64,000 bases of DNA from Flavobacteriales bacterium. GTDB lineage: Bacteria > Bacteroidota > Bacteroidia > Flavobacteriales_D > Crocinitomicaceae. Under the pieces are notes generated by a model. That model was not told where the DNA came from. It searched no databases and was given only the letters and a program-made list of their open reading frames with translations. Within the stretch, counting starts at the first letter, position 1; every line of letters starts with the position of its first letter. The stretch lies in assembly GCA_018883325.1 (NCBI GenBank), contig VEQH01000003.1, positions 1-64,000 on the forward strand, written 5' to 3'. The translations under genes and the position numbers were made by a program. Of the stretch, positions 1 to 64,000 are shown one piece after another.

Positions 1-114
1 TTCTACAGATTCAATAGACGAAATTATAGGCAGAGTATTGTTGACAAGGCTTTGAGCCGTTTTTTAATGGTGAAAGCTCCAACTTTAAGAGAAATTGTTA
101 CAAATGCGACCTAG
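1..114 (+). CDS. C-terminal fragment of a possible IS1595/ISXO2-like transposase (truncated by window edge)
   Basis: Frame 1 is open from base 1 to TAG at 112-114: FYRFNRRNYRQSIVDKALSRFLMVKAPTLREIVTNAT; the F-R-F-N-R-R motif resembles the C-terminus of ISXO2-like transposase domains. Only 37 aa visible. Confidence 0.4.
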   Translation, partial: FYRFNRRNYRQSIVDKALSRFLMVKAPTLREIVTNAT

Positions 115-140
115 CTTGGTAGCCCAATTAAATTAATACG

Positions 141-698
141 ATGCTTTTTAGTCGATTTCAGTTATTTAGTTTGTTTTTTGGTATTGTATTTATTTTCATT
201 TACAAAGATTCCTTGTTATTGTTTTGTTTCGGAAAAGTCACTAAAGGAGAGTATGTTGGTTATGAAGTTTATCGATTTAATAACAACCATAATCACAAAT
301 ATTATTACTTTAAAAACACTGAACCTAACAATCAATATTACAAACCAAAGGTTATGTTTACTGTTCAAAAAAAACAGTATTTTTTTGAGACCACCTCAAA
401 TGTTGACTATTACATTGGTAAAAAGGTCAAAGTGATTTACCTTGACTATCCACCAAAAATTATGAAAGAGCATTCATTTATGGGTTTATGGTTTGAAGGA
501 ATTTTGTGGTTGCTAGTTCCAACAGCCATTTTAATTTCTTTGTTTGTAGGCTTAATGACCAAAGAGGAAATCATTTATATCAATTTTAAAAAGAAACCTT
601 ATTTCAGAAAAATGAAGCGTATAGAGTTTGACATTATCCGAAAAGCTGAATTTGACTTTGAAAGCGAAAATTCAAAAGCAAATGAAGAAATTGAATGA
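141..698 (+). CDS. Hypothetical membrane protein (DUF3592-like layout: two TM segments around a soluble domain)
   Basis: 185 aa ORF, hydrophobic N-terminus and second TM (GILWLLVPTAILISLFVGL). Confidence 0.7.
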   Translation: MLFSRFQLFSLFFGIVFIFIYKDSLLLFCFGKVTKGEYVGYEVYRFNNNHNHKYYYFKNTEPNNQYYKPKVMFTVQKKQYFFETTSNVDYYIGKKVKVIYLDYPPKIMKEHSFMGLWFEGILWLLVPTAILISLFVGLMTKEEIIYINFKKKPYFRKMKRIEFDIIRKAEFDFESENSKANEEIE

Positions 699-760
699 TG
701 ATAAAATTCATTTTTAGGTAATTAATTATTAGATTTATTTAGAAATCAGCAATTTGATAA

Positions 761-1486
761 ATGAACGTTTCAAAAAAAATAGTGCTAAGTATTTTCATCT
801 TGCTTTCAAATTTACCTTTTGATTGTATTTCTCAACCTTTTATAAGTGTTTCATCTGGAATAAATTCGGGGAAATTATTCAACCTCAAAAGCGAATATCC
901 TTCAGAATTAAAATACAGAATCAAAGGTGGTTTCTCCTTTTCGCTTGCATTGGACAGTATTAACAGAGATAAAAATCTTCGTTTGACACTCACATATGGA
1001 CAGCAAAATTTAGGTATTTATGAAGAAAGCTATGACAAATGGGGAGCCGGTGGTCCAAGCAATTACACTATTCATTTTCAATACTTTCAACTAGATCTAG
1101 CTTATAAATTTCAACTTGTTTCAAATCCTAGATATTCATTAAACGTATTTACTGGACCATCTTTTTCACTTTCTAATAAAGCACTACTAAATGGATATGG
1201 CAGAAGAACTACGAACACACCAATACTTGACTCGTCTGGAGTTTGGCATCCAGTATATTCTACTGTTGATTGGGTAAAAGAAAATGAAAAAATGACTGAT
1301 TTCGTGAAATACAATTTTGGAATAAATCTAGGTTTGAATTTCAACTATCCGATCTCTAAAAATATTGATTTAATACTTGAAAACAAATACACCTTATTAC
1401 TCAGAAACACAACCAATTTGGGCAGTTATTACCACACGTTTTACATTCTCAGTGGAATAAATTTCGGAGCGCGATTTAGAATTTGA
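761..1486 (+). CDS. Outer membrane beta-barrel-like hypothetical protein
   Basis: 241 aa ORF with signal peptide, alternating beta-strand pattern, terminal aromatic/RFRI C-terminus. Confidence 0.7.
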   Translation: MNVSKKIVLSIFILLSNLPFDCISQPFISVSSGINSGKLFNLKSEYPSELKYRIKGGFSFSLALDSINRDKNLRLTLTYGQQNLGIYEESYDKWGAGGPSNYTIHFQYFQLDLAYKFQLVSNPRYSLNVFTGPSFSLSNKALLNGYGRRTTNTPILDSSGVWHPVYSTVDWVKENEKMTDFVKYNFGINLGLNFNYPISKNIDLILENKYTLLLRNTTNLGSYYHTFYILSGINFGARFRI

Positions 1487-1613
1487 AACTTAGACGTAAA
1501 CTGTGTTGAAAAAAAAATCAGAATTTTTAAACGTAAAGATTTCCAATTTCATAGTTGCATTTGTGTTTTGTATTTAAAGAAGAATACCATTCTATTATCT
1601 ATAAAACTAATAT

Positions 1614-4508
1614 CTAAAGTTTGATTATTTTTCTAGTAATTGTTTCACCTGTTCCAAAAAATTGAACTAAATACATTCCATTTCTCAAGCCTTCGAAGTC
1701 TATTTTTTGATTCAGTTCCTGATTTAAATCCCCATCTAATACTTTTTGACCTGAGGTATTGAAAATCTCATATCGCTGGTAGGTTTTATCATAAAGTTTT
1801 AAATAAATTTCATTCTGAAAAGGGTTCGGGTAAAGTAAAATGGAAGAATTTGAACCTATCACTTTTGGATCAATTTCCTTAAACAACGAATTGTCTTGAA
1901 TCCAGTTTTGATTGGCAATTTTCAAAAAAGACACATATTCAGAGTTCAGATGAAGACTTGTTACATTATAATCCATGTCATCCATAAAATTTTTACCCAT
2001 AATTGTTAAATAATCTTCTGAAACATCCATTCTAAAATGATTGCTTTCGTCATTGAAATTTTGATTCAACGTTTTATAAGAAAGCTCATAAGTATTAATG
2101 TTCATCTTGATAATTAAGATACTATCGAAGTATGAATAATGTTCAGAAACAGGACAAATCATATAAATATGTTCACCCAAACGTTTTGTTTGAATGATGC
2201 TCATTTTACGATTTCCAGAAACAAAAAATCTATTGAATTTTTGAAGTTTTGTATCCAACTCAAAAATGTAAGTTTTACCGTATTTATTGTCATTCTCTGT
2301 TGGATTTACAAAAGTAAAATCCTCAAGAGAAACGCTTTCTGAAACCATTCCAAAACCAAATATCGATTGATCATTCGCATTTTCTATTGAGCAGAAACGA
2401 TTGTAATCAGTTTGAATTAGTGGGATATTGTATTGTAATTCACCATTTGAATCTAACTTTTGGATTGAGTGCTTTTTAACTCCACTTAATGATTGAATAA
2501 TACCTCCATCTATAAAATTAATCCCTGTAGATTCCATTTTGTAACCCGTTTCAATTCCTGGTGTATTTTTAACCCAAACTAAATGAAAATCTTTATCAAA
2601 TTTTGCCATTTTGTTACCATACTCCTTAGAAACTAATTGTATGTTTTCAATAGTCAGTGATTCTTTATTATTCCGAAATGCAAGGTAAATATTATCATCT
2701 TTATCTAAAGCTAATTGATACAATTCCAAGTAGTTGTAATAGTCTAGTGAAATTATTTTTTTGAATGTTTTCACCGTTCCATTCTCAGCATCAATTTGCA
2801 TAGCATAAACTGCTTGATAAGGCGTAATTACTTTGAAATTGTCATAGCGTAAACTATCCATAAAAGTTCCAACCAAAAGTAAATCTCCATTACTCATTAC
2901 TTTTAGTTTTCGATCCAAATAATGAGCGTTGTACCCACCAATTTGTTTCAACCATTTTAGATTTCCTTTCTTATCAAACTTCACTATTGATTCATATCCG
3001 TTTTTGAAGTCAAAATTGAGTGTATCGTGTGTTAAAAATGTGTTGGGATAATTGTTACTCTTATAAAAGGTTGAATAGCTATTTTCGTTTTTATCAAAAA
3101 CCACCTCATCGGCTTCCAGATTATCTTCCATTTCAAAATAAGAATAAGAATTTGCAGCAATTTCCCTGTACCAAGTCAAGCTACTTGTATCTTTAAAATT
3201 AGGCTGTGGAGCATCTAAATCATCTAATTTTCTTCTTTTAAGATAGAGTGTAGTTTCAAGCAATTCTGTCCAATAAGCATAGTTTCCATAGCAATATACC
3301 TTTTGAACTGCCTTTCCATTTTCAATTTTAAAAAGTGATTGAAAATTACCATTTTGAATTTTATATAGATAATAACCAAAATCGTTTCCATTTGTGAGAA
3401 CATGGTAATAAGCAGTATCTGTTTTAAAATAAAATTTACTTGGGTCAATTCCATAAAAGTCTTTAACATAAGGAAATGAACTACCTGCACCTTTATTGAG
3501 GTCTTTCATTACACGAAGAGAATCATCGTTGCTTAAATAAGCAAATTCAAACCCATATTCAGGAGAAGTAAGTAAAAACTTATTTCCGCCGTAAGGAAAA
3601 GTATAATAATTGGTGTAATAATTTTTACGCTTTAACTTAGATTCAAAAAAAATAGAATCCAACTCGTTTGTAATCAAATCTAATTTTAAAGTAACATTAT
3701 TTAAAAGTAGTGACGTTCCATCTTGATAGGCACTGTTAAAATTAGCACCCGAAACTAACAATGTACTGCTTTCTTGACTCAAATCAAATTTATAGAACGA
3801 GTTACCCATATTAAAAAAGTGAAGCTCTTGGGTTGGCTCTGTTGGAAAAAAATAGGAAGTAGCTGCATTAGTTTCAATTAGCTGAGGAATTAGATCAAGT
3901 CCTAAAGCATAAAAGACACTACTATCTGCTGAGATTTCACTAAAAAACAACCGATTTTGTTTATTCCCAATGAAATTCAAAGCATTAACTGATTCAAAAA
4001 GTGTCTGCGACTCATTCATTTCACCATCGAAATATTTGAGGTAATATTTGTTACCTTCATTTGTAATGTAAAAATATTTGTTGTCAAAAATGAGTGAAGG
4101 AACAGAACCATATGTGCTATTTTCCATGAAAAACTTTTCTGAAAAATTATGAATTCCACCTTTACTCACATAATTCACAACATAGTAATCATATTCAAAT
4201 TGATTGTTTTGATTTTTGAAAGTGTTTTGATAATACACACCCTTTTCAGTGTGAATTAAACCTTTGGCTGCTGGAACCTCATAATCAATATAATTATCGA
4301 GGTATTTTACCTCATTTGACGATGGCACATGGCGTACTAGTTTTTTACCATTTACTTGACTAAAAGTCATTAGTACAGTATCCTCATAAACTTTTAATGT
4401 ACAATTTGATCCATAATTTGATATCGAGTCAAAAACGGCTAACGTTACCGTTTGAGAAAAAGCAAAAATTGAAAAGAAATGAAGTAGAATTGTAAATGTA
4501 ATTTTCAT
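1614..4508 (-). CDS. T9SS type A sorting domain-containing secreted protein
   Basis: 964 aa ORF; signal peptide (FTILLHFFSIFAFSQ) and C-terminal sorting domain (SILLYPNPFQNEIYLKL...GMYLVQFFGTGETITRKIIKL). Confidence 0.85.
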   Translation of the reverse strand: MKITFTILLHFFSIFAFSQTVTLAVFDSISNYGSNCTLKVYEDTVLMTFSQVNGKKLVRHVPSSNEVKYLDNYIDYEVPAAKGLIHTEKGVYYQNTFKNQNNQFEYDYYVVNYVSKGGIHNFSEKFFMENSTYGSVPSLIFDNKYFYITNEGNKYYLKYFDGEMNESQTLFESVNALNFIGNKQNRLFFSEISADSSVFYALGLDLIPQLIETNAATSYFFPTEPTQELHFFNMGNSFYKFDLSQESSTLLVSGANFNSAYQDGTSLLLNNVTLKLDLITNELDSIFFESKLKRKNYYTNYYTFPYGGNKFLLTSPEYGFEFAYLSNDDSLRVMKDLNKGAGSSFPYVKDFYGIDPSKFYFKTDTAYYHVLTNGNDFGYYLYKIQNGNFQSLFKIENGKAVQKVYCYGNYAYWTELLETTLYLKRRKLDDLDAPQPNFKDTSSLTWYREIAANSYSYFEMEDNLEADEVVFDKNENSYSTFYKSNNYPNTFLTHDTLNFDFKNGYESIVKFDKKGNLKWLKQIGGYNAHYLDRKLKVMSNGDLLLVGTFMDSLRYDNFKVITPYQAVYAMQIDAENGTVKTFKKIISLDYYNYLELYQLALDKDDNIYLAFRNNKESLTIENIQLVSKEYGNKMAKFDKDFHLVWVKNTPGIETGYKMESTGINFIDGGIIQSLSGVKKHSIQKLDSNGELQYNIPLIQTDYNRFCSIENANDQSIFGFGMVSESVSLEDFTFVNPTENDNKYGKTYIFELDTKLQKFNRFFVSGNRKMSIIQTKRLGEHIYMICPVSEHYSYFDSILIIKMNINTYELSYKTLNQNFNDESNHFRMDVSEDYLTIMGKNFMDDMDYNVTSLHLNSEYVSFLKIANQNWIQDNSLFKEIDPKVIGSNSSILLYPNPFQNEIYLKLYDKTYQRYEIFNTSGQKVLDGDLNQELNQKIDFEGLRNGMYLVQFFGTGETITRKIIKL

Positions 4509-4672
4509 TTAAAGAATTTAAACAAATTTAAAAATATTTTTTGAAACATTCATACCGACTTATTCGACTAATAAAACTCACAACAACTTGTTTATCAATT
4601 TATTAAAACTAAAACAATTAAATACAGTACACGATTTCTATTCTTTTCATTGACCAAATAATTTTAATTGAC

Positions 4673-4680
4673 TAAATTCG
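4673..4680 (+). promoter_or_regulatory. Possible Bacteroidota -7 element (TAAATTCG, near TAnnTTTG) upstream of aconitase
   Basis: TAAATTCG with a TTG about 20 bp upstream, 32 nt before the acn ATG. Confidence 0.3.
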
Positions 4681-4711
4681 CTCCGCATTATTAACAATAT
4701 AGAAAAGAACT

Positions 4712-6979
4712 ATGAAGGTTTTCGATCTTGACATGATTAAAAAGGTGTATGCTCAATATCCTGAGCGCATCGAAGCAGCAAGAAAAGTAGTGGGTAAACC
4801 ATTGACTTTGGCTGAAAAAATTCTTTATGCACATCTTTGGGATGGCAATGCAACGGTTGCACAAGAACGTGGTAAATCGTATGTTGATTTCGCTCCAGAC
4901 CGTGTAGCGATGCAAGATGCAACTGCTCAAATGGCGCTTTTGCAATTCATGCAAGCTGGAAAGAAAAAAGTGGCTGTTCCTTCAACGGTTCACGCGGATC
5001 ACTTGATTCAAGCGAAAGTTGGTGCAACGAAAGATTTACAAGAATCATTGAATCAAAATAACGAAGTATTTAACTTCCTTTCTTCGATTTCAAACAAATA
5101 CGGAATCGGTTTCTGGAAACCAGGAGCTGGAATCATTCACCAAGTAGTACTAGAAAATTATGCTTTCCCAGGTGGAATGATGATTGGAACTGATTCTCAC
5201 ACAGTTAACGCTGGTGGTTTAGGAATGATTGCAATTGGTGTTGGTGGTGCTGATGCTGTGGATGTTATGGCTGGAATGGCTTGGGAATTGAAATTTCCAA
5301 AGTTAATCGGTGTAAAATTGACTGGAAAATTAAACGGATGGACGTCTGCTAAAGATGTCATCTTAAAAGTTGCTGATATTCTTACTGTTAAAGGTGGAAC
5401 GGGAGCAATCGTTGAATATTTCGGTGACGGAGCGATTTCGCTTTCTGCAACAGGAAAAGGAACAATTTGTAACATGGGTGCTGAAATTGGAGCAACAACT
5501 TCAACTTTCGGTTACGATGATTCAATGAGAAGATATTTAGCGGCTACAGGTCGTCAAGAAGTGGTGGATGCTGCTGATAAAATTGCTGAACATTTAACTG
5601 GTGATGCTGAAGTGTATGCTAATCCTGCAGCTTATTTTGACCAATTGATTGAAATTAATTTAAGTGAATTGGAGCCACATATCAACGGTCCTTTTACTCC
5701 AGATAGAGGAACGCCAGTTTCTAAAATGAGAGCAGAAGCAGAAGCGAATGGATGGCCAATGAAAGTGGAATGGGGATTAATCGGTTCTTGTACAAACTCT
5801 TCATATGAAGACATGGCGCGTGCTGCATCTATCGTTGAACAAGCGGTTGCTCACGGAATCACACCAAAAGCAGAATTTGGTATCAACCCAGGTTCGGAGC
5901 AAGTGCGTTACACAATCGACCGCGATGGAATCATCACAACATTTGAGAAAATGGGTACGAAAGTATTTACAAATGCGTGTGGTCCTTGTATCGGTCAGTG
6001 GGATCGCGAAGGTGCTGAAAAACAAGAAAAAAATACAATCGTTCACTCTTTCAACAGAAATTTCTCTAAAAGAGCAGATGGAAACCCAAATACACATGCG
6101 TTTGTAACTTCTCCTGAAATGGTTGCTGCATTGGCAATTGCTGGAGATTTAGGATTCAATCCGTTAACAGATACATTGACAAACGACAAAGGAGAGCAAG
6201 TTAAATTATTACCTCCAAAAGGTGACGAATTGCCAACTAGAGGTTTTGCTGTTGAAGACAATGGTTACCAGGCTCCTGCTGAGGATGGAAGTGGTGTTGT
6301 GATTGCAGTTGCTCCAGATTCTTCTCGTTTACAATTATTGGAAAACTTCCCAACTTGGGACGGAAAAAATATCACAGGTGCTAAATTGTTAATCAAAGCA
6401 AAAGGTAAATGTACAACGGATCACATTTCAATGGCTGGTCCTTGGTTGCGTTACCGTGGTCACTTGGATAACATTTCAAACAACATGTTGATTGGTGCTG
6501 AAAACGCATTCAATGGCAAAGCAAACGAAGTGAAAAACCAATTGACTGGCGCTTATGGTGAAGTTCCTGCGGTTCAACGTGCATACAAAGCAGCTGGTGT
6601 TCCATCAATCGTTGTGGGTGACCATAACTACGGTGAAGGTTCATCTCGTGAGCACGCAGCAATGGAACCAAGACATTTAGGTGTTCGCGCAGTTATTGTG
6701 AAATCATTTGCTCGTATCCACGAAACGAACTTGAAAAAACAAGGAATGTTAGGTTTAACTTTTTCTAACGAAGCGGATTATGATAAAATCCAAGAAGACG
6801 ATACCTTCAACTTCACAGATTTAGAATCTTTTGCTCCAGGGAAACCTTTGACACTAGAAATCGTTCATTCAAATGGTACAACTGAAAACATTTCGTTGAA
6901 TCATACTTACAACGATTCTCAAATCGAATGGTTTAAAGCAGGTTCAGCGTTGAATTTGATTAAATTAATGGAAAACTAA
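4712..6979 (+). CDS. acn: Aconitate hydratase (mitochondrial-type aconitase)
   Basis: 755 aa; motifs [51 protein letters not shown]. Confidence 0.97.
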
Positions 6980-6980
6980 A

Positions 6981-7601
6981 ATGCGAATTTTAAAAATCTT
7001 GTTTGGACTTTTTATAAGTTTTAATACCTTTTCTCAATCATTATTTGTTGGGAATCACGTAATTGAACCTTATATCGGTTTCCCTAACGTAACGAAATAT
7101 GTTCCAATGCTTGCTTTGAGTCAAGAACCTGAGAACGTTACAAGTTACGTTGGTTTGCCTCCTTCTGGATTGCGCTACACCTACATGCTAACTGACGATA
7201 TTAGTTTTGGTGTTGATGTAATCTACGACAGAAGTAGAAAAGATTTCGTTTCAACAGACACCGTTTTTCAAAATGGAGGTTGGCAATATCTTTCTTACGA
7301 AGGGAAAAGAACTCAAACAAGGTTGCGTTTGCAAGCTCGAATGAATTTTCATATTCCAATTTCACAACCAAACGCTGACTCATATATCGGCTTAGGTTTT
7401 GGAACAAATAACAGATGGATTAAAGATTATAAAGATGGTGTTCTTGACCGCGAATTAAAAGGTTCAGACGCAATTTTAATTCCTTTTTCGATGCGTGTTT
7501 GTTTTGGATACCGTTACTATTTTTCTTACAATCTTGGGATTGTTGGAGAAGTTGGTATCGGAGGACCTTTGGTCTCTTTTGGGCTTTCATATAAACTTTA
7601 A
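6981..7601 (+). CDS. Outer membrane beta-barrel-like hypothetical protein
   Basis: 206 aa ORF beginning 1 nt after the acn stop; signal peptide, beta-barrel-like strands. Confidence 0.7.
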   Translation: MRILKILFGLFISFNTFSQSLFVGNHVIEPYIGFPNVTKYVPMLALSQEPENVTSYVGLPPSGLRYTYMLTDDISFGVDVIYDRSRKDFVSTDTVFQNGGWQYLSYEGKRTQTRLRLQARMNFHIPISQPNADSYIGLGFGTNNRWIKDYKDGVLDRELKGSDAILIPFSMRVCFGYRYYFSYNLGIVGEVGIGGPLVSFGLSYKL

Positions 7602-7620
7602 AATTCACAAAATATTTTTT

Positions 7621-7654
7621 AAAGCGATTCGTACTTTGCGAATCGCTTTTTTTA
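7621..7654. terminator. Rho-independent terminator (bidirectional-looking)
   Basis: AAAGCGATTCG-tactttg-CGAATCGCTTTTTTT, perfect 11-bp stem followed by T run. Confidence 0.85.
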
Positions 7655-7675
7655 TATCTAATTAAATCTAAGGAA

Positions 7676-8323
7676 ATGAACAATCAACTAAAACAAATCA
7701 GTCAACTTACTCGAATTGGACTTTTTTCATGGGTAAAAATCATGCTACTTTCGATTGTAAGTACAGTTCTAAGTTTCATATTAGGTGTTTATTATTTCTT
7801 TAAAAGTGTTTCTGAAAGTAAATTGACTGCAAACGATTGGTTGAATGACTTATGGACAATTATAAGCTCGCATTTATTTGAAGCTTTTTTTCTGTTTTTA
7901 GTTTTTAATTCGATTTGGTTGTTGATTTATTTGGCAAACGATTACGTTACTTTTAAAATCATTCACAAACTCATTAGCGATAATTCTGAAAAAATATTAG
8001 AACCTATTTTAGAGAAATCACTTGCTTCAGTGAAAAGCAAATTTCCAAAACTGATGCAAAAAGGTGCTGATTTTTCAATGACAAAATTGAAATTAATTGA
8101 GGAAATCAAAACAAGTAAAGAGAATAGATTTATCAAACGAATCATTTTGTTTTGCCTCGACCAAGTTTACTTAGCGGATGTAGACTTAAGCAAAGAAAAC
8201 ACAAGCTTTGAAGAAATTCTAAAAATCAAAATCATCCAAATATTAAAAGGAATAACAGAGCCAACTCGCATCTGGATTTTGCTTGTGATTCTTTTTCAAT
8301 GGTTGGTGGTAGTGTTTATTTAA
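7676..8323 (+). CDS. Hypothetical membrane protein
   Basis: 215 aa ORF with N-terminal, middle and C-terminal TM segments. Confidence 0.7.
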   Translation: MNNQLKQISQLTRIGLFSWVKIMLLSIVSTVLSFILGVYYFFKSVSESKLTANDWLNDLWTIISSHLFEAFFLFLVFNSIWLLIYLANDYVTFKIIHKLISDNSEKILEPILEKSLASVKSKFPKLMQKGADFSMTKLKLIEEIKTSKENRFIKRIILFCLDQVYLADVDLSKENTSFEEILKIKIIQILKGITEPTRIWILLVILFQWLVVVFI

Positions 8324-8502
8324 AAACAATTGAGTGTCGGCCTTCATTCCAATAGATTTTCCTTCTATGCTTCGCTGTCTCCTATCTCACTCGAAAAGTT
8401 TACTTTATGAATGCTTCAACGAAAACACTTAGCTTTTATATCTCTTGAAAAGTCATTTTCCGAAACGTCACTAATAAAAACAGCAAAAGTAGAAATGAAA
8501 TC

Positions 8503-8800
8503 TAATAACCTGAGTTCGATTCTAAAATTGAAATTCAGATTAACATAAAAATCTGTTAGACAAGGCGTTTACTAGAAAATTTAACTTCGTTGCTGCTACG
8601 CGGTAGCGGGCTAAATTGAGAGGAAACAACGAAGTATAACTGGTTTTTATGTAAAGTAAATAAGTATTCCGCTGATAAACAACGATTTACTTCACAATCC
8701 TTTATTGATTTATCCCGATAAATCTTCAAAAGTATTGTTCGTAACTCATTGTTTCTGAGCGGTCTGAATTCAATTTTATAAATCGAACTCAGGTTAATAA
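8503..8800. mobile_element. MITE-like / structured repeat element bounded by ~37-bp terminal inverted repeats
   Basis: taataacctgagttcgattctaaaattgaaattcaga (8503-8539) versus reverse complement of 8763-8800 (ttattaacctgagttcgatttataaaattgaattcaga); interior contains several perfect hairpins. Confidence 0.65.
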
Positions 8801-8914
8801 GATTCCTCATTTCATTCGGAAGGACTCCTAAATCGGAAAGAGCATGCGAAAATGCTACGCATTTTCGCCACCAACTCTAATCGTAGAGTCATTCCGACCA
8901 ACGGGAGGAATCTT
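8799..8914. repeat. REP-like palindromic element (copy 1)
   Basis: aagattcctcatttcattcggaaggac (8799-8825) pairs with gtcattccgaccaacgggaggaatctt (8888-8914); inner hairpin gcgaaaatgc-tac-gcattttcgc (8846-8868). Confidence 0.7.
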
Positions 8915-9006
8915 CTGAAAACCAAAAACAATAATTTAAAAATAAAAACAGGTCATTGGTCAACCGAAAGGAATCTACTGATAGAATGCAGGCACTCATA
9001 AAAAAA

Positions 9007-9762
9007 TCAATCTTCCTTTTCAAAATTCAACGGTGAATACTTGTAGCTTTTAACCGTTGCAAATGAAGTTCTACCAATTTTTTGATGAATAGAACGATCG
9101 AATAAATTCAAATGTTTTTTGATGCGTTCTTTGAAAATCGAAACATAAAAACAAGAAGCCACAAGATACGAACCTTGTAAACTTGGATGTGCACCATCCC
9201 GATGATAAAGCTTAGTTTTCTTTTCTTTTACGCGAACTTCTTTCCAAGCTAAACCAACCGGTACAACAGGAATATTGTAATTCGTGCTTAAGAATTCATA
9301 GCCATTTTTCACGTTTTTAGTCATTTCGAAATAACTTTTCTTCCCGTAACCTTTTTGGTAAGCCCAAGTCATAAAAAACAAAATTTTTGTTTTCTCCGTG
9401 TTAGATTTTACAGCGGCAATTATCTTTTCAAGCCCAGGAATTGTTTTGGTTTTGAACGTCACTGAATCTTTAATCATGTCGCGACTTGAACCTTGTAAAA
9501 TGACGTAATCCCATTTTTTCCAAGCTATTGCTTTGTAAAGATTTTGTCTTTTTGAATGCCTGTAAAATGAAGTCATTCCTTTTGTATTGGAATAAACTTT
9601 TAAAGATTTACCATTCAATTTTGCCAATTTCTCAAAGATTTTTGGCATGTGGTTACGGTAAGTGTAACTGTTTCCAATGAATAGAATATTAATTTCTTGC
9701 TTTGCTGCTGCTTGAAACAACAACAACATTGAAATCGAAAATAAAACTACCCACTGTTTCAT
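9007..9762 (-). CDS. SGNH/GDSL-like hydrolase family protein (DUF4886-like)
   Basis: 251 aa with signal peptide, ILFIGNSYTYRNHMP, WDYVILQGSS and DGAHPSLQGSYL motifs. Confidence 0.75.
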   Translation of the reverse strand: MKQWVVLFSISMLLLFQAAAKQEINILFIGNSYTYRNHMPKIFEKLAKLNGKSLKVYSNTKGMTSFYRHSKRQNLYKAIAWKKWDYVILQGSSRDMIKDSVTFKTKTIPGLEKIIAAVKSNTEKTKILFFMTWAYQKGYGKKSYFEMTKNVKNGYEFLSTNYNIPVVPVGLAWKEVRVKEKKTKLYHRDGAHPSLQGSYLVASCFYVSIFKERIKKHLNLFDRSIHQKIGRTSFATVKSYKYSPLNFEKED

Positions 9763-9765
9763 TGT

Positions 9766-10800
9766 TTACTTGACTTTTGGAAATGATTCTTCCATCGCTG
9801 GAAAATAAACATGTCCTAAAATTAATGGATTAAATGTAAAATATTGGCATTTAACTAACTCACCGCTTGGCAATTGACACCAAAATTTATTCATGTCCAT
9901 ATTTTCTAAGTCTCCAAATTCGTTGCGTTGCAGTTCTTTGGTTGGAATTTTAAACATGCGTAATTTGTGCACTTTCCCTTTTGTTTCCTTCACCGTTAAA
10001 ACACAAAAAGGAGTTGTTCTTTTCATGCTATCAACTTGATTTGCTTTTAATTCATAGTTGGCATTATCAAAATGTACTTTGCGATAACTTTGTAAATACC
10101 TGAATACATTGGAAGTGTCAACTACTGAAAGTTTTTTGCCATTTTGGGTGACTTTGAAGCGACTTCCTTTTTGTTGGATATTAAAACTTCTGTGTTGTTC
10201 CTTTGGAAATTTCACATCAACAGAAGCGATTTCATCCATATCAAGGCTAAAAATATTTGTACAAATCCATTTTCGAGCGTCGGCAAAAAAACGTGGTTCA
10301 ATAACACCATACATTCCTGAAACACTCATCATCACAGGATAAGCACTTTTTCCATCTTCAGCTGTTTCCAATAACATTATTTGACCTAAATGATCTTGTG
10401 CCGCTGGACCAATGTACCAAGTTTTCGTCCATTCACCTTCTTCAAAAATCTCTACTTTCGTATAACTTGTTGACATTAAATCAACAAATTTTTGTTGCGA
10501 TTTCTCTGGTAAATAACCTTTCAATGTAATTTTTGCAAAAGCGTCCAAAATCAACGAAACGCTTGATTGTGTAATACAACCACCTTTTGCATCTGTCCAT
10601 TCCTTACCTTTTCTAATGATTTCAAAGCGATTTGAAAAAGCATCGGTAATAATTACACGATCTACTTTATTCGTGTCTTTCACAGCAAATTCAATCAATT
10701 CTGTATCAGAATGTCCGTCACCAGAAATTAGTTTTTTTGTGTACCAACCTAAAGCGGAAAGTCCTACAATTGCAAGGATAAGAAAGATTATTTTTTTCAT
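9766..10800 (-). CDS. DUF4340-like protein
   Basis: 344 aa, N-terminal TM; FAVKDTNKVDRVIITDAFSN... typical of proteins encoded with GldF/G-like ABC genes. Confidence 0.65.
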   Translation of the reverse strand: MKKIIFLILAIVGLSALGWYTKKLISGDGHSDTELIEFAVKDTNKVDRVIITDAFSNRFEIIRKGKEWTDAKGGCITQSSVSLILDAFAKITLKGYLPEKSQQKFVDLMSTSYTKVEIFEEGEWTKTWYIGPAAQDHLGQIMLLETAEDGKSAYPVMMSVSGMYGVIEPRFFADARKWICTNIFSLDMDEIASVDVKFPKEQHRSFNIQQKGSRFKVTQNGKKLSVVDTSNVFRYLQSYRKVHFDNANYELKANQVDSMKRTTPFCVLTVKETKGKVHKLRMFKIPTKELQRNEFGDLENMDMNKFWCQLPSGELVKCQYFTFNPLILGHVYFPAMEESFPKVK

Positions 10801-10823
10801 TAAAGTGCGATGTATTTAGTGAG

Positions 10824-12611
10824 TTATGCGTATTTTCTTTTTCTTAAGTAATTCAAAACGAACGCCATAAGTAAAACAATTCCAATTGGAAGTAAAAGAT
10901 TAACTGTTTTATAAAAACCTGCAAAAGTTTTGATTTTTTCTTTATCGATTTCTTTAATATCAATTTGGCGACTACGAACGTCCAAAACAGAGTTATCACC
11001 CATCATGTAATCGACAATGTTTTGAAAAAACTCCTGATTTCCAAAGAAAAGCGGCACATTTCGTTCAGCTAATTCAGGTTCCATTTTCATATCATTAATT
11101 TGATTTGGACGGTATAAATACCCATTTCCTTTCGGGTTCGGTATTGAATCGTATCTGTTAGCGATAAAACGGCCATTTCCAACCACCAATACTTTCCCTT
11201 CAATTTCACTTTTTGCTTTGTATTTTGAATTTGGATTATTGGCAAACTCACCCACTAAACGATTTTGAAAATGCGATTTAAAAAATCCTTCAGCTAAACC
11301 TGCAATACAAATTTTGTTGACCTCATCTTTTGGATTTGCAACTAATTCGGGATTATTTCCATAAGTAAGCGGTAAAGACAAACTCACCAATGGCGCAAGT
11401 CCAGTTTTATTGGCATTCGTTGAGGAAGTTAAAATTGGAGTTAAAGCCACTTTTTCTTGCTTGATGAATTGAATTTCATTAGTGAATTTCAAAGAAACAG
11501 GCTCAATGTTTTTCGTCATTGGATGAATTGTCGGTGTTGCCAAAACATGGAAAAACCAAGGAATAAAAGTTTGGTCGGAATAAGGAATCACTTTCGGAGC
11601 ACAATTGACATCCAAAACATAATTTTCGTTGACTTTCAAACCGTAATCAAAAAGCATGTTTTCCAATTTCAAGTTTTTACGCATCGTGTGCGTTACGCCT
11701 CGCGCCATTAATGTATCTTCATTCAAATACAAAGTGTTCATGAAGCACATCAATTTTCCTCCTCGCATCACGAATTGGTCAATGAGGTATAAATCTTTAT
11801 TTGAAAATGGAGCTTGAGGATCTGCAATGATTAAACCATCAACATCTGTTAATGCAGCAATTGAATCATTCAAACGCACATCCGTAATTGCATAATAAGG
11901 TGCTAATAGTGAACGAGCACGTAGCGTTTGATTTGGGTTTAATTCACCGTGTCCTTGTAGAAAAGCGATGCGTTGTTTCTCTTTTTGAACCAATTTACGC
12001 ATATTGGAAACGATGTTGTATTCCAAATTATTCAGTGCATTTTCAATAATTTCCGTCATTCCTGCAAGTTGATACGGACGACCCGGTTTTGAACCCGGAA
12101 GAAATTGTACGACTTGTTCTTTAACGATTCCATTTACGGTGTAGGACATTTTAGCTCCTGGCCAAAGCATCATTTGTCGTTGTTCGCCATCTTTCGAATA
12201 GATAATTTCAAGAGGTAAAATTCCACGCGCCTGGTCATACAATTGAATAAAAAGTTCGCGTTGATCTTCTTTGGAACCATTAAGCGGATTGATAAAATTA
12301 AATTCAATTCGATTTCCTGCAATGGATTTAAAATCGTTTAGTTTATCCTTTAATGAATTTTGAAAATTTTGAATTTCAGCAGGAAGATTGCCTTCTAAAT
12401 ACACTTGAATACTGATTCTGCTTTCAAATTTTGATTTATCATTTAAGAAAATTTCCGTTCCTGGAGCTAGCGAAAAACGTTGGTCTTTCGTCATATCAAT
12501 TCTGAAATAAAGATAAGAACCAATTGTATTGATTAGAACAGCTGCTACAACAATGATTATCAACACTGTCCAATTAAATAAACCTTTAAATAGTTTTGAA
12601 TTTTTCAACAT
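10824..12611 (-). CDS. gldG: Gliding motility-associated ABC transporter auxiliary protein GldG
   Basis: 595 aa; N- and C-terminal TM, RFSLAPGTEIFLNDK..., VQVYLEGNLPAEIQNFQNSL; immediately downstream of gldF. Confidence 0.9.
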   Translation of the reverse strand: MLKNSKLFKGLFNWTVLIIIVVAAVLINTIGSYLYFRIDMTKDQRFSLAPGTEIFLNDKSKFESRISIQVYLEGNLPAEIQNFQNSLKDKLNDFKSIAGNRIEFNFINPLNGSKEDQRELFIQLYDQARGILPLEIIYSKDGEQRQMMLWPGAKMSYTVNGIVKEQVVQFLPGSKPGRPYQLAGMTEIIENALNNLEYNIVSNMRKLVQKEKQRIAFLQGHGELNPNQTLRARSLLAPYYAITDVRLNDSIAALTDVDGLIIADPQAPFSNKDLYLIDQFVMRGGKLMCFMNTLYLNEDTLMARGVTHTMRKNLKLENMLFDYGLKVNENYVLDVNCAPKVIPYSDQTFIPWFFHVLATPTIHPMTKNIEPVSLKFTNEIQFIKQEKVALTPILTSSTNANKTGLAPLVSLSLPLTYGNNPELVANPKDEVNKICIAGLAEGFFKSHFQNRLVGEFANNPNSKYKAKSEIEGKVLVVGNGRFIANRYDSIPNPKGNGYLYRPNQINDMKMEPELAERNVPLFFGNQEFFQNIVDYMMGDNSVLDVRSRQIDIKEIDKEKIKTFAGFYKTVNLLLPIGIVLLMAFVLNYLRKRKYA

Positions 12612-12614
12612 CGC

Positions 12615-13346
12615 TTATTTTTTTAAGGTTTTAACAACAGTCAATGAAGCGCTAATAAACACAACGATTACAGAAATGAAATAAATAATATCACCCGAAT
12701 TTATTACCCCTTTTTTAATGGAATCGTAATGTTTGGCAATACCAAAATTTTGAATAATCGTGTCAAGGGAGCCAATTTGACTAAAATTACCCAACAAGTT
12801 GAATCCATCGTAAAAAAACCAACACATAAACATCGCAAGTATAAACGCAACAATTTGGCTACTGGTGAGCGACGAAGCAAAAATTCCGATTGCGACAAAA
12901 ACTGCCCCAAGTAAAACCAAACCAATATAAGAAGTGAAAGTTGCGCCGCTATCAATAATTCCGACAGGCTTTCCAAGATTATACATCGTAATGTAATAAA
13001 CGATTGTTGGAATAATCGCAATAACGAGTAAAGTTACCCCAGCGAAGTATTTCGCGAGAATCATTCCTAGGTCGGAAATCGGGCGAGTGAGTAAAAGTTC
13101 AATTGTTCCTGTTCGTCTTTCTTCAGCGATTGAACGCATCGTAATTGCAGGAATTAAAACCAAGAAAATTACTGGAGAAAGGTTAAAAAATGGAATCATA
13201 TCTGATTCTGCTCCTTCCAAAAGATTGGTATTGTAAGACAAAACCCAGTGAAATAAGCCCGAAGCTATTAGGTAAATAATGATGAAAACATAGCCGATGA
13301 TTGAACTCAAAAAGCTATTAATTTCTTTAAAATAAAGTGCGCGCAT
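12615..13346 (-). CDS. gldF: Gliding motility-associated ABC transporter permease GldF
   Basis: 243 aa ABC-2 permease: MRSIAEERRTGTIELLLTRPISDLGMILAKY. Confidence 0.92.
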   Translation of the reverse strand: MRALYFKEINSFLSSIIGYVFIIIYLIASGLFHWVLSYNTNLLEGAESDMIPFFNLSPVIFLVLIPAITMRSIAEERRTGTIELLLTRPISDLGMILAKYFAGVTLLVIAIIPTIVYYITMYNLGKPVGIIDSGATFTSYIGLVLLGAVFVAIGIFASSLTSSQIVAFILAMFMCWFFYDGFNLLGNFSQIGSLDTIIQNFGIAKHYDSIKKGVINSGDIIYFISVIVVFISASLTVVKTLKK

Positions 13347-13471
13347 GTTAAAATTTAAGCCTTCAAAATTATTGAATTCAATCGATATATCGTTTTTTAA
13401 TTTTCAGTATCGAAATGTTGATTAAATCTAACGCGAACTGAACGTTTTAGTGGGTGTTTGATTTTTGTCTG

Positions 13472-13858
13472 TTATTTTGCAAGCTCAATCCATTCTTTGA
13501 TGATTAATTGCAATTTTGATTCAACTAACAAAATGGAATCCACACTTTTAAAACTTGCAATTGCTCTATCATTTGCCTTCCAATCCAATATTCCGTAATC
13601 ATTAGAAAGTAATTTATTCGCGGGTTGCTCTTTCACTTTTGCACCGCGGTGAAAAATAAGCTGCACAATTTTTGGCGATTGAACACGCATCGTGATTCGA
13701 TCTTCACCCTTCAAACTATAATTTGGTCCATTCCACTTGATGTTTTCAGCTAAGTTTTCGTCGCACGAGTGAATAATTCTCCGCAAGTATTGAATTTCTT
13801 TATCCAATGGTAGATTCAGTTCACTTAAAAACTTGCTGACCTCATCGTTAAGATTCAT
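13472..13858 (-). CDS. DUF1801 domain-containing protein
   Basis: ORF 13472-13885 with likely start at MNLNDEV (13858); LAENIKWNGPNYSLKGEDRITMRVQSP. Confidence 0.75.
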   Translation of the reverse strand: MNLNDEVSKFLSELNLPLDKEIQYLRRIIHSCDENLAENIKWNGPNYSLKGEDRITMRVQSPKIVQLIFHRGAKVKEQPANKLLSNDYGILDWKANDRAIASFKSVDSILLVESKLQLIIKEWIELAK

Positions 13859-14152
13859 CTGTTTTATATTTTTAACCAAGCACATCTAAATTACAAATTT
13901 AGTTAACGCAAACGCAAAAAAACTAAACAAAAAAACCAAAAACTATCCGCGAAGTGGAATCCAACTTAATTTCTCAGTTCTATTTTTTATACAGTTTTTT
14001 CTTCAACCAAATGGCGACATTTACCATGATTATCAAAGCGAAAACCAGTTAAAAGAGTCTTAACACTTCAAACATAATCAAACAATAATTAGTTAATATT
14101 CCTCTAATTTGCGCTTCACAACCTAAACTGACCTTTGCACAAAATTTAAAAA

Positions 14153-17100
14153 ATGCAAAAAATAAGTTTACTTAAACTATCAGTTGGAATTGCACTTGCT
14201 TTCTTTAGTGGAAAATTAAATGCACAAGCAACAATTTCTGCTTGGAATTACGATGCAATAACTGGAGCTCCGACAAGTACTATTGCAGATGTTGGAGTGG
14301 GAAGTTCCTCTATCGTAGGTTCATTAGTTGTTGCCAATGCTGCCACAGGAATGCATCCTACTACAAACAACGGCTGTGGTGCACAAAATGGTACCAATCC
14401 AGGTGCTTGGGCTTTTACAGCAAATCCAGGAACAACAAATGAAAGTAGCGGAGTTCAATACACTACTTCTACTGTTGGATTTCAAGGAATTAAGTTTACG
14501 TGGGATCAACGATGGTCGAACACAGCTGTAAATACGGTGCGTGTTCAATACACAACGGATGGTACTTCTTGGATGAATTTTGATATGACAAGCGCAAATA
14601 CCACTTTTTGTAATGGTTCAATTGACAATGGACGTTTTGAAATCAATACAACAGGTGATCAATACCGAAGAATTACAGTAGATTTCTCTTCCATAACAGC
14701 AGCAAATAACAACGCTAATTTTGGAGTTCGAGTTTTAGCTGCACATTACAGAACAACTGGAGAATTTAGACAAACAGCAAATACGTCAAACATAGCAACA
14801 GCGGGTACTTGGCGTTTTGACAACGTTAGTTTTACAGGTTCATCGCCTAACGTTTCTATTGCAAGTGCTTCTAATTTTGTGGTTGTAGAGGAAAATGCTG
14901 GGATGATTAACGTTCCAATTACAGTTGCAAATGCAAATTTAGCAGCAGTTGACTTAGTTTTTGGTTTGTCAGTTTATTCCAATACAGTTGAAAATTCAGA
15001 TTTTACTTGGACATCTACTTTAACAATTCCTGCAAGTTCTAACGGTATTTTCAATTTACCAATTACCATTTTAGATGATGCATTAGCTGAAAAAGCAGAG
15101 CGAATTGTAGTGAAAATCTTATCGGGAACAAATGCTTCCATTCATGTGACAAACAATTACCAAATAATTTTCATCAAGGACAATGATTATCAAGCGCCAA
15201 CGCCAACAAATGAATTGAATTTTGAATTCCTAACTAGTTTTTCAAATGGCGTTTCAGGAACAAATTCTGCTGAAATTGTAGCGTTTGACCCAACTACAGA
15301 TCGTTTGTATATTGCTAACAGCATCGGAACTAAATTAGACATTGTCAATTTTGCAAATCCTTCTAATCCAATCTTATTAAATAGTATTTCTTTAACTCCT
15401 TATGGAAATATTAATTCTGTAACGGTTCACAATGGAGTAGTGGCAATGGCGATTGAAAATAGCAATCCGCAAGCAAATGGTTCTGTTTTATTTTTAAATG
15501 CAGATGGAACTTTTATCAGCCAAGTGGAAGTTGGACAAATGCCCGATATGATTACTTACAACCGTGATTTCACTAAAATTTTAACAGCAAATGAAGGGGA
15601 ACCAAATTCAGATTATTCCATCGATCCTGAAGGTTCAGTTTCTATTGTCGATTTGACTCCTGGTTATGCTTCTTTGACGAATTCAAACGTAACAACAGTT
15701 GGTTTTACAGCCTACAACGGTCAAGAAGCAACCTTGAGGGCACAAGGAATTCGAGTTTTTTCTTCAAGCGCAAGTGTTGCTCAAGATTTCGAACCGGAAT
15801 ACATTGCTGTTTCAGAAGATAATACAAAAGCATATTGTGTTCTTCAGGAAAACAATGCACTCGTTACCATTGATTTAACTTCTAATTCAATTTTTTCTTT
15901 ATCAGCTTTGGGATACAGTTCGTATGCGACAGGTTCAGGAAATGGATTGGATGCTTCTGATCAAAGTGGTGCTGTTTTAATCACAGGCGATTTACCGATT
16001 AAAGGAGCTTATATGCCCGATGCAATGACTTATAAAACAATTGGAAACCAAGGTTATATTTTTACTGCAAATGAAGGAGACTCGAGAGAATTTGGTTCTG
16101 TAATAGATGCAAATAGATTATCTTCAGCTACTTTTAATAACTTAGATGCAGCAGCTTTTCCAGATGCATATATTTTAAGAAACAACAAATTTTTAGGTCG
16201 TTTGAATGCCTTGAAATATTCAGGAGACACAGATGGTGATGGTGATTTTGATGAAATTCATGTGATGGGTGGTCGTTCATTCAGCATTTTCAATCCTATT
16301 GATGGTACTTTGGTGTGGGATTCAAAGGACATCATAGAGCAAATTACATCCAATCATCCAACTTTCAGTGCTATTTTCAATGCTTCTAACTCAACAGGAA
16401 CACCAACTTTAAAAAACAGAAGTGACGATAAAGGACCTGAACCCGAAGGGATTACCGTTCAAACTATCTATGGTAAAAATTACGCTTTTGTTTCTTTGGA
16501 ACGTATTGGAGGTGTGATGATTTTCAATGTGGATATTCCAACGAATCCTGTTTTTGTAGGGTATGCAAACAATCGATCAACGACTGTTAGTGGACCAGAT
16601 TTAGGTGCTGAGGGGATTATATTTATACCTGCCGCTCAATCGCCAAACGGAAACGACATTTTAATTCTAGCAAATGAAGTAAGTTCAACTTTGTCGATTT
16701 ATCAAATCAATAGTTGTGCAGTAGCTTCTGGAGCAACAATTTCAGCAGTGAATCCTACTATTTGTCAAGGACAATCCACACAACTATCAGTAACTTCCGT
16801 TCCAACTGTTTCCTATCAATGGATTAAAGACGGACAAGTATTGGCAAATCAAGGTGGAACCACACTTTCTGTGAATCAAGCAGGAAATTATAAAGTAGCT
16901 GTTTCAAATACAACTTTAGGATGTACTGATACTTCAGCAGTTTTTGCAGTAACAGTTAACCCTTTACCAATAGTTTCTGCTGGCAATAATCAAACAATTT
17001 GTGGTGGGACACCAGTTACTTTGTCTGCATCTGGAGCAACTACCTACAGTTGGAATAATGGGGTGAATGGTGCACAATTACTTGTAAACACAGGTACAAG

Positions 17101-18307
17101 CCCTTCAACTTCCGTTTACACAGTTACAGGGATTGATGCAACAACAAATTGTTTCAACACAGCTCAAGTTTCAGTGATAGTTTTAGGATTACCAACTGTT
17201 GAAGCAGGATTAAATCAACTAGTTTGTGCAAATGATTCAGTAACTTTAACTGCATCAGGTGCTGTAACTTACACTTGGAATAATGGAATTTCAAATGCAA
17301 CTGCGTTTGTTCCTTCAGCAGACACTTTGTTTTATACCGTTGAAGGAATTGATGCAAATAATTGTACAAATCAAGACAGTGTAATGGTGGTTGTCAACGC
17401 ATTGCCAACTGTTTCAGCAGGAATGGACGTAACCGTTTGTTCAGATGCAATACCAGTGAATCTTGTTGCAAGTTCTTCGGATGCTTCGATTAATTTCCTT
17501 TGGAACACTAATGCTGTTTTTCCAAACATTCAAGTGAATACATCTGGAGTTTATACTGTAACTGTAACCAATAGCAATGGTTGTTCCAAAACGGACAGTG
17601 TAGCAGTAATTATTAATTCAAATCCTAGTGTTACAATCAACGGAGATTTAAGCGTTTGTTCAAATGATTTGCCAATTTCGCTTACTTCTCAAGTTTCAAC
17701 ATCAGGAACAAATTACCTTTGGAGCAATTCACAAACGACCTCAACAATTGAAGTGACGATAGCAGGAACATACTCTTTGATTTTTACAGATGCTAACAAT
17801 TGTCAAGGTTTTGATACTGTAGCCGTACTTGTAAACACTTCTCCAACTGTAAATGCTGGAAACGATGTTACAGTTTGTGAAAATGAATTACCTGTAACTT
17901 TAAATGCAACAGGAAATGGCTCTTCTGTAAATTGGAATACACAGCAAACATCCCCATTAATTTCAGTTTCTCAAGCAGGAATTTATACCGTAACCACAAC
18001 AGCTTCCAACGGTTGTCAGGCTTCTGATGCTGTTGAAGTAATTGTAGAAAATTGTGCTTCAATTGATGAACTTGAACTTATCTATCGTGTCTATCCAAAC
18101 CCAACAAATTCCATTTTAACGCTCATTTCAACTTTGGAAACGCAAGCAACAATTGAAGTATATAACTTGGAAGGAAAAGTAGTTTATCAAACTTCAATAG
18201 AAGGAATTGAAAAACAAATGGATTTATCCGAAATATCTAAAGGAACGTATTTGTTGAAAATATCGAATAGTAATCAAAGCAAAACATTAAGAATTATAAA
18301 ACTCTAA
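14153..18307 (+). CDS. Secreted choice-of-anchor I family protein with Calx-beta-like domain, tandem Ig/PKD-like repeats and T9SS sorting domain
   Basis: 1384 aa; FLTSFSNGVSGTNSAEIVAFDPTTDRLYIAN..., LTANEGEPNSDYSIDPEGSVSIVDL; repeated V.AG...VC...VTL.ASG..TY.WN units; C-terminal YPNPTNSILTLIS...KTLRIIKL. Confidence 0.88.
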   Translation: MQKISLLKLSVGIALAFFSGKLNAQATISAWNYDAITGAPTSTIADVGVGSSSIVGSLVVANAATGMHPTTNNGCGAQNGTNPGAWAFTANPGTTNESSGVQYTTSTVGFQGIKFTWDQRWSNTAVNTVRVQYTTDGTSWMNFDMTSANTTFCNGSIDNGRFEINTTGDQYRRITVDFSSITAANNNANFGVRVLAAHYRTTGEFRQTANTSNIATAGTWRFDNVSFTGSSPNVSIASASNFVVVEENAGMINVPITVANANLAAVDLVFGLSVYSNTVENSDFTWTSTLTIPASSNGIFNLPITILDDALAEKAERIVVKILSGTNASIHVTNNYQIIFIKDNDYQAPTPTNELNFEFLTSFSNGVSGTNSAEIVAFDPTTDRLYIANSIGTKLDIVNFANPSNPILLNSISLTPYGNINSVTVHNGVVAMAIENSNPQANGSVLFLNADGTFISQVEVGQMPDMITYNRDFTKILTANEGEPNSDYSIDPEGSVSIVDLTPGYASLTNSNVTTVGFTAYNGQEATLRAQGIRVFSSSASVAQDFEPEYIAVSEDNTKAYCVLQENNALVTIDLTSNSIFSLSALGYSSYATGSGNGLDASDQSGAVLITGDLPIKGAYMPDAMTYKTIGNQGYIFTANEGDSREFGSVIDANRLSSATFNNLDAAAFPDAYILRNNKFLGRLNALKYSGDTDGDGDFDEIHVMGGRSFSIFNPIDGTLVWDSKDIIEQITSNHPTFSAIFNASNSTGTPTLKNRSDDKGPEPEGITVQTIYGKNYAFVSLERIGGVMIFNVDIPTNPVFVGYANNRSTTVSGPDLGAEGIIFIPAAQSPNGNDILILANEVSSTLSIYQINSCAVASGATISAVNPTICQGQSTQLSVTSVPTVSYQWIKDGQVLANQGGTTLSVNQAGNYKVAVSNTTLGCTDTSAVFAVTVNPLPIVSAGNNQTICGGTPVTLSASGATTYSWNNGVNGAQLLVNTGTSPSTSVYTVTGIDATTNCFNTAQVSVIVLGLPTVEAGLNQLVCANDSVTLTASGAVTYTWNNGISNATAFVPSADTLFYTVEGIDANNCTNQDSVMVVVNALPTVSAGMDVTVCSDAIPVNLVASSSDASINFLWNTNAVFPNIQVNTSGVYTVTVTNSNGCSKTDSVAVIINSNPSVTINGDLSVCSNDLPISLTSQVSTSGTNYLWSNSQTTSTIEVTIAGTYSLIFTDANNCQGFDTVAVLVNTSPTVNAGNDVTVCENELPVTLNATGNGSSVNWNTQQTSPLISVSQAGIYTVTTTASNGCQASDAVEVIVENCASIDELELIYRVYPNPTNSILTLISTLETQATIEVYNLEGKVVYQTSIEGIEKQMDLSEISKGTYLLKISNSNQSKTLRIIKL

Positions 18308-18337
18308 AATATTTTACTTACAACTAAAGAGTTTTTA

Positions 18338-18370
18338 AAGCCTGTACAGCAATGAATGGGCTTTTTTTTG
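18338..18370 (+). terminator. Weak rho-independent terminator
   Basis: aaagcc-tgtacagcaatgaat-gggcttttttttg downstream of the 14153-18307 ORF. Confidence 0.45.
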
Positions 18371-18420
18371 TTGTCTGAAATCTGGAAAATCACACCAATT
18401 CCACAACTTAAGTAAAGAAA

Positions 18421-18460
18421 ATGTGATTATTTACACAAAAAAGACACTTAAAGTGTGATT
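18421..18460. repeat. 40-bp direct repeat, downstream copy flanking the ATPase pseudogene
   Basis: atgtgattatttacacaaaaaagacacttaaagtgtgatt; 35/40 identical to 19791-19830. Confidence 0.9.
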
Positions 18461-19775
18461 AGACTTCTTTGCATTTGTTTATAAATCGATCGGTATAATC
18501 AGCTAAAAAATGAGGAATGTTGAGTAAACCGTCTCTAAACTGTAAGTTTTTCAAGGAATAGCGAATACGAATTGTAGGTTCAAACTTAGATTGATACAGC
18601 GTTAGACTTTTACTTTTTGTATTTTCATCACTTTTGACTTCGATGGGTATGATTTCATTTTCATATTGAATGATAAAGTCAATTTCTGCTGTATTTCCAG
18701 AAGTCCAATACTTAGGAATCTCTTGAAATTGAACAATTAGGCTTTGTAAAATATAATTTTCAATAAGTGCTCCTTTGAATTCACTAAACAAACGATTGCC
18801 ATCCACTAAAATGGAAGGAGATAATTTAGCCAGTTTACGAATAATTCCTACATCAAAACTATAGAGTTTAAAAGCACTTTGATCGTCATAAGCCACAAGT
18901 GGTAAAGCAGGTTTTGTATTCAATTTGACTTTATGCACCAAACCAGCTTGCATCAACCATTGAATGGCATCTTCATATTCTCGGGCTCTAGCTCCAGTTC
19001 GAATAAGCTGATAAACGAATTTCTTGTTTTCGCGTGCCAATTGTGATGGGAGCGATTCAAAAACCTCTGTAATCTTGGCAACATCACTCATTATTGGATG
19101 TTTAGCGAAATCTCCTTTATACGAAAGAATTAAATTGCTTAAAACTTCTTCTGCAAATTCAAAGGTTTGACTATCGTTTATCGTTTTAACGACTGCGGGC
19201 AATCCACCAGAAATTAAATACTTCTTAAATTGAAAAACGAGGTCATTAAAAAACAATTCTGGTATAGGCTCAATTACAGAAATTTGATTCAAATAATTAG
19301 AAAGTCGCTCATCCCAATAAGGGAGAACTTCTCGAAAAGTCATCGGATGAAGCGTTAAAAACTCCACTTTTCCAACAGGAAATGAATTTCCAGCATTTAA
19401 TAATAATCCTAAAAGTGAACCTGCGCAAATGATTGGAAGTTCAGGATGTTGTTCTGCGAAATATTTTAAGGTATTCAATGCCTCTGGACATTCTTGTATT
19501 TCATCAAATAATATCAAGGTATCTTGATCGATTGCAACTCCACTAGCCAAAGAAAGCGTTTCAATAATTTGTTTGGTGTTTTTATTCTTTTGAAACAATT
19601 CCTTCAACTCTTGTCGTTCGTCAAAATTGAAATACACATATTTAAGAAAATGTTCTTTCCCAAACCAATGCATGAGGAATGTTTTACCAACTTGTCTTGC
19701 TCCTTAAAGAATTAATGGCAGTCGAGAGGGCTTATTTCTCCAAGAAATTAATTTAGTTTGAAGTGCTCTTTCCAT
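18459..19775 (-). pseudogene. AAA-family ATP-binding protein (DUF4143 family), interrupted by an in-frame TAA in the Walker A region
   Basis: The listed ORF (18459-19673) begins downstream of the P-loop. Upstream in the same frame from ATG at 19775: MERALQTKLISWRNKPSRLPLIL*GARQVGKTFLMHWFGKEHF; stop codon at 19704-19706. Walker B-like DTLILFDEIQECPEAL and C-terminal TAEIDFIIQYENEIIPIEVKS are intact. Confidence 0.85.
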
Positions 19776-19790
19776 TTTTAAGTATGAAAA

Positions 19791-19830
19791 ATGTGATTTT
19801 TTACACAAATATACCACTTAAAGTGTGATT
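19791..19830. repeat. 40-bp direct repeat, upstream copy flanking the ATPase pseudogene
   Basis: atgtgattttttacacaaatataccacttaaagtgtgatt; 35/40 identical to 18421-18460. Confidence 0.9.
19806..19813 (-). promoter_or_regulatory. Candidate -7 promoter element TATATTTG inside the upstream 40-bp repeat
   Basis: Minus-strand TATATTTG matches TAnnTTTG, about 30 nt before the ATPase ATG. Confidence 0.45.
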
Positions 19831-19987
19831 TTGGGGAATCACAAGCATTATATCTCTAAAATTTTAAGCTCGACTTTTATGATTAAAGTTGTGTTTTTTT
19901 AGATATTCCTTCGGAGCTGGTTTGTGGTTTCCTTTCAGTACCAAAGATATCTTTTGTGTTTTGAATTGCAGTTGCTAGTTTTTAATG

Positions 19988-20053
19988 GATTCCTCCCTTT
20001 GGTCGGAATGACTATTAGGTTATGGGTCATTCCGAGTGAAGCGAAGAGTCTTC
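19988..20053. repeat. REP-like palindromic element (copy 2)
   Basis: gattcctccctttggtcggaatgac (19988-20012) and gtcattccgagtgaagcgaagagtcttc (20026-20053); left arm is 24/25 identical to the reverse complement of 8888-8912. Confidence 0.75.
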
Positions 20054-20202
20054 TTCGATGTCATTTAAATTTATCCTGTTTTTAAAAGTAAAATCTGGGA
20101 ATGACTTTCTCTTAAAATGTAAACTCACAAATCTTTTCTTCACACTTTAATAACAAAAGCTAATTTTTCGCTTAATACATTGCTAATAGGAGCTAAATAG
20201 CT

Positions 20203-22467
20203 TTGCGTGTGATTTTGTCTAGTGATTTTACACCTTGGTTTCTCTTAAAATACAAGCGTTTTGATTTCATAAAGTTTCTTTTGGTTTTTGGATTTTATAC
20301 ATTCTTTTTTCATTCAAGCGCTCAAGTTGTTGACATCACACGTTGGGATTTCGAAACAGGTTCTCCTTTAGCTGGAGGAAACAGTACTCCTTCACCTACA
20401 TCAGGAATTGGATCGGCTCAAAAAGTAGGAAGTATGTCTGGTGAAACAGTCGCAACAGGAACAATAAACAGTTGCACTGGATCCAATTCGACAGGAACCC
20501 AAGCATGGCAAATAGGAACGGCAAATCCTGGCACTTTAGAGTCCTCTGGTGTAGAATTCAAAGCGTCAACGGTTGGCTACGAAAACATTCAATTTACATG
20601 GGATCAGCGTTCTTCCAATGCTTCAACACGTACGGTACGTGTTCAATATACAACAGATGGAACAACGTGGCAAAACTTAACTTTAACAAGTTCTAATTTT
20701 ATAAGTGGTTGTGCCAATAGAAGTGCAATTGATAATGGTAAAATTGATGTAGGAAGTCCTATTACCACAAATGCAGGTGATGCTTGGAGTCGGAGAACAG
20801 TTGATTTTTCTAGTCTTACCGCCGCAAATGATAATCCAAATTTTGGGGTACGTTTACTCGCTAGTCATTACGATGCAACGAATCAATTTAAACAAGCTCA
20901 AAATTTCTCAAATAATGTAAGCACTTCCACTCCCGGAACTTGGCGTTTTGATAATGTGGCATTCAGAGGTACTGCTCTTTTAGTATCTTCTTACAATCCA
21001 TTTCAATCGTGTAATTTGTTGGTTTATAGAGTAGGGGATGGAAGCTCAAGTTTAAGTAGTTCCGCAGCTCAAGTATCAATTATTGAGTTAGATACTTTAG
21101 GAACAATTGTTCAAACTGTTTCCAATTTCACAGGAGCAAATATCCTTACTCAAAGTGGTTCTGCAACATCAAATGGTTACTTTAATACGTTCAATAATCT
21201 AACAGCTTTACCAGGACATAATGAAGCGATTGGTACTGTATCTGTAAATAGTAATGATTCTAAACGTGTTTTAATAACTGATAATTCGTTGAATTATAGT
21301 TTGTTTGATTTACCAACAAGTGCTCCTGTGCCTTTTAATAATGATAATTTTAGAAGCGTTATTCCAACAAGTGCAACTACTTTTTACGCCTCTGGAAATT
21401 CAACTGGAACAGGTTCTCCAAATGGTGGAATTTGGTATTTTAACGGTAGCTCTTACGTTCAATTATTAAGTGGAAATATACGAAACATTGAAATTTTCAA
21501 CGATACTTTGTATTATTCCACAGGTTCAGGAACAATCGGAGTTTATAAATTTTTGAATGGTCTTCCAATTGCTGGTTCCAATCAACCAACTGCTGCAATC
21601 GCGACTTATGTGACTACCTCAGGAACTGGCGGACCTTATGGTTTTTCGATTAGTCCAGATGGATGCACACTTTACATAGCTGATGCTGGTTCATCTGGTT
21701 CTGGTTCTTATCCAGGCATTTCAAAATGGACAAGATCTGGAGGGAATTATACTTTTCAATACTCATTTTCCACAAATGCTATTGGAATTGTTGTAGATTA
21801 TTCAGGAGTTTATCCTATTCTTTATGCAACGACAACTCAGAATAGCAATAATCAAATCATTAAAATTAAAGATATTGGTGTGAGTTCTGCTTCATCCATT
21901 CTACTTTCTGCTGGCTCGAATTATGTTTTTCGAGGAATTGATTTTACACCTAGTTCGATTGCAACTATCACCATTAACACCCAACCACAAGCTGTTTCTG
22001 TTTGTCAAAATGCAGCAACACAACTTTCTGTTTCAGCAGTGAGTTCAGCGAGTTTAACTTATCAATGGTTCAGTAACACTGTCAATTCCTATTGTGGTGC
22101 AACACCCATTTCTGGTGCTCAATCAAGTACCTATTCTCCTCCAGTTTCAAGTACTGGAACAATTTATTACTTTGTAAAAATCTACACTGGATGCCAATCT
22201 ATCGTTTTTTCTAATCGAGTTGCAATTACAGTAAATGAACCCATAATACCCACATTTACAACTATTTCTCCAAAATGCCCAGGCGAAAATTTTAGTTTGC
22301 CTACAACTTCAACGAATGCTTATTTTGGTTCGTGGTCGCCATCGATAAACACCAGTCATACCACCAATTATACATTCACTCCAAGTTCGGGGCAATGTGC
22401 GACAACGACTTCAATGACAGTTCAAGTTACCAATCCACCGAGAATTTTAGCAATTTCCCCACCTTAA
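20203..22467 (+). CDS. Large secreted protein, N-terminal domain paralogous to the 14153 protein; no recognisable T9SS sorting domain
   Basis: 754 aa; DITRWDFETGSPLAGG...ENIQFTWDQRSSNASTRTVRVQYTTDGTTWQNL resembles FQGIKFTWDQRWSNTAVNTVRVQYTTDGTSWMNF in the 14153 ORF. Exact start codon uncertain. Confidence 0.8.
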   Translation: MRVILSSDFTPWFLLKYKRFDFIKFLLVFGFYTFFFHSSAQVVDITRWDFETGSPLAGGNSTPSPTSGIGSAQKVGSMSGETVATGTINSCTGSNSTGTQAWQIGTANPGTLESSGVEFKASTVGYENIQFTWDQRSSNASTRTVRVQYTTDGTTWQNLTLTSSNFISGCANRSAIDNGKIDVGSPITTNAGDAWSRRTVDFSSLTAANDNPNFGVRLLASHYDATNQFKQAQNFSNNVSTSTPGTWRFDNVAFRGTALLVSSYNPFQSCNLLVYRVGDGSSSLSSSAAQVSIIELDTLGTIVQTVSNFTGANILTQSGSATSNGYFNTFNNLTALPGHNEAIGTVSVNSNDSKRVLITDNSLNYSLFDLPTSAPVPFNNDNFRSVIPTSATTFYASGNSTGTGSPNGGIWYFNGSSYVQLLSGNIRNIEIFNDTLYYSTGSGTIGVYKFLNGLPIAGSNQPTAAIATYVTTSGTGGPYGFSISPDGCTLYIADAGSSGSGSYPGISKWTRSGGNYTFQYSFSTNAIGIVVDYSGVYPILYATTTQNSNNQIIKIKDIGVSSASSILLSAGSNYVFRGIDFTPSSIATITINTQPQAVSVCQNAATQLSVSAVSSASLTYQWFSNTVNSYCGATPISGAQSSTYSPPVSSTGTIYYFVKIYTGCQSIVFSNRVAITVNEPIIPTFTTISPKCPGENFSLPTTSTNAYFGSWSPSINTSHTTNYTFTPSSGQCATTTSMTVQVTNPPRILAISPP

Positions 22468-22570
22468 AATTGTATTGATTTCGCTTGAATACTATTTTTT
22501 GATTCCTTATTATTAGCTTCATTTTGAGTTAAAACACAGAATCTAATTTTATGCTAAATTAAACTAACTT

Positions 22571-24598
22571 ATGAAATCATTATTTCTAATTTTATTTAGC
22601 GCATCTTATGTTTTTTCAGTTGAAGCACAAACTGTAATTCGAGGTCCTTATTTACAGTCTCCTACTGAAAATTCAATCGTTGTAAAATGGAGAACGGATG
22701 AAGCAACCAACTCAAAAGTGCAGTATGGAACCAATCCTTCTAATCTTGATTTAGTAGCTACAAGTAACAGTACAAATACAAACCACACCTTAACTTTAAC
22801 GAATCTTACACCTTCCACAACGTATTACTATGCTGTTGGGAATTCAACACAATTACTCACCACACCGTCTGATACATTTAGATTCAAAACTAATCCAATT
22901 CCTGGTGTTGCAGTTCCAACTCGTGTTTGGGCAATTGGAGATTTTGGAAAAGGAAACGCAGAACAAGTAGCTGTTAAAAATTCTTATTTGAATTATTCAG
23001 ATAGTATTCCAACAGATGTTTGGATTTGGTTAGGCGATAACGTTTATGACGATGGAAAAGACGAAGAATACCAACAAAAATTATTTCAATTAGATGGTTT
23101 TTCAGACATTTTTAATTTCACTCCTTTTTGGCCAAGCCCTGGAAATCACGATTACAATGAAGTGTGGCAACAAAGTGCTTTTTTTGGAATTCCTTATTCT
23201 AACATAGATTTTGAAGATCATCAAGGTCCCTATTTCGATATGGTTCACGTACCAACACAAGCAGAGGCTGGAGGTTACCCTTCCCAATATGAGTTATTTT
23301 ACTCTTTTGATTATGGCGATGTTCATTTTCTTTCTCTAAATTCTGAAGTGTATGATTTTACACAAACATTTTCTGGAATTAACCAAATGAAACAATGGAT
23401 TGAACAAGATTTAATTCAAAATGATAAAACTTTTACAATCGCTTATTTTCACCAACCTCCGTATTCAAAAGGCTCACATGACAGCGACGATCCACAAGAA
23501 TTGGTGATGAAAGCAATGCGTGAACGTGTGATACCATTGTTAGAAGACTATGATATTGACTTAGTTGTTTGTGGACACAGTCATGTATTTGAAAGAAGCA
23601 AAATGATTCATGGCCATTATGGAAATTCTTTTTCTTTCAATCCAGTTACGATGTTGAAAGACAGCACAAATGGAAACTATGCTCAAGGAAATGCTTATCG
23701 AAAAGATGGATTGAACAACACACCTGATGGAACAGTTTACGTCGTTTGTGGAAATTCAGGAAGTAAAGAAGATGCGCCTTCATTGAACTACCCAATTATG
23801 GAATATGTGGATGGAGGGAATGAAGCTTGTGGATCATTTATCATGGATATTTACAAAAATCGTTTAGATGCAAAATACTTACACATGGATGGAACGGTTA
23901 AAGATGAATTTACAATTTTGAAATCAAATTTGAATGTTCATGTTCCAGCTATTTTTATTTGCGAAGGAGAGAATGTTACAATAAATCCAATTATTTCGGG
24001 TGGTTCTGATAGTTTGTATTATCAATGGACTTTGAACAACCAAGTTTCAGCTACTATTACAGTTGGAGCACAAAATTATGGATCCCATTTACTGACTGTT
24101 TCTGATAGTGTTACTGGTCAAACAGAGACGAGTTCATTTACAGTTGCACCAGGTAGTTCGTTACAAATTCAACAAGCTAACGACACACTTTATGCGAGTG
24201 AAGCCACTAATTATCAATGGTATTTAAACGGTGATATTATTATTGGGGCGAATCAAGCATTTTACATTCCAACAGTTTCGGGGCAATACAGTGTTTCAAC
24301 CTATTTTGGAACGTGTGAATCCAATCAATTGTCAGTAAATTTAAATTTGAATGTCCTTGATAATAAATTACAAGGAGTTACGATTTATCCAAATCCAACA
24401 AATGATGAATTGTTTTTAGTAGTTGCAGAGTCACATTTAAACAAGTCTTTTCAAATTTATTCAATCAATGGGACGCTTGTGAAATCTGGAACAATTGATG
24501 GATTAAAAACACAAATTTCTGTTTCAAATCTAATAAAAGGAAGCTATAACCTTCGCATTTCTGGAATCAATCAAGCGGTGAAGTTTGTGAAGAAATAA
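22571..24598 (+). CDS. Purple acid phosphatase-like metallophosphoesterase with T9SS sorting domain
   Basis: 675 aa; fibronectin-like N-terminus (IRGPYLQSPTENSIVVKWRTD), IGDFGKG, WLGDNVYDDGKDE, SPGNHDYNE, VVCGHSHVFERS; C-terminal YPNPTNDELFLVV...NQAVKFVKK. Confidence 0.92.
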   Translation: MKSLFLILFSASYVFSVEAQTVIRGPYLQSPTENSIVVKWRTDEATNSKVQYGTNPSNLDLVATSNSTNTNHTLTLTNLTPSTTYYYAVGNSTQLLTTPSDTFRFKTNPIPGVAVPTRVWAIGDFGKGNAEQVAVKNSYLNYSDSIPTDVWIWLGDNVYDDGKDEEYQQKLFQLDGFSDIFNFTPFWPSPGNHDYNEVWQQSAFFGIPYSNIDFEDHQGPYFDMVHVPTQAEAGGYPSQYELFYSFDYGDVHFLSLNSEVYDFTQTFSGINQMKQWIEQDLIQNDKTFTIAYFHQPPYSKGSHDSDDPQELVMKAMRERVIPLLEDYDIDLVVCGHSHVFERSKMIHGHYGNSFSFNPVTMLKDSTNGNYAQGNAYRKDGLNNTPDGTVYVVCGNSGSKEDAPSLNYPIMEYVDGGNEACGSFIMDIYKNRLDAKYLHMDGTVKDEFTILKSNLNVHVPAIFICEGENVTINPIISGGSDSLYYQWTLNNQVSATITVGAQNYGSHLLTVSDSVTGQTETSSFTVAPGSSLQIQQANDTLYASEATNYQWYLNGDIIIGANQAFYIPTVSGQYSVSTYFGTCESNQLSVNLNLNVLDNKLQGVTIYPNPTNDELFLVVAESHLNKSFQIYSINGTLVKSGTIDGLKTQISVSNLIKGSYNLRISGINQAVKFVKK

Positions 24599-24603
24599 AA
24601 TAC

Positions 24604-24726
24604 TAAGACCGTTTCAAAAGTCGATAATTTAGGCTTTCTAAAAATTTAAACCCGGAGTTTACCCTTGTAAATGAGGATTTTAAATTTTTAGAGTAACGAC
24701 AAGTAGCGGGTTTTGCAACGGTCTTA
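24604..24726. repeat. ~123-bp long imperfect inverted repeat (MITE-like)
   Basis: Ends TAAGACCGTT...AACGGTCTTA; internal CTAAAAATTTAAA/TTTAAATTTTTAG arms and a TTTAC-ccttGTAAA centre; flanked on both sides by TAC. Confidence 0.75.
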
Positions 24727-24856
24727 TACTTCAACAAATAGCTGAATAAACTTAGGCGAAATAGACAACAATCGTTGGTATTCTTTTCATTTAAAATTAA
24801 TATTCTAGTAAAACCCGATTTATTGGTGTTGATGAACTTTGCTCCAATTAAATCTC

Positions 24857-27800
24857 TTTATGAAAAAATCAACAAAATCTAACACCTTATTTTTTTCAAT
24901 TGCACTATTATTTTTAAGTTTTCAGTTTCCATTATTTGCACAATATACCGTCGATTTTGAAGGTACAGGGGAAACTAAAACTGGATACGCATCAGGCAAT
25001 GTTACTTTAAATGGTATTAGTTGGAATTTAACTGAAGCTTTGATAGGTACTAGTTCACAAGATTACAAAGTTGGGTCTCGTTCTTTAAGAATTAGACAAT
25101 CAACTGGAGCAATGACAATGCTTGCTAACAAAACAACAGGTATTGGAACTATCTCATTTAAATATCGAAGATATGATACTGATGCTCAATCAGCATTTAA
25201 AGTACAATATTCAATAAATGATGGTGTTGACTGGAACAATGTAGGTTCTGAATTTACAGGAACAGATATTGTACAAACATTTTCACAATCAATTAATATT
25301 TCTGGAAATATTAGAATTAGAATTATTTATTCTTCTGGTACAGCAGGGAATTCAAGAAGATTAAATATTGATGATATAACGATGACAGATTATGCCGCCA
25401 CTCCAATTATCTCTTCCTCAGGAACACTTTCCGCGCTTTCAACAAGTTACGGAACATCGTCTTCTAACACATCTTTCTCACTTTCAGGCGCAAATATGAC
25501 TGCTGGTATTTCAGTAAATCCACCTGCTGGTTTTCAAGTTTCTACAACTTCTGATTTTTCTTCAAACGTTGGAAGTAATGGTTCGCCTATTACGGTTGGA
25601 GCTGCTGGAACAATTGCAAGCACTACTGTTTATGTGCGTTTGGCTTCAACAACAGTTCCAGGTTCCTATTCAGGAAATATCGTTTTAAGTAGCTCGGGTG
25701 CAACAAATGTCAATGTAGCCACCGTTTCAAGTACGGTTAACACAAAAGCATTAACGATTTCAGGTTTAACAGGAGCAAATAAAGTTTATGATGCTAACAC
25801 AACTGCTTCATCTACTGGAACTCCAAGTTTAGTTGGAATTGTTGGCGGAGATGTAGTCACACTTTCTGGATCGCCAAGTTTAATGTTTGCCAATGCGAAT
25901 GTTGGAACAGCAAAAGCAATAACTGTTACAGGATATACACTTTCTGGTGCACAAGCAGCAAGATATACACTCACGCAACCAACTGGATTAACGGGCGATA
26001 TTACTTCAAAATCGTTGACCATAACAGCTGATGGTGTTACCAAAACTGCTGGTTCTCCAATAACAGGAGGCGCTGGTTCAACTGCTTTTTCAAGTTCTGG
26101 ATTAGTTGGTGGACAAACAATCGGTTCAGTCACAATAGCTTATGGAAGTGCTGGTGCAGCAACAGGCGACGGTGCAACACATGGAGTTTATCCCAATCAA
26201 GTAACGGCATCTGCTGCGACTGGTGGTACATTTACAGCTTCCAATTATTCCATCACCTATGTTTCAGGGAGTATCACCGTTGAAGCAGCTCCAGCATCAC
26301 CAACAATTTCAGTTTCTGGAACATTGGACGGACTTTCAACCACCTATGGAACACCAAGTTCAACCACCAACTTCACCGTTTCAGGTGCAGCAATGACAAC
26401 TGGTATAACTATTACACCTCCTACTGGATTTGAAGTGGCAACCACAAGCGACTTTTCAACAAGCATTGGAACGAATTCATCTCCTTTAGTTATTGGAAGC
26501 GCCGGAACGATTGCAAGCACAACGATTTACGTGAGAATTAGAGCTGTTGCTACGGTTGCTGGTTCACCATATTCAGGAAATATTACCTTAACAAGTACAG
26601 GAGCGAGTACAGAGAATATTGCAACTGTTTCGAGTACTGTTTCTACAAAATCGTTAACTATTTCTGGTTTAAGTGCCTCAAACAGAGTTTACAACGCAAC
26701 AACTTCCGTTTCAGTTACAGGAACAGCGTCTTATGTTGGTTTAGCGAATGGTGAATCCTTCTCTGTTTCCGGTTCTCCAACATTTGCTTTTGCAACAAAA
26801 ACAGTTGGAACTGCAAAAACAATAAACCAAACTGGTTCTTATGTTGCGCCATCAACGAATTACACTGTAACTCAACCCACTTTAACAGCAGATATAACAG
26901 CAAAAACCCTAACAACATCTGGTGCAAGTGCTCAAAACAAAGTGTATGATGCAACAACAACTGCAACAATTACAGGAACTTCTTTAGTTGGAGTGGAAAG
27001 TGGCGATGTGGTTTCTGTTTCTGGTGGTGGAACTTTTGCAAGTGCGAATGTTGGTTCAGGAATTTCAGTAACCTCTTCTCTTTCTTTGAGTGGCGCTGAT
27101 GCAGGAAATTATACTTTAACCCAGCCTTCGGGGTTAACAGCAAACATTTCAAAGGCTAACCAAACTATCACTTTTGGTGCTATTCCAGCAAAATCAACAA
27201 CCGATGTAGATTTTAATCCAGGTGCAACCGCAAGTTCTGGGCTGTTAGTAACTTATTCGAGTTCAAACACTTCAGTTGCTGTAATAGTTGGAGGTTTAGT
27301 TGACATAATTGCGCCTGGGACTTCAATTATTACCGCATCTCAAGCAGGAAATTCAAATTACAATTCAGCTCTCTCTGTCGATCAAACTTTAACAGTCACA
27401 GTGAGTGGTTATTATTGGAATGGAGGTTCTACTGTATCTAATCCTGCGAATGGTGGAACAGGAACTTGGGGAACATCAAACGCTTGGCGTCAACCAACAG
27501 CAACAGGTTCTCAAGCAACATGGGCAAATGGAAGTACTGGTGTTTTAGCAGGAACAGCAGGAGTGATTTCATTAGCTGGAAACTATACTTTTTCTACACT
27601 TTATGTAAACACAACTAATTATACAATTTCTTCTAGCTCTGGAACAACAAGAACCTTAACTGGAGATTTATTCTTAGCAAATAATGTCAACTTAAAAATC
27701 AATGATATTTCAACAACAGCAAGTCGTCTGATTGAAATATCTGGAAACGTTTCTGGTGGTACTGATGCGACTTTAACTATAAATGTTAACCAAACAGGAA

Positions 27801-30487
27801 GCAATACTTCACGAATTAATTTATCTTCAAATGATGCTACAATTTCAATTCCCATTTTAATTTCAGCAGGATCTACTTCTTCCAACTATGGAAATGTTGC
27901 AATCGTTGGAACTGCAAGTAATACAGCCATAAATGAAACGATTACGAATAACACCAATTTTAAAACTACAATCGGTTCAACTTCTGGAAATTCGATAGTG
28001 ATAAATGAAAAAATTAGTGGTTCTGCAGATTTAATGTTTGCTGCGGGTTCATCTGGTGGAGCTGGAACAATTACGCTCAATGCAGAAAACGATTACTCTG
28101 GTTCTACTATTTTCAATGCTGCTAATAGTGGTGTAATTCTTCTTGGTATTGACAATGCACTTCCAACAACTACCGATGTAATGATGGCAAATTCTACTAG
28201 CAATGGTGGGATTTTAGATTTAAATGGTAAGAATCAAGAAATTGCTTCTTTGACAAATGGGGCTGGTGGTGGATCAATTAGAAATAACGGGGTGGTTTCT
28301 TCAACTTTAACGATTAGTGGAGCATCAACGACAACTTTTGGATTAGTTATAGCTGATGGTGCAGTTGGCTTATCATTAACAAGATCAGGTTCGGGAACTA
28401 CTGAATTAACAGCAACGAATACCTACACTGGTCTCACAACTGTTTCTGGAGGAACTTTACGTTTCAATAAATCTGGTGGAACAACGATTCCAGTTGGTAA
28501 TAATGTAACCATTAACGGTGGAACTTTACGTATTTCATCCAATCAAACCTTAAACAATGTATCAGTAACCTCGGGAACTTTACGTGTTGATGCAGGAGTT
28601 ACGTTGACAATAAATGGAACTTTCACAGGTGGAGGAACAATCGAAAATAATGGAACGATTGTAATTGTCGGACCATCCGCTTTTCCTGGTTCTAGTTCTA
28701 CAGTTACAGCAATGAATAATTTAACAATCAATAGAGCTGGAGGAGTTTCACTTGATAATTCTATTGAGATTACTGGAACCTTAACTTTAACTTCGGGAAC
28801 ATTAACTGTTGGTTCAAATACTTTAACATTAAGTGGAACTTATCCTTCTTCAAACAGTAACAATATACTTACAACTGCTTCTTCTACTTTAGTTTTCAAT
28901 TGCACAGGTTCAGGTCCTTTTACATTACCGAATTTCACGGCTTTAGGCGGACTAACAATCAATTCTAGCGGTCAAAACTACAATTTGAATAGTAGTCCAA
29001 CCATTTCAGGAAACTTAACTTTGACAAACGGAACTTTAGTTATTGGAGCTAGAACTTTAACTTATTCAGGAGCTTCCATTTCGAGAACAAGTGGTGTGAT
29101 GGATGCAAGTAATGCAAGTTCAAGCTTAATTTTCACAAATTCAAGTTCAGTTTCAATTCCATCTGGAACATTTACTAGTGCAATCACTAGTTTAGTATTG
29201 AATTCAAACGGTGTAATTAACTTACAAGAAAACACTCAAATTTCTACTACTTTGACAATGACAAGTGGAAATATCCAAATGAATAGTGGTTTTCTGGAAA
29301 TTGGTTCGAGCTCTTCAACAACAGGTTCAATCAATTGGACTGCAGGCACAGTAGTTGGACCAATGAAACGTTGGTTTGGAACGGCTGCAAATAGCACGCA
29401 AGCAAGTGGTATTTTCCCGGTTGGAACTGCAGACCAAAACCGTTTGGCAGTGATTAACTTTACAGGAACTACCGATGGAGGATACATTGTGATGGACTAC
29501 AAAACAGGAACTCCAACTGTTTTAGATGAATTTGATAATCCAGTAGATGACCCATTCGGTTTACCGTTAATGTACACCGTAAATGGACAACGAAATTACA
29601 TTCAAAACGCAGATTTAACAGGCTATTGGGACATCACACCATACAGTTCAGCTGATGTTGCTTACGGCGCTTTAGACAATAATAATTTCGACATAACTTT
29701 GAGAATAAACAGTGATGTTATTCAAAACAATCCAGTTACAGCAAACCCACCTGGAATGCGCATTATCCGAGCAAAAGGAAATCCATCAGCACCTCACGAT
29801 CCATTTGAAATTGGAGCAACAGCAGCGTCGATTTCACAAGTTGCAGGAAGTGATACTGGAACAGATTTCTTGGTGAGAAGTAATGGTTTACAAGGTTTCT
29901 CATGGTTCAACATTGGTGGAGATAATGAAACACCATTACCTGTTGAACTACTTTCCTTCAATGGATATTGTGAAAACGAACAAGTGAAATTAGCTTGGAC
30001 AACTGCATCTGAGAATAACTCAAGTTATTTTGAAGTATTGAAATCACAAGATGGTGAAAATTGGAATGTTGTTAATTCACAAGCAGCAGCCGGTTTTTCA
30101 ACGGAATTACAAATGTATTCATTCGTTGATTTTGAAAAATCAAATGCAGCATATTACCGACTGAATCAAGTGGATTTCAATGGAGACCACAAACTTTACG
30201 ATGCGATATTTGTGGACTGTGAAAACGAATCAGACAAGTTATTGACCTTCCCAAATCCAAGTAAAAATGGCTTTAATATCACGTTGAATGACACAAAATT
30301 GAAAGGAGATGCAACGCTTGTCATACGCGATGCGATGGGGAAAGTGGTGATTGAAAAATCAATTTCAGTAGCAGAAGGAATTAATCTGTATCCAATTTCC
30401 TCCGCAGAATTGGAAAATGGAATTTACTTCATCACGATTGCAAATGAACATTCTCAAACGAAAACGATAAAGCATAGCAAGAATTAA
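24857..30487 (+). CDS. Very large secreted protein: YDG/MBG-like repeats, autotransporter-like beta-strand repeats, T9SS sorting domain
   Basis: ORF 24839-30487 (1882 aa), start more likely at MKKSTKS (24857); repeated K.LTISGL...NKVYDA.T.AS.TGT..LVG...GD.V..SG; GLTTVSGGTLRFNKSGG; C-terminal TFPNPSKNGFNITL...TKTIKHSKN. Confidence 0.88.
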   Translation, partial: FMKKSTKSNTLFFSIALLFLSFQFPLFAQYTVDFEGTGETKTGYASGNVTLNGISWNLTEALIGTSSQDYKVGSRSLRIRQSTGAMTMLANKTTGIGTISFKYRRYDTDAQSAFKVQYSINDGVDWNNVGSEFTGTDIVQTFSQSINISGNIRIRIIYSSGTAGNSRRLNIDDITMTDYAATPIISSSGTLSALSTSYGTSSSNTSFSLSGANMTAGISVNPPAGFQVSTTSDFSSNVGSNGSPITVGAAGTIASTTVYVRLASTTVPGSYSGNIVLSSSGATNVNVATVSSTVNTKALTISGLTGANKVYDANTTASSTGTPSLVGIVGGDVVTLSGSPSLMFANANVGTAKAITVTGYTLSGAQAARYTLTQPTGLTGDITSKSLTITADGVTKTAGSPITGGAGSTAFSSSGLVGGQTIGSVTIAYGSAGAATGDGATHGVYPNQVTASAATGGTFTASNYSITYVSGSITVEAAPASPTISVSGTLDGLSTTYGTPSSTTNFTVSGAAMTTGITITPPTGFEVATTSDFSTSIGTNSSPLVIGSAGTIASTTIYVRIRAVATVAGSPYSGNITLTSTGASTENIATVSSTVSTKSLTISGLSASNRVYNATTSVSVTGTASYVGLANGESFSVSGSPTFAFATKTVGTAKTINQTGSYVAPSTNYTVTQPTLTADITAKTLTTSGASAQNKVYDATTTATITGTSLVGVESGDVVSVSGGGTFASANVGSGISVTSSLSLSGADAGNYTLTQPSGLTANISKANQTITFGAIPAKSTTDVDFNPGATASSGLLVTYSSSNTSVAVIVGGLVDIIAPGTSIITASQAGNSNYNSALSVDQTLTVTVSGYYWNGGSTVSNPANGGTGTWGTSNAWRQPTATGSQATWANGSTGVLAGTAGVISLAGNYTFSTLYVNTTNYTISSSSGTTRTLTGDLFLANNVNLKINDISTTASRLIEISGNVSGGTDATLTINVNQTGSNTSRINLSSNDATISIPILISAGSTSSNYGNVAIVGTASNTAINETITNNTNFKTTIGSTSGNSIVINEKISGSADLMFAAGSSGGAGTITLNAENDYSGSTIFNAANSGVILLGIDNALPTTTDVMMANSTSNGGILDLNGKNQEIASLTNGAGGGSIRNNGVVSSTLTISGASTTTFGLVIADGAVGLSLTRSGSGTTELTATNTYTGLTTVSGGTLRFNKSGGTTIPVGNNVTINGGTLRISSNQTLNNVSVTSGTLRVDAGVTLTINGTFTGGGTIENNGTIVIVGPSAFPGSSSTVTAMNNLTINRAGGVSLDNSIEITGTLTLTSGTLTVGSNTLTLSGTYPSSNSNNILTTASSTLVFNCTGSGPFTLPNFTALGGLTINSSGQNYNLNSSPTISGNLTLTNGTLVIGARTLTYSGASISRTSGVMDASNASSSLIFTNSSSVSIPSGTFTSAITSLVLNSNGVINLQENTQISTTLTMTSGNIQMNSGFLEIGSSSSTTGSINWTAGTVVGPMKRWFGTAANSTQASGIFPVGTADQNRLAVINFTGTTDGGYIVMDYKTGTPTVLDEFDNPVDDPFGLPLMYTVNGQRNYIQNADLTGYWDITPYSSADVAYGALDNNNFDITLRINSDVIQNNPVTANPPGMRIIRAKGNPSAPHDPFEIGATAASISQVAGSDTGTDFLVRSNGLQGFSWFNIGGDNETPLPVELLSFNGYCENEQVKLAWTTASENNSSYFEVLKSQDGENWNVVNSQAAAGFSTELQMYSFVDFEKSNAAYYRLNQVDFNGDHKLYDAIFVDCENESDKLLTFPNPSKNGFNITLNDTKLKGDATLVIRDAMGKVVIEKSISVAEGINLYPISSAELENGIYFITIANEHSQTKTIKHSKN

Positions 30488-30527
30488 AAACTAAATCGCA
30501 TACAACTTACCACTAGCGATTTGAATA

Positions 30528-30576
30528 CCAACCGAAAGCATCTTGATTGATTGTAATTGGTTGGGATTTTTTTTTG
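30528..30576 (+). terminator. Possible rho-independent terminator
   Basis: CCAACC (30528-30533) pairs with GGTTGG (30559-30564), followed by gattttttttttg; long loop. Confidence 0.45.
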
Positions 30577-30583
30577 ATTCAAA

Positions 30584-31159
30584 TCACAAAAGGAATAATC
30601 GCCTAACCTTTTTTCGATACTCAATATAGGAAGAACCGAAATACTTGATTAGTTTTCTTTCTTCTAAATAAATTCCAATTGGTAAATAAGAGAGAATTAA
30701 TCCAAAATTTAAAGCATTATAAAGCGAAGGCTGAATAAGAAAAAAACCGATGTAAATAGAAATTAATCCTGTGTAAATAGGATGTCGAACAACTGTGTAA
30801 ATGCCATTTTGAATTAAAATAGTTTCTTCTTTTTCTTTTTTAGTCGCTAAGCCAATAAATACTTTCACACTTATATTTTTAAAAGCTAAATAATTAAAAT
30901 ATACTCCTACTAACATTAGAAAAACACCCAATAGAAGTGTAAAATTTTTCACTTCCATCAGCCAATTTTTAGCAGCTAAGAATTGAAAAACATATACACT
31001 TCCCAATAATAGCGTGCTCATAAGTGAATAAAAAAAACGATATTTTCGTTCACTCCATTTTAATCGAAATAGGAGTTTTTCTCTAACGATGTTATCTGCA
31101 AAAAGGCTATGCGTGACAAAAAATACAATCCACAAGAAACAACTTACAAATACTATCAT
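30584..31159 (-). CDS. Membrane methyltransferase (isoprenylcysteine carboxylmethyltransferase / NnrU-like family)
   Basis: 191 aa; multiple TM, LIQNGIYTVVRHPIYTGLISIYIGFFL and C-terminal EERKLIKYFGSSYIEYRKKVRRLF. Confidence 0.85.
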   Translation of the reverse strand: MIVFVSCFLWIVFFVTHSLFADNIVREKLLFRLKWSERKYRFFYSLMSTLLLGSVYVFQFLAAKNWLMEVKNFTLLLGVFLMLVGVYFNYLAFKNISVKVFIGLATKKEKEETILIQNGIYTVVRHPIYTGLISIYIGFFLIQPSLYNALNFGLILSYLPIGIYLEERKLIKYFGSSYIEYRKKVRRLFLL

Positions 31160-31370
31160 GACTCTAAAGTTAATTTTATAAATCTCAAACCTTACTGTTT
31201 TAATAATTTGTACAATGAAAGTTCGAAAATAATTTTCTCTTTTCTGCTCTTTATATTCGGTTGCAGAACAAGTGAAGATTTAAACAAAAGATTAATCGAT
31301 ACAGTTTTTTCAATAGCTACAGATTAAGTAATGATTTTGGATTCCATAAGAAATAGTAAAATTCCTGTAA

Positions 31371-31943
31371 TCATTCATCAACTTCGTTTTCCTCCCATAA
31401 CTTAAATTTGAAAGATTTTAAAATTTGATGCTCAATCGATTTATATGCTTTTTCTTTTGAAGTTTCTTTAGAAAATGTAAGTAAAAAAGCTTGTTCCTTT
31501 TCAAAGAAAATATATTGCGTAAAAGTAAGATCGAATTGATTTTGAAGACCTTTGTATTTTAAAATGTGGTACGAATGCTTACCAACTTTCACTCGCTTAC
31601 TTTCGATTATTTTTGAGTTTTTTATGAGTTTTATAATTTGATTTGTAGAAAGTTGAATGTATTTATCTAAATCGTAATCTTTTAAATTAGTTTGTTTAAT
31701 TAGGTTCACGTTTTCAGTAAATTTATCCGTTTCGGAATCAGAAGGTGAGCGCATAAAAAATAGCGTTCCCATTTGACCGCTTGAATCAAATTCCCAAGTT
31801 GAAGGGTAACTTATAGAATAGTCTTGATTGTCAAATTGACTCCATTTTTTAACGTTTAGAGCTTTTAGTTTTTCTTCATTTTTCTTTTGTGCAGAGCATG
31901 AAAAAAGGAATATAATTGAAAGGAAAAATAAGATTGTTTTCAT
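31371..31943 (-). CDS. Hypothetical lipoprotein
   Basis: ORF 31371-32009; likely start at [21 protein letters not shown] (31943), lipobox LFSC. Confidence 0.75.
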
Positions 31944-32067
31944 TCGAAGTTTATTGATTGTCCGTAAAAATAAAGAAATCAATTTTATCGAACGAGTTGA
32001 ATCATACAATTACACAGCGATTAGCGTTTTAAGCAAAAACATTACTTTTGACGTTCAAAAAAAGAAT

Positions 32068-32643
32068 ATGCAACTCGAAGAACAAATCCGTCAGCAATTT
32101 CAAGAATCTCAACTGGTTTTAGAACAATTTCAAACGGCAGAAAATTTTTCCAAAATCGCTGAAGCAATACGTTGGATGAGCAATGCAATTAATTCTGGAA
32201 ACAAAATCATAAGTTGTGGAAATGGCGGTTCGATGGCTGATGCGATGCACTTTGCAGAAGAATTGAGTGGTCGTTTTCGTGGTGACAGAAAAGCTTTGGC
32301 GGCTGTTTCCATTTCAGACCCAACGCATATCAGTTGCGTTGCGAATGATTATGGCTATGACTTTATTTTTTCGCGCTACGTTGAAGCGATTGGAAAATCA
32401 GGAGATATTTTATTGGGAATTTCAACCTCTGGAAATTCGGCAAATGTTATTCGTGCTGTTGAGGCCGCACAAAAACTAGGTATGAAAACAATTGTTTTGA
32501 CAGGAAAAGATGGTGGTAAATTGGCGGATTTAGCGGATTTAGAAATTCGTGCACCTCATTCAACTTATGCCGACAGAGCACAAGAAATTCACATCAAAGT
32601 AATTCACAACTTTATTTTAGGAATTGAGAATTTGGTGGATTAA
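32068..32643 (+). CDS. gmhA: D-sedoheptulose 7-phosphate isomerase (SIS domain)
   Basis: ORF 31954-32643, likely start [11 protein letters not shown] (32068); [62 protein letters not shown]. Confidence 0.93.
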
Positions 32644-32648
32644 GTAAT

Positions 32649-33158
32649 TTAATCGATTTTTCTGATTGTCCATTTTCCGCCACCAGCATCAACAAATGAG
32701 CAATCAGGCCAAGTTGCCATTTCCATGGTTGCTGTTTTTTTATTGCTAAAGAAACCTCGATTCCATAAAAAGGTAATTTCTGCCGCGTCACAAGGGAATT
32801 TTCCTATCAAATTTTCATAATCTGGGTTTGTGTTTGTTATAAACAAATTGTAAAGTTTTAGATGAACTCCAGTTTGCGGATACACAACAAAACCCATTTC
32901 AATTCCTTGATCTTCACTGCCGTAATTCAAGTTTTTTACCTTCATTATCCCATCGCCATTCTCAAAAAACTCAATTGTACCAAATGGATTTGATTCAGAA
33001 TAATCATTTGCAATTGGTTCAACTTTAATGATTTCCCATTTTCCTTTCCATTTTGAAATAACTTTTTGAGAATCAGCTTTCATACAACTTGAAAGAAACA
33101 AGATGGAAACAGAAAGTAGCAGCAATGTCAAATTAATTCTTCTCATTTTCGTGTACAT
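32649..33158 (-). CDS. Hypothetical lipoprotein
   Basis: 169 aa; lipobox LFLSSC. Confidence 0.7.
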   Translation of the reverse strand: MYTKMRRINLTLLLLSVSILFLSSCMKADSQKVISKWKGKWEIIKVEPIANDYSESNPFGTIEFFENGDGIMKVKNLNYGSEDQGIEMGFVVYPQTGVHLKLYNLFITNTNPDYENLIGKFPCDAAEITFLWNRGFFSNKKTATMEMATWPDCSFVDAGGGKWTIRKID

Positions 33159-33658
33159 TCAAAAGTGAAATTAAAATCATGAATTTGTGTGATAAAAGGA
33201 TTCAATTCACGTGGTGTATATAGTCGAAGTTTATCACCTTTTAAGTAAACTATATCAAAATTAATATCAGATCCGTAAGAACTCGGATTAAGATCAGCAA
33301 CTACTGAAGAAGTTACCATTGAATAATTTGCATTTAGAGGACCAAAATGCTCAGAAAAATCTGGGTGCAGTTTAACGTTACCAACAAATTTAAGTATGCA
33401 GTCACTCGCTTCATAATCAGAACCCTCAAAAATAAAATTTCCAGGGTTCAAAATTGTGTCAACTCGTTCAACAAAATCTGGTGAATTCGAAACATTGACA
33501 GCTGTGACTATCATTTTATCCACGTGCCAAACATTTCCTTTTTTAGTTAACAAAGTCCAATGTTTATCCGAGTTTGTTTTAATAAAGCAACCTGATAAAA
33601 AGAATAAAGGTGCTAATATCAAAACGGAGTAAAGAAAGTTTCTTTTTACAAAATCCAT
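33143..33658 (-). CDS. Hypothetical lipoprotein
   Basis: 171 aa; lipobox FFLSGC; overlaps the downstream lipoprotein ORF by 16 nt. Confidence 0.7.
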   Translation of the reverse strand: MDFVKRNFLYSVLILAPLFFLSGCFIKTNSDKHWTLLTKKGNVWHVDKMIVTAVNVSNSPDFVERVDTILNPGNFIFEGSDYEASDCILKFVGNVKLHPDFSEHFGPLNANYSMVTSSVVADLNPSSYGSDINFDIVYLKGDKLRLYTPRELNPFITQIHDFNFTFECTRK

Positions 33659-33801
33659 CGAATGTAATAGTTTAGTTTAACCAAAGTTAGAAATTTGTAA
33701 GAGATAAAAAAACGCCTCAGTTTCCGAAATAGGGCATTTTCACGAAAAAATGTTATTAACCAATTATATAACAAATTCTATAATCTTAAAAAAAATAACC
33801 C

Positions 33802-34851
33802 TCAAACTTTTAAAAGTTGATTTAAACGACCTTGATACGATTGAAAATAATTTCTTTTAGTGGTTTCATTTAGAAAAGAAGCAGAAACCAATTTTTCAAC
33901 AAAATCTGACTTGGAAATCATCAATGCCATAATATCCTGAAAAGTCTTTTCATTGATTGCTGCTTTTTCTGCTAGTTTAGCAAATTGCAAACCTATTTTA
34001 CCTTGGCTTAAATTTCTAGGCAGAAGACCATCATCTAACGCAAAGTCTTTATCTTCCACATGAATTCGGCTATTTAGCAAGTCATAAGCAGGACTCAGTC
34101 TATAATCTCCATGAGGTGTTTCGATTATGGAAAAATTCTTAAAGTGCGCATCGCCATTTGAAAAAAGATAATTGAAAACTAGAATTCTAAAAAGTTTAGG
34201 CGCTTCAATCTTATAAGTTGTTAAATAGTTGCGCATTATTTCAAATAGCTCTAAATAATTCCCGAGATACTTGTAATGTTCTCCGTGGGTTTGCGGAGTT
34301 CTCTTTGCTAAGGAAGCAAAGTCATCTTGAGCTAATTTTCCTGCCTGTCTGGTAGGCAGGGAACCATCTTCTTTAACATCAAATCTTTTTGTGATATATG
34401 CCGGAGTACCATCTTTAAAAAAAATCAATGCATTTTCTGCCGTTTCAATTCCATAAATCTGACGAGCAATTTGCATGGTTAAATGTTCATTCGCAGGCAT
34501 TTGATCAGACTTCTTACCAGCTCCTGGAATTGGTTTCAGAATATATGTACCTCGCTCATTTTCATTAATAAGCCTCAACTTGTTTTTTTCAAGTAATACG
34601 GAAAACTTTTCTTGTACACCTGATATCGACATGTGATTTCGATTTTCATCAAAAAGCTGATCCGTTTCTGGATTGGATAATGGAGAATCATAAGGTAATA
34701 CATGATGCACCTTTTTGCCCTGAAAAACCCGATTTAAAGCTGTTCGACTATAGGTGTTAAAACCTTTAGCTAATGTACCTGGACAAACTTCAATGGAAAA
34801 TGGAAAATTGAAAATTGACAATGGAGTAGAATTCTTTAATTTTTTGCTCAT
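33802..34851 (-). CDS. hipT: HipA-like serine/threonine kinase toxin lacking the N-terminal subdomain (HipT-like)
   Basis: 349 aa; MSISGVQEKFSVLLEK (Gly-rich loop with S-I-S), VFNYLFSNGDAHFKNFSI, YRLSPAYDLLNS; a separate upstream ORF encodes the HipA N-terminal-1-like domain. Confidence 0.85.
   Translation of the reverse strand: MSKKLKNSTPLSIFNFPFSIEVCPGTLAKGFNTYSRTALNRVFQGKKVHHVLPYDSPLSNPETDQLFDENRNHMSISGVQEKFSVLLEKNKLRLINENERGTYILKPIPGAGKKSDQMPANEHLTMQIARQIYGIETAENALIFFKDGTPAYITKRFDVKEDGSLPTRQAGKLAQDDFASLAKRTPQTHGEHYKYLGNYLELFEIMRNYLTTYKIEAPKLFRILVFNYLFSNGDAHFKNFSIIETPHGDYRLSPAYDLLNSRIHVEDKDFALDDGLLPRNLSQGKIGLQFAKLAEKAAINEKTFQDIMALMISKSDFVEKLVSASFLNETTKRNYFQSYQGRLNQLLKV
34340..34360. repeat. 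21-bp palindrome inserted in frame in hipT
   Basis: CCTGCCT-gtctggt-AGGCAGG; encodes the extra S-L-P-T-R-Q-A-G between FDVKEDG and KLAQDDFASL. Confidence 0.7.
34792..34826. repeat. Heptamer tandem array (5 units), AATTGAC orientation
   Basis: aatggaa aatggaa aattgaa aattgac aatggag. Confidence 0.85.
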
Positions 34852-35198
34852 TTTTGTTTTGATGATTTAATGATAGAAATAAGCAATCGTAAAAGGTCTT
34901 TAATTTCTGCTTTAAAAGATTCAAAACTATCTTCATCCAAATATCCAGATTGTTGAAGCAAGTCTAACCAATATTCTGTTTCGTTTGCTTCTTTCAACCC
35001 TATGGATAATTTATGAATGAAATCGGCTTTACTTTCAGCATGCTCTGCCTCTCTCACAATAGCACCAATTGCAGTACCAGAACGAAGCAACTGTTTAGAT
35101 AAAATATATTCTTTCTTAGAATCCGTTAAATACTGATATAGTTTTACAATGTTTAAAGCAAATGCAAAACTTTTAGATTTTATAATATTTTCTTTCAT
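34848..35198 (-). CDS. Four-helix-bundle protein (23S rRNA intervening-sequence/S23 family)
   Basis: ORF 34848-35231, likely start MKENIIKSKSFAFALNIVKLYQYL (35198); ILSKQLLRSGTAIGAIVREAEHAESKADFIHKLSIGLKEANETEYWLDLL is the family signature. Stop overlaps hipT start (ATGA). Confidence 0.92.
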   Translation of the reverse strand: MKENIIKSKSFAFALNIVKLYQYLTDSKKEYILSKQLLRSGTAIGAIVREAEHAESKADFIHKLSIGLKEANETEYWLDLLQQSGYLDEDSFESFKAEIKDLLRLLISIIKSSKQK

Positions 35199-35219
35199 AA
35201 CCATAGTGTATTCTCTGTT

Positions 35220-35275
35220 GTCAATTATCAATTATCAATTGTCAATTCTCCTTCGTCAATTCTCCTTCGTCAATT
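35220..35275. repeat. Heptamer tandem array (8 units), GTCAATT orientation, inverted relative to 34792-34826
   Basis: gtcaatt atcaatt atcaatt gtcaatt ctccttc gtcaatt ctccttc gtcaatt. Confidence 0.88.
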
Positions 35276-35589
35276 TTTCGAACCGTCACCGCACCAATGC
35301 TGTCGTTTTTCGCTGTAGTTATTAGCAATCCGAAATAATCATCCCTATCGATTCTATTCAATTTACATACAACTTCCTTATTTGAACCTTCTGGTAGCAT
35401 GTTGTAAAAAAATGGAAAAAGGTATTTAGAATGAAATTCTTTTTCGGTTTTAGGTAAAGTTAGACTGATACTTTGCTTATCGTTGTTGGCTAACCAATTG
35501 TCATGATAACAAAATGAAAACGAACCATCATCGTGTTGGGTCAAGATACCAGCTTCTTCATGTTTGAATAATACTTTGACTGTTCTCAT
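35242..35589 (-). CDS. hipS: HipA N-terminal subdomain-like protein (HipS-like antitoxin component)
   Basis: 115 aa; VKVLFKHEEAGILTQHDDGSFSFCYHDNWL...ISLTLPKTEKEFHSKYLFPFFYNMLPEGSNKEVVCKLNRIDRDDYFGLL; overlaps the hipB stop by 4 nt. Confidence 0.85.
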   Translation of the reverse strand: MRTVKVLFKHEEAGILTQHDDGSFSFCYHDNWLANNDKQSISLTLPKTEKEFHSKYLFPFFYNMLPEGSNKEVVCKLNRIDRDDYFGLLITTAKNDSIGAVTVRKIDEGELTKEN

Positions 35590-35804
35590 TTAGCAGGCGA
35601 TATATTTTTAATTTTTAAGCAAAGCTCCATACCCAAGACATCGGCTAACTTTTGTAATGTTAGCAGTGTTGGATTTCCTTTTCCGCTTTCAAATTGTTTC
35701 AGCGTTCTCAAGCCAACCCCTGATAATTCTGCCAATCCTTCCTGTGTTATTTGAAGAATTTCTCTACGTTCCTTTATGGTTTTTATTAGTTCTGAAAAGT
35801 GCAT
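35586..35804 (-). CDS. hipB: HTH (XRE/HipB-like) transcriptional regulator
   Basis: 72 aa; ILQITQEGLAELSGVGLRTLKQFESGKGNPTLLTLQKLADVLGMEL. Confidence 0.9.
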   Translation of the reverse strand: MHFSELIKTIKERREILQITQEGLAELSGVGLRTLKQFESGKGNPTLLTLQKLADVLGMELCLKIKNISPAK

Positions 35805-35940
35805 TATAAAGCATTATTTAATGTAAATATAGTATCAAATTTTAAAAATTCAACAAAAAGAGCAATAAAATGCACTATTTCGTTCATTTATTGATTTTTC
35901 ACCTTCAATTACAATAAAAAGTGCAATATAACACACTATT
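35796..35940. promoter_or_regulatory. Candidate HipB operator region with three related sites
   Basis: agtgcattataaagcatta (35798-35816), agcaataaaatgcactattt (35861-35880), agtgcaatataacacact (35920-35937): repeated (A)GTGCA/TGCACT and TTATA motifs upstream of or overlapping the hipB start. Confidence 0.5.
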
Positions 35941-35987
35941 TGATTTATTTTTTTGATTCATCACTAAATTTTCAGGTTTCAAACCAT

Positions 35988-36016
35988 AAAAAAAACGCCT
36001 CAGTTTCCTGAAGCGT
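35988..36016 (-). terminator. Rho-independent terminator for the 36053-36505 gene
   Basis: aaaaaaaACGCCTCAG-TTTC-CTGAAGCGT; T run on the minus strand after the hairpin. Confidence 0.7.
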
Positions 36017-36052
36017 CAATTAGACAATTAAACAAGCAGTAACAAATTTGTA

Positions 36053-36505
36053 TCAGCCAACCTTATGCAAAAACTCCCCTATCCCCAAAATTTGTTTTTG
36101 AATTTCAGTTGCATCCGCAAATCTGTTTTGAAGTTCATGATTTTTTTTCATTTCATTCAGTAGTATCAATTTATGTCGAATATCTTCAACAAATTCATCG
36201 CGCAAAATTTTGAAAGCTACTCTATCTGGATCAATGGAACCGATTTCATAGAGAATTGAAAGTAATAAATCATGTTGTTCCATATTTTGAGGCGAGGTTG
36301 GCAGCTTGCGTTTTTGTTTATGAAATACTTCTACCTGATTAAGAATATCATCTCGCAATGTTTTTTCCTTTTCGCGTAATTCAAAAGCTTTTTCATAATA
36401 CTGGTTTTTAATGCAGTTCTGCTTTTCTATTGCCACTTTTGCCAACTCGAGTTTAATTTCAAGAATGTGCTGTTTTATAAAGTATAAATTCATTAAGTCG
36501 CTCAT
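36053..36505 (-). CDS. Hypothetical protein with UvrB/UvrC-type motif
   Basis: ORF 36053-36562, likely start MSDLMNLYF (36505); CIKNQYYEKAFELREKEKTLRDDI and second RFADATEIQKQILGI. Confidence 0.65.
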   Translation of the reverse strand: MSDLMNLYFIKQHILEIKLELAKVAIEKQNCIKNQYYEKAFELREKEKTLRDDILNQVEVFHKQKRKLPTSPQNMEQHDLLLSILYEIGSIDPDRVAFKILRDEFVEDIRHKLILLNEMKKNHELQNRFADATEIQKQILGIGEFLHKVG

Positions 36506-36539
36506 GATATATTTTTTGATGGTATTAATGAACTTATTT

Positions 36540-37016
36540 TTAGTTTTTTGAAAGTGAAACATCCATTGGGTGCGGTACTTTCATCCATTTCGAATAGTCA
36601 ACACCGTAAAAATTGAAATAACTGCCAGGTGCTTCTTTTTCAATGATATCGATGGATTTTGTACCAGCTGGTAAGGCAGGAAAAATAAGCGAATAGCTAT
36701 GATATTCACCCTTTCTTTTGAAATAATGTTTAATTGGTGCAATCGGAATCCCAATTGCTCTTAGAAGCGGATATTTTGTGGTTGAACCAACTGGTTTTAT
36801 GAACGCATTGCGCTCCATTTGTATCCAACCACCATTTATGTAAATCATTGATGAACGATAAATAAAATCAATTCTCGTGTAATCATCGGTGATTTCTATG
36901 CTTTTGATACGATGCTCCAAGGTATGATCCAAACCGTTTGGATTATACAGTTTAATTGGATTCGAAGTTTTCGTCTCACGGGCAACTTCAACTAACTTTT
37001 CAATTTTTACTTCCAT
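36540..37016 (-). CDS. Hypothetical protein, paralogue of the 38110-38535 product
   Basis: ORF 36540-37103, likely start MEVKIEKL (37016); YTRIDFIYRSSMIYINGGWIQMERNAFIKP...FYGVDYSKW. Confidence 0.75.
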   Translation of the reverse strand: MEVKIEKLVEVARETKTSNPIKLYNPNGLDHTLEHRIKSIEITDDYTRIDFIYRSSMIYINGGWIQMERNAFIKPVGSTTKYPLLRAIGIPIAPIKHYFKRKGEYHSYSLIFPALPAGTKSIDIIEKEAPGSYFNFYGVDYSKWMKVPHPMDVSLSKN

Positions 37017-37124
37017 GTCTATTAATTTTAGATGACAAAGGAAAATAGTGACTCCGCAATCAATGTACGGAGTGAATAATTTTTTTAATTTTATTCTTTT
37101 CATAAAACTTTATCCTATTCGTTT

Positions 37125-38108
37125 ATGCCCATCAATAAAAGTGCGTATCGTCGATACAAAGTAATCGACATGCTTGTCAGAAATAAAATGAAACCCTATC
37201 CAACGATGAATGAAATCATTGAAGCTTGTCTCGAAAAGTTGAGTATTGATTCCTCTCCCAATACCATTCAAAAAGACATAGCTCAAATGAGAGAATCTCC
37301 GCCTAATGGTTTTGATGCACCCATTTATTATGATCATAGGATGAAAGGATATGCTTATTCAGATCCTAATTATAAACTGAATGATATTTCTTTGAATGAT
37401 TCGGATATTGATGCCATCAAAGAATTCATCGACTTGATTCAAAATATAGGCAGTTCACGTATTAGTGAGAAGTTCAATAACGCCATGGAAAAAATTCTTT
37501 CTACCGTTTTGGAGGAATTTCCTGAAGGAGACACAAAACAGCATTTTCTTCAAACAATGACTCCACCAAAATCAAGAGGATTTGAACATTTCGATTTATT
37601 TTACAAGGCTTGTCGCACCAAAACACCTGTTTCATTTGTCCACTATTCTTATAAAAAGAGGAAGTTCAGCGCGGTTATAATTCACCCATTTTTAATCAAG
37701 GAATTTGAGAATAAATGGTACATCTTAGGTTACTCTGAATCACACAAAGAAATTCGAACTTTTGGCTTAGACCGTATATTTGACCCGTTTTTGCTAAGAA
37801 AATCATTCATTTCTGTAAATAGAAAAATAGTTGAAAGTGCAATCTCAGATTATTATGGTGTATTTCCAATACCGAACCAAAAAAAGCAAAAAGTAAAAAT
37901 TTTAGTTAGCGCTTTGGGTACAAATTACTTTGAAGCTTATCCAATCCATGAAAGCCAGAAAATTCAAAAAGAACCCAATGGATTTTCATACATTACATTT
38001 AATTTGGTTCCGACTTTGGAACTCACGCGCTTGTTTTTATCTCACGGTCGTCACGTTGAAGTAAAAGAACCCGAATGGCTCATTGATTTCACCGAAAAAC
38101 TTAAATAA
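37125..38108 (+). CDS. WYL domain-containing transcriptional regulator
   Basis: 327 aa; RYKVIDMLVRNKMKPYPTMNEIIEACLEKL (wHTH), KTPVSFVHYSYKKRKFSAVIIHPFLIKEFENKWYILGYSESHKEIRTFGLDRI. Confidence 0.9.
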   Translation: MPINKSAYRRYKVIDMLVRNKMKPYPTMNEIIEACLEKLSIDSSPNTIQKDIAQMRESPPNGFDAPIYYDHRMKGYAYSDPNYKLNDISLNDSDIDAIKEFIDLIQNIGSSRISEKFNNAMEKILSTVLEEFPEGDTKQHFLQTMTPPKSRGFEHFDLFYKACRTKTPVSFVHYSYKKRKFSAVIIHPFLIKEFENKWYILGYSESHKEIRTFGLDRIFDPFLLRKSFISVNRKIVESAISDYYGVFPIPNQKKQKVKILVSALGTNYFEAYPIHESQKIQKEPNGFSYITFNLVPTLELTRLFLSHGRHVEVKEPEWLIDFTEKLK

Positions 38109-38109
38109 A

Positions 38110-38535
38110 ATGCTTACAAAAAATGAAACTTTGCTTTTTGAAATTCCAATTTTGGATACACCGAAGCAAAACCCAAGTATCCTTCGCGTTATTTTAACAA
38201 AGGAATTTACTCGAATTGATTTCGGTTACACAACGCCTTGGTATTATATCAAAGGTGGTTGGATCAAAATAGCGCCCGAAACATACCTTCAAAATGAAGA
38301 AACAAAAGAGCAATACAAGCTCAAAGAAGCAACAGGAATTTTAATTGCTCCCAAGCGAATTAACTTTGAATCAACTGAAGATTGGCAATTTTTCTCTTTG
38401 TATTTTGACCCAATTCCAATGAAAGACTGCGTACTCAATATGATTGAAGCCGAAAAACCAACGCCCAATGATTTCAATTATTACGGCATTGAGTTGAAGA
38501 TGAAAGAGGGAATGGAAATTTTAAATCTGAATTAA
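38110..38535 (+). CDS. Hypothetical protein, paralogue of the 36540-37016 product
   Basis: ORF 38083-38535, likely start MLTKNETLLF (38110); FTRIDFGYTTPWYYIKGGWIKIAPETYLQ...YYGIELK. Confidence 0.75.
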   Translation: MLTKNETLLFEIPILDTPKQNPSILRVILTKEFTRIDFGYTTPWYYIKGGWIKIAPETYLQNEETKEQYKLKEATGILIAPKRINFESTEDWQFFSLYFDPIPMKDCVLNMIEAEKPTPNDFNYYGIELKMKEGMEILNLN

Positions 38536-38715
38536 TTTCAAAAAAGAATCAAATCGTACATAGAATACTGAGTACCTCAATAGCTTTGTCGAAAAATTAG
38601 TTTTTGCATTCTGGCTTGCACGATATGAGGGTTTATCATAAACGGTAAGTCAGGATGTTTTTTAAATTTTTCTTTGCTTATTTTAGTTTAGAATTGCATT
38701 AACACACCTTCAACA

Positions 38716-38967
38716 TTGAATATGATGACCGTTAAAGAAAAAGTTTATGAATTTAAAACCAAAAACAAAGAAGGTTTTGTTCAATCAGAAATTGATGCAT
38801 TACTAAAGGAATTTGCGAATATTAATTTTGATAAATTTAAGCTAGCATTATCTAGAATCACTTGCATGATGATTAATGATGAAATAGTAATTTATCATAC
38901 CGATATCATTAATGCATTGAATTGTGGAATCGACAATAGACTCATGGATGAAAGTGAATGGGATTAA
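38716..38967 (+). CDS. Hypothetical small protein
   Basis: 83 aa ORF preceding a terminator. Confidence 0.5.
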   Translation: MNMMTVKEKVYEFKTKNKEGFVQSEIDALLKEFANINFDKFKLALSRITCMMINDEIVIYHTDIINALNCGIDNRLMDESEWD

Positions 38968-38982
38968 ATTTTTCACAAACCC

Positions 38983-39017
38983 ATAAAAAAAACGCCCCAG
39001 TTTCCTGAAGCGTTTTT
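38983..39017. terminator. Bidirectional rho-independent terminator
   Basis: aaaaaaaACGCCCCAG-TTTC-CTGAAGCGTtttta between convergent genes. Confidence 0.75.
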
Positions 39018-39038
39018 AGAGTAAAATTTAAGATTGAA

Positions 39039-41462
39039 TTAAAAACTACCTCTCAATGAAAGAACAAAATTTCTACCGGGAGCAACAAGACCTGAGCTGT
39101 ATGTCTTGTAACGTCTGTCAAGAATGTTTTCTAAACCTGCGCTCACCGAAAAATGATCGTTTATCTTGAACATTGTTTTCAAATTAAGTGTGTACCACGC
39201 TGGCGAATATGGATTTCCATTTTCATCCATTGCATAGATAGCTGGTTTTAATTTTTCTTCTTCGTTAAGCTCATCAAAACTCAAACCTGCGCTATACATT
39301 GCATACAATTGAAGCGTCACTTTTTCATTTGTGTAAGTTAGGCGAGTAACTCCAAATGCAGGTGCAGCATGGCGCGAACGACTTTCAATTCCATCGTTCA
39401 TCTCCTCTACCCCATTTTGAAAATTGTATTGTGATAACAAAGAAAAGCCACTTGGCAAACGCAATTCTAGACCAGCATGAAAACCAAAAATTGTTGCATA
39501 AGCTGCATTTTGAATCGCATAAACTTTGCTTTGAACACCATCAAACAAAATACTATCCGCTCCATTCACTTGAAAAGCACGACGCACCATTGCATTATCC
39601 AAATAAGTGTAGTAGCCCGTTGCGTCTAATTTCAAGTATTCGCCAAAAATTTTGGAAACACTTAATTCGCCATTGTAAGCGTATTCTGCACTTAAATTTT
39701 TGTTTGGCACAACGATTTCACTTGGTCCAAAATCAAAAATCTTTCCGATGTCGTCCACATTAGGTGCTCTAAATCCAGTTGACCCAACTAAACTAATTTT
39801 TAGTTTTTCAGAAGGTCGAATTACAATTCCTGCACTTCCTGTTGTTGCTCCTTTGTTTAGTTTAGCCTCTGTAAAATCGAACGGATAAAATTCCAAAATT
39901 CGAGTAAAATCAGAGTTTAACTGAAATTGATTGTAGCGAACACCAGCTTGAACAGAAATTAACTTAGAAATATTTGCCTGATAAGTGAAGTAAGCTCCAT
40001 AACTCAACCAAGTGGAAGCTGGATAACGATCTGCCACAGGAATTGAATCTCCTGTTTTAATGTTTAGCGCAGAACCAAACGAACCTACTTTATTAAAAAC
40101 TCCTTCTATTCCATAATACAACTTATGGTTTTTAATGGCTTTTTCAAAATCGACATTCAAGGAATAAGCGTCTACTTTTTCGAGTTGTGTGCGTAAACGA
40201 TTTTTATTTCCTCCACTAAAATTGCGATCAATTCTACTTTCTTCAAAATATTGTTGCGCCAAACGAATCGACATTTCATTGTAGAATTTATTCGCTTTGT
40301 GGTGATTAATAGTCAAGTTATTCATCATCCATTTTTGTGGACCATAATTCCAAACAGCAGAACGAGGCAAACCTGAGCTTGTTAATTCAATCAGTCGGTC
40401 ATATCGTGAATATTCTGATGTTTCCGAATAATGAAAACCATAATCAATTTGCCAATTTTCGTTTGGTGTAAAGCTCACTTTTTGCATCAAATTCACTTGC
40501 GAATAAGCAGTTGGTTTTTGAAGCAATGGATTTGAATTTTCTACAACTCTATCAACGCTGTCTTGACGTTCAACATAAAAAGTTCGCAGATATTCTTTAG
40601 GCCCATGCGATCCCATTCGTAAATCTGAAAAATCATTAGCGCTGACACTTGTTAGCATTGCCCACTTTTTCCAACCAACCATTACATCAAAATGTCCGGT
40701 CTTCTCGTTGTTTGCAGACGAATAACGCATCAGTGCATTGGCTTTTGTGATAGATTTTTCCGATTTAGAAAACTTTGGAGTCATCGTTCTAAAATTCATA
40801 ACACCTCCAATTGCATCACTTCCGTAAATCACAGAACCTGGTCCAAAAAGCACCTCAGCAGATTCGATAGCAAAAGCATCGATAGAGATTACATTTTGAA
40901 TATTTCCAGCTCTGAAAATAGCAGAATTCATTCGTACTCCATCCACAACATACAACAAGCGATTTGTGGCGAAACCTCTAATCATCGGACTTCCACCTCC
41001 TTGTTGACTTTTCTGAATGAAAACTTCACCTGAATTAGCCAATAAATCAGCGGCAGTTTGCGGATTTTGAAGTGCAATGTCTTTCGCTTTAATTGTAGAA
41101 ATTTTTGAAGATAAATCAGAAGACGATTGATTCCATTTTGTTGCTGAAACAACCATTTCACCAATTTCCAAAACCGATGGTTGAAGCGTAATTAAATAAT
41201 TACTAATCTTCAAACCTTGGCTTGAAATCTTTTGTGTTTTGAAATCCATTTTATAAAAGACAATTTGCTCAAATTCAATGGCAGGCAATTCAACAAATCC
41301 ATTTTGATCCGTTTCACTCTTGAAATAAGGTTTGTCGGAATAAACAGTTGCTTCTGGAACAGGTTTTCCAAATTTATCTCTTACAGTAACTCGTTGCTGA
41401 GCTTGAATCATTCTAGCACTCAAAAGTGATAGTAATAAGAAGGTATATTTTAATTTTTTCAT
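39039..41462 (-). CDS. TonB-dependent receptor with carboxypeptidase-like regulatory domain
   Basis: 807 aa; plug (LLANSGEVFIQKSQQGGGSPMIRGFATNRLLYVVDGVRMNSAIFRAGNIQNV), C-terminal beta-barrel NILDRRYKTYSSGLVAPGRNFVLSLRGSF. Confidence 0.93.
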   Translation of the reverse strand: MKKLKYTFLLLSLLSARMIQAQQRVTVRDKFGKPVPEATVYSDKPYFKSETDQNGFVELPAIEFEQIVFYKMDFKTQKISSQGLKISNYLITLQPSVLEIGEMVVSATKWNQSSSDLSSKISTIKAKDIALQNPQTAADLLANSGEVFIQKSQQGGGSPMIRGFATNRLLYVVDGVRMNSAIFRAGNIQNVISIDAFAIESAEVLFGPGSVIYGSDAIGGVMNFRTMTPKFSKSEKSITKANALMRYSSANNEKTGHFDVMVGWKKWAMLTSVSANDFSDLRMGSHGPKEYLRTFYVERQDSVDRVVENSNPLLQKPTAYSQVNLMQKVSFTPNENWQIDYGFHYSETSEYSRYDRLIELTSSGLPRSAVWNYGPQKWMMNNLTINHHKANKFYNEMSIRLAQQYFEESRIDRNFSGGNKNRLRTQLEKVDAYSLNVDFEKAIKNHKLYYGIEGVFNKVGSFGSALNIKTGDSIPVADRYPASTWLSYGAYFTYQANISKLISVQAGVRYNQFQLNSDFTRILEFYPFDFTEAKLNKGATTGSAGIVIRPSEKLKISLVGSTGFRAPNVDDIGKIFDFGPSEIVVPNKNLSAEYAYNGELSVSKIFGEYLKLDATGYYTYLDNAMVRRAFQVNGADSILFDGVQSKVYAIQNAAYATIFGFHAGLELRLPSGFSLLSQYNFQNGVEEMNDGIESRSRHAAPAFGVTRLTYTNEKVTLQLYAMYSAGLSFDELNEEEKLKPAIYAMDENGNPYSPAWYTLNLKTMFKINDHFSVSAGLENILDRRYKTYSSGLVAPGRNFVLSLRGSF

Positions 41463-41464
41463 TT

Positions 41465-43585
41465 TTATTTGTTGGTAATAATTAATTTCTTGCTTGAACT
41501 ATCTACTTTATTGTTTTTCGAAATGAAATAACAACCAGCTGATAAATTCAATTTTTCAGACAGATTAATTTCAACATCTTGATTCATCGCTGTAACTTCA
41601 TAAGCGTACAATAATTTTCCTAAAGCATCCATTACAGAAATAGTAGTTGGATTGGCATCGTTATAAAAACTCACCATAATTGCACCATCTGTAGTTCCTG
41701 GATTTGGATAAACATTAAAATCAGTTGCTCCAGAAATCGTGTTTACATCGAGAATTCCACTAATATTAATATCATCCAAATAGAAATTATTTGAATAATC
41801 TGATGCCGTAAACTCAAACTTAAATCGCGTATTTACATCTTGATTTGAAGCGTTGTAAACGAAAGAAGCAGTTTTCCAAAAGTTATTTGTTGAAGGAACA
41901 AAATTGGAGTAACCAAAACTCCCTGCTGTAAGCAGTTCTGCGCCGGAAATTGTTTCTCTCAAGTTCCACGTTTTACCACAATTTCTTGATGAATAAATCC
42001 TTAATGTTTCTGTGATATTATCCAATGCATCTGCATTTGTTGCATAAGCATATTTGAATGAAACTTCAACATTAGTGGTCGTCGATAAATCAAAGGATGG
42101 TGTTGTTAACGCGTCAATTGTTCCTCCTAATCGTTCATTGTAAAAATACATTGGTGAAAATTGAGTTGCATTCGATACATCTTTAAAATTATCCAAACGA
42201 TAACATCTAGAATTATTAACTCCATTGGAACTAATCAATTCAAAATTTCCATCGTTATTTTCTGGATTGTCAACAATGAACCAATTTGCAACTTGTGTTT
42301 CAAAATCAATTGCTGTAGGTCCAGTGAAATCAGCCCAATCAGTTGATACAAAAATGTAATTATCAGCAACTACTGAATCTTGACCAGTTGCATTGGAAAC
42401 GATTAATTTCACTTTTTTATAACCCGAGGAACTAAAACTAACTATTGGATTTACAGCTGTTAAAGAATTCGCTACTCCATCTTGAAAAAACCATTGTCTT
42501 CCTGTCACTTCTGCGTTATAACTTTGATCTGTAAATTGAACATTTTCCCCAAGGCAAACTACTTTTAAATCGGATTTAAAATCAGCAATAGGTGCACAAA
42601 TAGGCGTTGAAGTTAAATCAATTCCAGTAGCAACTCGAGTAGATTCCGATAAAAGAATATTTCTATTTCCAGCTTCTCCTTGAAGGATATTTCGCATCGC
42701 TGTAGCTTGATCTAACGTAAACATTCTTGAACAATAGGAATAATCCATATAATTTTGAACGTTTTCAATCACACCTGTCTGACATTGTTGCAGAGCTAAA
42801 TTACAAACAAGGTTTGAACCACGCGTGATTGGTGTGTCTGGAATAAAATCATCGCCACAAGCCACACCTGGTTCGTTTGTACTTCCCCAAGGGTGAGCTA
42901 AACCTAAATAATGACCGATTTCATGCGTTAAAGCTCTTGAATTATTAGGACTTCCTGTACCAAATGAACCAATGTAATTGTTTAAAATGATAATCCCATC
43001 TCTAAAAAAGTTGGTGCCATCAACAGCGGTTGGATAATAAGCATAACCTGCAACGCCATTTTCCATTTTGTCAACTACCCATACATTCAAATACTTTGAG
43101 CGATGCCATTGATTCAATTTAGAATAATCATCTCCTTGGAAAGTTTCGTGTGAATAAATATGCTCTATTCCATTTGTACAATTCCCAGCAGGGTCTTTAC
43201 TCGCCAATTTGAATTCAATTCCAACATCAGCGAATAGCGATTTAAACTCAGGTATTATAAGCGAAGAATCTGCATTCAAAGCACGAAAATCTTCATTCAA
43301 AATGGAGACTGCATCATACACTTGTGCATCGCTTATATTTTCAGAACCATTGTAATGGATGATGTGAAAGACAATCGGAATGGTAAAAACAACCATTTTA
43401 GTGTCGCCTTTCTTTACAGTTTGAAATCCATTTTTAAACAGCTCCTCGTGATCCTTTTCAAGCTGTGGATCTTCAGCATATATTTTAGCTAATTTGTTCG
43501 TCAAACCACACTTAAATTCTTGCGAGAATGAAAGGAATGGTGAAAACAACAATAGCCAAATAAAAATTAAGGCTTTGTTTTTCAT
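41465..43585 (-). CDS. M43 (pappalysin-like) metalloprotease with PKD-like and T9SS sorting domains
   Basis: 706 aa; ALTHEIGHYLGLAHPWG, PDTPITRGSN..CQTG..ENVQNYMDYSYCSRMFTLDQATAM; YPNPGTTDGAIMVSFYND. Confidence 0.92.
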   Translation of the reverse strand: MKNKALIFIWLLLFSPFLSFSQEFKCGLTNKLAKIYAEDPQLEKDHEELFKNGFQTVKKGDTKMVVFTIPIVFHIIHYNGSENISDAQVYDAVSILNEDFRALNADSSLIIPEFKSLFADVGIEFKLASKDPAGNCTNGIEHIYSHETFQGDDYSKLNQWHRSKYLNVWVVDKMENGVAGYAYYPTAVDGTNFFRDGIIILNNYIGSFGTGSPNNSRALTHEIGHYLGLAHPWGSTNEPGVACGDDFIPDTPITRGSNLVCNLALQQCQTGVIENVQNYMDYSYCSRMFTLDQATAMRNILQGEAGNRNILLSESTRVATGIDLTSTPICAPIADFKSDLKVVCLGENVQFTDQSYNAEVTGRQWFFQDGVANSLTAVNPIVSFSSSGYKKVKLIVSNATGQDSVVADNYIFVSTDWADFTGPTAIDFETQVANWFIVDNPENNDGNFELISSNGVNNSRCYRLDNFKDVSNATQFSPMYFYNERLGGTIDALTTPSFDLSTTTNVEVSFKYAYATNADALDNITETLRIYSSRNCGKTWNLRETISGAELLTAGSFGYSNFVPSTNNFWKTASFVYNASNQDVNTRFKFEFTASDYSNNFYLDDINISGILDVNTISGATDFNVYPNPGTTDGAIMVSFYNDANPTTISVMDALGKLLYAYEVTAMNQDVEINLSEKLNLSAGCYFISKNNKVDSSSKKLIITNK

Positions 43586-43637
43586 GTTTTAATTTTTTAA
43601 ATAGAAAAATAAAATTTTCTTTCAGGTATTTAAAAAA

Positions 43638-44219
43638 TCAACATTTTGGAGGCGTGTAAACAGAATGTAAAAAAGCCAAATAATAGATTGCTTTGTAGTG
43701 AAAAAAGTGTTTTTTTTTCAAATCTACATTTAAGACCACAGGAATATTCAGCGAACAAAACTCTTCCAATTCTAGTGGTGTTTTCAATAATTTCAACCAA
43801 TGTTTAAGTGGAGAAGACGATGATGAATTACTTAAATTATAGGCTGTTGACTCTTCCAAATTTTTAAACAACTGCGTCTCTTGAAAGTCATCGATACATT
43901 TGAAATGAAATCCATTTTTTACAGATGTTCGTTCAACTACATCGTAAAATCGTCCATTCAACTTAAATTCGTTCGATTTTATCCAAGTCAAATTCTTTAC
44001 TTCCTTATTTGTAAAGTCAAAGTTTTTGAGTTGATTTTCAGGAACACTTTGCTTTAATGCACGTTTTATATCTTTACGAATATGATAATGTTCCCATTCA
44101 AAATAGGTGAAGAAACCTACAATTTGCCAGGTAATAATTAACAAAACAAGAATTGAAAATATTCTTCGCACGAGGTAAAGATAATTAATTGTAAAAGATA
44201 AATGAAAAATCAAGCACAA
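43638..44219 (-). CDS. Hypothetical membrane-anchored protein
   Basis: 193 aa; N-terminal TM (RIFSILVLLIITWQIVGFFTYFEW). Confidence 0.6.
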   Translation of the reverse strand: MCLIFHLSFTINYLYLVRRIFSILVLLIITWQIVGFFTYFEWEHYHIRKDIKRALKQSVPENQLKNFDFTNKEVKNLTWIKSNEFKLNGRFYDVVERTSVKNGFHFKCIDDFQETQLFKNLEESTAYNLSNSSSSSPLKHWLKLLKTPLELEEFCSLNIPVVLNVDLKKKHFFHYKAIYYLAFLHSVYTPPKC

Positions 44220-44307
44220 TTGTTCTTCTTAACAACTTAAAATTTCATTATTCAAACCATAAAAAATTATCAATTTTTAGCTGAATAGATTCTTTATCAA
44301 AATAAAA

Positions 44308-44356
44308 TTATCCCTCATTTTAATTAATATCTTTAATTTTTTATCCCTCATTTTAA
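44308..44356. promoter_or_regulatory. Perfect 16-bp direct repeat upstream of the MFS gene (candidate operator)
   Basis: TTATCCCTCATTTTAA at 44308-44323 and 44341-44356. Confidence 0.6.
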
Positions 44357-44408
44357 AATAAATTAAATTAATATTAGTGTGTTTTAAATCGAAAAAATCA
44401 TTTTTCAT

Positions 44409-44442
44409 TTGTCGATTTATGTCAATATAACCAATAAATTTG
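44409..44442 (+). promoter_or_regulatory. Candidate Bacteroidota promoter (TTG ... TAAATTTG)
   Basis: TTG 44409-44411 and TAAATTTG 44435-44442, 64 nt upstream of the MFS ATG. Confidence 0.45.
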
Positions 44443-44506
44443 CGTCTTTTGACAACAAAAAATCAAAAAGAAACATCGTTTAACAGATAATCTTTACTTT
44501 TAATCT

Positions 44507-45841
44507 ATGATTCAAAAAGGCGACAAAAAAATAATTCGTGGTTGGGTAATGTACGATTGGGCGAATTCTGTTTACAATCTCGTTATTTCTTCTGCAATTT
44601 TCCCAATATTCTACGACACACAATGTAAAATCGTTTACGCGGAAAACAACAACATTCCAGACTGGGAAAAAATACCTGAAGGAACTCAAGTCACAATTGA
44701 TTTTTTCGGACAGCAACTTTCCAATTCAGTTGTTTACTCATTTGTTCTTTGCGCTTCCTTCCTAATGGTTTCCTTTCTTTCTCCGCTTCTTTCTGGAATT
44801 GCTGATTACACTGGAAGTAAAAAACGATTCTTACAATTTTTCTGTTATTTAGGTTCGTTTGCAGCTATGTCGCTCTATTTTTTCGACGCACATTTCGCAG
44901 AAATAAGTATGCTCTCGATTTTTATTGCCTCCATTGGTTATTGGGATTCACTTGTTTTTTACAATGCTTTTCTTCCAGAAATTGCAAATCCTGAAGACCA
45001 CGATAAAATCTCTGCTAGAGGTTTCTCAATGGGCTATTTTGGCTCGATGTTATTACTTATCATTTGCTTAGTTTGGATTCAAGTTTTACACTTCGATGCA
45101 CGTTGGTGTTTTGTTTTTGTAGGTATTTGGTGGATTACATTTTCTCAATTTACTTATCGCGTTTTGCCGATGAATGTGCACGGTAAAAAACCAGAGCCAG
45201 GCTATATTTGGAGAGGTTTTCGCGAGTTAAAATTGGTTTTTAAAGAGTTTAAACAAACGAGAAGATTGAAACGCTATTTATATGCCTTTTTCTTTTTCAA
45301 CACTGGAGTTCAGACAGTTATGTTGATGGCAACCATTTTTGCAAATAAAGAAATTCAATGGCCTGAAGGTGCAGATACTTCTGGTTTAATTATCGCAATT
45401 CTTTTGATTCAAATTCTTGGAGCAGTTGGCGCATTACTTATGTCGCGCTTATCCAATAAAATCGGAAATATTTACACGCTAATGGTTGCTGTTTTGATTT
45501 GGATTTGTCTTTGTATTTATGCCTTTTTCATTAAAACACCAACAGAATTTTACACAATGGCTGCTGGTGTTGGATTGGTTATGGGCGGCGTGCAAGCAAT
45601 TGCTCGTTCAACCTATTCGAAGTTTTTACCTCCAACTACGGACAGCGCAAGTTATTTTTCTTTCTACGATGTTACAGAAAAAATAGGAATCGTTTTCGGA
45701 ACTTTTTTCTTTGGTTTTATGGAATATATAACTGAATCGTTAAGAGCATCAGTTATGTCTGTAACTGCCTTTTTTGTTATCGGATTTATACTTTTATTCT
45801 TCGTTCCGAAAAAAGAAATTGAATTAAATACAACACATTAA
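44507..45841 (+). CDS. MFS transporter, UMF1 family
   Basis: 444 aa; RGWVMYDWANSVYNLVISSAIFPIFY, GGVQAIARSTYSKFLPPTTDSASYFSFYDVTEKIGIVFG. Confidence 0.92.
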   Translation: MIQKGDKKIIRGWVMYDWANSVYNLVISSAIFPIFYDTQCKIVYAENNNIPDWEKIPEGTQVTIDFFGQQLSNSVVYSFVLCASFLMVSFLSPLLSGIADYTGSKKRFLQFFCYLGSFAAMSLYFFDAHFAEISMLSIFIASIGYWDSLVFYNAFLPEIANPEDHDKISARGFSMGYFGSMLLLIICLVWIQVLHFDARWCFVFVGIWWITFSQFTYRVLPMNVHGKKPEPGYIWRGFRELKLVFKEFKQTRRLKRYLYAFFFFNTGVQTVMLMATIFANKEIQWPEGADTSGLIIAILLIQILGAVGALLMSRLSNKIGNIYTLMVAVLIWICLCIYAFFIKTPTEFYTMAAGVGLVMGGVQAIARSTYSKFLPPTTDSASYFSFYDVTEKIGIVFGTFFFGFMEYITESLRASVMSVTAFFVIGFILLFFVPKKEIELNTTH

Positions 45842-45847
45842 TAGATT

Positions 45848-46657
45848 ATGAGAGCAATTATTGAAGCTGCGTGGGATGATCGTTCCCTTTTACAAAATCC
45901 TGAAACGATTAAAGCAATAGAAACAGTTATTGAAGATTTAGATAAAGGACTTTTGCGTGTTGCCGAACCAACTGAAAATGGCGAATGGCTTGTTAATGAG
46001 TGGGTGAAAAAAGCTGTGGTAATGTACTTTCCAATACGAAAAATGGAAACTATCGAAGTGGGACCTTTTGAGTTTCACGATAAAATGGCTTTGAAACGCA
46101 ACTACAAAGAATTGGGTGTTCGAGTTGTTCCTCACGCAATTGCACGTTATGGAGCTTATGTCGCACCAGGTGTAATTATGATGCCTTCTTACGTAAATAT
46201 CGGTGCTTATGTTGATTCAGGAACAATGGTCGATACGTGGGCAACTGTTGGTAGTTGTGCGCAAATTGGAAAAAATGTTCACCTCAGTGGCGGTGTTGGA
46301 ATTGGCGGCGTACTTGAACCACTTCAAGCTGCACCTGTTATAATTGAAGACGATGCTTTTATTGGCTCGCGATGTATTGTTGTTGAAGGTGTGCGCGTTG
46401 GTAAAGAAGCCGTTCTTGGTGCAAATGTTGTCTTAACAAAATCAACTAAAATAATAGATGTAACTGGCAATGAACCTGTTGAAATTAAAGGATTTGTTCC
46501 AGAAAGAAGTGTTGTGATTCCGGGTTCTTACACAAAACAATTTCCAGCTGGAGAATACCAAGTTCCGTGTGCTTTAATTATTGGAAAACGAAAAGCTTCG
46601 ACAGATTTGAAAACTTCATTGAACGATGCTTTGAGAGAACATAATGTAGCAGTTTAA
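45848..46657 (+). CDS. dapD: 2,3,4,5-tetrahydropyridine-2,6-dicarboxylate N-succinyltransferase
   Basis: 269 aa; VVPHAIARYGAYVAPGVIMMPSYVNIGAYVDSGTMVDTWATVGSCAQIGKNVHLSGGVGIGGVLEPLQAAPVIIEDDAFIGSR. Confidence 0.97.
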   Translation: MRAIIEAAWDDRSLLQNPETIKAIETVIEDLDKGLLRVAEPTENGEWLVNEWVKKAVVMYFPIRKMETIEVGPFEFHDKMALKRNYKELGVRVVPHAIARYGAYVAPGVIMMPSYVNIGAYVDSGTMVDTWATVGSCAQIGKNVHLSGGVGIGGVLEPLQAAPVIIEDDAFIGSRCIVVEGVRVGKEAVLGANVVLTKSTKIIDVTGNEPVEIKGFVPERSVVIPGSYTKQFPAGEYQVPCALIIGKRKASTDLKTSLNDALREHNVAV

Positions 46658-46735
46658 AAAGGATTTTTGATTCTTGATTTTCAATCATATACTTTGTAAC
46701 TAAACTCAACTTTTAAGTTTCTTAGTTGCCTTAAA

Positions 46736-47839
46736 TTGCCTATGAGACAGCTATTTCTTTTTTGCATTTCGATTTGTTGTTCTAATTTCATTAATGGGCA
46801 GAATTTGGTTCCTAATGGTGATTTTGAACGACTAATTGGTTGTCCTAAAAGTTTGTCTGAACTCACAGTTTACAACTGGAATAATACAGTGGTTGAATCT
46901 ACAGCTGATATTTTTTCAAACTGCACACATTCAGAATCGTTAGCTAATCCCTCTATTTTGCATCTTCAACCCTTTGAAGGCGCTACTTATATCGGACTTA
47001 AACCAGCAATCAACGGTTCAGGTTATCGAGAATATATTTCCTGTAAATTGAAATCTCGACTAAAAAATGGAAAAACCTATCGCGTAAAAATTGCTGTTGC
47101 AATTCCAGATGAATGTTCCTATCGTGTAAATCATATAGATTTTGTGCTTTCAAGTATGCCTTTGACTGGAACATTTCCCGACGATCCCTTGATTGAAAAT
47201 CCATCTGTAAGTTTTTCATTAAAAAACATTGATACGCTTTCAAAATGGAAAACGTACGAAACAACTTATACAGCAGAAGGAGACGAAGCATATTTGTGTA
47301 TTGGTAATTTCTTAAAAATGAAAAAATCAGACTTGGTAAAAATTAAAAAGAAAGATAAATATTACCATCGTCTCTTCGAAAATTGCGCTTACGTTTGCTT
47401 GGATGCAATTGAAATTGTAGCTTTAGATTCTCCTCCACCAGTTATTGAATCAAAAAAAGAAAACGTAGAAAGAACTAAAAATCAAGAAATTAAAACGATT
47501 CCTGAGCCAATTATTTTGGATAATCTATTGTTTGAGACTGCATCCGCTAAGTTGAAAGATGATGAAATTCCAGACTTGGATAAAATTGTCACCTACTTAC
47601 AAAATCAGCCCGAACTTAAAGCAGTTATTGAAGGACACACTGACAACATAGGAAGTGACCAATCAAATTTGACGCTTTCTAACAACCGAGCGAAAAGTGT
47701 CATAGAATACTTGGTCTTAAAGGGAATTGCAATTAATCGTTTAACGCCTAAAGGATACGGTGCTTCTCAACCAATTGCCAATAATTCTACTTCAGAAGGA
47801 AGAGCAAAAAACAGAAGAGTTGTAATTCGGTTTGAATAG
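46736..47839 (+). CDS. OmpA family protein
   Basis: 367 aa; C-terminal ELKAVIEGHTDNIGSDQSNLTLSNNRAKSVIEYLVLKGI...GRAKNRRVVIRFE. Confidence 0.9.
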   Translation: MPMRQLFLFCISICCSNFINGQNLVPNGDFERLIGCPKSLSELTVYNWNNTVVESTADIFSNCTHSESLANPSILHLQPFEGATYIGLKPAINGSGYREYISCKLKSRLKNGKTYRVKIAVAIPDECSYRVNHIDFVLSSMPLTGTFPDDPLIENPSVSFSLKNIDTLSKWKTYETTYTAEGDEAYLCIGNFLKMKKSDLVKIKKKDKYYHRLFENCAYVCLDAIEIVALDSPPPVIESKKENVERTKNQEIKTIPEPIILDNLLFETASAKLKDDEIPDLDKIVTYLQNQPELKAVIEGHTDNIGSDQSNLTLSNNRAKSVIEYLVLKGIAINRLTPKGYGASQPIANNSTSEGRAKNRRVVIRFE

Positions 47840-47880
47840 TTTACAATTGCAATTCAATCCATTAACTAAAATAAAATTAT

Positions 47881-49440
47881 TTATTCTTGAAATAATAATT
47901 CCACATTTGGATCAATTCGTATCATTTCAATTTCCGAATTAAATGATTTATTAAAGTTTGTTTCCTGATCCAGAATTTGAATTTTCTCTTTCTGAATTTG
48001 ACCGTTTTTAAACTTAATCTCAATTGTCAAAGGGAAACGAAAAACTTTTCCTTGCTGTATAATTGAAAGTGAAACATTGTTTTGTTCTAATTTTTTACTA
48101 ATCCTTAAAATTGGATGTCCCGCTTCATACAACCATTGTTTAAAAAACCAATCTAAATCTCTATTTGTCACAGATTCTACAACATTTTGGAAATCTTTAG
48201 AATCAGCATTTGATAGTCGATATTTTTGATAATAGGTTCGAATTGATTGCTGAAAAAGCGAATCACCAATTTCTGAACGAAGCATATGTAACACCCATCC
48301 ACCTTTTTGGTAACTGTTTGCATTCAATAAATCCATTAAATCCGTGTAGTTTGTATCAACAACTGAATGATTATTGCGTTTTGAAAAAGCAACAACTTTG
48401 CTTCTATCTTTTTCCATTTGAGATTGAAACGCTTTTTCTCCTTTTGTTTTTTGAATGTAAATATTCGTCAAATACGTTGCAAAACCTTCGCTCAACCACA
48501 AATGTGGCCAATCTTTTTCAGTAGCGGAATTTCCAAACCACTGATGAACAATTTCGTGAGCTATCAAATTCTCTGAACTTCGCGTTCCATTTATTGAATT
48601 TTCATCGTAGAAAATACAACCTGCGTTTTCCATTCCACCAAAGCGCGTTGTAGATTGAACATTGGTTAATTTTTCATATTCATAAGGCGCAATGTAATCA
48701 ACAAAAAACTGCAAAATTGATGGTGCTAAATCAAAATCGTAGAAAGCACCTTTTTCATTTTCGGGATAAACAGCACTAAACACAAGAATTCCTGCCACGG
48801 TTCCACTTTGTTTTTCGGATAAATTCGCAATTCCAACAACCATAACTTTTGTTGGCAAAACCACTTTTGATTGGTAATTATACACAACCGATTTCTTATT
48901 TATTTTCTTTGAAATTAATTGACCATTTGCCACAACTTCATAGTGAGCAGGAGCATTTACAATGTATTCAACGGTTGATTTATCAGATGGATGATCATTG
49001 CAAGCAAACCAATTTTGAGCGCGATTTGGCCAATTATCCCCAAAAAAAGTACGTGAACCAAATTTGTTCTTACCAATAACCAACCCATCAATTGGAACGC
49101 CTTTAAAATGAATTTCTATTTCAATGTTTTTATTTGTGTTTACTTTAAAATTGTTAAGAGTCAAAACATTTTTTTTATGTGAAAATTCCAACTCATTCTT
49201 ACCTTGCATAACTTTTTGAACGCGCATTCCTTTGCCCGAATTATCAACAGATATTAAATTAAAGGATACAGATTTCGAAAAATCGTTGTAATCGAAGACA
49301 ATTTTTTCCTTCACCACAATCGTATCATGCTTATCAGTAACAGTTAAATCAATTTTATAAGATTGAACGTCGATTTGGGAGAATTGTGAAAACAGCTGAA
49401 ACGATAAATTCAGGAAACAAAAAAGGAATATTTTATGCAT
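47881..49440 (-). CDS. M1 family aminopeptidase
   Basis: 519 aa; GGMENAGCIFY, HEIVHQWFGNSATEKDWPHLWLSEGFATYLTNIY. Confidence 0.93.
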   Translation of the reverse strand: MHKIFLFCFLNLSFQLFSQFSQIDVQSYKIDLTVTDKHDTIVVKEKIVFDYNDFSKSVSFNLISVDNSGKGMRVQKVMQGKNELEFSHKKNVLTLNNFKVNTNKNIEIEIHFKGVPIDGLVIGKNKFGSRTFFGDNWPNRAQNWFACNDHPSDKSTVEYIVNAPAHYEVVANGQLISKKINKKSVVYNYQSKVVLPTKVMVVGIANLSEKQSGTVAGILVFSAVYPENEKGAFYDFDLAPSILQFFVDYIAPYEYEKLTNVQSTTRFGGMENAGCIFYDENSINGTRSSENLIAHEIVHQWFGNSATEKDWPHLWLSEGFATYLTNIYIQKTKGEKAFQSQMEKDRSKVVAFSKRNNHSVVDTNYTDLMDLLNANSYQKGGWVLHMLRSEIGDSLFQQSIRTYYQKYRLSNADSKDFQNVVESVTNRDLDWFFKQWLYEAGHPILRISKKLEQNNVSLSIIQQGKVFRFPLTIEIKFKNGQIQKEKIQILDQETNFNKSFNSEIEMIRIDPNVELLFQE

Positions 49441-49467
49441 TATATACTTGTTTTTAAAAGTGTGAAC

Positions 49468-50319
49468 TTACTCAAATTTCATTTTTTGAATCAAGTCTTT
49501 GAAATAATTTGGGCTCCAAATTGTAAGTTTTTTGTCATCGGCAATAAAACGAACAACATCTTCTTTTACTGAATCAAAAGAAACGCTTTCAATTTTCGCA
49601 ATCAATAATTGAAGAATTTGTTCTTTTGAAATTTGTTCTTCCTCCCAATCACTGGTCTCTTTAGCTCGTTGCAAAAAATGATGCATATTCAACGGAACGC
49701 CTTTTCTAATGTACCATTCCATATCGTACCAATCTCTTCCTTTTACCCTACTTTTCCATTTTCTGAATAATAAAGCGTGCAATTTCCCTGCAAAAAGACT
49801 TGGCATTTTAAAGCAATTGACATAAAACGAAAACGGTCGAATTAATAATTTTTCTTCCGTTTCAAATCCAAGTGGCGGCAAACGATCAATTTCGATTTTA
49901 ATTTTAATTGTTTTATTCGACGAAATTCCGTGTTGCTTTACTAAATCTTCCAACACAAGTTCTTGCCAAATTGTTTCTGACTTCAAAAAAGCAGATTCAA
50001 CCTGAGTTTTGATGCGTTTATCTTTTTCGCGAATGCTTACCTTCATCCCAAGCGACTGAAACTCTTCAACGATTTTTGAAAAATAGGGAGTCAAAGAGAA
50101 TTCCGGATTAGGTGCTAACAAAGAAAAATCTAAATCTTCAGAAAAACGATCCAAGCCATAAAAAATTCGCAATGCAGTTCCGCCATAAAAGGCAGCCTTA
50201 TCAAAAAAATCAGTTCGTGACAAGGCTGCAAGTGCAATTTCTTGCATTATTTCCCGCATCGCAGCAAGCGTTTCTTCTTCGTTCTGCGGATTGTAGTCTG
50301 TTATCCATTGTTTCATCAT
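49468..50319 (-). CDS. abiEii: AbiEii/AbiGii-type nucleotidyltransferase toxin
   Basis: 283 aa; KAAFYGGTALRIFYGLDRFSEDLDFSLL; KIKIEIDRLPP; overlaps the antitoxin stop by 4 nt. Confidence 0.9.
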   Translation of the reverse strand: MMKQWITDYNPQNEEETLAAMREIMQEIALAALSRTDFFDKAAFYGGTALRIFYGLDRFSEDLDFSLLAPNPEFSLTPYFSKIVEEFQSLGMKVSIREKDKRIKTQVESAFLKSETIWQELVLEDLVKQHGISSNKTIKIKIEIDRLPPLGFETEEKLLIRPFSFYVNCFKMPSLFAGKLHALLFRKWKSRVKGRDWYDMEWYIRKGVPLNMHHFLQRAKETSDWEEEQISKEQILQLLIAKIESVSFDSVKEDVVRFIADDKKLTIWSPNYFKDLIQKMKFE

Positions 50320-50954
50320 AAGCTTTCCAAAGTTTTTAGAAGCATATTAAGGCTATTTTTTTTAGGCGCATCCTCAATCCAAGAATGAATCATTGGCAAA
50401 TCAAAAGCTGACAATTGATCTTCATCGATGCGTAAATCTTCCAATAAAAAATCCAAAGTTTGCGGAACACTTCGGAGCTGAACACCTGAAGTGAGAATGA
50501 TTTTATCACAAAGCGCTTTTTCTCGAGATGCAATCATAGCCGTTTGAAACTCGGTTATTCTAACGCTATTTAAACCAAAAGAATAATAAGGAGCTTTAAG
50601 GTGCTGAAAGCTAAATCGACCTAAAGGAGTTGAGAAAACTTTTGAAGTTTTGATGGTTACTGAACTAATTTCATAAACTCGTTCGGGTATTAAACCCCAA
50701 TAAGACAAGGCAGATTCCAAGGAAATATAGCTAGGGCCTCGCAAGTGATTTGCGATTACAAAAGCGTCAGGCGTCGGCAAATCAATCTCCGGACCAGGAA
50801 CGTATAAACCTCGCCTTAGCGCCAATAATTCGCCATTTTTAAGCATCTCACTTATTTTGTCGTTCGGACGCCCATAATGACTCAATGCTTCCATTACTAC
50901 TTGGTGTGTTAATGGCGCTTCTGAATATGCTTTTATTTTTCTCCTTACTATCAC
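50316..50954 (-). CDS. abiEi: AbiEi-type antitoxin/transcriptional regulator
   Basis: 212 aa; ISEMLKNGELLALRRGLYVPGPE, GPSYISLESALSYWGLIPERVYEISSVT, TALIASREKALCDKI-like region. Confidence 0.87.
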   Translation of the reverse strand: MIVRRKIKAYSEAPLTHQVVMEALSHYGRPNDKISEMLKNGELLALRRGLYVPGPEIDLPTPDAFVIANHLRGPSYISLESALSYWGLIPERVYEISSVTIKTSKVFSTPLGRFSFQHLKAPYYSFGLNSVRITEFQTAMIASREKALCDKIILTSGVQLRSVPQTLDFLLEDLRIDEDQLSAFDLPMIHSWIEDAPKKNSLNMLLKTLESL

Positions 50955-50975
50955 CCTGTAAAATTACAACAATTA

Positions 50976-51057
50976 AATCGATATTTTTCCGATTATCATC
51001 ACTTTTTTTTACAAATAAATGAAAAATAAAGCAATATTAATCGGTTTTTATCCGATT
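50976..51057. promoter_or_regulatory. Paired inverted repeats, candidate AbiEi operator
   Basis: AATCG-atatttttc-CGATT (50976-50994) and AATCG-gtttttatc-CGATT (51039-51057), start-to-start 63 bp. Confidence 0.7.
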
Positions 51058-51122
51058 ATCTTATTATAATTTTACATAGCTAAAAATTAAATAAAGGTGA
51101 TTTATTGAAAAAAGTGACTATT

Positions 51123-51887
51123 TTACTTAAATCCCCTACGCTTTTTGATTGCTTCGTAAGCATCTTGAATTTGTTGGAATTTCTCTTTTGCACCTTTTTG
51201 GTATTCTTCTCCCATTGCAGCAACTTTATCAGGGTGAAAAGAAATTGCCATTTTTCGGTATGCTTTTTTTACCTCTTCATCTGTAGCAGTTGATTCAATA
51301 CCGAGGATTTTATAGTCAGAATCTACATTTCTGTAGAACATATTTTTAACACTTTCAAACTCTATTCCAGAAACACCTAGCATTGTTGCTATGCGCTGAA
51401 TCTCACTCATTTCAACCTGTGAAACATCACCGTCAGCCTTTGCAATTCCAAACAGATAGTGAATTAATTGCACTCGAACTTCATAAGGCATGCGAGCTTT
51501 AATATCACCACAAATCTGTTGCAATGGAACTTGTTTCGTATCTAAGAAATGTTTTAAAATTTGAAGATGCTCGCTTGTAAAACGAGGACCAAATTGTTGC
51601 GAAAAAAAACTTTTCACATAATCTAATTCTGCTTTTAGAACTTTCCCATCTGCACTCATTACAGCAGCCGAAAGCGCCATTAACATTGTTTGAATATCGT
51701 AACGCGAACTTTGTTGACGATAATATTCAAATGGATCTTGTCCTCCGGCACTACTTCTTGTGCGCGAAGTTGACGAAGTGCTTGACTGATAACCATCAAT
51801 CAAAGAGCCAATTATAAAACCAAGGATTCCGACACCGATCTTTCGAGTCATAACTAATCCGCCAATACCTAATATCCACTTATACAA
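51123..51887 (-). CDS. TerB/DjlA-like J domain protein
   Basis: 254 aa; TerB-like region (ALSAAVMSADGKVLKAELDYVKSFF) and C-terminal DYKILGIESTATDEEVKKAYRKMAISFHPDKVAAMG. Confidence 0.9.
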   Translation of the reverse strand: MYKWILGIGGLVMTRKIGVGILGFIIGSLIDGYQSSTSSTSRTRSSAGGQDPFEYYRQQSSRYDIQTMLMALSAAVMSADGKVLKAELDYVKSFFSQQFGPRFTSEHLQILKHFLDTKQVPLQQICGDIKARMPYEVRVQLIHYLFGIAKADGDVSQVEMSEIQRIATMLGVSGIEFESVKNMFYRNVDSDYKILGIESTATDEEVKKAYRKMAISFHPDKVAAMGEEYQKGAKEKFQQIQDAYEAIKKRRGFK

Positions 51888-51904
51888 AACGCAACGATTT
51901 TAAA

Positions 51905-51929
51905 CTAAAAAAGGGGGCTTTCGCCCCCA
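51905..51929 (-). terminator. Rho-independent terminator of htpG
   Basis: aaaaaa-GGGGGC-TTTC-GCCCCC; perfect 6-bp GC stem, T run on minus strand. Confidence 0.88.
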
Positions 51930-51943
51930 CAAACTTACTTATT

Positions 51944-53836
51944 TTATGAAATACGCTCGATATTTCGTTCGATGAAACTATTTAAAGCTTCTCCTTTCAA
52001 CATTCCTTGTGCCAACAATGCTAAATCTGTCAATTGTTTGGCAATCACAGCACGTTCTTCTTCTGGCTTAGAAAGTAAACTTGCAACTTTCGGGTGATTT
52101 CCGTTTACTGCCATTGTGTACATTTCAGGGAAAGCTCCATAAAATCCGCCACCGCCACCTAATTTTTGTTGTTCCATCATTCGACGAATAAACTCTGGCT
52201 GGGTGATAATAATAGGCGCATCCGTTTCAGGCATACTTTCAAACTGAATTGTGAATTTGTCGTTATTTACACTATTCGTAAATACAGGCTTCAAAGATTC
52301 TTCATCTTCTTTCGACAATTTTGATGGAATTTCATCCGTTTTTTTAATCAACTTATCTAAAGTATCAGCATCAACGCGGGCAAAACTAATGTTCTCCATC
52401 GTTTGTTCCAATTTCGCAATCCAGTGTGGAGCAAGCGGTCCATCGATATGTAGCACATCGTAGCCTCTTTCTTTTGCTTTTTTCACGAAAGAGAATTGTT
52501 CTTCTGGATTGTTCGTATACAAACAAACAACTTTATTGTCTTTATCCGTTTGAAGTGTACTAATTTTTTCTTTGTATTCTTCTAAAGTGAAATATTCATT
52601 ATCTGTATTTTTCAAAAGTGAGAATGCTTTTGCCTTGTCAGCAAATTTATCTTCAGACAACATTCCATATTGAACAAAAATCTGTAAATCGTTCCATTTT
52701 TCTTCAAAATCTTTGCGGTCTTTTTTGAACATTTCCGCCAATTTATCTGCTACTTTTTTAGTGATGTGAGCTGCGATTTTTTTCACATTTCCATCACTTT
52801 GTAAGTATGAACGAGAAACATTAAGTGGAATGTCTGGTGAATCAATTACACCGTGCAACAAAGTCAAAAACTCAGGTACAATTTCAGCTACACTATCCGT
52901 AATGAAAACTTGATTGGAGTATAAATTGATTTTATTGCGTTGAACCTCAACATTTTCTTTAATACGTGGAAAATACAAAATCCCAGTTAAATTGAAAGGA
53001 TAATCGACATTTAAGTGAATGTGGAACAATGGATCATCAAAAGTCATTGGATACAATTCACGGTAGAAGTTTTTGTAATCTTCGTCCGTCAAGTCGATTG
53101 GCGCTTTTGTCCAAGCTGGAGAAACATTATTGATTTGATTTGGAACTTCGATTGCTACACGTTTAATTTTATCGTTTTCGTCTTTCTCTCCTTCAGGAGA
53201 ATCAATGTATTCTGTTTTGTTTCCAAAAAACACTGGAATCGGTAAGAATTTACAGTATTTGTTTAAGATTCCTGAAATACGTTCTTTCTCTAAAAATTCT
53301 TTTGATTCTTCAGAGATAAATAGTACGATGTCTGTACCACGTGTTGATTTTTCAATTTCAGTTATTGTGTAATCTGGTGAACCATTACTTTCCCATTGCA
53401 CAGCTTGCGAACCGTCATGACGTGAAAGCGTACGGATTTGAACTTTTTCTGCCACCATAAATCCAGAATAGAAACCTAATCCAAAATGACCAATAATTTG
53501 TTCTGCACCTTCTTTTCCTTTGTATTGTTGAACAAATTCTTCAGCACCAGAAAACGCAATTTGATTAATGTATTTATCAATTTCGTCGGCTGTCATACCG
53601 ATACCATTATCGCGAATTGTTAACGTTTTTTCAACTGGATCTAAAATTACTTCAACTTTTAAATCACCAACTTCACCTTTGTATTCGCCATTTGCTGCAA
53701 GTACTTTTAATTTTTGAGATGCATCGACAGCATTTGACACCAACTCACGCAAGAAAATTTCGTGGTCGGAATATAAAAACTTCTTAATAATTGGAAAGAT
53801 ATTTTCCGTTTGCACATTTATTTGACCTGTTCTCAT
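51944..53836 (-). CDS. htpG: Molecular chaperone HtpG (Hsp90)
   Basis: 630 aa; FLRELVSNAVDASQKLK, LTIRDNGIGMTADEI, IGHFGLGFYSGFMVA, GVIDSPDIPLNVSRSYLQ. Confidence 0.97.
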   Translation of the reverse strand: MRTGQINVQTENIFPIIKKFLYSDHEIFLRELVSNAVDASQKLKVLAANGEYKGEVGDLKVEVILDPVEKTLTIRDNGIGMTADEIDKYINQIAFSGAEEFVQQYKGKEGAEQIIGHFGLGFYSGFMVAEKVQIRTLSRHDGSQAVQWESNGSPDYTITEIEKSTRGTDIVLFISEESKEFLEKERISGILNKYCKFLPIPVFFGNKTEYIDSPEGEKDENDKIKRVAIEVPNQINNVSPAWTKAPIDLTDEDYKNFYRELYPMTFDDPLFHIHLNVDYPFNLTGILYFPRIKENVEVQRNKINLYSNQVFITDSVAEIVPEFLTLLHGVIDSPDIPLNVSRSYLQSDGNVKKIAAHITKKVADKLAEMFKKDRKDFEEKWNDLQIFVQYGMLSEDKFADKAKAFSLLKNTDNEYFTLEEYKEKISTLQTDKDNKVVCLYTNNPEEQFSFVKKAKERGYDVLHIDGPLAPHWIAKLEQTMENISFARVDADTLDKLIKKTDEIPSKLSKEDEESLKPVFTNSVNNDKFTIQFESMPETDAPIIITQPEFIRRMMEQQKLGGGGGFYGAFPEMYTMAVNGNHPKVASLLSKPEEERAVIAKQLTDLALLAQGMLKGEALNSFIERNIERIS

Positions 53837-54134
53837 ATTGAATTATTTATTTTGGGTTGCAATTGACAATCAATGTGCCATTCAAAATTAACTGACAGAA
53901 TGTCGGAAAAAAAGGACGAAATTTCAGTGAATTGAAAGAATTAACTCATCAACTTATTGCAAGCATTTTTCAAAGTGCAAACTTTTATCTTCAAAAACTT
54001 AACGGCAATTCCAAAGCAATAATAACCTTTTCACGTTAATGTAACTTTGTGTTATTTAAAACTTAATCTATTACTTGCAGAATCTATAAAAACAATAGAT
54101 TCCGCAAGTAATAATTTCTAGTAAAAATCAAATC

Positions 54135-55817
54135 TTAAACGATTTTTCTGTATCGAATTCGTTTTGGAGCACTGTCACCTAAACGTTTTTTACGGTTATC
54201 TTCATACTCTGAGTAAGAACCTTCAAACCAATATACTTCTGAGTCGCCTTCGAATGCCAGGATATGTGTACAAATTCTATCTAAAAACCAACGGTCGTGA
54301 GAAATAACCACCGCACAGCCTGCAAAATTCTCGATTCCTTCTTCCAATGCTCTCAAAGTATTTACGTCGATGTCGTTCGTTGGCTCATCTAATAACAATA
54401 CGTTTGCTTCCGTTTTCAAAGTCATAGCTAGATGCAAACGATTGCGCTCACCACCAGATAAAATACCAACTTTCTTATTTTGGTCGGAACCATTGAAATT
54501 AAACTTCGATAAATATGCTCTTGAATTTATTTTTTGATTGCCAACCTCAACAAACTCTAAACCATTTGAAACAACATCGAAAACAGTTTTATCTGGATGA
54601 ATATCTTTGTGCGTTTGATCGACGTAACCAATTTTCACAGTTTCACCAACTAAAAATTCGCCTGCGTCAGGTTGCAATTCATTCATAATCATTTTAAAAA
54701 TCGTGGTCTTCCCTGCCCCATTTGGTCCAATAATACCAACGATTCCTGCTGGTGGTAATTTGAAATTCAAATCACCGTACAATAATTTATCTCCAAATCC
54801 TTTCGCAACGTGCACCGCTTCAATTACATTCATACCTAAACGCGGACCGTTTGGAATTGGAATTTCCAATCTTGCTTCCTTGTCTTTCGTGTCTTCAGAC
54901 AACATTTTATCGTAGTTCTGCAAACGAGCCTTGCTTTTCGCTTGGCGAGCTTTCGGATTCATACGTACCCATTCCAACTCGCGCGCCAACATTTTTTGAC
55001 GTTTTGATTCCGATTTCTCTTCCTCTTTCAAACGATTTCCTTTTTGCTCCAACCAAGATGAATAATTTCCTTTCCATGGAATACCTTCTCCTCTATCCAA
55101 TTCTAAAATCCAACCTGCGACATTATCCAAGAAATAACGGTCGTGGGTTACTGCAATTACAGTTCCTTGGTATTGTTGTAAATGTTGCTCTAACCAGTCA
55201 ATTGATTCTGCATCTAAGTGGTTGGTAGGCTCATCCAATAACAAAATATCAGGGTTTTGCAACAACAATCGGCACAATGCTACGCGGCGTTTTTCACCTC
55301 CAGAAAGTGTTTCTATTTTTTGATCGTCTGGCGGACAACGCAATGCATCCATTGCGCGCTCTAATTTTGTGTCTAATTCCCAAGCATCCAAAGCGTCAAT
55401 TCGGTCTTGAACTTCTCCCTGACGCGCAATCAATTTATCCATTTTATCAGGATCATTCAAAATCTCTTCATCCATGAAAGACGCATTGATTTCTTCGTAT
55501 TCACGCAAAACATCCACTGTTTCTTGTGCACCTTCCATCACCACTTCTTTCACTGTTTTATTAGGATCTAATTCTGGTTCCTGAGGTAAATATCCAACAG
55601 AATATCCTGGAGAAAATACCACATCACCTTGATAAGCTTGATCTAACCCTGCAATGATTTTCATTACCGTTGACTTTCCCGAACCATTCAAACCGATGAT
55701 TCCGATTTTCGCACCGTAGAAAAAAGAGAGGTAAATGTTTTTAATAATTTGTTTTCCTTGTGGCGTTGTTTTGGAAACTCCAACCATGGAAAATATGATT
55801 TTTTTATCGTCTGCCAT
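54135..55817 (-). CDS. ettA: Energy-dependent translational throttle protein EttA (ABC-F)
   Basis: 560 aa; GLNGSGKSTVMKIIAG, LSGGEKRRVALCRLLLQNPDILLLDEPTNHLDAESIDWLE, GPNGAGKTTIFKMI, LSGGERNRLHLAMTLK. Confidence 0.95.
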   Translation of the reverse strand: MADDKKIIFSMVGVSKTTPQGKQIIKNIYLSFFYGAKIGIIGLNGSGKSTVMKIIAGLDQAYQGDVVFSPGYSVGYLPQEPELDPNKTVKEVVMEGAQETVDVLREYEEINASFMDEEILNDPDKMDKLIARQGEVQDRIDALDAWELDTKLERAMDALRCPPDDQKIETLSGGEKRRVALCRLLLQNPDILLLDEPTNHLDAESIDWLEQHLQQYQGTVIAVTHDRYFLDNVAGWILELDRGEGIPWKGNYSSWLEQKGNRLKEEEKSESKRQKMLARELEWVRMNPKARQAKSKARLQNYDKMLSEDTKDKEARLEIPIPNGPRLGMNVIEAVHVAKGFGDKLLYGDLNFKLPPAGIVGIIGPNGAGKTTIFKMIMNELQPDAGEFLVGETVKIGYVDQTHKDIHPDKTVFDVVSNGLEFVEVGNQKINSRAYLSKFNFNGSDQNKKVGILSGGERNRLHLAMTLKTEANVLLLDEPTNDIDVNTLRALEEGIENFAGCAVVISHDRWFLDRICTHILAFEGDSEVYWFEGSYSEYEDNRKKRLGDSAPKRIRYRKIV

Positions 55818-55924
55818 TTGTTAAATTTTAATGATCACAAATTTACCAAGAACTTAATGATAGCCAACTAAATTTCTAATTATAATCGCCTACAATCAAG
55901 CTATTTTTCAACAATTATTTTGCT

Positions 55925-58909
55925 TCAAGAAGCCTCTTTGTGCGTGTTTGAATTTTCAATTTTTTCCACATCACCAAAACGCACATCATCCATCAAGCGT
56001 AGCTTTTCCGTCTGACCAACTTCCAAACTGAAATAGCCAAATTCTTCCGAGACTACTCCAACTAAGCGATAAATTCCTTTTCCATAGAAAGGAAATTTAC
56101 GCACACTTTCTGGAAAATGAACCGTATCAATAGTGTCACCATTTTTATCGATAAAAGTTCCAAAATTCATTACGTCACCTTTTGATGTTCGAGACTGTTT
56201 GATAGCGACCAAATAACCATACATCTCGATTTTTGTTCCTAAGTAATTTGCAAGCTCACAAGCAAAAATGTGTATTGGCAAACTCTCATCCAATAAATCA
56301 AAAGGATTACAAAGCGAAAAACCAAGTAACTCAACCTGTTCAAACGTTGATTCAGCAGCATTTTCCTCCAACTTCGGAATTTCGTGTTTCACAAATGGAG
56401 TTTCAAACAATTCAACTGTTTTAGACTTAATAAGTTGATGCTGATGGTGAAAATGTGCTTTCCATAAAAGCGTTTTGCGATCTTCATCCAAATCCCGTAA
56501 AGCACCAATTCGAATCAATAAAGCTAACTGTTCCAAAGGAATATGGCAGCGACGCACTAAATCTTCAAAACTTTTGAATTGTCCATTTTTTTTTCGCTCG
56601 TCAATAATGGGAACAATCAACTGAGCTTCGATTCCAGCGACTAAAATAAAACCTAAAATGAGTCTTTTACCAATCAAAACACATTCAAAAGCTCCTTCAT
56701 TTAAAGATGGTGCTTCAATAATTGCTCCCCAACGTCGCGCTTCGTGGACATAAATCTCTGTTCGGTAATAACCTCCAAAATTATTTATCGTCGCCGTCAT
56801 GTATTCCAATGGATAATGCGCTTTTAGATATAAACTCTGGTAACTTTCTACAGCGTAGGAAGCCGAATGTCCTTTTGAAAATGCGTATCCTGCAAAACTT
56901 TCAATTTGCCGCCAAATATCACTTGTAAGATTAAAACTATGTCCTTTTTTAGCGCAATTATCAAAAAATGCCTCGCGAACACGTTGAAATTCTTCACGCG
57001 AACGAAACTTCCCTGACATACCTCTACGCAGTGAATCTGCTTCTGCCAAACTCAGCCCAGCGAAAAAATGCGCCACTTTTATCACATCTTCTTGATAAAC
57101 CATAACGCCATACGTTTCAGGCATAATTTCTAACAAAATCGGATGTGCTTGTTTTCGTCGCTCTGGATTCCGATGGCGCAAAATATACTCACGCATCATT
57201 CCCGACTGCGAAACACCTGGACGTATTATTGAGCTTGCAGCCACTAATTCTAAGTAAGTTTTTACCTTCAATTTAACCATCAACATGCGCATTGCTGGAG
57301 ATTCTACATAAAAACAACCGAGCGCTTTTGCTTCCATCAATAAATTACGGATTTTATCATCCTGTTTAAAGTGAGCTATATCGTGAATGTCATGTGGTGG
57401 ATTTTCGGGTTGATTGTAAGCAATAATATCTAGACATTCTCTAATTTTTCCCAAACCACGTTGACTGAGTACATCGAATTTATACAAGCCAACATCCTCG
57501 GCTTCCAACATTGAAAACTGCGTCGTTGGATAAGCTTTGGGGGGCAAAAATGTTGCTGAATACCACGTCATGGGTTTTTCGGAGATGACAATCCCACCTG
57601 AATGAACACTTAAATGCGAGGGCAAACCTTGAATATATCGACTGTACTTGACAACTAACTTCGACATTTCATCGAGTTTTTCCTCATCAAATCGACCTTT
57701 GCTCAAGAGATTTATTTCCGTTTTTGGCAAACCAAATACTTTTCCTAACTCGCGAATTGTAGCTCGAAACTGAAACGTGTTATAAGTGCAAAGCCAAGCT
57801 GCATGCGGATAACGATCAAACAAGTAACTAATCACATCGTCGCGATCACGCCATGAAAAATCTATATCAAAATCGGGTGGATTCTTTCGATACAGGTTAA
57901 TAAAACGTTCAAAATACAAATCCAATTCCAATGGATCAACATCTGTAATTCTCAGTAAATAAGCCACTAAACTATTGGCTCCACTTCCCCTTCCGACGTA
58001 GAAATAACCTTTAGAACGCGCGTACGAAGTGAAATCCCACGTAATTAAAAAGTAAGATAAATAATCCTTTTGAGCTATGATTTCGATTTCTTTATCGATT
58101 CGACTTTGAATGACGGGATTTATTTCTTTGTAGCGATAACTCAAACCTTCCATACACAACTCACGCAACAATTTTTCATCTTCTTGCTTCGTTCCTGTGA
58201 ATGTTATCGGATTCTGAGGCGTTGCATCTTCTCCAAACTGAAAATCAACGTGACAACTCTTAAATAACTGAGTCGTTCTTGCTACTAATTCTGGATATTC
58301 AGCATAATAAGCCAAGTATTCTTCGTAATTTATAAACTGCTCTTTTTCATCGGCTTGATCTTTTGATTCCAATTTTGAAAGTAAAATATTGAGATGAATT
58401 GCCCGCAACAAACGATGTGTATTGAAATCGCGCTTGGAACGAAAAGTCATTGGACTCAAGGCTATCAACTTACTTTTATCTAGTTTTTCGTACTTAAACG
58501 CTAAACTATTGACATCAGTAATTTTCACTTCGACAAACTCATTTTCCTTTAATTTCTTGGGTACAGCATCAATCGGATAAACAACATAGCAACTTCCAAA
58601 ATGCGGAAAAACAGCAGGAAACGGACGAGCATTGTGTAGATAATTTGAGAGAAAAACATTGAGCTCGTGAAATCCGCGATTGTTTCTTGCAATGATTGTA
58701 CATTTCAACTCCATACCGTTTCTCAGCTCAACACCAACAACTCCATGAATTCCTCGTCGTTTTGCTTCTCTCAAAAATGCCAAACCTGCACCTGTTGAAT
58801 TGATGTCTGCTAAAAAAACAAAAGGATATTTCGCTACAATTGCCCAATCAACAATCTCTTCTGGGGAAAGAATTCCATATTTTAAACTGAAACAAGAATG
58901 TGTTTTCAT
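55925..58909 (-). CDS. dnaE: DNA polymerase III alpha subunit (short DnaE/DnaE2-like)
   Basis: ORF 55925-58951, likely start MKTHSCFSLKYG (58909); PHP domain, KNPPDFDIDFSWRDRDDV, YVGRGSGANSLVAYLL, FSKGHSASYAVESYQSLYLKAHYP. Confidence 0.92.
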   Translation of the reverse strand: MKTHSCFSLKYGILSPEEIVDWAIVAKYPFVFLADINSTGAGLAFLREAKRRGIHGVVGVELRNGMELKCTIIARNNRGFHELNVFLSNYLHNARPFPAVFPHFGSCYVVYPIDAVPKKLKENEFVEVKITDVNSLAFKYEKLDKSKLIALSPMTFRSKRDFNTHRLLRAIHLNILLSKLESKDQADEKEQFINYEEYLAYYAEYPELVARTTQLFKSCHVDFQFGEDATPQNPITFTGTKQEDEKLLRELCMEGLSYRYKEINPVIQSRIDKEIEIIAQKDYLSYFLITWDFTSYARSKGYFYVGRGSGANSLVAYLLRITDVDPLELDLYFERFINLYRKNPPDFDIDFSWRDRDDVISYLFDRYPHAAWLCTYNTFQFRATIRELGKVFGLPKTEINLLSKGRFDEEKLDEMSKLVVKYSRYIQGLPSHLSVHSGGIVISEKPMTWYSATFLPPKAYPTTQFSMLEAEDVGLYKFDVLSQRGLGKIRECLDIIAYNQPENPPHDIHDIAHFKQDDKIRNLLMEAKALGCFYVESPAMRMLMVKLKVKTYLELVAASSIIRPGVSQSGMMREYILRHRNPERRKQAHPILLEIMPETYGVMVYQEDVIKVAHFFAGLSLAEADSLRRGMSGKFRSREEFQRVREAFFDNCAKKGHSFNLTSDIWRQIESFAGYAFSKGHSASYAVESYQSLYLKAHYPLEYMTATINNFGGYYRTEIYVHEARRWGAIIEAPSLNEGAFECVLIGKRLILGFILVAGIEAQLIVPIIDERKKNGQFKSFEDLVRRCHIPLEQLALLIRIGALRDLDEDRKTLLWKAHFHHQHQLIKSKTVELFETPFVKHEIPKLEENAAESTFEQVELLGFSLCNPFDLLDESLPIHIFACELANYLGTKIEMYGYLVAIKQSRTSKGDVMNFGTFIDKNGDTIDTVHFPESVRKFPFYGKGIYRLVGVVSEEFGYFSLEVGQTEKLRLMDDVRFGDVEKIENSNTHKEAS

Positions 58910-58964
58910 TGTATGATTGAAAAGTGATTTTGAACAAATAACTTGAAACAAAAATACAACAAAA

Positions 58965-59015
58965 AATCAATTTTGATTAATTATTAATCTTAATTTTTGA
59001 TTTATTTTTAATCAA
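58965..59015. promoter_or_regulatory. Cluster of overlapping inverted repeats upstream of dnaE (candidate operator)
   Basis: AATCAA-tt-TTGATT (58965-58978), GATTAAT-t-ATTAATC (58975-58989), TTGATT-tattttt-AATCAA (58997-59015). Confidence 0.5.
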
Positions 59016-59038
59016 TAATAAAACTAAATTTAGGGGCA

Positions 59039-59072
59039 AAAAAAAGACCAATCATAAGATTAGTCTTTTTAG
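59039..59072 (-). terminator. Rho-independent terminator of lpdA
   Basis: aaaaaaaaGACCAATC-ataa-GATTAGTCtttttag, bidirectional-looking. Confidence 0.75.
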
Positions 59073-59105
59073 AGAAAAGTGAAAAATCACTTTCAAATGA
59101 TAAAA

Positions 59106-60509
59106 TCAAACGTGTAAAGCTCTATTTTCCGTCGCTGCTAATGCTGCTTCTTTCACACCTTCAGAATAAGTTGGATGTGGGTGACAAATTCTCGCCATAT
59201 CCTCAGCTGAAGCGCGGTATTCCATTGCTGTAACTGCTTCCATGATTAAATCTGCTGCACGTGCGGCAATCATGTGAACACCTAAAACTTCGTCTGTCGT
59301 TTTATCTGCTAATATTTTAATAAATCCACCCGTGTCCATACTTGCGCGTGCTCTTCCTAATGCTTTGATAGGGAAATTTCCGACTTTGTATTCAACACCT
59401 GCGGCTTTTAATTCTTCTTCTGTTTTTCCAACTGCAGCAACCTCAGGCCAAGTGTAAACAACACCCGGAATCAAGTTGTAATTCAAATGTGGTTTTTGAC
59501 CAGCTAATAATTCTGCTACATAAACACCTTCTTCTTCCGCTTTGTGTGCTAACATTGCTCCGCGAACAACGTCACCAATTGCGTAAATATTTGGAACAGC
59601 AGTTTGCAAATGATCGTTCACTTCAACTTGTCCGCGATTGTTAGCTGTCAAACCTGCATTTTCAAGACCTAAACCATCTGTGTAAGCTTTTCTTCCAACA
59701 GCAACTAAACAGTAGTCTGCCTCAAAAGTTACTTCTTCACCTTTTTTGTTCAATGCCGTTAAAACAACTGATTTTCCTTTGTTTTCAACCTTTTGAACAC
59801 GGTGTTCCATTTGGAATTTAAAGCCTTCTTTTTTCAAGATTTTAGTGAATTCTTTTCCAATTGATGCATCCATCGTAGGAAGAATTGTTGGTGCAAACTC
59901 AACCACTTCGATTTCTGTACCCAAACGACCATAAACAGAACCAAGTTCTAAACCAATAACTCCTGCTCCGATAACAATCATTTTCTTTGGAATCTCTTGT
60001 AAATTCAAAGCTTCTGTAGAAGTAATGATACGTTTTTTATCTGGCTCCATTCCAGGGAAAAAATTTGGTTTTGATCCCGTTGCAATGATGATATTTTTTC
60101 CTGTAATGTTGTTTGTAGTTCCGTCTGCGGCAGTAACTTTTACTGTGTTTTTGTCAACAAAAGAACCAACTCCAGTGTGGACATCAATTTTATTTTTGTC
60201 CATCAAGAATTTTACTCCTGCACAAGTTTGACTTACTACATCATTTTTGCGCTGAATCATTTGCTTGATGTTCGCTTTCAATCCTTTAATTTCGATTCCA
60301 TGCTCGCCAAAATTGTGTGTTGCATTGTGAAAATGCTCCGAAGAATCTAATAAAGCTTTAGAAGGAATACAACCCACATTTAAGCAAGTTCCGCCTAAAG
60401 TGTTGTATTTCTCAATTATAGCTGTTTTCATTCCCAATTGGGCACAGCGAATAGCAGCCACATATCCTCCAGGGCCAGAACCAATGATAATTACGTCGTA
60501 TGAACTCAT
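59106..60509 (-). CDS. lpdA: Dihydrolipoyl dehydrogenase
   Basis: ORF 59106-60548, likely start MSSYDVIIIGSGPGGYVAAIRCAQLG (60509); GGTCLNVGCIPSKALLDSS; HPHPTYSEGVKEAALAA. Confidence 0.96.
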   Translation of the reverse strand: MSSYDVIIIGSGPGGYVAAIRCAQLGMKTAIIEKYNTLGGTCLNVGCIPSKALLDSSEHFHNATHNFGEHGIEIKGLKANIKQMIQRKNDVVSQTCAGVKFLMDKNKIDVHTGVGSFVDKNTVKVTAADGTTNNITGKNIIIATGSKPNFFPGMEPDKKRIITSTEALNLQEIPKKMIVIGAGVIGLELGSVYGRLGTEIEVVEFAPTILPTMDASIGKEFTKILKKEGFKFQMEHRVQKVENKGKSVVLTALNKKGEEVTFEADYCLVAVGRKAYTDGLGLENAGLTANNRGQVEVNDHLQTAVPNIYAIGDVVRGAMLAHKAEEEGVYVAELLAGQKPHLNYNLIPGVVYTWPEVAAVGKTEEELKAAGVEYKVGNFPIKALGRARASMDTGGFIKILADKTTDEVLGVHMIAARAADLIMEAVTAMEYRASAEDMARICHPHPTYSEGVKEAALAATENRALHV

Positions 60510-60598
60510 TTGAATCGAATTTTGGGCAAAGTTAAAACATCTAAGCAAATGAACTTCGATTCCCGACGAAAAGTTGAAAGGGAGCTGTTATAATTTAT

Positions 60599-61570
60599 TT
60601 AAGGAACTGAAATTTCAATCGAAACAGGTAAATGATCGCTGTAGCCACCAAGGTATTTTGTTCCTGCATAGGTTCTAAAAGGCACGATTTGACCTTTATA
60701 CTCTTCCAATAAATAAGGAAACGAATGAATTTTTCCTGAATTTGGAACTGCTTTCATTTTGCCCGTCGTTTTCAAACCTTCGGAAACAAAAATGTGATCC
60801 ATAATTTCCCACTGACCTTTGTAGTTGTAAGTTCCACCAAATTTACCTGATTCCTTAACAATCATTGGGCTTAAACTTTTTGCAATCAATTGAGGCGCTT
60901 TGTCTTGTGGATAATCATTCAAGTCACCCATCAAAATGATTTTTGCATTTTTATCTGTTGTCAAAACAGAATCAATAAAAGATTTTGCACTTTCTGCTGC
61001 TTTAATGCGTTTCGCTTCACTTTCTTCCGCACCACTTCTTCGGCTTGGCCAATGATTTACCAAAACAAAAACGGATTCTTTTTTCACTTTATATTTCGCC
61101 CAAACGATATCTCTTGTGCTTGCAGATGTATCTCCCGGCAACACAAAACGAATAAATCCTGATTGTTGTAATTTTAGTTTGCAACTATCATAAATCATTG
61201 CTACATCTATTCCACGAGCGTCTTTGCTGTCGTAATGAACAAGTCCATAATTTTTAAATGCTTTTTGATTTTTTATAATGTCGCGAACCACATTTGCGTT
61301 TTCAATTTCAACAAATCCAGCGATGATTGGGTTTCCAACTTCTGTCAAAACTTGACGTATGTGACTTAATTTTTCTTCGTATCGTTTCGATATCCATTGT
61401 GCTTTTGCAGTTGGTAGAAACTCAGCGTCGTCATTAACCCCATCAATTGTGTCGAATAAATTTTCAACATTGTAAAAGGCTACAGTTCTTGTTTTTTGAG
61501 CAAAATTTGTCGTAACAAAAACCATCAAAACGGAAAATAGTAAGAAACGCATAAATAAAAATTTGTGCAA
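60599..61570 (-). CDS. Endonuclease/exonuclease/phosphatase family protein
   Basis: 323 aa; VAFYNVENLFDTIDG, VEIENANVV, VNHWPSRRSG, ILMGDLNDYP, GGYSDHLPVSIEI. Confidence 0.92.
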   Translation of the reverse strand: MHKFLFMRFLLFSVLMVFVTTNFAQKTRTVAFYNVENLFDTIDGVNDDAEFLPTAKAQWISKRYEEKLSHIRQVLTEVGNPIIAGFVEIENANVVRDIIKNQKAFKNYGLVHYDSKDARGIDVAMIYDSCKLKLQQSGFIRFVLPGDTSASTRDIVWAKYKVKKESVFVLVNHWPSRRSGAEESEAKRIKAAESAKSFIDSVLTTDKNAKIILMGDLNDYPQDKAPQLIAKSLSPMIVKESGKFGGTYNYKGQWEIMDHIFVSEGLKTTGKMKAVPNSGKIHSFPYLLEEYKGQIVPFRTYAGTKYLGGYSDHLPVSIEISVP

Positions 61571-61726
61571 ATGTACTAAACTAAGTGAATGACTTGATAA
61601 GGAACTTTACAACGTAAATTGATAGGATTCGGATATTAACCAAGGATTTTTATTCTAACAATACAGTAATAAAAATAAAATCACATTTCCATAAAAGGTA
61701 TCTTTGCGGCTTCAAATAAAAAAAAT

Positions 61727-63361
61727 ATGATTTCTGTAGATGCGTTAGCAGTTGAGTTTAGTGGTTCAGTACTTTTTAGTGATGTTTCTTTTGTAATTAA
61801 TGAAACAGACAAAATTGCACTTATGGGTAAAAATGGTGCAGGAAAATCTACAATGCTTAAAATTCTTGCAGGAATCAATAAACCAACACGCGGAAATATT
61901 TCTGCTCCGAAAGATGCTGTAATTGCTTATCTACCTCAGCATTTGTTGATGGAAGATAATTGTACTGTTTTCGAAGAAACGTCAAAAGCATTTCAGTCTA
62001 TTTTTGCGATGCGCGACGAAATAGAAGCAATAAACCACGAGTTGACTGTTCGAACAGATTACGATTCAGATGATTATATGAAATTGATTGAACGCGTTTC
62101 AGAAATCAGTGAGAAATATTATTCCATCGAAGAAATCAATTACGACGGTGAAGTTGAAAAAACCTTGAAAGGTTTAGGTTTTGAAAGAGAGGATTTCACG
62201 CGTTCGACTTCTGAATTCAGTGGAGGTTGGCGCATGCGAATCGAATTGGCAAAAATTCTACTTCAAAAACCTGATTTGATTTTATTGGATGAGCCAACAA
62301 ATCACTTAGACATCGAATCGATTCAATGGTTGGAAGAATTTTTAGTGAACAGCGCCAAAGCTGTTGTTGTGATTTCTCACGATAGAGCTTTCGTTGATAA
62401 TATTACCAATCGCACTATTGAAGTGACAATGGGAAGAATTTACGACTACAAAGCTAAATATTCACATTACCTTGAACTTCGAAAAGAACGCCGTGCGCAA
62501 CAGCAAAAACAATACGAAGAACAACAAAAATTCATTGCTGAAACTACTGAATTTATTGAGCGCTTCAAAGGAACTTATTCGAAAACAAATCAAGTGCAAT
62601 CGCGCGTTCGAATGTTGGAAAAACTAGATATTATTGAAGTGGACGAGGTTGATTCTTCAGCTTTGAGATTGCGCTTCCCTCCTACGCCACGCTCTGGAAG
62701 TTACCCTGTTACGGTTACAGAATTAAGCAAGCGATACGGCGATCACGTTGTTTTTGAAAAAGCTTCAATGACCATTCAACGTGGCGAAAAAGTAGCTTTC
62801 GTAGGGAAAAACGGTGAAGGGAAATCAACGATGATTAAAGCAATTATGAAAGAAATTGATTTTGAAGGCTTGTGTGAAGTTGGTCATAATGTTCAGATTG
62901 GCTATTTCGCTCAAAATCAAGCGTCGTTATTGGATGAAGAAATGAGTGTTTACGACACCGTTGACAACATTGCAGAAGGCGATATCCGCACAAAAATCCG
63001 AGATATTTTAGGTGCATTTATGTTTGGCGGAGAAGCAGGAACGAAAAAAGTGAAAGTGCTTTCTGGAGGAGAAAAAACACGTTTGGCAATGATTAAATTG
63101 TTATTGGAACCCGTAAACCTTTTAATTCTCGATGAGCCAACAAATCACTTAGATATGCGCACCAAAGACATCATTAAAGAAGCCTTGAAAGAATTTGACG
63201 GAACTTTAATTCTCGTTTCCCACGACCGTGATTTCTTGGATGGTTTGGTGACCAAAGTCTTTGAATTTGGAAACAAACGCGTGAAAGAACATTTCGAGGA
63301 TATCAAAGGATTTTTGGCGCTGAAAAAAATGGAAAACTTGAGGGAAATTGAAAAAAAGTGA
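61727..63361 (+). CDS. ABC-F family ATP-binding protein
   Basis: 544 aa; two Walker A (GKNGAGKSTMLKI, GKNGEGKSTMIKA), LSGGEKTRLAMIKLLLEPVNLLILDEPTNHLD. Confidence 0.94.
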   Translation: MISVDALAVEFSGSVLFSDVSFVINETDKIALMGKNGAGKSTMLKILAGINKPTRGNISAPKDAVIAYLPQHLLMEDNCTVFEETSKAFQSIFAMRDEIEAINHELTVRTDYDSDDYMKLIERVSEISEKYYSIEEINYDGEVEKTLKGLGFEREDFTRSTSEFSGGWRMRIELAKILLQKPDLILLDEPTNHLDIESIQWLEEFLVNSAKAVVVISHDRAFVDNITNRTIEVTMGRIYDYKAKYSHYLELRKERRAQQQKQYEEQQKFIAETTEFIERFKGTYSKTNQVQSRVRMLEKLDIIEVDEVDSSALRLRFPPTPRSGSYPVTVTELSKRYGDHVVFEKASMTIQRGEKVAFVGKNGEGKSTMIKAIMKEIDFEGLCEVGHNVQIGYFAQNQASLLDEEMSVYDTVDNIAEGDIRTKIRDILGAFMFGGEAGTKKVKVLSGGEKTRLAMIKLLLEPVNLLILDEPTNHLDMRTKDIIKEALKEFDGTLILVSHDRDFLDGLVTKVFEFGNKRVKEHFEDIKGFLALKKMENLREIEKK

Positions 63362-63439
63362 AAAATTGAAAGAGAAAAGTGAAGAACTGAAAGTTAAAAG
63401 TTGAGAACTAAAAGTTAAAAACTGAAAGTTAAAAGCGAA
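63356..63439. repeat. Heptamer tandem array (12 degenerate units), AAGTTAA consensus
   Basis: aagtgaa aaattga aagagaa aagtgaa gaactga aagttaa aagttga gaactaa aagttaa aaactga aagttaa aagcgaa. Confidence 0.88.
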
Positions 63440-63458
63440 CTAAACATTAATCGATAAA

Positions 63459-63680
63459 ATGCCAAAACTACCAACCCGAAACGAATTGAAATTTGCTTGC
63501 TTGATGAGTTTGGTTACCACATTTTTCGTATCGTTTGTTATAGTAGCTGTGAATTTAGGTTTTACCGAAAAATTCATATTAGTTTGGATGCGTTCTTGGC
63601 TCATTGCTTTTGTTCTTGTTGGACTTTCCATTCTGTTCATCGCACCGATTATTCGGGATTTTCTTTTTAAAAAAGGATAA
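63459..63680 (+). CDS. DUF2798-like small membrane protein
   Basis: 73 aa; two TM; LMSLVTTFFVSFVIVAVNLGF...VWMRSWLIAFVLVGLSILFIAPIIRDFL. Confidence 0.8.
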   Translation: MPKLPTRNELKFACLMSLVTTFFVSFVIVAVNLGFTEKFILVWMRSWLIAFVLVGLSILFIAPIIRDFLFKKG

Positions 63681-63765
63681 ATTAGTATTTCACAAAAAGT
63701 TCAAAATTCATTTAGAAAAACTTTTGAACAAAAAGAATATCTATGAATTCTTAGATTTATTGGGA

Positions 63766-63800
63766 AAGTTAAAAGTTAAGAACTAAAAGTGAAGAGTTAA
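63766..63800. repeat. Heptamer tandem array (5 units), same orientation as 63356-63439
   Basis: aagttaa aagttaa gaactaa aagtgaa gagttaa. Confidence 0.82.
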
Positions 63801-64000
63801 ACTGAAAATGTAAAATCCTAATTAAAAATTAAACATTCAAAATTCTAAATTGTACTACCCTAAATAGAGTTGACCGTTTTGGTTATTATTTAATTTTAGT
63901 ATTTCAAATTCCAATTGGACAATTATAATTGAGATAGATTTTAAATTTATATTCTACACAAAAATCCTTTCAACGAATTAAGATTTATTCAAATTTTCTT

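Follow-up and report, generated by a model that had tools for sequence, protein, structure and literature searches.

Organization of the interrupted hipBST operon

The window (the whole stretch of 64,000 nucleotides that was analysed) contains a hipBST operon in which a gene for a four-helix-bundle protein, with an array of short repeats on either side, lies between hipS and hipT. The locus raises the question whether gene and arrays together form a small mobile cassette, as had been predicted from the DNA alone. On the minus strand, which carries all features of the locus, the order is hipB, hipS, array, four-helix ORF, array, hipT. The HipBST order is fulfilled by hipB (35586–35804), the HTH_3 antitoxin or regulator gene at the operon start (Pfam PF01381, 51 bits), hipS (35242–35589) with its Couple_hipA domain (Pfam PF13657, 74 bits), and hipT (33802–34851), which encodes the HipA_C kinase toxin (Pfam HipA_C, 139 bits).

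The four-helix ORF (34848–35198) encodes a protein of 116 aa of the 23S_rRNA_IVP/TIGR02436 family. It matched PF05635 with 94.3 bits (cut-off 33.8) and TIGR02436 with 103.5 bits (cut-off 24), in both cases over the full length, and has a relative of known structure in PDB entry 2rld (five chains, E 3e-38). A leader (35199–35219) separates the upstream array from the start codon, and an alternative TTG start is present at 35231. PF05635 was the sole domain detected in the element by profile search, which gave no transposase of the DDE, HUH, serine or tyrosine type.

The upstream (5') end of the element is an array of eight heptamer units at 35220–35275 (AATTGACGAAGGAGAATTGACGAAGGAGAATTGACAATTGATAATTGATAATTGAC), identified by TRF and built from AATTGAC/AATTGAT units plus two GAAGGAG units. 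On the forward strand it reads GTCAATT ATCAATT ATCAATT GTCAATT CTCCTTC GTCAATT CTCCTTC GTCAATT, i.e. six RTCAATT units and two CTCCTTC units. The downstream (3') end, five units at 34792–34826 (CTCCATTGTCAATTTTCAATTTTCCATTTTCCATT), is of the TCAATTT/TCCATTT type on the gene strand; TRF reported it with period 7, ending at 34825 or 34826, and the forward strand reads AATGGAA AATGGAA AATTGAA AATTGAC AATGGAG. The two arrays are reverse complements in type. Their lag-7 scores of 18.5 (upstream) and 19.5 (downstream) were each reached in 0/5000 dinucleotide shuffles, as was the score of 21 for the inverted match between them. Control DNA of related genomes contained only four lag-7 arrays with a score of at least 13 over 400 kb. 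The sequence, TRF and the shuffles bear out the original prediction that the ORF is bracketed by inverted 7-bp arrays, and its coordinates and reading were correct. The same applies to three details of it: the hipS tail KIDEGELTKEN with its stop codon is read from the right array, N-terminal residues of hipT (here approximately the first 19) are read from the left array, and the four-helix stop and hipT start overlap as ATGA. An S23p-family ORF inside a stretch with complementary ends is the arrangement of an rRNA IVS, but the hip copy is located in hipBST and not in a 23S rRNA gene.

Empty hipS–hipT junctions in related genomes

Matches to hipT were obtained in 30 genomes of the family, including the window's own. 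In the other 29, hipS adjoins hipT and the four-helix gene is absent (29/29), so the proposed comparison of hipBST relatives returned 29 empty junctions. In the closest empty relatives, hipS ends a few codons past TIGAVTV and hipT begins 5–15 codons before CPGTLA; we therefore attribute to the insert the last ~9 residues of hipS, which the array encodes, as well as the first ~19 of hipT. The exact ends and any target duplication at the hip site are unresolved because the closest HipT from an empty relative shares only 74% protein identity. The insertion would have replaced the tail of hipS and supplied a new start for hipT, whose translation may be coupled to that of the four-helix gene via the ATGA overlap.

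The presence of AAAATTGA in two empty hip sites suggested that the target site might be the source of the array unit. This was rejected because TCAGAAT/TCAGGAG units recur at two unrelated cyanobacterial plasmid targets within one element family.

Filled and empty sites on cyanobacterial plasmids

Sister elements were compared at filled and empty sites of near-identical cyanobacterial plasmids. In plasmids of ~98% identity, AAAAAGTAATTAACAAAT is interrupted by an element with GTAAT on either side (L287 compared with L293–L295). At a second site GGTTCTAGGTTATGC is interrupted with TTCTA on either side (L291 compared with L301–L303), and a third site shows the imperfect duplication TAATG/TTATG (L305 compared with L301). 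Array, gene and array arrive jointly at the filled sites, and the arrays are absent from the empty ones. L296 has a decayed remnant at the L287 site, and one Nostoc insertion deleted ~220 bp of host DNA (L280/L300 compared with L297–L299). Sister elements insert as one piece between closely packed genes with duplications of ~5 bp, although only three such duplications were seen, one of them imperfect and none at the hip copy. The filled and empty plasmid sites and their duplications show directly for sister elements that the unit is mobile and that the arrays are its ends. Combined with the 29 empty hip junctions and the array enrichment described below, these pairs support a small mobile cassette that ends in arrays.

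Arrays around four-helix genes in Bacteroidota

The window's genome holds seven four-helix genes. Most have inverted arrays, with units that differ between copies (GATTGCG, TTTTACA, AATTGAC, the 8-mer TAATGTGC and GATTTTT/AATGCTT); one copy carries a long 8-mer array, but on its upstream side alone (L004), and one has weak arrays (L002). A four-helix gene is present in 123 of the 146 family genomes. Of 76 family loci, 18% had a lag-7 array upstream and 25% had one downstream, compared with ≤1% of 313 control genes, and no arrays were detected around these genes at lags 4, 5, 9, 10 or 11. An inverted flank match of at least 16 was obtained for 79% of the 76 loci and 10% of the controls. For replication, 80 further Bacteroidota loci were retrieved using a different subfamily as query. 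The inverted flank match was present in 84% of them compared with 10% of controls, and their period was 8 instead of 7, with 28.7% on either side. Periodicity at four-helix flanks is essentially only 7 or 8 bp. Arrays on both sides were found in 0/313 and about 1% of 144 control genes of other classes. The expectation that arrays are far commoner at four-helix genes than at genes of other kinds was therefore fulfilled, with inverted matching flanks in 79–84% compared with 10%. The arrays are also polar: G exceeds C in 63 of 81 upstream arrays and C exceeds G in 67 of 85 downstream arrays. By eye, 8-mers follow AAT[TG][TA]GNN and 7-mers RATTRNN or TTAGNNN.

Several further repeat arrangements were noted. 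The window contains a second pair of heptamer arrays (63355–63434 and 63765–63801) of the AAAGTTA/AAAGTGAAG type. This pair is direct, not inverted, and flanks an ORF of 73 aa without a four-helix gene; comparable arrays are present at other places of the same genome (L215:89 and L223:13434). In L042 and L052, numerous copies of a unit of ~160–170 bp, bounded by TAGTGACTAG..CTAGTCACTA, surround the four-helix gene, in L052 as direct repeats on either side. In L095, a spacer of ~70 bp with inverted AGCACTG/CAGTGCT arrays is duplicated on either side of the gene, a layout that resembles a composite of two array hairpins.

Repeat period and protein clade

The heptamer unit of the original prediction holds for the hip arrays but not as a general rule, as sister elements of the same genome (L004, L006) use 8-bp units. 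Frame-shifting by a repeat of seven, which had been noted in the original prediction, is not what matters: 8-mer arrays occur just as often. When the 7/8 label was placed on a tree of 151 four-helix proteins, it required 11 changes, compared with 29.1 after shuffling (0/500). One clade of 75 members contained 47 period-8 and two period-7 calls, and the sister group with the window's protein contained period-7 calls only. The period tracks the protein clade and, as both periods occur in the window's genome, belongs to the element and not to the host. The tree is based on ~106 columns and the clustering is inflated by near-copies. The period could also be inherited passively along with the array.

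Elements in other phyla, defense loci, and rRNA

The array-ended architecture was also found in Cyanobacteria, Spirochaetota, Chloroflexota and Alphaproteobacteria. Among plasmid-borne cases, a Nostoc copy has four perfect AATTCGT units per side, and the layout recurs in Treponema and Chlorohelix. Arrays are one-sided or weak in other cases, e.g. Trichormus, Calothrix and Nostoc 53789. Further plasmid elements lie between cas2 and cas1 in Anabaena, inside a DISARM locus in Planktothrix, and between cas10 and cmr3 in Picosynechococcus (L283, L285 and L286); they are likely insertions, not defense genes. IVP genes in cas loci were already known (PMC3936711). In Azospirillum, an LSU (23S) rRNA gene contains a copy with inverted GAGGACR/GGATGAC units, which is therefore a classical IVS.

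Covariation of the two ends and vertical descent

A four-helix gene was found between sdhA and sdhB at twenty loci and at one sufB-adjacent locus in thirteen cases; these names were taken from the translated flanks without a search. Protein distances track the host flanks, with Mantel r values of 0.60 and 0.77 (upstream flank) and 0.98 (third locus), which indicates vertical descent at these loci. The mobile cassette of the original prediction therefore has to be amended: many copies are old and vertically inherited and not frequent hoppers, and the activity may be low. The array units at sdhAB nevertheless vary by species (TTAGGCA, TTAGGGA, GATAAGT, GGGTGTT, TTAGCTC). Each end matched its own partner better (17.6) than the ends of other species (11.8; p 5e-5), i.e. 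units turn over between species with both ends changing together. Re-insertion at a hot spot as the source of the differing sdhAB arrays is disfavored, as the gene tracks the host flanks. Within single genomes the scores were 17.9 for the own partner and 11.2 for other elements (p 1e-4), and array exchange among elements of one genome was rejected on these values.

The complementarity of the ends might be maintained at the RNA level. The arrays would then pair in the operon transcript, RNase III would excise the four-helix ORF, and selection on RNA pairing would keep the ends complementary. The arrays do pair in the minimum-energy fold of the window RNA (z −2.1), so IVS-like processing is still possible. 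The duplex energy is −62.7 with the element's own ends and −50.2 with foreign ends, and the Azospirillum member in 23S rRNA also fits an RNA element. Among the end mismatches at 119 loci, however, sense-RNA G.U pairs (165) were fewer than A.C pairs (211), opposite to the prediction for sense RNA, and units are replaced wholesale on both sides, unlike point-by-point compensation. Sense-RNA pairing as the force that keeps the ends alike is thus unsupported by the wobble count, which favors DNA-level copying instead. We consider an RNA element unlikely, although it is not to be dismissed.

Dispersed arrays without the gene

Arrays that lack a four-helix gene number a few per 100 kb, and in several cases inverted arrays form a short hairpin. 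In G058, 9 of 11 dispersed arrays carry units of the genome's own four-helix elements, and the mean cognate score is 32.6, compared with 11–16 in other genomes and 32.1 in the relative G010. The AATTCGT doublets of a Nostoc plasmid fall into four clusters; one surrounds the gene and another is an inverted pair without a gene, whereas a control pattern gave no matches on this plasmid. Cognate dispersal was weak in the window's genome, which was sampled as ~427 kb in pieces (19.1 compared with 11.8–18.7; 159 compared with 67 near-matches to AATTGACAATTGAC).

The arrays themselves could be the mobile or recombinogenic unit, as MITE-like hairpins moved by another agent, with the four-helix gene as a frequent passenger or as protective RNA/DNA-binding cargo. 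Gene-less inverted arrays with loops of 0–70 bp in G058 and other genomes are compatible with this. So is a non-coding array stem of Nostoc with duplicated flanks: at one of two paralogous sites, Nostoc flagelliforme pNFSY06 (L320 compared with L321) has a stem of ~130 bp with GGGGAAA/CCTTTAA arrays, AATACT..AGTATT ends and repeated GGGTTAAAATCC flanking it, resembling a MITE-like array insertion. Against a passenger role, period and unit grammar track the four-helix clade, and two-sided arrays were found for no other gene class (control frequencies given above). We regard a mere passenger role as rather improbable.

The hip copy could alternatively be a domesticated regulator of hipBST and not a selfish insertion, as suggested by its orientation on the same strand, the ATGA coupling and the altered ends of hipS and hipT. 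This is very doubtful for a gene that occupies the hip site in this genome only, among the 30 hipT-bearing family genomes, and whose family sits equally in sdh, suf, metH, cas and DISARM loci. Expansion of unrelated simple repeats by slippage beside the gene in tolerant intergenic spots is hardly tenable: array length and sequence do vary fast and gene-less dispersed arrays exist, but the arrays are specific to four-helix genes, inverted and polar, arrive with the gene and are absent at empty sites, and share their unit between both ends and not between different elements of one genome.

Discussion

Our data make it probable that the 484-bp unit is a copy of a widespread family of small mobile elements with a four-helix gene as their single gene and inverted 7/8-bp array ends, to which the rRNA IVS with S23p also belong. 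It is best read as an IVS-like mobile element, somewhat similar to RAYT-REPIN, in which a non-enzymatic, probably pentameric protein replaces the nuclease. The oligomeric protein may bind the arrays as the recognition step, one unit per subunit; this is inferred without binding data. An enzyme supplied in trans would then cut or copy the element, an assumption made because the four-helix protein has no recognized catalytic domain. DNA-level copying between the two ends could keep them alike. Whether this amounts to a new class of mobile element, in which a non-enzymatic pentamer reads polar 7/8-bp arrays, a borrowed enzyme acts, one end is copied onto the other, and rRNA IVS and heptamer arrays were seeded across phyla, is a possibility that we put forward only tentatively.

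Avd of diversity-generating retroelements is a relative that forms a pentameric four-helix bundle and binds nucleic acid. The hip locus differs from these retroelements in that none of the seven locus proteins tested has an RT domain. RAYT-REPIN resembles the element in that short inverted repeats surround a gene that has long been inherited vertically; dispersal of the repeats without the gene, as in REPINs, was seen in G058 and a Nostoc plasmid but is weak in the window's genome. RAYT, however, is an HUH nuclease, whereas the four-helix bundle has no known catalytic site and a profile search of the locus proteins yielded no HUH tyrosine nuclease gene; the repeats are single palindromes there and arrays of 7/8-mers here.

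The Coxiella burnetii IVS encodes a protein of the same family, is similar in size (~430–480 bp) and has complementary ends and heptamers upstream of the ORF (PMC4990558). Its GACAGAT heptamers vary between strains, the inverted ends are 28 bp long, and excision from the transcript by RNase III has been reported; rRNA IVS were called selfish, with mobility only hypothesized (PMC4990558). The window copy and most others differ in that they lie in protein operons and not in rRNA. No description of two-sided array ends, 7/8-bp classes, covarying ends or dispersed arrays was found for IVS.

Heptanucleotide arrays have been described as TAACTGA in Beggiatoaceae (PMC4679880) and as GGGAATC in Xanthomonas (PMC4692102), where X. 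campestris has 70 convergent pairs among 186 arrays. These arrays and STRR resemble the present ones as degenerate 7-bp arrays that often form convergent pairs, and they are distributed patchily over Cyanobacteria (STRR), Bacteroidota and Gammaproteobacteria. In the searched parts of PMC4679880 and PMC4692102 the arrays are connected neither with four-helix genes nor with insertion. Xanthomonas Xcc0516 lies in a genome with abundant GGGAATC arrays.

The protein family, rRNA IVS, IVP genes in cas loci and heptamer arrays were known beforehand. Apart from the Coxiella IVS with heptamers upstream of its ORF, no paper linking arrays with a four-helix gene was found in a search that left out preprints and most subscription journals, and no searchable publication was found that unites protein, IVS and heptamer arrays as a single element family. 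This union joins two puzzles that are decades old, the purpose of the IVS-encoded protein and the origin of the heptanucleotide arrays in Cyanobacteria, Bacteroidota and xanthomonads. Both become testable, as purified proteins should recognize their own arrays at the period of their clade. The family also accounts for '23S_rRNA_IVP' genes in cas, DISARM, sdh, suf and toxin-antitoxin operons, in which they can readily be taken for functional partners by error. At the hip locus, a mobile end has turned into coding sequence, as a new tail of hipS and a new start of hipT.
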